From the NCBI GenBank assembly GCA_903880015.1, contig CAIRNS010000019.1, forward strand, positions 1 to 32,155: 32,155 bases of DNA. Direction: 5' to 3'. Origin of the DNA: an uncultured Elusimicrobia bacterium (GTDB lineage: Bacteria > Elusimicrobiota > Endomicrobiia > Endomicrobiales > CAIRNS01). The position numbers and the translations under genes are program-made. Position 1 is the first letter of the stretch; the number at the start of each line of letters is the position of its first letter. The notes beneath the pieces were generated by a model. The model did no database searches and was not told where the DNA came from. It was given only the letters and a program-made list of their open reading frames with translations. Shown piece by piece: positions 1 through 32,155 of the stretch.

Positions 1-1
1 C

Positions 2-1486
2 ATTGTAAAACTATTTTTGGCAGCGGTCATACCGATGACCAGTGACGAGGCACATTTTGTGTTGTGGGGCCGCTATATCGGTTTTGGCTATTTCGATCAT
101 CCGCCGATGATTGGATGGATACTGCATGTGATGGAGCGCATCAGCAGCGCACCGGTGGTCTTGCGTCTGCCGGCTATACTCTTTACCACTCTTGTCGGGT
201 ATGGCATATACCGGATAGTGCAGAGCGTTAACGAATCCGTTGCAGTGTTGTGCGCTATATTGTTCCTGGTTTCCCCCATCAATGTACTCAATGTTATTGT
301 CACCACCGACACCCCGTTGTTTCTGTGTATTTTTTTATCAGGAATAAGCTATTTTGCCGCTGAAAAGAACGGACAGAAGATGGCCTATTACGCTCTTTCG
401 GGCATGTTTCTCGGAGGTGCATTTCTTTCCAAATATCTGTCCGCACTGCTGGGGATAGCGTTTGTTGCGCACTGGATACTTACGCCTAAAACAAAACGCC
501 GGACCGCAGGGTTGGGTGTTTTATTTGCCTCGCTCGCTCCGTTCGTGGCGTTTAATCTTGCATGGAATTATTACCATGGCTGGCCTAATATCATGTTCAA
601 TGTGTTCAATCGAAACCGCAACGAGGCGTTCTCGTTAGGCAAGATAGGGATTTTTGCCGCCTGCCAGGCGTATTTGATCACGCCGCCGTTGCTTTATTTT
701 CTTGTGCAACGATTCAAAGACAAAAAACGATACGGCATCCCCGAAAATATCTTGAGGAGCTGGCAATCATTTCCGAACATCAAAGTATTCGCGTATCTGT
801 TCATTGTCCCTCTGACGGTATTTGCCATTCTCTCGGCAAAGAAGGTCATCGGATTGCACTGGCCGTTGTCATATTATCCGTTCATGTATATTTTGCTGGG
901 TGCTTTTTTGTCGCCGGTTGAATTGAAGAAATCCATACGCTTTATGATATATTTTACCGGCGCCCATCTGCTGCTTATTGGGATCGTCTTGTCTCTTCCG
1001 GTGAGTGCCATCAAAAACAATAAAAACTACACTACCGTCATTATCGGATTGTATCCTCAAAAAATATTGGCGGAACTTGCACCATACGAGAAGCAATTCA
1101 GTTTTGCCACACCAAGCTATGCGGATTCGGGATTGATTGAGTTTTATCTGCATCGGCATGTGGCGGTATTCGGCACCGGGTCTTTTCACGCGCGGCAGGA
1201 CGATTTTGTGACGGATTTTAATTCGCTGGCGAAGACAAATATCCTTATCCTGCGTACATCGGTGCCGCAGGTTAGTGAGTATGTGCCGTATTTTGAAACA
1301 GTTGAGATTAAAACGGTGATGATAGAGAACGCACCGTTTTACTTTGTGCTTGGCAGGAATTTCAAATTGGATGAGTATACTGCCCGTGTACTGACGAGTA
1401 TCAGAGATCAGTTTTATGCAATTCCTGCGTGGTTACCCTATAAACATTCGGATTTCCTCGACAAGTATTTCCCCGCCCGTTCCTGA
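2..1486 (+). CDS. GT39/ArnT-like membrane glycosyltransferase, 5'-truncated
   Basis: A polytopic integral membrane protein of the GT-C fold (PMT/ArnT-like, glycosyltransferase family 39). The family transfers sugars from polyprenyl-phosphate donors to acceptors on the outer face of the inner membrane. The visible N-terminus carries the acidic DE pair and the FDHPP motif that in this family form the first extracytoplasmic loop after TM1. About ten hydrophobic segments follow and a soluble tail of roughly 130 residues. The frame stays open to the window edge (IVKLFLAAVIP precedes the DE motif), so the TTG at position 17 is not a credible start and TM1 begins upstream. The gene converges on phoU with only 24 bp between the stop codons, and no hairpin terminator is visible there. 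The acceptor cannot be inferred. Confidence 0.82.
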   Translation: MVKLFLAAVIPMTSDEAHFVLWGRYIGFGYFDHPPMIGWILHVMERISSAPVVLRLPAILFTTLVGYGIYRIVQSVNESVAVLCAILFLVSPINVLNVIVTTDTPLFLCIFLSGISYFAAEKNGQKMAYYALSGMFLGGAFLSKYLSALLGIAFVAHWILTPKTKRRTAGLGVLFASLAPFVAFNLAWNYYHGWPNIMFNVFNRNRNEAFSLGKIGIFAACQAYLITPPLLYFLVQRFKDKKRYGIPENILRSWQSFPNIKVFAYLFIVPLTVFAILSAKKVIGLHWPLSYYPFMYILLGAFLSPVELKKSIRFMIYFTGAHLLLIGIVLSLPVSAIKNNKNYTTVIIGLYPQKILAELAPYEKQFSFATPSYADSGLIEFYLHRHVAVFGTGSFHARQDDFVTDFNSLAKTNILILRTSVPQVSEYVPYFETVEIKTVMIENAPFYFVLGRNFKLDEYTARVLTSIRDQFYAIPAWLPYKHSDFLDKYFPARS

Positions 1487-1510
1487 CGCGGTTCCTGCGA
1501 TCAAGAGTCC

Positions 1511-2170
1511 TTATTGATGTTCATCCATGTGGTGTTTGATGACCCGTCCCTCCGCGAGAAACAATACTTCTTCGCAGATATTGGTTGACAAGTCAGCGAT
1601 GCGTTCAAGATTCCCGGTGATGCGGATTATCTGCAAGGCTCGTTCGACGGTTGTCGGGTCCATTTTCATTATCGTGGTCAACTCCGAGAGGATGTGTCGT
1701 TTGAGGTCGTCAACTTCGTTGTCGCGGGCACAGACAGATCGTGCCAGGGCGGCGTCCTCATTGACAAACGCGTTGATGCTGTCGGAGAGCATCCTGACGG
1801 TCAGCTCGCCCATATGGGGTAGATCGACAAGGGGCTTGACGGGTGATCGATCGCTCAGATAGCGGGCACTTTCGGCAATGTTAACCGCATGGTCCGCCAT
1901 ACGCTCAAGGTCGTTGCTCATTCTATAAATCATTAAGACCAACCGCAGATTCTTAGCGCGGGGCTGGTACTGCGCAAGCAAGTTGGTGCATATCTCATCA
2001 ATAGCTATCTCATAGGCGTTGGCACGGGGTTCGTCCGTCGCTATGACAAGCTCATACATGCCGGGATTATTCCCCATGAGTCCCTTAAGGCATTTTTCAA
2101 CCATGGATTCTACCACAGCGGCAAAATCTATAAGCTCTTTTTTCAATCCGACAAGTTTATCATCAAGCAT
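1511..2170 (-). CDS. phoU: Phosphate transport system regulator PhoU
   Basis: A cytoplasmic all-helical protein of 219 residues, the usual PhoU length, with the two repeated PhoU domains. The first holds the segment DLERMADHAVNIAES and the second NLERIADLSTNICEE. Each is the family's E/DxxxD metal-binding helix signature. In the family PhoU links the occupancy of the PstSCAB transporter to the PhoR kinase and damps the Pho response when phosphate is plentiful. It starts at ATG 32 bp downstream of pstB and is the last gene of the porin-pstSCAB-phoU string. That order matches the classical pst operon, so co-transcription is inferred. Confidence 0.95.
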   Translation of the reverse strand: MLDDKLVGLKKELIDFAAVVESMVEKCLKGLMGNNPGMYELVIATDEPRANAYEIAIDEICTNLLAQYQPRAKNLRLVLMIYRMSNDLERMADHAVNIAESARYLSDRSPVKPLVDLPHMGELTVRMLSDSINAFVNEDAALARSVCARDNEVDDLKRHILSELTTIMKMDPTTVERALQIIRITGNLERIADLSTNICEEVLFLAEGRVIKHHMDEHQ

Positions 2171-2202
2171 CGCATGTCTCCTTGTAATATAAATATTGTA
2201 TT

Positions 2203-2976
2203 TTATCCAAATTTTCCTGACAAGTATTCTTCAGTCCGCTTATTTTTGGGAACGGTAAAGAGTTTCTCGGTAGTGCCGAATTCAACCAGATCTCCCAGAT
2301 ACATAAATGCGGTATAGTCCGATACGCGGGACGCTTGTTGCATATTGTGGGTGACAATAACAATCGTATAATCCTTTTTGAGTTCGCCGATCAATTCTTC
2401 GATCTTTTTCGTTGAAATAGGGTCAAGGCTTGCACAGGGCTCGTCAAACAGTATAACCTCAGGTTCAACCGCAAGACAACGGGCAATACAGAGGCGCTGC
2501 TGTTGACCACCCGAGAGGCGCAAGGCGCTGTCGTTAAGACGGTCTTTAGCTTCATCCCATAAAGCAGCTTTTTTTAATGATTCCTCGACTTTGTTTTCTA
2601 TAAGGTTCTTGTCGGTTTCGCCATTAATTTCAAGACCGTAGGCGATGTTCTGAAATATGGTTTTCGGGAACGGATTCGGTTTTTGAAATACCATGCCCAC
2701 GCGCCGGCGAAGATTGACGACATCTATTTTGGGATCAAGAATGTTTTTCCCGTCAAGTATGATGCGGCCTTCCGCACGGGTGTCAGGAGTAAGGTCGTTC
2801 ATGCGGTTAAGCAGGCGGATAAAAGTTGATTTTCCGCAGCCCGAGGGACCAATGAGCGCCGTTACTTGGCGATCAAAAATGTTGAGATTAAGATCCTGAA
2901 GCGCCTGTTTTTTTCCATAAAAGAAATTCAGGTTCTCAACAGCTATCCGTGCTAATTTTACCGTTGTGTCTATCAT
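2203..2976 (-). CDS. pstB: Phosphate ABC transporter ATP-binding protein PstB
   Basis: The ATPase subunit of the high-affinity phosphate importer, 257 residues as in other PstB proteins. The Walker A motif GPSGCGKST lies at residues 43-51, the ABC signature LSGGQ at 154-158 and the Walker B VILFDEP at 174-180. The PstB-typical segments [11 protein letters not shown] and VFQKPNPFP are both present and separate it from other ABC ATPases. The start ATG is preceded by a good ribosome-binding site (GAGGAG, 5 nt spacing). It lies 12 bp after pstA and energises the PstC/PstA channel at the inner membrane. Confidence 0.97.
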
Positions 2977-2988
2977 AACAACTCCTCG

Positions 2989-3840
2989 TTAGTGGGTAAA
3001 TGCCTGTCTAAACCGTTTGCGTAAATAAATGGCAATCCCTGAAACCATGAACACTAAAACCATGAGAATAAGCGCGCAACCGTACGCGATAACGGCCTGC
3101 TGGTCAGGATGAGACCCTTCCGTCATCAAGGCGAATATATGATACGGTAAAGCCATACATTCCGATAGCGGAGAGCTCGGGTAGTCCCGCGTGAAAAAGG
3201 TTGCTGCGGTAAATAGGATTGGCGCTGTTTCCCCTGCAGCCCTGCCAATACCCAGTATGACCCCAGTTAAAACGCCGGGGAACGCGGTAGGAATAACTAC
3301 TCGTTTGATTGTCTGCCAATGCGTCGCGCCCAATGCCAGCGATGCTTCCCTCAATGAGAATGGGACTGCTGTTAATGCTTCCTGCGATGCTGAAATTATT
3401 CCGGGCAGAATCAGTATGCTCAAGGTTAAACTGCCGGAAAGTATTGAAACGCCGAACCCGCAGTATTTAACGAAAACTGCAAGGCCGAATAATCCAAAAA
3501 CAACCGAAGGCACACCGGCCAGATTGTTGATGCTCATGCGGATGATGCTGACAAAGTAACCGCGGGGCGAATATTCACAAAGATATATCGCTGTTGCCAG
3601 GCCCAATGGCAAAGCAAATAAAATGGTCCCCACAATGAGATAGAATGTGCCGATAATCGCCGGTGCAACACCGCCAGCGGTCATTGATTTCCGCGGTGCC
3701 TCGGTCAAAAATTCCCACGACAGAGCCGGTAGTCCGCGGGATACGACAAAATAAACAATAGTCGCCAGAAAAAACAAAGTAATGGCTATACAGAGAAAAA
3801 GAAACAAGAATCCGATTTTTTCGATGATTTTGTTTTTCAT
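2989..3840 (-). CDS. pstA: Phosphate ABC transporter permease PstA
   Basis: An inner-membrane permease of 283 residues with about six hydrophobic segments. The BPD_transp_1 coupling loop is visible as EASLALGATHWQTIKRVVIP, near residues 164-183. The PstA-type N-terminal feature, a short cytoplasmic tail followed by one helix and a periplasmic segment ending AGGVAPAIIGT, is also visible. Its ATG overlaps the pstC stop as ATGA, so translational coupling is likely. It forms the transmembrane pathway with PstC. Confidence 0.95.
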   Translation of the reverse strand: MKNKIIEKIGFLFLFLCIAITLFFLATIVYFVVSRGLPALSWEFLTEAPRKSMTAGGVAPAIIGTFYLIVGTILFALPLGLATAIYLCEYSPRGYFVSIIRMSINNLAGVPSVVFGLFGLAVFVKYCGFGVSILSGSLTLSILILPGIISASQEALTAVPFSLREASLALGATHWQTIKRVVIPTAFPGVLTGVILGIGRAAGETAPILFTAATFFTRDYPSSPLSECMALPYHIFALMTEGSHPDQQAVIAYGCALILMVLVFMVSGIAIYLRKRFRQAFTH

Positions 3841-4721
3841 CGGTCAAGCCCCAGCTTTATCCGGTATTTTTTGCTGATGTTCTCGGATATAATGTTGAGC
3901 GTGAGCGTCATAAGAAACAGGACAAGCCCGATGGCAAACAATGCGCTGTAGTGCAAACTGCCGGTTACGGCTTCACCCATTTCGGCAGCGATAGTGGATG
4001 TCATGGGGCGTACCGGATCAAAAATAGAGTGAGGAATCACCGCAGCGCCGCCGGATACCATCAGAACGGTCATTGTTTCGCCGACAATCCTGCTCATGCC
4101 CAGTATGATTGCGGTTGATACGCCTGATCCGGCTGCGGGAAGGACGATTTTGATAAGCGTTTGCCAACGGGATGCACCCAACGCGTACGAAGCTTCCTTG
4201 AAACTGCGCGGAACAAATCCTAATGCGTCTTCAGTAAGGCTGGCGATAGTCGGGATCGCCATAATTCCCATGACCACCGCTGCCGTAAATGCGTTGAGTC
4301 CTGTCGGGACATGGAAAATCTTTTGGACAAAAGGGGCGACAATCATCATCCCAAAAAAGCCAAAAACGATCGAAGGAACAGCTGACAATATTTCAACTGC
4401 TGGTTTTAAAATATGGCGAATACGTTCCCCCGCAAGTTCATGCAGGTAGAGCGCGCTGCCCACGCCGAGCGGAACAGCGACTACCATAGCGCCGATGGCC
4501 ACGGATAACGAAGCTATTATAAGCGGGAATATGCCGAATTCAGCAGGGTCATAGGTCGGGTACCAGTGTACTCCCGACAAAAACTTAAACGGGCCGACAG
4601 CCATCAATATCGGCAAACCCTCGCGCAATAGAACGATGATGATGCCCAATAGAAAAAACAGTGATGTAAACGCCATCACTGTAAAGATCCATCGATAGAG
4701 AGCTTCTTTAAATCTGATCAT
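3837..4721 (-). CDS. pstC: Phosphate ABC transporter permease PstC
   Basis: An inner-membrane permease of 294 residues, with six or so transmembrane segments and the coupling loop EASYALGASRWQTLIKIVLP. Family hallmarks visible are the FGIFPLIIASLSVA stretch and the SAVPSIVFGFFG motif shared by PstC and PstA. It partners PstA. A 149-bp gap containing a strong stem-loop separates it from pstS upstream, whereas pstC, pstA and pstB are tightly packed. The ribosome-binding site before the ATG is weak (GGTTGA), consistent with lower synthesis of the membrane subunits than of PstS. Confidence 0.95.
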   Translation of the reverse strand: MIRFKEALYRWIFTVMAFTSLFFLLGIIIVLLREGLPILMAVGPFKFLSGVHWYPTYDPAEFGIFPLIIASLSVAIGAMVVAVPLGVGSALYLHELAGERIRHILKPAVEILSAVPSIVFGFFGMMIVAPFVQKIFHVPTGLNAFTAAVVMGIMAIPTIASLTEDALGFVPRSFKEASYALGASRWQTLIKIVLPAAGSGVSTAIILGMSRIVGETMTVLMVSGGAAVIPHSIFDPVRPMTSTIAAEMGEAVTGSLHYSALFAIGLVLFLMTLTLNIISENISKKYRIKLGLDR

Positions 4722-4801
4722 AATTCAACCATTGTTGTGACGATATATACAGCATCTGAATATGCTTCTTAGCCGTTGATGTTTCCTTCGGAAGCCCGTT
4801 T

Positions 4802-4833
4802 CCCGCATTCGGCCAGTTCATGCCGAATGCGGG
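4802..4833 (-). other. Stem-loop between pstS and pstC
   Basis: A perfect 12-bp inverted repeat (4802-4813 and 4822-4833) with an 8-nt loop lies in the 149-bp gap after the pstS stop. On the - strand the stem is followed by AAACGGG rather than a U-tract, so it does not look like an efficient intrinsic terminator. By analogy with other operons where a binding protein is made in excess, it may protect the 3' end of a processed pstS mRNA or act as partial terminator. That role is inference. Confidence 0.7.
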
Positions 4834-4870
4834 GACGGTAATTATTTCCTGCAGTTACAACGAACGGGTG

Positions 4871-5677
4871 TTACTTTAATGCGACGAATCCTTCTTCTTC
4901 CACCAGGGTCTGGCCGTCTTTTGACAATATAAAGTCAATAAGATCCTTTGCTGTCCCTTGTGCCGGGCCGTTGGTGTACATGAACAGCGGCCGTGAGTAC
5001 GGGTACTTGCCGGACAGAATGGTCTGCTTGGTCGCCGATATGCCATTTACGGGGACTGCTTTGACCGCACTGTTAAGGTATCCATGCCCGATGTACCCGA
5101 TGGAACCGGGTGTTTTGGCGACTACTGATGCAATGGCCTGATTTGAGGCCTGCATCAGCGCGTCAGCACGGACTTTCTTGCCGTTTAAGGCAAGTGTGGC
5201 GAACGCTTCAAAGGTTCCGCTAGCGGTGTCGCGTGAGACAATGACTATCTTTCCGTCTTTGAGTCCCAGTTTACTCCAGTTTGAGATCTTGCCTGTATAT
5301 ATGTCCTCGACCTGTTGTTTCGTGATATTCGCTAAGCTGTTCTCGGGATGAACGATGATAGCTATACCGTCCATGGCGATAACATAGGCCTTCGGCGAAA
5401 TGCCGCGTCCGGCAGCTTTCTGAAGCTCCGCGTCTTTAATGGGGCGCGAAGAGTCCGCGATATCGCATGTCTTTTCCAACAGTGAGGTTATCCCCACCCC
5501 TGATCCGCCGCCACGGACAGTAATCCGGGCGTCTTTATGTGCATTCATAAAGTCCTCTGCAGCCCGCTGAGCAATGGGCAAAACAGTGGTAGAACCGTCG
5601 ATGACAACATTGCTTCCTGCATATACCTGCACGCCCAAAGTGAGTGTGAACAGTGTTATTAACAGTTTCTTTATCAT
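4871..5677 (-). CDS. pstS: Phosphate-binding periplasmic protein PstS
   Basis: The periplasmic phosphate receptor of the Pst importer, 268 residues. The N-terminus is a classical signal peptide (residues 1-20, MIKKLLITLFTLTLG core, cleavage after VYA). Phosphate-binding loops typical of the family are visible: DGSTTV near 27-32, GGGSGVG near 57-63 and SRDTASGTFEAF near 148-159. The protein is the short PstS type of many non-enteric bacteria. Its ATG has a strong ribosome-binding site (AAGGAG, 7 nt spacing). It follows the porin by 53 bp, which contain a small hairpin but no recognisable Pho box, so transcription probably enters from the porin promoter. Confidence 0.96.
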   Translation of the reverse strand: MIKKLLITLFTLTLGVQVYAGSNVVIDGSTTVLPIAQRAAEDFMNAHKDARITVRGGGSGVGITSLLEKTCDIADSSRPIKDAELQKAAGRGISPKAYVIAMDGIAIIVHPENSLANITKQQVEDIYTGKISNWSKLGLKDGKIVIVSRDTASGTFEAFATLALNGKKVRADALMQASNQAIASVVAKTPGSIGYIGHGYLNSAVKAVPVNGISATKQTILSGKYPYSRPLFMYTNGPAQGTAKDLIDFILSKDGQTLVEEEGFVALK

Positions 5678-5703
5678 ACGTATCTCCTTTTAGTATATTC
5701 TGT

Positions 5704-5724
5704 GAATTCCGCAGAGCGGAACTC
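5704..5724 (-). other. Small hairpin between porin and pstS
   Basis: An inverted repeat TTCCGC/GCGGAA with a 3-nt loop (5707-5712 and 5716-5721), extended by two further pairs across one mismatch, sits just after the porin stop codon. No U-tract follows on the - strand. It could be an mRNA-processing or stability element. No function can be shown. Confidence 0.5.
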
Positions 5725-5730
5725 GTTTTG

Positions 5731-7017
5731 TTAGAACTTATACACTACATCGCACTGCAACAAGGTTTTGGGCGTTAACGAGGTTGAGTTTTTGATTAAG
5801 TCCATTGAGTAATAATCAAAAATAAGGGTGGTGGCGCTGGTCAAACCAACTGAGACGATAGCTTCCATACCCTGTGTGTTGACTGCTCCGCCGTATGTAT
5901 CAGAATCGCCCAGCTTGTTGAGCCATGCGTTAGCTTCAAGGCGCCGTGACAAATAGGTGGCCTGCCAATCGCCGAATCCTGCGATTTTTTCATTACCGAC
6001 TTTGACGCCGTACGCGCTGCCCATGGTGTCAGTGGTGGCTTTGGAATCGCTGTTGTTGGTGAAGTCGCCGAACACATTGACTGAGTAGCCCAACAGCAAT
6101 TCTTTGAAGGCAAGATTAACGCTTGGCGCAGTGATGCAATAGTCAAAAGCCGGGGTGCCGTAATAACCGGTGTATTTCCCGTTGACATTAAATTGTTCAA
6201 AGGCAACAGCCGCTTTTGCATTTATGGTATCCGTGATGTTGTATGAAGCACCGGGCTGAATAATGGTCATGTCCGGATTGTCCTGAGTTGCGCTGTTGAG
6301 TTCATTGACCACCAGGTAGCTTGCATTTAAAAAGGTGTCGACTTTTCCGAATGTCTTGGTGAAATTTACCGCAAGACCGTCAGGGTTGATATCGGTATCC
6401 CACTGCAGATCAGTAGTCTGCCAAAGCTGTGTTCCCGATTTCATTTTTCCGCCGGTTACTTTCGCCCACGAATACGGCGTATATTCTAAATATGCATAGT
6501 CAACCATCAGCATGGCTTTTGCAAAACCGTTACCAAATGTATGATTCGTCGATGTCGGTTCGGCATCAATAATTGTTGTGCCGGTTGCTGTGCCTGAACC
6601 TGTTTTTGTCGAAACGGTAACCGCACCAGCATCAAGATTTTTTTCTGAACCGGTTGCAAGACCGAACCCGGCTTTCAGATTTTCCGATATCCGGGTATCG
6701 AATCCCGTGCGCAAGCGGAGTCTTTCCCGCTCACGGACTGTGTTCCCGGTAACGGCCCAATCAATTTGATGACGAAGGCGCAAGTCACCCTTCATGGAAA
6801 TGTTCTGTATCCAATACGGAAGCGTGTCATGTTTCCCCTGAGCGATAAGCGAACGAGATGCTTCTTTGGTTTCAGTCATCACCTGCTGAGCTTCTCCATA
6901 ATTGATGATGCCTTTCTCTGCCAAGAGATTGGCAAGGCTGTCCACTTCACTGGCAAAACCGACTGCTGATACCATCATTGCTACAACTACGCCTGCTACT
7001 ACACGTTTTACTTTCAT
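5731..7017 (-). CDS. Outer-membrane porin, probable phosphate-starvation porin
   Basis: A predicted beta-barrel protein of 429 residues. From the ATG at 7017 it has a signal peptide (MKVKRVVAGVVVAMM core, cleavage after VGFA). A short helical segment follows (SLANLLAEKGIINYGEAQ), of the kind found at the N-terminus of putative porins of the Porin_5/OprO-P-like type. Many alternating hydrophobic strands run to a terminal Phe (CDVVYKF), the usual BAM recognition end. The start at 7017 is chosen because AAGGAG lies 6 nt upstream. A longer reading to 7044 would add nine residues before the signal peptide. It heads the pst operon directly behind a Pho box, so a role in phosphate passage across the outer membrane is inferred from context. 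The substrate is not readable from sequence. Confidence 0.85.
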   Translation of the reverse strand: MKVKRVVAGVVVAMMVSAVGFASEVDSLANLLAEKGIINYGEAQQVMTETKEASRSLIAQGKHDTLPYWIQNISMKGDLRLRHQIDWAVTGNTVRERERLRLRTGFDTRISENLKAGFGLATGSEKNLDAGAVTVSTKTGSGTATGTTIIDAEPTSTNHTFGNGFAKAMLMVDYAYLEYTPYSWAKVTGGKMKSGTQLWQTTDLQWDTDINPDGLAVNFTKTFGKVDTFLNASYLVVNELNSATQDNPDMTIIQPGASYNITDTINAKAAVAFEQFNVNGKYTGYYGTPAFDYCITAPSVNLAFKELLLGYSVNVFGDFTNNSDSKATTDTMGSAYGVKVGNEKIAGFGDWQATYLSRRLEANAWLNKLGDSDTYGGAVNTQGMEAIVSVGLTSATTLIFDYYSMDLIKNSTSLTPKTLLQCDVVYKF

Positions 7018-7109
7018 GGTAACTCCTTTTGTTTTTTTCCACACTTTGAATGTGGTAATTATTCTTAAATATGTTTTACTGCTCGTCGTGTGTGATGCTG
7101 TATGGCGTC

Positions 7110-7163
7110 ATTCTACCATTAGCGTGTTAATGCATGATAAACGTATTGTTAATTTTGTGTTAA
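7110..7163 (-). promoter_or_regulatory. Pho box and -10 element for porin-pst operon
   Basis: On the - strand, reading toward the porin, four hexamers start exactly 11 bp apart: TTAACA (7163-7158), TTAACA (7152-7147), TTTATC (7141-7136) and TTAACA (7130-7125). Nine bp further on is a TAGAAT -10 (7115-7110). Tandem 11-bp repeats placed upstream of a -10 with no separate -35 are the known layout of PhoB/PhoP-activated promoters. The TTAACA form resembles the Bacillus-type box more than the enteric CTGTCAT. phoB and phoR lie immediately upstream, so PhoB is the expected activator. This leaves a leader of roughly 85 nt before the porin. Confidence 0.85.
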
Positions 7164-7200
7164 GAGAAATGAGGTGCGTAGTGGGTGTAGTGCGGAGAAG

Positions 7201-8940
7201 CTATTGATGGACAGCTGGCAGAGTGACAGTAAATGTGGTTCCCTTGCCTATAGTGCTTGAGACCGTTATGGATCCTTCATGTATATTGACGATGTGTTTT
7301 ACGATGGACAGTCCGAGCCCGGTGCCACCTATCTTTTTTGAACGAGATGTGTCAGCTACAAAGAAGCGTTCGAATATGCGCGTCAGCAATCCAGAGGGGA
7401 TGCCGGGGCCGGTGTCCGCAATTTCCATGATGATCTTTTCCGTATCTTTGTGCAAAGAAATAATAATTTCTCCGTGGTCAGTGTATTTGACGGCATTGTC
7501 GATAAGGTTAATGAGGACTTGCTCAAATTTTGAGGTGTCGATCATTACTCTATATTGTTCTGCATCTGTTTTGAGGGTGATGCGCAGTTTCTTGTCGTTG
7601 ACGCGCGGTTGGAACATAACGATGATATCGTTAATGACGGTTACCAGGTTCTGCGGTTGGAGTTGCAGTGTAAAGAGAGGATTCTCAACCTCAGAAAGAA
7701 GCAGCAGATCTTCTACTATATGAATTAATCGGTCTGTATGGCGGCTTATGATGTCCAGATACCGTTTCTCTTCGCTGTCGGCGGTGTCTTCCAGCGTCTC
7801 GACAAAGCCCTTGATTGCGGTAAGCGGGGTTCGCAGTTCGTGCGAAACATTGGCGATAAGATCCTTTTTAACAGTTTCTAGTTTCTTCTCTTCCGTTATG
7901 TCCTGGAGTAGTACCACATATTCGTCACCTGTTGGTAATTTCGATATGCCACATACATAACTGAGTCCGCCATGCTCAAAGGATCCCTTTGTATGCGGTG
8001 CACCCGCCAAGGACTGCTTGATGAGATTCTCAAAAGCCGGTTCACGGAAGATTTCCCAGTAATACCGACCTTCAATAGATGATTGCCGGCATACTACTTT
8101 AAAGCCGGCATTTGCCATCAGTATCCTGCCGTCTTTTGAAACAACAAATAATGATTCATTGATGGCAGACAGTATGGTGTTAATCTCTTCGGTGCGTCCG
8201 GAAACTTCGGCGAAAAGATCATTGATCTTGGCGGCCATAGTATTAAATGAATGGCCCAATGCCATAATTTCTCGTGAACTGTGGATTTTTACGCGCGCAG
8301 AAAAATCGCCTTGCGCCATAGTCTCCGCCGCACTCTGCAATTCTTTCAACGAACGCGACAAAGTGCGGGATACTACAATAGCTCCGGCGAGTGCAAGCAG
8401 TACGATAATGCCGGTTGTTTTAAGTAAATGCAGTTTCAATGTGTGTATGAGTGCGTTGAATTCACTCACCAACATGCTGACGCGGATGATATAGTGCTCC
8501 GGTGCAGCCGATGCCAGCGACAGCGGAACCGCTACATACAGCATGTCCTGCTTGACGGTAGTGCTATAGCGTACCGCACGGCCGACATTTCCCTTGATTG
8601 CCTCCTGAATCTCCGGCCGGCCGCTGTGGTTTTCCATAAGCTGTGGTTTGCCTTCAGAATCAGCTATGACCGAACCGTCCATGTTGATGACGGTTATACG
8701 CCGATGAATCTGTTGGTCGATGCGGGTGACCAATGGTTGAACATCGGCAAAATGACCGTGTTCAAGTAGTGGTTTAATTTGTTCATGGAGGGTGATGGCG
8801 AGCGCGCTTAGGTCAGCTGACTGGGAGTGCAGATATGATGCGCGTATTCCGGTAAAAGTAACGGCCACAAACGCGGCACTTACCGTTAAAACAAGAAGCA
8901 TAAAAGCCCCGAACAAACGGGAAAAAAGTGAATGATTCAT
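7201..8940 (-). CDS. phoR: Phosphate regulon sensor histidine kinase PhoR
   Basis: A membrane histidine kinase of 579 residues. It has TM1 (about 9-32), a periplasmic sensory region of roughly 140 residues, TM2 (about 172-190), HAMP (190-243) and PAS (250-345). HisKA contains SHELRTPLTAIKGF with the phospho-acceptor His367. The HATPase domain (465-577) contains NLIDNA (N box), DTGPGIP (G1) and GGTGLGLSI (G2). The PAS-HisKA arrangement and the position beside phoB and pst identify it as PhoR. The sizeable periplasmic domain differs from E. coli PhoR but is common in other phyla. It starts 3 bp after the phoB stop. Confidence 0.93.
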   Translation of the reverse strand: MNHSLFSRLFGAFMLLVLTVSAAFVAVTFTGIRASYLHSQSADLSALAITLHEQIKPLLEHGHFADVQPLVTRIDQQIHRRITVINMDGSVIADSEGKPQLMENHSGRPEIQEAIKGNVGRAVRYSTTVKQDMLYVAVPLSLASAAPEHYIIRVSMLVSEFNALIHTLKLHLLKTTGIIVLLALAGAIVVSRTLSRSLKELQSAAETMAQGDFSARVKIHSSREIMALGHSFNTMAAKINDLFAEVSGRTEEINTILSAINESLFVVSKDGRILMANAGFKVVCRQSSIEGRYYWEIFREPAFENLIKQSLAGAPHTKGSFEHGGLSYVCGISKLPTGDEYVVLLQDITEEKKLETVKKDLIANVSHELRTPLTAIKGFVETLEDTADSEEKRYLDIISRHTDRLIHIVEDLLLLSEVENPLFTLQLQPQNLVTVINDIIVMFQPRVNDKKLRITLKTDAEQYRVMIDTSKFEQVLINLIDNAVKYTDHGEIIISLHKDTEKIIMEIADTGPGIPSGLLTRIFERFFVADTSRSKKIGGTGLGLSIVKHIVNIHEGSITVSSTIGKGTTFTVTLPAVHQ

Positions 8941-8943
8941 GTC

Positions 8944-9621
8944 TTAATCGAGTTTATAACCGATGCCGCGGATATTCTTGATGGATTTTCCTGCAGGACC
9001 TAGCTTTTCGCGCAGATTTTTTATGTGCACATCAATTGTGCGGTCAAGCACGATTTTATCGTCACCCCAGAGCTGGTCAAGTATTTTGTCGCGCGAAAAA
9101 ACCGTGCCGCGTTTAGCGTTAAGCAGTTCCAATATTTTCATCTCCGTTGTTGTTAAAATAATGGATTTCCCATTAACTGAAGCGGTGAACTGCTCAAAAT
9201 TTACGCGGATGCCGCCGCCGAGATCAGCGCTGAGAGGATGTGCCTGGACTGATTTTCTTTTGAGAATTACTTTTACGCGGGCAACTAATTCCCGGGGTGA
9301 AAAAGGTTTTGTCATATAATCATCAGCCCCGATCTCAAGGCCGATAAGCTTATCGGTTTCTTCCCCTTTTGCGCTCAGCATAATCACGGGGATAGATTCG
9401 TATTTAGATTCCCGCTTAATCTGTTTGCAGATGTCGAAGCCGTTCATGTCCGGCAGCATCAAGTCCAGAACAATAAGATCGGGGATGGTCGTTTTAAGGA
9501 ACTTGAAAAATGTTTTTCCATCAACGAATGTTTTTGCCGTGTACCCGTTTTTCTTAAGGTTCACCGCAATCAATTCGGCTATATCTTCCTCGTCGTCTAC
9601 TACCGCAATAAGTTCGTTCAT
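8944..9621 (-). CDS. phoB: Phosphate regulon response regulator PhoB
   Basis: An OmpR-class response regulator of 225 residues. The receiver domain has the acidic pair Asp9/Asp10, phospho-acceptor Asp53 in LIVLDLMLPDMNG and Lys105 in YMTKPF. The C-terminal winged-helix domain (about 120-225) ends with the typical DVHIKNLREKLG and IRGIGYKL segments. It lies 5 bp after the UbiA-like gene and 3 bp before phoR, so the three are probably one transcript. It should bind the 11-bp repeats before the porin. Confidence 0.94.
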   Translation of the reverse strand: MNELIAVVDDEEDIAELIAVNLKKNGYTAKTFVDGKTFFKFLKTTIPDLIVLDLMLPDMNGFDICKQIKRESKYESIPVIMLSAKGEETDKLIGLEIGADDYMTKPFSPRELVARVKVILKRKSVQAHPLSADLGGGIRVNFEQFTASVNGKSIILTTTEMKILELLNAKRGTVFSRDKILDQLWGDDKIVLDRTIDVHIKNLREKLGPAGKSIKNIRGIGYKLD

Positions 9622-9626
9622 GATAG

Positions 9627-10493
9627 TTATCGGTAAATTATGAGGCCCGCGGTGACTGCCCAGAGGACAATGTCGATAAGCAGCGGCAAATCAGTCGTCA
9701 GGACGGTTTCCGGGTTGCCTCCTTCGCCCTTTTTGTGAATCAGGAAAAGATAGCGGAATATGCCGTAGAGCACAAACGGAATGGTAAAGAGCAGGTTGTG
9801 AGTGTGAAATCGTGCAACGGTTTCGGGCGCCATGGTATATAGTGCATAGCAAACGACCGCCGATGCGGTGACAACGCCAATCATTTGGTCAAGCAGGTAG
9901 GTGCTGTAATTGGCCAGAACTGCTCTATGGCTGTGCCCGCTGCCTTCAAGGGTTTCAATCTCATGACGGCGCTTGCTCAAGCCCAAAAAGAGCGACAGCA
10001 GTATCGTGCAGATTATCAGCCAGGGAGAAATAACGACTGAGATGACAACGGCGCCAGCAATAACGCGCAAAACGAATCCGGATGCGATGGCAAACACATC
10101 AAGGATGACAATCTTTTTTAACAATAAGGAATAGGAAACTTGGAGTACAAAATACGCCAGCGCTGTCAGGAAAAAAGGTATTCCCAGCCCAAAGGAAATC
10201 CCCAGTGCAACAGCGGTAAGCAAGCAGAAAGCACGGATTGCGTTATCAACTGAAAGCAGACCTGCGGCAATGGGACGCAATGATTTTACAGGATGTTTTT
10301 TATCCTTTTCAATATCGATGATATCGTTGAGCAGGTATATTGCGCCTGAAAGAATGCAAAAGACAACAAAGGCGCTGGCAACTATCCCCAAAAACGGTAA
10401 GTCAAAAAAATGCCGGGAAAACAATATACCGGCAAACAAAAACATATTCTTTATCCACTGTCGCGGACGCAAACTGATGAATAATTGTTTCAC
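9627..10493 (-). CDS. UbiA-family prenyltransferase, decaprenyl-phosphate phosphoribosyltransferase-like
   Basis: An integral membrane enzyme of 288 residues with about eight to nine hydrophobic helices. The first aspartate-rich motif reads NDIIDIEKD (residues 56-64, NDxxDxxxD) and is followed by KKHP. The N-terminus ISLRPRQWIKN is characteristic of the UbiA branch annotated as decaprenyl-phosphate phosphoribosyltransferase. That enzyme moves ribose-5-phosphate from PRPP to a polyprenyl phosphate on the way to an arabinofuranose donor. The start is GTG, with GAGG about 9 nt upstream. It follows the PHP gene by 9 bp and precedes phoB by 5 bp. The lipid substrate and arabinose end product are not demonstrated here. 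No partner oxidoreductase genes (DprE1/E2-like) are in the window. Confidence 0.8.
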   Translation of the reverse strand: MKQLFISLRPRQWIKNMFLFAGILFSRHFFDLPFLGIVASAFVVFCILSGAIYLLNDIIDIEKDKKHPVKSLRPIAAGLLSVDNAIRAFCLLTAVALGISFGLGIPFFLTALAYFVLQVSYSLLLKKIVILDVFAIASGFVLRVIAGAVVISVVISPWLIICTILLSLFLGLSKRRHEIETLEGSGHSHRAVLANYSTYLLDQMIGVVTASAVVCYALYTMAPETVARFHTHNLLFTIPFVLYGIFRYLFLIHKKGEGGNPETVLTTDLPLLIDIVLWAVTAGLIIYR

Positions 10494-10502
10494 CGAAGCA
10501 CC

Positions 10503-11381
10503 TCAAATTGACGCGAATATGGTCGCATTTTCCCGGTCAATCTTTTCTTTGCATGTCTTTAATTCTTCAAGCACTGAGTATGGTATTTTGACTGAGCCCA
10601 TAATTGCGGCGTTGTCTGCATAGGGGCCGTGGCAGTCGGATCCGCCGGTAGCGATCAGTCCGAATTCGCGGGATAATTGAACAAAAAGGTCAACGGTTGC
10701 CGGCGGGTGTTTGCTGTGGAGGACTTCAATACCGCGCAGACCTGCGGCAACCAGTGCTTTCAATAGATTGCGGTTGCTGTACTGTCCGTAATGAGGATGC
10801 GCCAACACTGCGATACCGCCCACGCGTTGTATCATTTTGATTGCATCCTCGGGGCTAAGATGCATTTTTGGTACAAATGCCGGTTTGTCGTTGCCGAGAT
10901 ATTTAGTGAATGCTTCATGGGAAGTTGTAACGGACCCGTCTTCCACCAGCGCTTTGGCAATATGCAACCGGCCAATCGTCCCTCTGCCGGCAATTTTCTG
11001 CACCGTGTCGACATCGAGGGGCACCCCTATCTCCGCCAATCGTTTTATTATTTTATGTGCACGGTCCAATCGTGCTTTTTGAAATACTGTCAGCGTCTCC
11101 TGAAATGCCCCGTTGGTCCAGTTTATAAAATAGCCCAGGATGTGCATTTCGCTTGATTGTTTGGTGTTTACGGTGCATGAAAGTTCTATACCCGGGACAA
11201 TCTCCACCCCGCACTTTTTCCCCTCTTCAATGGCATCTGCAATACCATAGATGGTATCATGGTCCGTTATGCTGATGGCAGACAAACCTGTTTTGTGTGC
11301 GTAGCGAACAGCTTCCTCGGGGGTAAATGTACCATCGGAAAAATTAGTATGAACATGTAAATCAACAAATCGCGTGGTCAA
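10503..11381 (-). CDS. PHP-domain metal-dependent phosphoesterase (RNase AM/YciV type)
   Basis: A soluble protein of 292 residues matching the PHP phosphoesterase family that includes E. coli YciV/RNase AM. Those enzymes hydrolyse nucleoside 3',5'-bisphosphates and 5' ends of short RNA. Metal ligands are visible: His9 and His11 (DLHVHTNFSDG), Asp16, Asp40/His41 (ITDHDT), Glu66 (GIELS), His80, His195 (HPHYG), Asp249 and His251 (GSDCHGPY). The start is TTG, supported by AAGGA 7 nt upstream. No ATG lies near the N-terminal motif. It starts 14 bp after the phoH-like stop and is followed 9 bp later by the UbiA-like gene. Which phosphoester it cleaves is unknown. Confidence 0.87.
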   Translation of the reverse strand: MTTRFVDLHVHTNFSDGTFTPEEAVRYAHKTGLSAISITDHDTIYGIADAIEEGKKCGVEIVPGIELSCTVNTKQSSEMHILGYFINWTNGAFQETLTVFQKARLDRAHKIIKRLAEIGVPLDVDTVQKIAGRGTIGRLHIAKALVEDGSVTTSHEAFTKYLGNDKPAFVPKMHLSPEDAIKMIQRVGGIAVLAHPHYGQYSNRNLLKALVAAGLRGIEVLHSKHPPATVDLFVQLSREFGLIATGGSDCHGPYADNAAIMGSVKIPYSVLEELKTCKEKIDRENATIFASI

Positions 11382-11395
11382 TCAGTTATCCTTGA

Positions 11396-12694
11396 TTAGA
11401 GTAATTCTGAGGCCAAAGCCGCCAGACTGCTGCGTTCACTTTTTGAGAAAACAAGATGGCCGAAAGTTTCTTGCCCCTTAAAGCGCTCCGCTAAGTAGGT
11501 TAGTCCGTTGGAAGAAGCGTCTAAATACGGGTTATCAATCTGGTAAGGGTCCCCGGTCAAAACAATTTTCGTCCCGTAGCCGGCCCGGGAGATAACGGTT
11601 TTAATTTCATGCGGAGTCAAATTTTGCGCGTCATCAATAATAATATACTGATTGGGCAGTGAGCGACCGCGAATATAGGTGAGCGATTCGATCTCGATTT
11701 GTCCGGTGTTGAAAAAATACTGAACTTTTTCTTCCGTTTTTTCATCAGGGTGTGTTTTGTCAACCAGGTACTCAAGGTTGTCATATATAGCGCCCATCCA
11801 TGAAGCAAGCTTGTCTTCTTTATTGCCCGGCAGAAAACCGATATCTCTGCCGACCGGTATAATGGGGCGCGCTACGAAAAGGCGCCGGAATTGGCGTTCT
11901 TCGACTGTTTTCTGGAGTCCGCAGGCAAGCGCTAATAATGTTTTCCCCGCTCCCGGAACGCCGATAAGCGTGACCAGATTGACATCGTTGCACAACAGTA
12001 ATTCGATGGCGAAGCGCTGTTCGGTGTTCAACGGTTTGAGCCCCCACGGGGTGGCGTTTAAGTGGAATAACGGAATCAGCCCCTTTTTTGAAGAGCTGTA
12101 TTTGGCAAGGGCGCTTTTGGTGGAGCCGGCTTCATCGCGAATAACAACGCCCTCGTTAGGAAAAAAGTCCATCTTCAGCGACAGAACGCCGTCTTTATAA
12201 AAAGCGTCAATTTTTTCTGACGGCAGTTTAATCTCGCGCCAGCCGGTATAGAGTTCCTCAATGTTAACTTTTGATTTTTCATAATCCTGCGTGACTATCC
12301 CCAAGGCATCGGCTTTAATGCGCAAATTGATGTCTTTTGTTATAAAGACAACCGTTTCCCCTTTTTGTTGTAGAAACTGCGCAATGCCCAAAATACGATG
12401 GTCAGCCTTTTGCGTAATAAACTCTTTGGGTAACTGAATATCATGTTCCAGTTCTATAATCAGCGTTGATCCATTTTTAATTTTCACGCCTTGAGATAAC
12501 TTCCCTTTTGACCGTAATCCGTCCAGTCGCCGGGATATCAAACGGGCACTTCGCCCTCGTTCGTCATTGAGTGTCTTGAATCCATCGAGTTCCTCGATGA
12601 CCGTCATGGGGATGACAACTTTACTGTCTTTAAACGAAAACATTGACTCCGGGTCATGCAGCAGTACATTGGTGTCCAAAACAAATGTTTTCAT
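11396..12694 (-). CDS. PhoH-family ATPase with N-terminal PIN domain (PhoH2/YlaK type)
   Basis: A 432-residue fusion of a PIN ribonuclease domain (about 1-135) and a PhoH P-loop ATPase (about 220-432). Acidic PIN residues are visible at Asp7 (VLDTNVLLHDP), Glu35, Asp98 and Asp121. The ATPase has Walker A GVPGAGKT (245-252) and Walker B IIIDDAQN (351-358). Related PhoH2 proteins show RNA helicase and RNase activity. The link of the name PhoH to phosphate starvation comes from E. coli, but here the gene heads the string leading to phoB-phoR. GGGAG lies 6 nt before the ATG. No Pho box was seen in its upstream region. Confidence 0.92.
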   Translation of the reverse strand: MKTFVLDTNVLLHDPESMFSFKDSKVVIPMTVIEELDGFKTLNDERGRSARLISRRLDGLRSKGKLSQGVKIKNGSTLIIELEHDIQLPKEFITQKADHRILGIAQFLQQKGETVVFITKDINLRIKADALGIVTQDYEKSKVNIEELYTGWREIKLPSEKIDAFYKDGVLSLKMDFFPNEGVVIRDEAGSTKSALAKYSSSKKGLIPLFHLNATPWGLKPLNTEQRFAIELLLCNDVNLVTLIGVPGAGKTLLALACGLQKTVEERQFRRLFVARPIIPVGRDIGFLPGNKEDKLASWMGAIYDNLEYLVDKTHPDEKTEEKVQYFFNTGQIEIESLTYIRGRSLPNQYIIIDDAQNLTPHEIKTVISRAGYGTKIVLTGDPYQIDNPYLDASSNGLTYLAERFKGQETFGHLVFSKSERSSLAALASELL

Positions 12695-12798
12695 GTAAAC
12701 TCCCTTTCGTTTATATTACAGCAAAAAACAACATGCAATCAGCATTTTTGCAGACCCGACAATGACTTTGCAACAGGGAAGTGCAATACAACATGAAG

Positions 12799-12827
12799 AG
12801 TATAGCAAAAAAATCATTGGTAGGTAA
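12799..12827 (-). promoter_or_regulatory. Candidate promoter for phoH-PHP-ubiA-phoBR string
   Basis: On the - strand TTACCT (12827-12822) and TATACT (12804-12799) are separated by 17 bp. The -10 is good and the -35 weak. It would give a leader of about 95-100 nt before the phoH-like ATG. Confidence 0.45.
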
Positions 12828-12877
12828 GTGGAGCATGTGCTTTATATCTCCCGCATCCCCACATTATAGGAATTAAC

Positions 12878-12906
12878 TTGACACCTTGTGGCGTTCATGA
12901 TAAAAT
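12878..12906 (+). promoter_or_regulatory. Strong sigma-70-type promoter before yfhO-like gene
   Basis: TTGACA (12878-12883) and TAAAAT (12901-12906) are separated by exactly 17 bp on the + strand, the best consensus match in the window. Transcription would start near 12913, leaving about 100 nt of A/T-rich leader before the ATG at 13012. Confidence 0.75.
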
Positions 12907-13011
12907 CAACCGAAACAAACACAATAAAGTTTGCGAAAGTTTAGTTGAATTTTTGGATCTTTAATTGGGACCTGAATTTATAACGCCTATTTCTGCATAT
13001 ACTAATCATTT

Positions 13012-15381
13012 ATGTCAATCAAATCAAATGTTTTCAAACATCGTGTTCCCCTGATTATATTTTTCTGCCTTTTTTTGCTCGTTGTCTTGATGCTGAAAAA
13101 TATCCTTTTTCAATCCAGTTTGGTACTTTCTGCCCCCAAAGGAGATATTTTTTCCGCTTGTTATTACAATTTTCTTTTTGGATTCGGCGAACTCCGTCAT
13201 GGACATTTTTCTCTTTGGAATCCCTATGTAATGTCGGGGATTCCTTTTTTCGCTTCTTTTCAATCTGCCTTGCTGTACCCGCCTAATATCGTCTATTTAG
13301 TGCTTTCGATTGGCTCGGCAATTAATGCAGTTCTATTTCTGCATATATTCCTTATGGGGTTGTTCATGTTTTTCTGGGCTCGTTCTCGCGATTTGCATCC
13401 TCTGGCATGTGCCGTTGCCGGGGTAAGTGTTATGTTTGGCGCACCATTTTTCCTTCATATATATCCGGGACATATATCGGGAATCTCTTCTATGATTTGG
13501 GTGCCTCTTATTTTTCTTTCTGTCGATCATCTCCTAAAGTCACGCACCCTATCATGGTATCTTGCTGGTGCCGCTGCCGTGGCGTTTCAGGTATTTGGCG
13601 GCAATCCTCAATATGTTTATTACACCGCAATCGTGGTTGCGATTTATGTAGTATTGCATTTGCTGAAAGGTTTTACGCTACGACAAATACTTGCGGTGAT
13701 TGTTCCATTGTATATTGGTGGCGCTGCCCTTGCAGCGGTCCAGCTTATTGCCGGCATGGCGGTCACCGCTGAATCGGTCAGAAGTTCGCTCTCCCCTTTG
13801 ATAACGTCCCTATTTTCGCTGCCACCGGAAAACCTTATAACGATACTTGTCCCGGGGTTTTTCGGTATGATCAAGGATCTCCCTTACTGGGGCAGATTTT
13901 ATTTTTGGGAGACAAATATTTTCATGGGCATCTCAGGGTTCGCATTTATTGTTCACGGAGTAATCAACGGCAGAAAAGAGGCGAAGAATTTTTCGTTTAT
14001 TCTTTTGTGCATATCACTTGTTCTTGCGTTAGGAAAATATACCCCTTTGCATGGTATTCTATATCGATTCCTTCCGTATTACGATCATTTTCGTGGAAGC
14101 GCAAAATTTATATTCTTTGCATCTGTTTTTATGGGTATGTTGATTGCTGTGGGGGTTGATGACTTTTTGCGTGTCAAGAAAAATGCCCGGAACACCGGCG
14201 TGGTGCTGGCTTGTTTTTCCGGACTGCTTGCCTGTGCAGCAATACTTGTTTTGCGGATTGATGTTTGGCATTATTTTGTCACCTATATATCAACGGCGAA
14301 TACTGTTGTCCGAGATGGATCATTGACGGGTATCGTCAGAGATTCATATCTGCAACCTATGTTTTATACTGCCGATGAGTTTTTGCGCTTTACTGCTCGG
14401 ATTGCTTTTGGTCGCACTGTTATCAGCGGCATTGTTGTGGCATGCGCGTCGCTGGCATTCTTCTTTAGGATGCGGCTGCCCCGCGCAGCAACATATGGTT
14501 GTATCGGACTGGCTGTTATTGAAATATTTTTTTTCGCGCATTCGACCATGGCGGTGTTTGATTCAACGGCTTTGCAATCTTTCCAGCTCAAAGATTTTGT
14601 AATTCGGCATCCGGGCGATTACCGCGTACTCATTGATCCCAGCAGGAGCAATGTCGGTATATTTGCAGGAGTCGAACAGATAAATGGACTTGAAACATTG
14701 ATTACTAAACGCTACACTAATTTTATCGCATATACGCAGCATCAAACCCCCAAATTTATTGTTGATAATCCAGAATTCGCCTTTTTTCATCCGTTTTTGA
14801 AACTATTGCGTTGTCGGTATTCTCTTCGTCTAAATGAAAATTCGTGTGTTGTCGTTGACGAAAATAAAGATTACATGGCCCGTTTCACGCTGATAAAGAA
14901 ATGGGAAATATTCCCTAGCACTGCCGTGTTGCGGGCAATGGATTCCCCTGCATTCGATCCGTATCACAAGGCATTGCTGGAAAGTAATCCCTTTACACCG
15001 GAAGAGTCGCCAGCATTGGTGGGAAGCGGCAGGGATTCGCTTTCCGTTATAGGTTCAACCCTTGAAAGCTCAATACTTGAGATTACTGTGCATGCGCCGG
15101 TTCTTCTGGTCATATCAAACACTTACAACAAGGGGTGGAGAGCGGTTGCGCTCAAAGGAAGTTCGCAGAACAAGTACCGCATCGTACCGGCTGATTATAT
15201 TTTACAGGCAGTTCCCCTTTTGCCCGGATTTCACCGCATTAAAATTGAGTATCGCCCGCGTAGTTTTATTGTTGGTGCATGGGTGTCATTGGTTTCGCTT
15301 GCAGTTTTTCTGGGGTTGTGTTGCTATGTATTTTTCAGGCGACGGAGAAGGATTCTTCAAGAGGCGCAGATTTTAGCGTAG
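13012..15381 (+). CDS. YfhO-family polytopic membrane protein
   Basis: A 789-residue membrane protein with about twelve or more hydrophobic helices in the first 500 residues. One further helix lies near the C-terminus, after a soluble extracytoplasmic domain of some 240 residues. The motif SLWNPYVMSGIPFFASFQSA near residue 65 is the conserved loop of YfhO-like GT-C-fold proteins, and the family is about 800-900 residues. Relatives have been tied to decoration of cell-envelope polymers with sugars, but the substrate here cannot be read. The ATG is the first in frame after an upstream stop at 13003. No ribosome-binding site precedes it, although the promoter is strong. It is the only complete gene on the + strand and converges on tRNA-Gly. 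Confidence 0.8.
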   Translation: MSIKSNVFKHRVPLIIFFCLFLLVVLMLKNILFQSSLVLSAPKGDIFSACYYNFLFGFGELRHGHFSLWNPYVMSGIPFFASFQSALLYPPNIVYLVLSIGSAINAVLFLHIFLMGLFMFFWARSRDLHPLACAVAGVSVMFGAPFFLHIYPGHISGISSMIWVPLIFLSVDHLLKSRTLSWYLAGAAAVAFQVFGGNPQYVYYTAIVVAIYVVLHLLKGFTLRQILAVIVPLYIGGAALAAVQLIAGMAVTAESVRSSLSPLITSLFSLPPENLITILVPGFFGMIKDLPYWGRFYFWETNIFMGISGFAFIVHGVINGRKEAKNFSFILLCISLVLALGKYTPLHGILYRFLPYYDHFRGSAKFIFFASVFMGMLIAVGVDDFLRVKKNARNTGVVLACFSGLLACAAILVLRIDVWHYFVTYISTANTVVRDGSLTGIVRDSYLQPMFYTADEFLRFTARIAFGRTVISGIVVACASLAFFFRMRLPRAATYGCIGLAVIEIFFFAHSTMAVFDSTALQSFQLKDFVIRHPGDYRVLIDPSRSNVGIFAGVEQINGLETLITKRYTNFIAYTQHQTPKFIVDNPEFAFFHPFLKLLRCRYSLRLNENSCVVVDENKDYMARFTLIKKWEIFPSTAVLRAMDSPAFDPYHKALLESNPFTPEESPALVGSGRDSLSVIGSTLESSILEITVHAPVLLVISNTYNKGWRAVALKGSSQNKYRIVPADYILQAVPLLPGFHRIKIEYRPRSFIVGAWVSLVSLAVFLGLCCYVFFRRRRRILQEAQILA

Positions 15382-15401
15382 TATTTTAGGAGACTGTGAA
15401 A

Positions 15402-15472
15402 AGCGGGCGATGGGAATCGAACCCACATCTCTTGCTTGGGAAGCAAGGGTTTTACCACTAGACTACGCCCGC
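15402..15472 (-). tRNA. tRNA-Gly(CCC)
   Basis: A 71-nt cloverleaf on the - strand. The 7-bp acceptor stem GCGGGCG/CGCCCGC is perfect, the anticodon stem CTTGC/GCAAG encloses TTCCCAA with anticodon CCC, and the T-arm contains GTTCGATT. The discriminator is U, usual for bacterial tRNA-Gly. The D-stem carries one C-A mismatch. CCA is not encoded (TTTC follows), so the end must be added after transcription. It begins 19 bp after the HD-protein stop and may share its transcript. Confidence 0.95.
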
Positions 15473-15491
15473 GTCATGTACGGCAAAATAA

Positions 15492-16397
15492 TCATTTGAT
15501 TTTATATCTTTTTTTGAGAAGTGTCAATCGAGATTTTATCAACGCAAGAGCTTCCTGAGTTGTTGAAACCTTCCCGCTGTCCTGCGCTTTTGCGACCAGC
15601 CCGAGCACTGCGCCGATAAGAGGGCCTGAGGGCAGCTTGAAGTGTTTCATGACCAACGACCCATCAATAATCTTTTTCCGTGACGACACTGCGGGGACGC
15701 TGTAAAAGCGCCGTAGTAACTCCCTCAACACAATCTCCTGTTTTTTTAGTTGCCCCTTGTTGTGGGTTTTCAGCCGTTTGTAGGAATGCCAGTCAGCGAG
15801 CGCCAACAACAGCAAGTCCGGCGTGGCAGTTCCGAGCGCCGTAAAAAAGCGCGTGGTTGCCCGCGGCGTCAACGCCGTTGCCTGAGTCAAACTTATTGGA
15901 CGCATATGCTGTTCAACCAGAAGGCATGCTTGATCGATGACGCCTTTTGACAAACCCAACCGCTTGGCTATCCTCCCCATTATTCGTGCGCCCTCTTGCT
16001 CATGGCCGATAAAGCGCATTTTCTTGCCGCTTTTTCGTGCACACAATGGTTTTGCCGCATCGTGAAACAGGGCAGTCAATTTCAGCAGTGACAATCGTGA
16101 CAAGCAGTCCCCCGCTGGTTCGCTGAGATGAAGCGCAATCGCGGCATGGTTATCCGGAAATATCTTTTTTAAGGAAACGGCAATGTGTTCGAGGTGCTCC
16201 ATCGTTTCCACTGCGTGCTGCCATAACCCGTCCGGATGAAAATAAAATCGTTTCGCCGAATTTTTCATAACGGAAATCTCAGGGAACAGTCGTGTTAATG
16301 CCCCCGCCTTCTCGCTCACGCGCAGAATATCTGCGGTTCCCGGAGTGCAGAGCATGTCGAAAAATTCATTTTTGTTAACCATATTCTTCTTTTTCAT
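15492..16397 (-). CDS. HD-domain protein resembling the C-terminal half of CCA-adding enzymes
   Basis: A soluble protein of about 301 residues. The early segment FFDMLCTPGTADILRVSEKAG, then LTRLFPEIS, matches the RNA-binding helices that in class II CCA-adding enzymes and poly(A) polymerases follow the nucleotidyltransferase head. An HD domain comes next: a His in LWQHAVETM, the HD pair in TALFHDAAKP, then HEQEGARIM and LLVEQHMRP. The head with its GGxxR and DxD motifs is absent. The ATG at 16397 is preferred (GGGG just upstream). In-frame starts at 16415 (ATG) and 16418 (TTG) are possible. It lies 56 bp after the dppF-like stop and 19 bp before tRNA-Gly. A phosphohydrolase or tRNA-end role is conceivable but unproven. 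Confidence 0.72.
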   Translation of the reverse strand: MKKKNMVNKNEFFDMLCTPGTADILRVSEKAGALTRLFPEISVMKNSAKRFYFHPDGLWQHAVETMEHLEHIAVSLKKIFPDNHAAIALHLSEPAGDCLSRLSLLKLTALFHDAAKPLCARKSGKKMRFIGHEQEGARIMGRIAKRLGLSKGVIDQACLLVEQHMRPISLTQATALTPRATTRFFTALGTATPDLLLLALADWHSYKRLKTHNKGQLKKQEIVLRELLRRFYSVPAVSSRKKIIDGSLVMKHFKLPSGPLIGAVLGLVAKAQDSGKVSTTQEALALIKSRLTLLKKRYKIK

Positions 16398-16453
16398 TTT
16401 CCCCATCCCCTTCATCAATTAACTTTCATCTCGATTTGTATGTATTTCGACTG

Positions 16454-17188
16454 TTATTGGCTCATAGTCGGGACAGCGGCCAGAAGCTCTTTGGTGTATG
16501 GTGATTCTGGGGCGTAAATAATTGCTTCTGCAGTTCCCGATTCAATGATTTTGCCTGCTTTCATTATACATATATTATCGGCGAGAGCGCTGGTTACGGC
16601 CAAATCGTGGCTGATGAAAATAAAAGTTGTTTGGTGTTCATCTTTCATCGATTGAAAAAGTTTCAGTATCTGATTCTGCGTAGTGACATCAAGCGCGGAA
16701 AGCGGCTCGTCGGCTATAATGATGGCCGGATGTTTTAAAAGCGCTCGGGCGATGGCGATTCTCTGTCGTTGACCTCCGGAGAACTGATGAGGGTATGACG
16801 CGAATATCGCAGGAGGAAGCTCTACCTTTGCCAGTATCTCTCCGATGGCGTCATCCGCACGGTATCCAGCCGCTTCTCTGAGTTGGGTGCCGACAGTTAG
16901 TTTCGGATTAAGCGAAGAAAACGGGTCCTGAAAAATCATTTGAACTTTCTCTGAAAGCTGTTTGCGCGGGTATGCATCGATATTTTTTCCGTCAATCTCG
17001 ATAGTGCCGGTATCGCATGCAATCATGCCGCACAGTATGCGTGCAAGCGTTGATTTTCCCGACCCGGATTCGCCCACTATCCCGAGTACTGAGCCCGCTG
17101 AGAGTTCGATAGATACATCATCAAGCGCTTTCACGGTGCGGTTAAAGGTTTTATAGAGTCGTTGAGCTTGAAGTATAGTTGTATTCAT
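16454..17188 (-). CDS. Peptide/nickel-type ABC transporter ATPase (DppF/OppF-like, short)
   Basis: A cytoplasmic ABC ATPase of 244 residues with Walker A GESGSGKST (39-47), the OppF-type segment QDPFSSLNPKLTVG, signature FSGGQ (136-140) and Walker B IIIADEP (156-162). The sequence stops right after ESPYTKELLAAVPTM, the point where OppF/DppF continue with a cysteine-bearing C-terminal extension. The size therefore resembles NikE rather than DppF. Its ATG overlaps the preceding ATPase stop by 4 bp. Together with the next three genes and the lipoprotein it forms a complete importer of the peptide/opine/nickel family. Confidence 0.9.
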   Translation of the reverse strand: MNTTILQAQRLYKTFNRTVKALDDVSIELSAGSVLGIVGESGSGKSTLARILCGMIACDTGTIEIDGKNIDAYPRKQLSEKVQMIFQDPFSSLNPKLTVGTQLREAAGYRADDAIGEILAKVELPPAIFASYPHQFSGGQRQRIAIARALLKHPAIIIADEPLSALDVTTQNQILKLFQSMKDEHQTTFIFISHDLAVTSALADNICIMKAGKIIESGTAEAIIYAPESPYTKELLAAVPTMSQ

Positions 17189-17988
17189 TTAATGTGTTCT
17201 CTGTATTTCAGCCGCGGCACAGCGGCAACAAGCGCTTGGGTGTATGCGTGGTGCGGGTGACGGAACACCGCCGCGGTCGGTCCCGATTCGACGATCGTTC
17301 CCTCCCTCATGATCATAACGCGGTCGGCGCGCATTGCGGCAAGCGCCAGATTATGCGTTATGAATACCATGGTTAAGGACAACTCCTGTTTTAGCCGGAC
17401 CAGTAAATCAAGGACTTCTTTTTGTGTCGTAACATCCAATGCCGTTGTGGGCTCATCGGCGATTAAAATGCGTGGATGGTTGATAATCGCCATGGCAATC
17501 GCTACACGCTGTCTCTGTCCTCCGGACAACTGGTGCGGATAGGATGCGTATATGCGTTCCGTGTCGGTAAATAATGTTTCCCGCAATGCGTTGAGGACTG
17601 TCGCTTTGATGTCATTGCCGGCAACGAGTGTGTGCCGAACTGATTCTGCAATCTGCTCGCCGGCAGTCAAAACGGGGTTGAGTGAACTAAAAGGGTCTTG
17701 AAGCACAATGGCGATATCTTTGCCGCGGATACTGCGCCATTGCTCCTGCGATTGAACAAGTAGATTTCTGCCGTCAAAAATAATTTCACCGCCGGTAATC
17801 TTTCCCTCATAGGGCAGAATCAGTCCCATCAGCGAAAGCGCAACGGTGCTTTTCCCTGATCCGGATTCGCCCACGATGGCGAGGGTTTCCCCCGGTTCTA
17901 TTTCAAAGGAAATATTCCGCAGGGCCGGAATTATCTCGCCGTCTCGGCTGTAGTGTACGGACAAATTATGGACGGTTATAATGCTCAT
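17185..17988 (-). CDS. Peptide/nickel-type ABC transporter ATPase (DppD/OppD-like, short)
   Basis: A cytoplasmic ABC ATPase of 267 residues with Walker A GESGSGKST (40-48), QDPFSSLNPVLTAGEQ, signature LSGGQ (154-158) and Walker B ILIADEP (174-180). The terminal HAYTQALVAAVPRLK corresponds to the oligopeptide-transporter HPY motif. The further ~60 residues with conserved Cys seen in OppD/DppD are lacking. It pairs with the downstream DppF-like ATPase. Its ATG overlaps the upstream permease stop by 4 bp. Confidence 0.9.
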   Translation of the reverse strand: MSIITVHNLSVHYSRDGEIIPALRNISFEIEPGETLAIVGESGSGKSTVALSLMGLILPYEGKITGGEIIFDGRNLLVQSQEQWRSIRGKDIAIVLQDPFSSLNPVLTAGEQIAESVRHTLVAGNDIKATVLNALRETLFTDTERIYASYPHQLSGGQRQRVAIAMAIINHPRILIADEPTTALDVTTQKEVLDLLVRLKQELSLTMVFITHNLALAAMRADRVMIMREGTIVESGPTAAVFRHPHHAYTQALVAAVPRLKYREHIK

Positions 17989-18815
17989 AATTGTTTTGGG
18001 TCAAGCGCATTTCTGAGCCCTTCACCCAGAAGATTGAATGCCAGAACGGTTATCAGAATAGCACACCCTGGGAACAGTGACAGCCACCAGGCAATATGAA
18101 TATATTCCTTCCCCGTTGTCAGCATTTGTCCCCATGAAGCAACCGGGGGTTGAACGCCCAGCCCGAGGAAGGACAAGCCCGATTCGGTCAATATGGCATC
18201 GCCGACCCCCAAAGTTGCCGCCACGATTATCGGGGAAATGACATTCGGCAGAATATGCACGAATATCAGGCGCGCGCGACCTAACCCCAGCATCTTAGCT
18301 GCGGCAATATAATCCCGCTCGCGCAAAGAAAGTACTTCAGCGCGTACCAGCCGTGCCAATCCAGGCCATGAAGTAATGCCGATAACCCCCATGACCGTGT
18401 ATAAGCTTGGCTCAAGGAACGCTATGACGATGAGTATCAAAAAAAATGTAGGGAAACACAATACAATATCGACAAACCGCATTATGATTGAGTCAATTAG
18501 TCCGCCGCAATATCCTGCCGTCAACCCCAATAGCGTGCCAATTATCACCATTATACCTACCGCGACAATGCCAACGCCTAACGAGACGCGGATGCCGTGA
18601 AGCATACGCGACAGGACATCGCGTCCAAGGTCGTCTGTGCCCATCAGATAGCCCGCCTGCGGCGACTGGAGGCGTTTGACGACATGTTGCTGGGCGGGGT
18701 CGCACGGCGACAAAATCTGCGCACATATTCCCCCGCCAATCAAAGCGAGAATAATAATCAATCCTGCCAGGGCGGATTTTTGTTTCAATAACCGCAGCAT
18801 ATAAAAGCGCATCAT
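17985..18815 (-). CDS. Peptide/nickel-type ABC transporter permease (DppC/OppC-like)
   Basis: An inner-membrane permease of 276 residues. The N-terminal helix is followed by the OppC-type segment HVVKRLQSPQAGYLMGTDDLGRDV. About five further helices carry the coupling loop AAKMLGLGRARLIFVHILPN. The C-terminal NLLGEGLRNALDPK is the usual DppC ending. It overlaps the DppB-like stop by 4 bp and forms the heterodimeric channel with that gene product. Confidence 0.93.
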   Translation of the reverse strand: MMRFYMLRLLKQKSALAGLIIILALIGGGICAQILSPCDPAQQHVVKRLQSPQAGYLMGTDDLGRDVLSRMLHGIRVSLGVGIVAVGIMVIIGTLLGLTAGYCGGLIDSIIMRFVDIVLCFPTFFLILIVIAFLEPSLYTVMGVIGITSWPGLARLVRAEVLSLRERDYIAAAKMLGLGRARLIFVHILPNVISPIIVAATLGVGDAILTESGLSFLGLGVQPPVASWGQMLTTGKEYIHIAWWLSLFPGCAILITVLAFNLLGEGLRNALDPKQL

Positions 18816-19798
18816 TTCAGCGTAATCCTTGGGTCAGCAATTGCATAGGACATGTCAGCGATAAGATTTCCTGCCAGCGTTAAGAAAGCGACGATGACCC
18901 CGACAGCCATCACGACCGGATAATCGCGCGCCATGATGGCGTCGTACCCCAGCCGTCCCATGCCGGGATAGGCAAAAATCGTTTCAAAAATAAAACCGCC
19001 GCCGATAAGCCCGGGCAGAGATAATCCGAATATAGTTATGACCGGCAACAAGGCATTTTTCAGCGCGTGATGAAACAATATGCGGCGGCGCGGCAGCCCT
19101 TTGGCGTACGCCATGCGGATGTAATCCTGTTTCAAAACATCGATCATGCTCGAACGGGTGTAGCGCGTCAATCCTGCGAGCCCCGTGAATGCTGAAATAA
19201 ATACCGGCAAAACCAGATGGCGCGCCAAATCCAGACATTTACCGGGCAGGCTCAGGTCATCATAATTGATGCTGTGCAGTCCCGATAGGGGCAACCAGCC
19301 CAGTTTGAGCCCGAAAAGTATCATCAGCATCAGCGCAAGCCAGAAAGCAGGTATTGAGAAGCCGATATACACGCCAATCGTTGCCACAGTATCAAAAAGT
19401 TTTTTTTGATACAGCGCTGCTAATACGCCCAAAGGTATGGCAATAATAAGTATCAGCCCCATCGATAGGATATTAAGCAGGAGTGTCGCCGGCAGGCGTT
19501 CGGCTATTTTGCGTATGGCAGGCCTTTCATCGCGGAACGAATTGCCGAAATCAAGCCGTACAATGCGCCCAAGCCACCGCACATACTGCACATGCAATGG
19601 TTTATTTAATCCATAGAGTTCAGCCAGGCGTGATTTTGCCTGCGCGGAGACCTTCAGGTTCATGTCCGTCATTGTATCAGCAGGACTTCCCGGCGTTAAG
19701 TGCATCACCAGAAAAGTAAGCAAGGTAATCCCCAGAAGCACCGGTATGGTTAAAAGCAATCTGCGAAAAAAGTAATTAATCATAATATTTAAAATCAA
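18812..19798 (-). CDS. Peptide/nickel-type ABC transporter permease (DppB/OppB-like)
   Basis: An inner-membrane permease of up to 328 residues. The N-terminus NYFFRRLLLTIPVLLGITLLTF is the standard DppB opening, followed by LTPGSPAD and, late in the protein, the coupling loop AYAKGLPRRRILFHHALKN. Two starts compete. ATG at 19783 has no ribosome-binding site. TTG at 19798 has GGAGG with ideal 7-nt spacing, but that purine tract belongs to the outer arm of the hairpin repeat at 19799-19843. I list the longer form, and the true start may be 19783. A promoter candidate lies at 19859-19887. Confidence 0.9.
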   Translation of the reverse strand: MILNIMINYFFRRLLLTIPVLLGITLLTFLVMHLTPGSPADTMTDMNLKVSAQAKSRLAELYGLNKPLHVQYVRWLGRIVRLDFGNSFRDERPAIRKIAERLPATLLLNILSMGLILIIAIPLGVLAALYQKKLFDTVATIGVYIGFSIPAFWLALMLMILFGLKLGWLPLSGLHSINYDDLSLPGKCLDLARHLVLPVFISAFTGLAGLTRYTRSSMIDVLKQDYIRMAYAKGLPRRRILFHHALKNALLPVITIFGLSLPGLIGGGFIFETIFAYPGMGRLGYDAIMARDYPVVMAVGVIVAFLTLAGNLIADMSYAIADPRITLK

Positions 19799-19843
19799 AT
19801 CCTCCCCTCCCCTCCTTTTTCAAAGGAGGGAGTTTGGAGGAAT
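19799..19843. repeat. Nested hairpin repeat, copy 1
   Basis: An inner perfect stem CCCTCCTTT/AAAGGAGGG (19810-19818 and 19822-19830) has a 3-nt loop. Outer arms ATCCTCC and GGAGGAAT (19799-19805 and 19836-19843) can extend the pairing imperfectly. The layout, hairpin then AnTTnGGnGGnAT, is shared with the copy at 19942-19974. Similar CCCCCTTT-hairpin repeats are scattered in many bacterial genomes. On the - strand the element sits in the leader of the permease gene. Confidence 0.8.
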
Positions 19844-19858
19844 CTTCATACTGAGAAC

Positions 19859-19887
19859 ATGATAGAGAATAATTGTGCATCTGTTAA
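19859..19887 (-). promoter_or_regulatory. Candidate promoter for the permease/ATPase genes
   Basis: On the - strand TTAACA (19887-19882) and TATCAT (19864-19859) are separated by 17 bp. Each differs from consensus at one base. Transcription would begin near 19852 and run through hairpin copy 1 before the DppB-like start. This promoter would uncouple the permease and ATPase genes from the binding-protein gene upstream. Confidence 0.6.
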
Positions 19888-19941
19888 GTATGTCTCCGGT
19901 TGTTTTGTAAACTATGTTGCCAGTTTGTTTCACATTGTTCT

Positions 19942-19974
19942 CCCCCTTTAACAAAGGGGGACTGAGGGGGATTT
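19942..19974. repeat. Hairpin repeat, copy 2
   Basis: A perfect 8-bp stem CCCCCTTT/AAAGGGGG (19942-19949 and 19953-19960) has a 3-nt loop and is followed by ACTGAGGGGGATTT. It has the same orientation and layout as copy 1, about 130 bp away, but a different stem sequence. It lies just downstream of the binding-protein stop at 19995 on the - strand. Confidence 0.8.
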
Positions 19975-19994
19975 GCCGTGCATTAAAGACATTT

Positions 19995-21617
19995 TTATTT
20001 TTCATAATGCATTTTGTACTTAATTTCGCCTGCGGGCACCCACCATTTTTGAAAGTTCCATCCGATCCCGGCTGCGGCTACTTCGGGACCGCGGAACCGT
20101 TTGTGGATTGCGACCAGCGATTCTGGGTAATACAAAAAAATACATGGTACATCTTCAGCCAGTATCCGGTGTATACGGTTGTATATCAGTTTTCGTTGAT
20201 GTGTATTAAAAGTTGTTCGCCCGTCTTCAAGCAGTTTGTCGACCATGCTGTTTTTGTAGGACATGAAATTATATTGACCTTCATGTGTTTGATCGGAATG
20301 CCACAGGGCGTATTGATCGGGGTCGCGTGCCAGCGACCAGCCGAGCATAACGACATCAAAATTGCGTTTGTCAATGAATTGATGTACAAAAGAACTCCAT
20401 TCCAGTACGCGCACGGCAACCTTGATGCCGACATTTTTAAGTTGTGCCTGAATAATCTCGGCTGTCAGCATGCGCATTTTATTTCCCTGGTTGGTTAAAA
20501 TCGTAAAACCAAGCGTTTTGCCCGACTTTTCAAGATAGCCATCGCCGTTGGTATCAATCCATCCGAGGGTTGTCAGCAGTGCCCGGGTCCGCGCCGGATC
20601 GTACGCAATATCTTTGACTGAAGGGTCATATGCCCACGATTGCGGCGGGAACGGTCCGGTTGCGGCACGGCCGTTTCCGAGCAGAACGCCGTCAATAATC
20701 TCTTGCTTATTGATGGCGCAGGCAATGGCCTGGCGCATCCGTTTGTCGGCAAACAGGGGTACGGTAAGATTAAATCCGAGATAGGTATAACTAAACGAAG
20801 GATAGTTGAATTTATTGTATTGTGTAAAAAATTCAGGATATGCGCGCCACTGGTCAGGCGTTAAACTGTCTTCGTCAATACTTTCATTTCTGAGTTCCAA
20901 AAACTGCACCGACTGATCGGGAATTATGCGAAACACATAACGGCTGACGGGTGGCTCGCCGTCAAAATAGCGCGGGTTGGCGATAAGTATTATTTTTTCG
21001 TCCGTTTTCCATTCTGAGAACATGAACGGACCCGTGCCGACCGGTCTGCGATTGGCAGGATGGGTATTAAAATCGCCGGCATTGCTGAATATATGTTTCG
21101 GCAGTATGCCTATCATCCATGATTCAAGGGCCGGAGCGAACGGCCGGCGGTACACAATGCGTACGGTCGCGGAATCGATGGCGGTGACATTCTTAACCAA
21201 TTCGTAATCCGATCCATACGGTGTTTTGACCGACGGGTTACGCAGTTGATCAAAGGTATACACGACATCATCAGCCGTAAAAGGCATACCGTCGTGCCAG
21301 AGAATGTTATTGCGGAGATGAAAGGTTATCGTCAATCCGTCTGTCGAAACATCCCATTGTTTGGCAAGATCTCCGACTACCGCGAGATTGCGGTCATATT
21401 TGACGAGACCGTTGAATATGAGACCGTTGATCTGTCCTGAAGAACTGTCCGAGGAAAGAATGGGATTGAGGAAGCTTGCGTCGCCAATTGACGAGGCAAT
21501 ATATGCATCACCGTTATTATGGTTTGCGCGGTTGTTCGGTGCATGTCCGGCCGATGGTGTTTTGGTGCAACCGGCAATAAAAACAGCCAGCATAACGCAA
21601 AAAATACGGAGGATCAT
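19995..21617 (-). CDS. Peptide-type solute-binding lipoprotein (SBP_bac_5 family)
   Basis: An extracytoplasmic substrate-binding protein of 540 residues. The lipobox IAGC places the acylated Cys at residue 17 after a short hydrophobic signal. Family 5 hallmarks are the N-terminal SSIGDASFLNPILSSDS and YDRNLAVVGDLAKQWDVSTDGLTITFHLRNN, then WHDGMPFTADDVVYTFD. The last is the standard DppA/OppA motif. The start codon directly follows the M16 stop (TAA then ATG) with only a weak GAAAAG ribosome-binding site, suggesting coupling. It would deliver peptides or a similar ligand to the permeases encoded after the repeat-bearing gap. Ligand specificity cannot be read. Confidence 0.93.
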   Translation of the reverse strand: MILRIFCVMLAVFIAGCTKTPSAGHAPNNRANHNNGDAYIASSIGDASFLNPILSSDSSSGQINGLIFNGLVKYDRNLAVVGDLAKQWDVSTDGLTITFHLRNNILWHDGMPFTADDVVYTFDQLRNPSVKTPYGSDYELVKNVTAIDSATVRIVYRRPFAPALESWMIGILPKHIFSNAGDFNTHPANRRPVGTGPFMFSEWKTDEKIILIANPRYFDGEPPVSRYVFRIIPDQSVQFLELRNESIDEDSLTPDQWRAYPEFFTQYNKFNYPSFSYTYLGFNLTVPLFADKRMRQAIACAINKQEIIDGVLLGNGRAATGPFPPQSWAYDPSVKDIAYDPARTRALLTTLGWIDTNGDGYLEKSGKTLGFTILTNQGNKMRMLTAEIIQAQLKNVGIKVAVRVLEWSSFVHQFIDKRNFDVVMLGWSLARDPDQYALWHSDQTHEGQYNFMSYKNSMVDKLLEDGRTTFNTHQRKLIYNRIHRILAEDVPCIFLYYPESLVAIHKRFRGPEVAAAGIGWNFQKWWVPAGEIKYKMHYEK

Positions 21618-22919
21618 TTATTTCTTTTCTGCGGGGACAACCTCGACTTTAAAATAGTCGCCGGTGAAATAGCGGTTTGCGACGCGGCGAATATCCTCTG
21701 GCGTTACGGACATAAGGTCGTTGAGATATTTCTCGTCATAGGCATAGCCCCTGCCCAGAACTTCCCACCATCCCAGATTCCACGCCTGTCTACCTATAGT
21801 CTGATGGTCCAACAGGTATACGCCGCGAATATAGTTTTTTGTGTCAGTAAGCTCTTGGTCCGGGACCGGCGTTGTTTTGAGTTCCGCAATCATTTCGTTG
21901 ATTCTCTTCTCTGCGCGGGTGCGGTTCTCGTTGATAAGGCCGAGATAAATGACAAAACGGCTCAAGGTCTTGCGCGTGGGATAAAAACTGTTTACCTCGT
22001 ATCCCAAACTCATTTTTTCCCTCAGTTCGGTGAAAAGCCGCCCGCTCATCCTGCTTCCCATAAGGGCATTGATCATTTTCATGACGCAGAAATCGCTGTT
22101 ACGTACATCCGGCGCCGCGTAGCCAATCATCAGGTACGCCTGCTGGAATTTGGTGCTCGGGACAATATCAGATTGCGGTTTAAGCGGCACCGCGTTGAGG
22201 AAGGGTTTAGGGGTTTTTCCCGGTGCAATGTCGCCAAAATATGTTTCGCATATCGTGCGTGAATCGGTTGACGAAATGTCTCCGGCTACAACGATAAAAA
22301 TATGTGTTGCAGTGTAATGCCGCCGGTGCCAGTCCATGAGGGTTTCTCGAGTCATCGCAGAGACAGTTTCAGGTTTTCCGGCATCTGGCCATGAATAGGG
22401 ATGGTTGCCGTAAAATATTGCGCTGAATTGGTCGTTGGCCGTGTGAAATATCTGATCATGGCGGCTTTTGAGTGAAGCCAGAACGGCAGTACGCTCTTTT
22501 TCTATTTCTGTTGCGGGGAATACAGGATGACGGATGATGTCCGCAAGAAGTTCAACGGCCTTGTGGACCCCCCCTTTTGTTACTGATATGGCAACATTTG
22601 AAAAATCATAATCCACATCCGCGGAAAGGTGCGCGCCGATGTCCTCAATCTCTCGAGACAACTGTTCATCGCTGCGCGTTTCCGTGCCCTTCATCATAAT
22701 TATCTGGGAAAAGTTCGCTACGCCCGCTTCCGCCGGCTGCTCGTCAATAATGCCCGCGGTGATAAAAACTTGTACGGTAACGATCGGATTGCTTTTTACT
22801 TCCTTGTGAATAATGTGTATGCCGTTTGTAAGGGTCAATTGCGTCACTGTTCCTCCTGCAAGCGCTAAGCTGGTAAGATGCATCATCGCTATAATAAATA
22901 AGATACGCGTTATACTCAT
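21618..22919 (-). CDS. M16-family peptidase-like protein, non-catalytic partner
   Basis: An exported protein of 433 residues with a signal peptide (residues 1-21) and two M16 domains. The position of the HxxEH zinc motif reads NFSQI (within AEAGVANFSQIIMMKG), so all three catalytic ligands are replaced. The C-terminal half keeps LREKMSLGYEVNSFY, the R/Y-type segment that non-catalytic M16 subunits use to hold substrate. It starts 2 bp after the stop of the active M16 gene, so a heterodimer is the natural reading, as known for other bacterial M16B pairs. The location is inferred to be periplasmic. Confidence 0.88.
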   Translation of the reverse strand: MSITRILFIIAMMHLTSLALAGGTVTQLTLTNGIHIIHKEVKSNPIVTVQVFITAGIIDEQPAEAGVANFSQIIMMKGTETRSDEQLSREIEDIGAHLSADVDYDFSNVAISVTKGGVHKAVELLADIIRHPVFPATEIEKERTAVLASLKSRHDQIFHTANDQFSAIFYGNHPYSWPDAGKPETVSAMTRETLMDWHRRHYTATHIFIVVAGDISSTDSRTICETYFGDIAPGKTPKPFLNAVPLKPQSDIVPSTKFQQAYLMIGYAAPDVRNSDFCVMKMINALMGSRMSGRLFTELREKMSLGYEVNSFYPTRKTLSRFVIYLGLINENRTRAEKRINEMIAELKTTPVPDQELTDTKNYIRGVYLLDHQTIGRQAWNLGWWEVLGRGYAYDEKYLNDLMSVTPEDIRRVANRYFTGDYFKVEVVPAEKK

Positions 22920-22921
22920 GG

Positions 22922-24232
22922 CTATTTTTTTTCAGGAATCAAAACCGCGCTCGTCAACCCTTGGGGCTGGTAATACATTTTCAGAAAATCAGTTACATCC
23001 CCGGCAGTTACCTTGTTAATGTTCTCTATGTATGTATCAGGCATCGAAGGATATCCCATCAGGTGCCAGTATCCGGCAGTTGCAGCCTGGTCATGAGCTG
23101 TTTCCTGGTCAAAATACCATTGCGACCGGGTCATTTCTTTTGCGCGCGTTAGCTCTGCATCGGTAGGTCCGTTGGCAAGAAAAAAATCAAGCTCCCGCGT
23201 AATCTCAGTCGGAACCTTAGTGACATTTTCCGCAGAACACACAGCCGATATGGAAAACACTCCAGTACCACCCTGCGGCCAAAAGGAGGAGCCGATGCCG
23301 TACACCAGTTGTTTGTCTTCCCGCAATACGCGATTAAGCCGTGATGATCTGCCCCCACCTAGTATGGTTGAAACGATATCCGCCGCATACAGTAGCGGTG
23401 CTCCGCAGTCAGGGCCGGTGAAACCGCCCAGCCAGTAGAGTTGCTCGACTTGTTTGGTCGTTTTAACGGTAACCGCTGCATGGGGCGGTTCGATGACCGC
23501 AGGATGAGCGGGTGCGGGGTGATTTTTTTGTGCGCCGAAAGTTTCTCGGATCAGCGCCAGCGCGGCAGGGGTATCGACATCCCCCCCGATGCTGACTATC
23601 ATATTTGCGGGAACATAATGATGATGATAGTAATCCAGTATGTCTTTGCGCCGTACCGTGCGGATTACCGTAGAGGAACCAATGACATTGTAATGGTACG
23701 GTGTTGTCGGGAACAGAGCCGAAGAAAATGAATTATACAATTCGCTTGAGGGATTGTCCGCTGCGCGCTTGATTTCTTCAATGACTACCGGTCGTTCGCG
23801 GTTGATCTCATCATCAGGCATAGCTGCGTTAGCCATGGCATCGGCAAGCATCCTCACGGCATCTTCAAATCCATTTTTTTGAGAATCGATATAAAATTGG
23901 GTAAACTCCTTGGAGGTTCCGGCATTGATCATGCCGCCGTTGTTTTCCACCCGGCGGGATATCTCGTCTCCCGGGTAGCGTTTTGTTCCTTTAAAGATGA
24001 GATGTTCAAGAAAATGCGATAAACCCCTGGTGGCGGCAGTTTCATTGATGGATCCCACCCGGACCCACACTTGGACCGAAACAACCGGCAGCGCTTTGTT
24101 TTCAGTCACCAGTACCGTAAGCCCGTTATCAAGACGCATAATAGTAAATCCTTTCGTTCCTTCGGCAGCAAAGAGAGTCGATGAAGATACTGACAAAATC
24201 AATAAAACTGCAAGGCTATAAAGTGTCTTCAT
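22922..24232 (-). CDS. M16-family zinc metallopeptidase, catalytic subunit
   Basis: An exported peptidase of 436 residues. The ATG at 24232 is chosen because MKTLYSLAVLLILSVSSS is a clean signal peptide. The frame is open upstream to 24286, but that would put charged residues in front. The inverted zinc motif HFLEH lies at 73-77, and a distal Glu pair in RPVVIEEIKRAA near 152-153 supplies the remaining ligand. A second M16 domain follows. It overlaps the small membrane protein gene by 17 bp and precedes its inactive partner by 2 bp. The signal peptide suggests periplasmic breakdown of peptides, perhaps feeding the adjacent ABC importer (inference). Confidence 0.92.
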   Translation of the reverse strand: MKTLYSLAVLLILSVSSSTLFAAEGTKGFTIMRLDNGLTVLVTENKALPVVSVQVWVRVGSINETAATRGLSHFLEHLIFKGTKRYPGDEISRRVENNGGMINAGTSKEFTQFYIDSQKNGFEDAVRMLADAMANAAMPDDEINRERPVVIEEIKRAADNPSSELYNSFSSALFPTTPYHYNVIGSSTVIRTVRRKDILDYYHHHYVPANMIVSIGGDVDTPAALALIRETFGAQKNHPAPAHPAVIEPPHAAVTVKTTKQVEQLYWLGGFTGPDCGAPLLYAADIVSTILGGGRSSRLNRVLREDKQLVYGIGSSFWPQGGTGVFSISAVCSAENVTKVPTEITRELDFFLANGPTDAELTRAKEMTRSQWYFDQETAHDQAATAGYWHLMGYPSMPDTYIENINKVTAGDVTDFLKMYYQPQGLTSAVLIPEKK

Positions 24233-24551
24233 GAGGAGTCGTTTCAAGATTAGTTCGTGAAAGAAAAAAAGCGTCGACAAAGGCATACGCCCATATCGCC
24301 GCGATAATCATGTCAAAATAGAACATGCTGTCGGGGTGCTGCATCGAAAACTGTTGGTACAGTTGTGCGGGAACACTTCCGGTGAGCGTGGGTGGAAGTG
24401 TTTTCACCGCCAAAAACGCAATGACGACAGCGCACAACAGGGTAGCACCAATAAAAAGCACACCGCGTTTGTACTGGCGCAGATACAAATGACCTGCACC
24501 CGGACCGAGGAGAAATGTCAATACCAATGCCAGCAGTGTTTTGATTGTCAT
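24216..24551 (-). CDS. Small membrane protein, unknown function
   Basis: A protein of 111 residues with three predicted membrane segments (about 2-20, 31-50 and 78-97). The motif GPGAGHLYLRQYKRGVLF at 16-33 recurs in many small TM2/DUF5683-like bacterial membrane proteins of unknown role. It begins 1 bp after the MEMO stop region and overlaps the M16 start by 17 bp, so it is surely co-translated with its neighbours. No enzymatic motif is visible. Confidence 0.75.
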   Translation of the reverse strand: MTIKTLLALVLTFLLGPGAGHLYLRQYKRGVLFIGATLLCAVVIAFLAVKTLPPTLTGSVPAQLYQQFSMQHPDSMFYFDMIIAAIWAYAFVDAFFLSRTNLETTPHEDTL

Positions 24552-24552
24552 G

Positions 24553-25368
24553 TTAAATGTGTCCTGCTCCGGCGGGGATCAGAAATCCCGCATATGAGAC
24601 AACTTGATCGTAATCGCCGGTCACTGCGCCGGAATTCGTGTAGCGAACCAGTTCAGGTGCAGCCGCACCCAGTTCCTGTGCCGCCCAGAGCACAGCGGCG
24701 ACCGGCCCCGACCCGCACATGGAAATTCCTTGTTCTTTAACGACGGCAAGCAATCCCGCCGGATCAAAAGATTCAATGCGATCCAATGCCATCGTATCCA
24801 TATTCTTTGCTTCAGTTGCGGTGAGAAAATGACTCATGTCTGTTGAAGCGACGATGACCGTCTCAGCAGAAAAATTGTTTTTTGCAATGGCAGTTGCTAT
24901 GGCCATGCCCAGATCTTTACATATTTCGGGCGTATAGTTGCGCAGCGAAATAGGCACTATCATCGCATCTGGGCTCGTGTATTTGATGAATGGTAACAGT
25001 ACTTCCAACGAATGTTCCTGGCTGTGTGAAACAGTATCCTTCCGGGCATAATGCGAATGTTCGATAATACTTTTTGCCAGAAATTCATTGACCTTCAGCC
25101 CGCCCAATGGAGTTTCCCATTCGCCAGCCGCATATACCCCTGCATCCGCCCCTATTCCGCGGTGATTAGGGCCCACGAGCACATACGTTGCGGCAGGTTG
25201 TATCATTGAAAAAAGTTCACCGGCAACCATCCCTGAATACTGCCATCCGGCATGAGGACAAATAATCGCCCTCGCTGCGCACTGGGGAGCATCAGCGGTC
25301 ATATAGCGTTCAATCTCTGATCTTTCAACCGGATACCAGTCCCCGGCATATATGCTTCTGCGCAGCAT
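24553..25368 (-). CDS. MEMO1-family protein (AmmeMemoRadiSam component B-like)
   Basis: A soluble protein of 271 residues. MEMO hallmarks in order are YAGDWYP, PHAGWQYSG, GPNHRG, SHSQEHSLEVLLPF, STDMSHF and CGSGPVAA. His39, His69 and Cys218 match in order the metal-site residues described for human MEMO1 (His49, His81, Cys244). The family is related to extradiol dioxygenases and its bacterial reaction is unsettled. The ATG at 25368 is chosen over the upstream TTG at 25410 for two reasons: GAGGT lies before it, and a promoter -10 falls inside the longer reading. Bacterial relatives often accompany an AMMECR1 protein and a radical SAM enzyme. No AMMECR1 is in this window. Confidence 0.93.
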   Translation of the reverse strand: MLRRSIYAGDWYPVERSEIERYMTADAPQCAARAIICPHAGWQYSGMVAGELFSMIQPAATYVLVGPNHRGIGADAGVYAAGEWETPLGGLKVNEFLAKSIIEHSHYARKDTVSHSQEHSLEVLLPFIKYTSPDAMIVPISLRNYTPEICKDLGMAIATAIAKNNFSAETVIVASTDMSHFLTATEAKNMDTMALDRIESFDPAGLLAVVKEQGISMCGSGPVAAVLWAAQELGAAAPELVRYTNSGAVTGDYDQVVSYAGFLIPAGAGHI

Positions 25369-25382
25369 GAATATGACCTCGC

Positions 25383-25398
25383 TATCATTCGAATGATA
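25383..25398. promoter_or_regulatory. Perfect 16-bp palindrome over the MEMO promoter, candidate operator
   Basis: The sequence TATCATTCGAATGATA is its own reverse complement. On the - strand its first six bases are the -10 hexamer of the MEMO promoter, and the rest reaches about the transcription start. This is where a dimeric repressor would block initiation. No regulator of a suitable DNA-binding class is encoded next to it. Confidence 0.6.
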
Positions 25399-25421
25399 CC
25401 ATTTATTCAATGGGTTTTCAA
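25393..25421 (-). promoter_or_regulatory. Promoter for MEMO-M16-transporter genes
   Basis: TTGAAA (25421-25416) and TATCAT (25398-25393) are separated by 17 bp on the - strand. The predicted start site is about 18 nt before the ATG at 25368, giving a short leader with the GAGGT ribosome-binding site. Confidence 0.65.
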
Positions 25422-25521
25422 ACAGAGATATACTGATTGAAAGGTGACATAATTGATGATTGATTGATGGTTCTTGAGGATGAAGGGATTTACTGCAGTG
25501 ATAGCAAAAAACTGTCTGTGC

Positions 25522-25887
25522 TCAGGTTATCTTTTTAATAATGTCCAGGATTTCATCTATTTCATACGGTTTCTCTATACATGCGTACACGCCGTTCTTC
25601 AATGCGTCCCGTATGAGGTCATTGATAGCAAAAGCAGTTGTCAGGATAACAATGGTCCGGGGACTGACTTTCTTGATTTCCGCAAAAACCTCAAGACCGT
25701 CTTTGCCGGGCATACGCAAATCAAGGAAGGCGATATCAAATATATGTTGTTTAACCTGTTCAATGGCTTCATGCCCGTCCGTTGAGGTTAATACCTCGTG
25801 ACCTTCCATCTCAAGGATACAGGCTAAAGAGACCCTGATGCCGTCTTCGTCGTCAGCTACTAAAATTTTGAGCGGTTTATTTTGCAT
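25522..25887 (-). CDS. Stand-alone response-regulator receiver protein
   Basis: A single CheY-like domain of 121 residues with no output domain. The acidic pair Asp12/Asp13 (LVADDEDG), phospho-acceptor Asp56 (IAFLDLRMPGKDG), Thr83/Thr84 and Lys106 (IEKPYE) are all in place, so it should be phosphorylatable. It starts 27 bp after the kinase stop, and together they form an apparent two-gene signalling unit. Its target is unknown, and it could act as phosphate relay or by protein contact. Confidence 0.92.
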   Translation of the reverse strand: MQNKPLKILVADDEDGIRVSLACILEMEGHEVLTSTDGHEAIEQVKQHIFDIAFLDLRMPGKDGLEVFAEIKKVSPRTIVILTTAFAINDLIRDALKNGVYACIEKPYEIDEILDIIKKIT

Positions 25888-25914
25888 GATTATTGATATT
25901 CAGTACCATTGTCA

Positions 25915-27072
25915 CTAAACAGGCAATGTTATAACGAATTTCGATCCTTTTCCCATCGTGCTCTCAGCTTGTATGTTTCCATTATGCAGCTCAACGATGC
26001 CTCTGGCAAGCGGTAGTTCCAATCCGACGCCTTTGGTTGCGGTATCAAAACGGGGCTCAAAAATATTTACTAAATCAGTGGCGTCAACACCCGTGCCATT
26101 GTCAGAAATCGATATGTGCAACAGTGTGGCAGTTTTGACTGCATGAAAGGTAAGTTGCGCCGCTTTGTTTGCGGGCAAAAGCATGTGATTAATGAGGTTG
26201 ATGAATACCGTTTTCATTTTTTCACGATCGACAAGAACTTCTTTGCATTGAGCATCAATATGTTTGAGTATTTTAATTGTTTTTGTTTCAGGAACATCAG
26301 TACATGCATCGTCTATGAGTTGCGAGAGATCTATGGCGGAAGTGACGGGTAACGTAATGTGATCGGCAAAACCCAGCAAGTCCGTAAGCACTGAATTTGC
26401 AGCTTCAACGCCGGTTGAAAGCAGGGCGGTGAATGCGAAGAATAGTTTTTGGTCCACCAGTTCCTTTCGGGTCATGCGGTTAAAAATATAGGCAACATTT
26501 TTGACAGTTGTCAAAGGATTGCGCAGCGTATGTCCCATATAAGAAACAAGGCGGGCGGTTGATGTGAGCTGCTGCGAGCGCGTCAGCTCATCGCGCAGGG
26601 TCTTTACGGTGTCCTGTGTTGCCGCAAGTTCTTTGCTGTATCCCTGTCTGATCTTTTCGGACCGGATAAGTTTGAAAGTATATTCGACCGTGTCGATAAC
26701 CCGTTCAATCACAAACGGTTTGGTTATATAATCGCCCGCACCCATTTTTAATGCTTCCCGAGAACCCTCGCGACGCTCATCGTTGCCGGTGATGATTACA
26801 AAACTGCTCGGGATGTTTACATCATGTTGAACTTCTCTCATGTTTCTGAGGAATTCCGCTACGTTCATGTCGGGCATAGCGGCGGCAACAATTATAAGTT
26901 CGTAAAACGAATGCCGTATTCTTTCAAGACCTTCCAACCCAGTTTTCGCGGATGTTGTCTCATAACCCATGCTTTTTAAAGCACCGTTTATGGATTGGAA
27001 GAGTGTATCATCCGGGTCGATGATGCATATGCGGCCGTTTTTGACTTCAGTAATTTTTCCAGCAGCTGTCAC
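25915..27072 (-). CDS. Histidine kinase with degenerate N-terminal receiver
   Basis: A cytoplasmic kinase of 385 residues with no membrane segments: receiver-like domain (about 14-130), coiled-coil linker (about 135-170), dimerisation/H box and ATPase domain. The H box reads GHTLRNPLTTVKN with His181. NLINH (N box), DNGTGVD (G1) and TKGVGLELPLA (G2) follow. In the receiver the acidic residues IIDPDD and Lys118 (ITKPF) remain, but the phospho-acceptor position reads VAAAMPDM with Ala63 where Asp is expected. GTG at 27072 is preferred because GGAGG lies 7 nt upstream. A GTG at 27087 is in frame. The intact receiver encoded just downstream is the likely phosphate acceptor. Confidence 0.88.
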   Translation of the reverse strand: MTAAGKITEVKNGRICIIDPDDTLFQSINGALKSMGYETTSAKTGLEGLERIRHSFYELIIVAAAMPDMNVAEFLRNMREVQHDVNIPSSFVIITGNDERREGSREALKMGAGDYITKPFVIERVIDTVEYTFKLIRSEKIRQGYSKELAATQDTVKTLRDELTRSQQLTSTARLVSYMGHTLRNPLTTVKNVAYIFNRMTRKELVDQKLFFAFTALLSTGVEAANSVLTDLLGFADHITLPVTSAIDLSQLIDDACTDVPETKTIKILKHIDAQCKEVLVDREKMKTVFINLINHMLLPANKAAQLTFHAVKTATLLHISISDNGTGVDATDLVNIFEPRFDTATKGVGLELPLARGIVELHNGNIQAESTMGKGSKFVITLPV

Positions 27073-27108
27073 GGATGCCCCTCCCACTTCAAAAAAACTC
27101 TCTTGTGT

Positions 27109-27137
27109 ATTATACAGTATTGTCTTTCAGTTTACAA
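27109..27137 (-). promoter_or_regulatory. Promoter for the kinase-receiver pair
   Basis: TTGTAA (27137-27132) and a perfect TATAAT (27114-27109) are separated by 17 bp on the - strand, just after the radical SAM stop. It would give a leader of about 30 nt before the kinase GTG. Confidence 0.7.
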
Positions 27138-27151
27138 CCAATATATGTTCA

Positions 27152-28033
27152 TTATAAATCCTGCTGCCAGCCGTTTTCAAAACCCACATCGAGCAGCGCA
27201 TCAAGCACCAATTGGTATTCCGCCGGCGTTATGCGGCGGTTAAGCTCAGGAAAGCGCCCTGTTTCATGCGCGGGGTGATACTGGGACATCAAACTTATGT
27301 GTACCTGCGTTGATAATTCTTTGGCTATAAAGCGCAGTATTTCAACGCTTCCGGCGCTGTCGTTCGGTAGAACCAGATGTCGCACAATCAGTCCTTTCTT
27401 CGCTATCCCGCAATCATCCAGTTTTAGTGTGCCAACCTGTCGATACATTTCTTTGAGTGCAATTCTGTTGATTTCAGCATAGTTCTCAGCGCTTGAATAA
27501 CGCATTGCCTGGGTAGAATCGGCATATTTGGCATCAGGTAGATATATATCTATGACGCCTTCAAGCAGTTTGAGTGTTTCAAGGTCCTCATAACCGCTGG
27601 AGTTATATACCAGCGGTAAACACATCCCCTTCTGTCGTGCGCGGAATACCGCATCAACGATCATAGGGATGACATGCCCGGGAGTAACGAAATTAATATT
27701 GTGAGCACCTTGCGACTGCAGTTCGATCATGCACTGAGCTAACGCGTCGACAGAAAATATGTTGCCGTGACCCATCTGGCTGATGGGATAATTTTGGCAG
27801 AATACGCAGGAGAGCGTGCAGTTGCTAAAAAAAATTGTCCCCGAACCTCGTGTCCCCGATATTGACGGTTCCTCGCCGTGATGAACCGTATAACTGGCGA
27901 CAGAGATATCCGTGGCAGTCCGGCATTTCCCCGTTTTCCCTCCGGCGCGGATGACGCCGCAGTGATGGGGGCATAGCATGCAGGGAGAGAGCCGGCGGTA
28001 AAGTTCAGGGATGAGTGTTGGATAGTTGATCAT
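27152..28033 (-). CDS. Radical SAM protein of the PflX type (COG1313)
   Basis: A cytoplasmic radical SAM enzyme of 293 residues. The 4Fe-4S motif CTLSCVFC uses Cys72, Cys76 and Cys79, and an extra N-terminal cysteine set CMLCPHHC plus Cys37 may bind a further cluster. The segments SGTRGSGTIFFSNC, GAHNINFVTPGHVIP, VYNSSGYE, DIYLPDAKYA and GLIVRHLVLPN follow the PflX family closely. That family resembles pyruvate formate-lyase activases, but its substrate is unknown. No glycyl-radical enzyme is encoded here. The start overlaps the preceding small gene by 29 bp. Confidence 0.92.
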   Translation of the reverse strand: MINYPTLIPELYRRLSPCMLCPHHCGVIRAGGKTGKCRTATDISVASYTVHHGEEPSISGTRGSGTIFFSNCTLSCVFCQNYPISQMGHGNIFSVDALAQCMIELQSQGAHNINFVTPGHVIPMIVDAVFRARQKGMCLPLVYNSSGYEDLETLKLLEGVIDIYLPDAKYADSTQAMRYSSAENYAEINRIALKEMYRQVGTLKLDDCGIAKKGLIVRHLVLPNDSAGSVEILRFIAKELSTQVHISLMSQYHPAHETGRFPELNRRITPAEYQLVLDALLDVGFENGWQQDL

Positions 28034-28385
28034 CTATGGTTTGTCGTTGGGAAATCGATTCGCTCAGTATGTTGTCGTAGCTAATGCCGTATCGTCCGCA
28101 CAGATCCGCCAGTTTTGCATCGCGGTCTCGCTGCATAATGATTTCTTTAAGCTGTACGGACGACTTCTTGCTAATCAGTATCAGGGTTATCAATTCGTTT
28201 CTGCCATAACCCCGGCGGGATAGATTATTGAGTTCACTATCGTTGAGTCCAAAGTGAGTTGCCAGCGCGGCAATGAATGTATCGCGCGTTATCATTGCTC
28301 TATCCGTGCTTTCGCCGGAGAAGCACGAAACGCTGAGTACGGAAATTATGGCAATAGCGCATAGGTGTTTTTTTAGCTGATTCAT
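28005..28385 (-). CDS. Small exported protein of unknown function
   Basis: A protein of 126 residues, not recognised. The first 20 residues look like a signal sequence ending VLSVSC, which could be a weak lipobox (Ser at -3 is unusual), so lipoprotein status is uncertain. The mature part is polar and helical, with a recurring NNLSRRGYGRNELITLILIS segment and a second similar stretch LADLCGRYGISYDNILSE, perhaps a short duplicated helical motif. AGAGGA lies 10 nt before the ATG but inside a strong hairpin. It overlaps the radical SAM gene by 29 bp. Confidence 0.7.
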   Translation of the reverse strand: MNQLKKHLCAIAIISVLSVSCFSGESTDRAMITRDTFIAALATHFGLNDSELNNLSRRGYGRNELITLILISKKSSVQLKEIIMQRDRDAKLADLCGRYGISYDNILSESISQRQTIDDQLSNTHP

Positions 28386-28386
28386 A

Positions 28387-28422
28387 TAAAAAAATCCTCT
28401 CGAAATAATATTTCAAGAGGAT
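28387..28422 (-). terminator. Hairpin plus U-tract after tRNA-Arg, also masking a ribosome-binding site
   Basis: A 13-bp stem with one mismatch (28394-28406 and 28410-28422) and a 3-nt loop is followed on the - strand by a run of seven T. That is the form of an intrinsic terminator, 47 nt after the tRNA-Arg 3' end. The 3' arm contains AGAGGA, which is the only ribosome-binding site for the ATG at 28385. The same structure would therefore either stop the tRNA transcript or, if read through, hide the translation start. Confidence 0.75.
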
Positions 28423-28468
28423 GAGTGATGGTGTTATTCATGGTGTACCTTGAAGGAGGATATCCGTA

Positions 28469-28541
28469 TGCGCCCGCCCAGACTTGAACTGGGACCAATG
28501 GCTTCGGAGGCCATTACTCTATCCAATTGAGCTACGGGCGC
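28469..28541 (-). tRNA. tRNA-Arg(CCG)
   Basis: A 73-nt cloverleaf on the - strand. The acceptor stem GCGCCCG/CGGGCGC is perfect, the D-arm is GCTC/GAGT, the anticodon stem ATGGC/GCCAT encloses CTCCGAA (anticodon CCG), and the T-arm is CCCAG/CTGGG around TTCAAGT. The discriminator is A. CCA is not encoded (TAC follows). A promoter candidate lies right after the peptide deformylase stop. Confidence 0.95.
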
Positions 28542-28600
28542 ATTAATCAACCGCGCACTGCGCCAAAACCAAAAAACTAAGCACAGAGCTTCGAGTCGGG

Positions 28601-28629
28601 ATTATATCAAATATTTCTTCTTCTGAAAA
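28601..28629 (-). promoter_or_regulatory. Candidate promoter for tRNA-Arg
   Basis: TTTTCA (28629-28624) and a perfect TATAAT (28606-28601) are separated by 17 bp on the - strand. The -35 lies inside the last codons of the deformylase gene and the -10 immediately follows its TGA. The tRNA would begin about 50-55 nt downstream of the start site. Confidence 0.6.
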
Positions 28630-29107
28630 CATCAGTCTGCAGAGAAGTCACTCTATCCAGAAAAAGCAGTCCGTCAAGATGGTCGATTTCATGTTGCAAG
28701 ACGACTGCTTCAAAACCTTCAGTTTTAATGATGTACGGGGTTCCTTCAATGGTCATGGCCTCGACCGTAATCGCTGTTGAACGCGCCACATTGGCGGTAA
28801 GGTCAGGAACGCTTAGGCATCCCTCGCGCCCCGTTGATTCATTGTCTGAAAAATGCGTTATGCGGGGGTTAATCAAAACACGAAGCCCGCAAGACGGATA
28901 GTGCTTGGGATGGCGTGAAGCATCGATAATGACCATCCGAACCAATTCCCCCACCTGCGGTGCGGCGATTCCGACACAGTTCTTTTGCCGGTTCATCGTT
29001 TCAATAAGATCCGCCGCCAGAGACCGAATGGCGGGAGTAATGCCGGCAACCGGTGCGGATACTTTTTTAAGCAAAGGGTCGGGTAAAGTGAGGATTGTGC
29101 GTATCAC
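28607..29107 (-). CDS. def: Peptide deformylase
   Basis: A cytoplasmic metallohydrolase of 166 residues that removes the formyl group from nascent protein N-termini. All three family motifs are present: GIAAPQVG (46-53), EGCLS (95-99, Cys97 as metal ligand) and HEIDH (139-143, His ligands and catalytic Glu). The start is GTG at 29107, overlapping the TGA of the ACT-domain gene by 4 bp, so the two are translationally coupled. No methionyl-tRNA formyltransferase gene is in the window. Confidence 0.96.
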   Translation of the reverse strand: MIRTILTLPDPLLKKVSAPVAGITPAIRSLAADLIETMNRQKNCVGIAAPQVGELVRMVIIDASRHPKHYPSCGLRVLINPRITHFSDNESTGREGCLSVPDLTANVARSTAITVEAMTIEGTPYIIKTEGFEAVVLQHEIDHLDGLLFLDRVTSLQTDVFRRRNI

Positions 29108-29649
29108 AGCGTTGGGTAGTCGGCTGCGTTTATGCTGATAGTCACATTAAGACGCGCTGCCGTTGCGGATAGTTTTGATTTAAAAGGTGCAAGAGATAGT
29201 TTCGCCGGAAAGAAGCTCTCCAAGAACATGCAGTACACCGGTTTGTTTTTTGTCCCAATTATTTTCGTCTGCACATTGGTGATATTGATGTTCTGTTTTG
29301 CCAGAAGGGCGGTTACTGCATGAACGATACCGGGCTTGTCGGCGCCGTAAACGGATAGTACCCACGGTTTTCCTTTTTGTTTTTCAACAGTGTGCTCAGC
29401 GTTTTTAAGCGGCCGGATAAAACAGCTTAATTTCATCTTTCCCGCAGCTGCGGTGAGCCGATCAATGACAGCGCTCTGGCGCATGGCGGCAGGAATGGAA
29501 ATGATGAGTATCATGGCGAATTCGCTTCTCAGTAACGTCATGGCAGAATCTTCAATATTACATCCCGTTTCAAAAAGCGCTTTTGATATCTCGGCAACGA
29601 TGCCCGTCTGATCCTTCCCGATAATTGAAACAGCAAGATTAGTTTTCAT
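29104..29649 (-). CDS. Double-ACT-domain regulator (GcvR-like)
   Basis: A cytoplasmic protein of 181 residues made of two ACT domains: about 4-75, opening with GKDQTGIVAEIS, and about 96-175, opening with GADKPGIVHAVT. This is the layout of GcvR, the glycine cleavage repressor partner, and of related amino-acid-sensing proteins. No DNA-binding domain is visible. It lies between alaS (50 bp upstream) and def (4-bp overlap). No glycine cleavage genes are nearby, so the sensed ligand and partner remain open. Confidence 0.85.
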   Translation of the reverse strand: MKTNLAVSIIGKDQTGIVAEISKALFETGCNIEDSAMTLLRSEFAMILIISIPAAMRQSAVIDRLTAAAGKMKLSCFIRPLKNAEHTVEKQKGKPWVLSVYGADKPGIVHAVTALLAKQNINITNVQTKIIGTKNKPVYCMFLESFFPAKLSLAPFKSKLSATAARLNVTISINAADYPTL

Positions 29650-29699
29650 AGAGGATATCCGCCTTTTGGTGTGGCGCCGTGTGCAAAACTGTGTAGTTT

Positions 29700-32155
29700 C
29701 TAAGTTAGTTTATTCTCAATTGAGTGCAACGCTTCGTCAATCTTTGGCGAATTTTTTCCGCCACCCTGAGCAAAATCTAATTTTCCGCCACCCGATCCGT
29801 CGATGAGCTGAGCAAAGTTGCGGGCGATTGTTCCGGCAGTGAAGCCTTTTGCTTGGACATCCTTGGTGACAGAAACGATGAATGCCGCCCTGTCTCCCTG
29901 AATGCTCACCATCAGTACAATGCCAGAACCGATCTTACCTTTGGCGGCATCTGAGAGGTCGCGCAGCGTTTTCGCGTCAATATCGTTTATTTTTGCGGTG
30001 ATGAGCTTAATGTCGCCGACCATACGGGCCGATTTAACAATCTCGTCTATGTTGCCCGTAGCAAGTTTTGTTTTGAGGCGCTCGATTTCGCGTTCCATCT
30101 CTTTTTGCTGGTCAAGTATCTTCCCGATGCGCCCACCGAGGTCTCTCTCTGAAATCTTTAATTGCCCTGCTGCATCTTTGAGTATTCGTTCTTTGGCGGC
30201 AATATACATTTCTGCCGTTATGCCTACAACGCCTTCGATGCGGCGGGTTCCTGCAGCGACGGATGATTCGGAAACAATCTTGAAGATGCCAATGTCGCCG
30301 CTGCGTTGGGCATGTGTGCCGCCGCAAAGTTCCCGTGAAAACCCATCGCCGACAGTCACCATGCGTACTAAGGACTCATACTTCTCGCTAAACAGCGCCA
30401 TTGCACCCATTTTTTTTGCCTCATCTAAGTCCATGGTTGTAACGCATACCGGCATATTATCTCTGATGGCGGCATTGACCATCGATTCTATGGCAGAAAT
30501 ATCATCAATCGACAGCGCCGTCGGATGCGCAAAATCAAACCGGAATCCATCCGCTCTCACTTCTGAGCCGGCCTGGGTCACCTGCGTTCCGACAACCCTG
30601 CGCAACGCCGCGTGTAGAAGATGGGTGGCGGTGTGGTGGCGCATAATATTCTTTCTGCGGTCAATGTCGATGGATGCGTCAACCGAAAGCCCTTGTTTAA
30701 GAGAACCGCGGATAACCTTCACCCGGTGGACGAACAATTTGCCAGCTGGTTTTTGAACATCAAGAACAATCGCCTCGGTATCGGGCGTCGTTATTGTGCC
30801 CGTATCAGAAACCTGTCCGCCCGATTGTGCATAAAAAGGCGAGTGGTCGAGAATAATTTCCCCTTCATCACCGGCTGAGAGTGTTTCGGCGGGTGCGGCA
30901 TTCTTAATCAGGGCGGTAATCACTGCGTTGGTTGCCGTTGCTTCATACCCGACAAAAACGGTGTCGCCCAGCGCGCGGTTAAGTTTTAAGTAAAAAGTGA
31001 TATCCTTGTCGCCGGAACCGTTCCACGCGGCGCGGGATATTTCCTGTGCCTGACGCTGGGCTTCTTTAAAACCCTGTTCGTCAATTGTCAGATTCTCTTC
31101 TGCGGCAATCTCTCTGGTCAAATCAAATGGAAAGCCGTAGGTGTCATAGAGCTTAAACACTGCGGAGCCGGCTAATACCGTTGCATTACCGCTTTTTGTT
31201 TTTGCTATGAGTTCATTAAGAAGATGGGTTCCCGATTCCAATGTTTCAAGAAATTTCTCTTCCTCCATCTTTGTCGTAGAGGCGATGCGTTCGTACTGTT
31301 CAATGAGTCCCGGGTAGGCCCCGCTCATGGTTTTTGCCGCCACCGCAGCAGCTTTATAGAGGAATGGTTTTGATGCGCCAAAAAGCTTTCCTTGACGGAG
31401 TGCTCGGCGCAGCAGCCGGCGCAGAACATATCCCCGGCCTTCATTTGATGGTGCAATGCCGTCACCTATCAGCAGGACCAGTCCGCGCGTATGATCAGCC
31501 ATCATGCGCAGTTTGCTGATATTGGATTTTATATCAATGTTTAATTCATCGGCCAACCATTCAATGACCGGCATGAAAAGATCCGTGTCAAAGACATTGT
31601 TTTTTCCGTTGACCACGGCAACGAGGCGTTCCAACCCCATACCCGTGTCAATGTTTTTGCGCGGTAAATTCTTTAATGAACCGTCTTCCTGGCGATCGAA
31701 CTGGGTAAATACAAGATTCCAAACTTCCAAATAGCGGTTACAACTGCAGGCAGGTCCGCAATGAGGTTTCCCACACGACATTTCCGGCCCAAGGTCGTAG
31801 AGTATTTCAGAACACGGCCCGCACGGACCGGTGGGACCCATGTTCCAAAAATTGGTTTCGTCACCCATTCTGATTATTTTTGATTCAGGAACAATCTTTT
31901 TCCATAGCTCATATGCCTCATTGTCATCTTTGTAGACGGTAATATACAGCTTGTCCGCCGGCAGATGCATCTCTATGGTCAAAAATTCCCATGCCCAGGC
32001 GATTGCTTCCTGCTTAAAATAATCTCCGAAAGAAAAATTGCCCAGCATTTCAAAAAAAGTAAGGTGGCGGTTGGTCACACCCACCTGGTCGATGATCCGG
32101 CCCCAACCCATCGCCGTGGGCTCCCTGGCCCTAACCGCCGAACTCCGACCGGACC
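29700..32155 (-). CDS. alaS: Alanyl-tRNA synthetase, N-terminal part missing
   Basis: About 800 residues of the class II synthetase that charges tRNA-Ala. The catalytic domain begins in the window with RHLTFFEMLGNFSFGDYFK. GPTGPCGPCSEI and the Cys-rich insertion lie next, then the GLERL segment. The editing domain shows HTATHLLHA and CGGTHAQRSGDIG, the zinc/editing residues. The C-terminal DHHA1 domain ends with GGGKLDFAQGGG. Roughly 60-70 N-terminal residues should lie outside. The frame stays open to the window edge, but upstream of about 32090 the translation no longer matches the conserved AlaS N-terminus and the bases become strikingly G+C-rich. The last 65 bases are therefore doubtful. 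Confidence 0.93.
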   Translation of the reverse strand, partial: SGRSSAVRAREPTAMGWGRIIDQVGVTNRHLTFFEMLGNFSFGDYFKQEAIAWAWEFLTIEMHLPADKLYITVYKDDNEAYELWKKIVPESKIIRMGDETNFWNMGPTGPCGPCSEILYDLGPEMSCGKPHCGPACSCNRYLEVWNLVFTQFDRQEDGSLKNLPRKNIDTGMGLERLVAVVNGKNNVFDTDLFMPVIEWLADELNIDIKSNISKLRMMADHTRGLVLLIGDGIAPSNEGRGYVLRRLLRRALRQGKLFGASKPFLYKAAAVAAKTMSGAYPGLIEQYERIASTTKMEEEKFLETLESGTHLLNELIAKTKSGNATVLAGSAVFKLYDTYGFPFDLTREIAAEENLTIDEQGFKEAQRQAQEISRAAWNGSGDKDITFYLKLNRALGDTVFVGYEATATNAVITALIKNAAPAETLSAGDEGEIILDHSPFYAQSGGQVSDTGTITTPDTEAIVLDVQKPAGKLFVHRVKVIRGSLKQGLSVDASIDIDRRKNIMRHHTATHLLHAALRRVVGTQVTQAGSEVRADGFRFDFAHPTALSIDDISAIESMVNAAIRDNMPVCVTTMDLDEAKKMGAMALFSEKYESLVRMVTVGDGFSRELCGGTHAQRSGDIGIFKIVSESSVAAGTRRIEGVVGITAEMYIAAKERILKDAAGQLKISERDLGGRIGKILDQQKEMEREIERLKTKLATGNIDEIVKSARMVGDIKLITAKINDIDAKTLRDLSDAAKGKIGSGIVLMVSIQGDRAAFIVSVTKDVQAKGFTAGTIARNFAQLIDGSGGGKLDFAQGGGKNSPKIDEALHSIENKLT

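Follow-up and report, generated by a model that had tools for sequence, protein, structure and literature searches.

The 54 bp between positions 7163 and 7110 on the minus strand of the window (the whole stretch of DNA analysed, 32,155 nucleotides) have all the marks of a phosphate-starvation promoter of the genes porin-pstSCAB-phoU, very likely one activated by PhoB, with direct repeats in the place of the -35 element. Sequence and position make it very probable that PhoB truly docks on these repeats, ahead of phosphate-uptake genes. We have high confidence that the site, as its sequence reads, is a well-conserved new example of a well-known type of switch.

The element between phoR and the porin gene

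The window is the entire contig C19 of a 1.81-Mb genome, which is assembled in 31 contigs and is 99.9% complete. On its minus strand, the element reads TTAACA-N5-TTAACA-N5-TTTATC-N5-TTAACA-N9-TAGAAT from 7163 to 7110 (54 bp). The first-pass annotation had placed hexamers at 7158, 7147, 7136 and 7125, spaced by 11 bp and followed 9 bp further on by TAGAAT. These values are exact, the positions being the low-coordinate ends of the hexamers. The components are as follows (the phylum profile is described in the next section):

7158..7163, minus strand: repeat 1, TTAACA; exact TTAACA in 31 of the 40 phylum profile matches
7147..7152, minus strand: repeat 2, TTAACA; exact TTAACA in 26 of the 40 profile matches
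7136..7141, minus strand: repeat 3, TTTATC; TTTATT or TTTATA in relatives, TTAACA in 0 of the 40 profile matches
7125..7130, minus strand: repeat 4, TTAACA; TTAAT or TTAAC in relatives
7110..7115, minus strand: -10 element TAGAAT, 9 bp past repeat 4; 36 of the 40 profile matches have TANNNT at the same distance

The pitch of the hexamers is exactly 11 bp. Repeats 1, 2 and 4 are identical, and repeat 3 matches TTAACA at three of six positions. The arrangement is that of a Pho box, i.e., at least two direct repeats at a pitch of 11 bp (about seven conserved and four variable bases) that replace the -35 element and end about 10 bp before the -10 element; here the distance to TAGAAT is 9 bp and there is no TTGACA-like -35 hexamer.

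A general repeat finder returned no family of direct repeats in the window, and the hexamers were located by pattern and script scans. Together, the four hexamers are identical to TTAACA at 21 of 24 positions, a value reached by none of 200 dinucleotide shuffles of the window (mean 16.1, maximum 19). When any hexamer was accepted at a pitch of 10 to 12 bp, three identical copies in four slots occurred once in the window and in one of 60 shuffles. With up to three mismatches allowed, the three-hexamer pattern marked no place but this box among the 1,808,027 bases of the genome, as two overlapping matches, a count that is weak taken alone because the reversed control likewise gave two. The perfect pair TTAACA-N5-TTAACA occurs nowhere else in the genome; with up to one mismatch, the pair has four matches, versus 11 for the reversed control. 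The profile scan is stronger evidence than the three-hexamer count: in its own genome the window site, which is among the 17 training sites, has E = 2.6e-10 and the next best place 0.008. With the window site left out, a matrix built from the other 16 sites gives it 32.9, versus -2.7 for the runner-up within the window.

The element sits in the 183-bp gap between the phoR-like and porin genes, within a run of minus-strand genes in the order phoB-like, phoR-like, box, porin, pstS, pstC, pstA, pstB and phoU:

8944..9621, minus strand: phoB-like response regulator, presumed to bind the box; best match TIGR02154 (PhoB), 228 bits, below the cut-off of 296.2
7201..8940, minus strand: phoR/pnpS-like histidine kinase; best match NF046044 (PnpS), 337.1 bits, below the cut-off of 400; ends 37 bp upstream of repeat 1
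5731..7017, minus strand: porin (PF16930, Porin_5), first gene past the promoter; start codon ATG at 7017, shortly preceded by AAGGAG
4871..5677, minus strand: pstS, phosphate-binding protein; TIGR02136, 268.5 bits, above the cut-off of 206.6
3837..4721, minus strand: pstC; TIGR02138, 281 bits, above the cut-off of 196.45
2989..3840, minus strand: pstA; TIGR00974, 300.2 bits, above the cut-off of 193.45
2203..2976, minus strand: pstB; TIGR00972, 403.8 bits, above the cut-off of 343.2
1511..2170, minus strand: phoU; TIGR02135, 180.1 bits, above the cut-off of 130.25

The four pst genes and phoU thus exceed the curated NCBIfam cut-offs. For PhoB and PhoR the Pho families rank first, yet the cut-offs are missed, which counts against the PhoB reading. 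Homologues of PstS were found at 17 loci; many of the closest named ones are from Elusimicrobiota, including Endomicrobiaceae, and the loci of lower identity from other phyla. On this basis the genome is assigned to Elusimicrobiota, close to the Endomicrobia. The porin leader also carries a short hairpin, CCACA-N7-TGTGG (window 7039-7055), with the AAGGAG ribosome site about 10 bases further on.

Conservation in Elusimicrobiota and the third repeat

Homologues of the porin are present in 19 of the 59 genomes of the order sample (own genome included), and 17 of the 20 upstream loci that we scanned carry the same element. At four of these 20 loci the best match was not a box: L011 (G009), L021 (G014), L029 (a second, partial match in G047) and L024 (G015). 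The box of G015 was found at a lower rank and put into training, and that of G009 is a weaker, 34-bit site. Only sites at which a box could be recognised, 17 with that of the window, entered the training set. Located upstream of porin homologues, they align without gaps over 54 bp and with identical spacing, giving the consensus TTAACA-N5-TTAACA-N5-TTTATT-N5-TTAA(T/C)-N10-TATNAT, the last element of which is equidistant in all.

At E ≤ 0.001, the profile made from these 17 sites matched 40 places, spread over 31 of the 247 genomes of the phylum; 16 of the 31 had provided training sites and 15 had not. The motif is spread over several families and classes of Elusimicrobiota. The first recognisable downstream gene was a porin homologue at 23 sites, pstS at six, Porin_O_P at two and pstC at one. 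An unknown ORF followed by pstS was found once, and a small sigma-type ORF (once after a short ORF) followed by the porin three times. The other sites precede genes for a PhoB-like receiver, an ArsC-like protein followed by a PhoB paralogue, Ppx/GppA, and a YtkA-domain protein (one each). Overall, 39 of the 40 sites lie before porin, pst, phoB-like or polyphosphatase genes, or before a run leading there; the remaining one (G009) lies before the YtkA-domain gene, which is directly behind phoR. The interpretation of the element as an operator and promoter of the Pho-box type, already put forward in the first-pass annotation, is therefore well founded: phoB and phoR lie upstream, porin-pstSCAB-phoU downstream, and the module recurs before porin and pst genes, i.e., before genes of the phosphate regulon, in relatives.

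In several relatives, the space between phoR and the porin encodes a small sigma-70-type protein of about 155-172 aa, often preceded by a Pho-type box of its own. Regions 2 and 4 were matched by Pfam in both of the proteins scanned, and NCBIfam sigma models matched five. The phoR-porin gap of the window has no such ORF. The small sigma-70-type ORFs are:

L128:1594-2076 (G002)
L126:1045-1509 (G006)
L130:10-528 (G007)
L133:1751-2263 (G076)
L134:1581-2090 (G087)
L161 (G155, by eye)

Counts of the third repeat among profile matches are partly circular, because the profile itself encodes this repeat. Hence, we searched the same 247 genomes with the profile-free pattern TTAACA-N5-TTAACA-N16-TTAA, which leaves repeat 3 free. 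It had 26 matches in 20 genomes, versus one for the reversed control, and 23 of the 26 were at pho, pst or porin genes. The matches in G234 and G050 lie away from phosphate genes, and that in G232 (contig C174) is at a contig end where nothing matched the pho/pst proteins of the window. The third hexamer is [CT]T[TCA]AT[TAC] in 23 of the 26 matches and TTAACA in a single one (G074, before pstS), the other two being those of G234 and G050. At positions 4-5, repeat 3 has AT where the other repeats have AC, in all 40 profile sites and in 23 of the 26 matches of the free pattern. The third repeat of the window is therefore a conserved feature and not the product of decay. To regard it as an imperfect copy would be wrong: relatives have a conserved, distinct sequence in its place (TTTATT/TTTATA), with TTAACA in 0 of 40 and 1 of 26 matches. 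Our inference is that this half-site differs from the others on purpose.

Repeat 3 could also be composite, filling the -35 slot and being read mainly by sigma region 4, with PhoB on repeats 1, 2 and 4. We regard this reading, which modifies the best explanation rather than opposing it, as possible but on the unlikely side. The constant AT for AC at positions 4-5 would fit, a 17-bp spacer would start a -35 hexamer at the fourth base of repeat 3, and the pstS promoter of E. coli likewise deviates at its third repeat. However, the slot is unlike TTGACA: at a distance of 16-18 bp, the best match to this hexamer has four of six positions, in one of the 40 sites, and at most three in the other 39. 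Moreover, TTTATT is still a plausible weak half-site for PhoB, and TTTATATT units appear in some of the cyanobacterial boxes of Table 1 in PMC1906773. More speculatively still, the Pho promoters of Elusimicrobiota might be unequal composite operators, in which a strong PhoB pair (repeats 1-2) is combined with a fixed third unit, cTTTAT, in the -35 slot that PhoB and sigma region 4 recognise together; the small sigma-70-type protein of several relatives could be a dedicated partner of these promoters.

The probable regulator and its regulon

In the preferred reading, PhoB would bind all four repeats. Of 59 relatives, the own genome among them, 23 have a close PhoB and 36 do not; sites at E ≤ 0.001 were found in 19 of the former and in none of the latter (Fisher, 6e-12), where close means E < 1e-60, a limit chosen after a gap in the data was seen. 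Training sites came from 16 of these 19 genomes, which reduces the independent part of the test to the held-out relatives: three of seven with a close PhoB have sites, versus none of 36 without (p about 0.003 by hand calculation). G014, G039, G054 and G055 encode PhoB but show no site at E ≤ 0.001; the last three are 78-85% complete. A regulator of the PhoB type is thus encoded in the genome and co-occurs with the box, with the qualification that its best family is PhoB at a score under the curated cut-off and that the held-out sample is small.

The PhoB of the window is 40% identical to that of E. coli. Four E. coli residues that PMC3348028 ties to polymerase contact (W184, G185, V190 and D192) are all identical in it, whereas none of the four is shared by the genome's only other OmpR-family regulator. 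The protein falls short of the equivalog model TIGR02154 (228 vs 296.2 bits). We call it PhoB-like because its neighbourhood and the sigma-contact residues support the assignment while this cut-off is missed.

Tandem repeats with a pitch of about 11 bp are used by several winged-helix regulators, and the genome encodes a second Trans_reg_C protein, on contig C28. It is nevertheless improbable that another OmpR-family regulator, instead of PhoB, binds the repeats: this second protein lacks all four sigma-contact residues, its relatives extend to genomes that have no close PhoB, such as G010, G011, G020 and G023, which lack a full-length box, and the box keeps company with phoBR and pst genes throughout. 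Least probable of all is an ordinary sigma70 promoter with TTAACA as -35 and AT-rich repeats arisen by chance, for although the region is AT-rich and a consensus scan scores TTAACA at 7163, an 18-bp spacer and TATCAT at 10 of 12, no shuffle reached the four-repeat score, the 54-bp conservation across families spans all four repeats and the downstream -10 element, and the alternative -10, TATCAT, is not conserved in relatives.

Activation by PhoB would proceed as follows. When phosphate is scarce, the adjoining kinase would phosphorylate the PhoB-like regulator, the dimers of which would bind the 11-bp repeats head-to-tail on one face of the DNA, probably loading first on the strong TTAACA pair (repeats 1-2), with cooperative filling of repeats 3-4 to follow. 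From the downstream repeats, PhoB would contact sigma region 4 in place of a -35 element and recruit RNA polymerase to TAGAAT, and the genes would be induced by phosphate limitation. Direct repeats near a -10 element without a -35, with PhoB substituting for the latter and contacting sigma, are a layout described in PMC4415409 and PMC3348028, and hierarchical and cooperative loading of PhoB dimers is described in PMC4415409.

The regulon expected from the first-pass annotation was only partly recovered. Scanning the genome gave a strong site before porin-pst, but no large regulon and no site before an alkaline phosphatase or another porin. There is one strong site and one plausible second, and a single strong site counts against the PhoB reading. 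The second (C28:32291-32322) has E = 0.008, aligned over profile positions 1-32. Scored by the matrix over all 54 positions it reaches 26.0; its third unit is TTTATT, and it includes a TATAAT. Its score alone is no proof, because partial matches of similar E occur in genomes without a close PhoB. A gap of 6 bp separates its -10 element from the downstream ATG of a family-21 glycosyltransferase (PF13506; the nearest NCBIfam model, HpnI, is below cut-off). The run at C28:28501-33082 (L156:2-4583) comprises genes for a calcineurin-like phosphoesterase, the box, and genes for the glycosyltransferase, a GlgC-like protein and a DUF6938 protein.

In six relatives with the glycosyltransferase gene, G002 included, no comparable box was found within 1.5 kb upstream (best scores 3.6 and 1.0, vs 26.0). 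In G002 a strong box lies farther upstream, and the glycosyltransferase homologue is in the run behind it, after genes for a PhoB-like receiver and a large protein (weak glycosyltransferase-4 match) and before one for a DUF6938 protein (weak MGDG-synthase match). From its sequence, the C28 box is a plausible second Pho site of the genome. Published work on other bacteria describes glycolipids taking the place of phospholipids when phosphate is short, so it is a reasonable guess that the C28 run contains candidate phosphate-saving glycolipid or glycan genes, a lipid-remodelling branch of the regulon.

At several of these promoters the -10 element ends 6-8 bp before the predicted start codon: the C28 site (L138:1464-1470), L129 (Ppx/GppA, G002), and L128 and L126 (sigma ORFs). 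Their messages would therefore be leaderless, unlike that of the porin promoter, which has a leader of roughly 90 bases. Two ORFs beside weaker boxes, L129:1734-3101 (456 aa, G002) and L136:3-1562 (520 aa, G015), had no Pfam match at E ≤ 0.001.

The titles and opening lines of abstracts retrieved for Elusimicrobia with Pho terms contained no paper on Pho boxes of this phylum. The profile gives a transferable definition of a phosphate-starvation promoter for a largely uncultured phylum, and the Pho regulon can therefore be read from metagenome assemblies.

Comparison with known Pho boxes

The element resembles the PhoP box of Bacillus subtilis, where a Firmicute regulator uses four repeats of TTAACA-like hexamers at a pitch of about 11 bp. 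It also resembles the pstS promoter of E. coli K-12, CTGTCAT-AAAA-CTGTCAT-ATTC-CTTACAT-ATAA-CTGTCAC-N10-TATTTT, which likewise has four direct repeats for PhoB at a pitch of 11 bp, a deviant third unit, a replaced -35 and a close -10 element (layout as in PMC4415409). The distance from the last repeat to the -10 is 10 bp in E. coli pstS, counted from the last 7-mer, versus 9 bp here; PMC1906773 gives about 10 bp for the E. coli Pho box. The units themselves differ, CTGTCAT there and (c)TTAACA here, and the first-pass annotation was right to set the hexamer apart from the enteric form. This mismatch leaves membership of the wider class of Pho boxes intact, because the consensus is species-dependent according to PMC4415409.

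To call the hexamer the lineage's own Pho motif, as was proposed, is too strong: TTAAC-type repeats of 11 bp have been published for the cyanobacterial regulator SphR (CTTAACCT, PMC1906773). The likeness lies in the TTAAC core and in the pitch (8+3 = 11 bp), and SphR boxes are described in the same paper as having at least three tandem units before pst, sphX or phoA genes. The difference lies in the last two bases, CT in SphR boxes and A plus a variable base here, and in the fixed set of four units here, the third of them distinct, an arrangement that the passages of PMC1906773 on SphR boxes do not describe. The recurrence of a TTAAC-type box with a deviant third repeat so far from enteric bacteria bears on the role of unequal half-sites in activation by PhoB.
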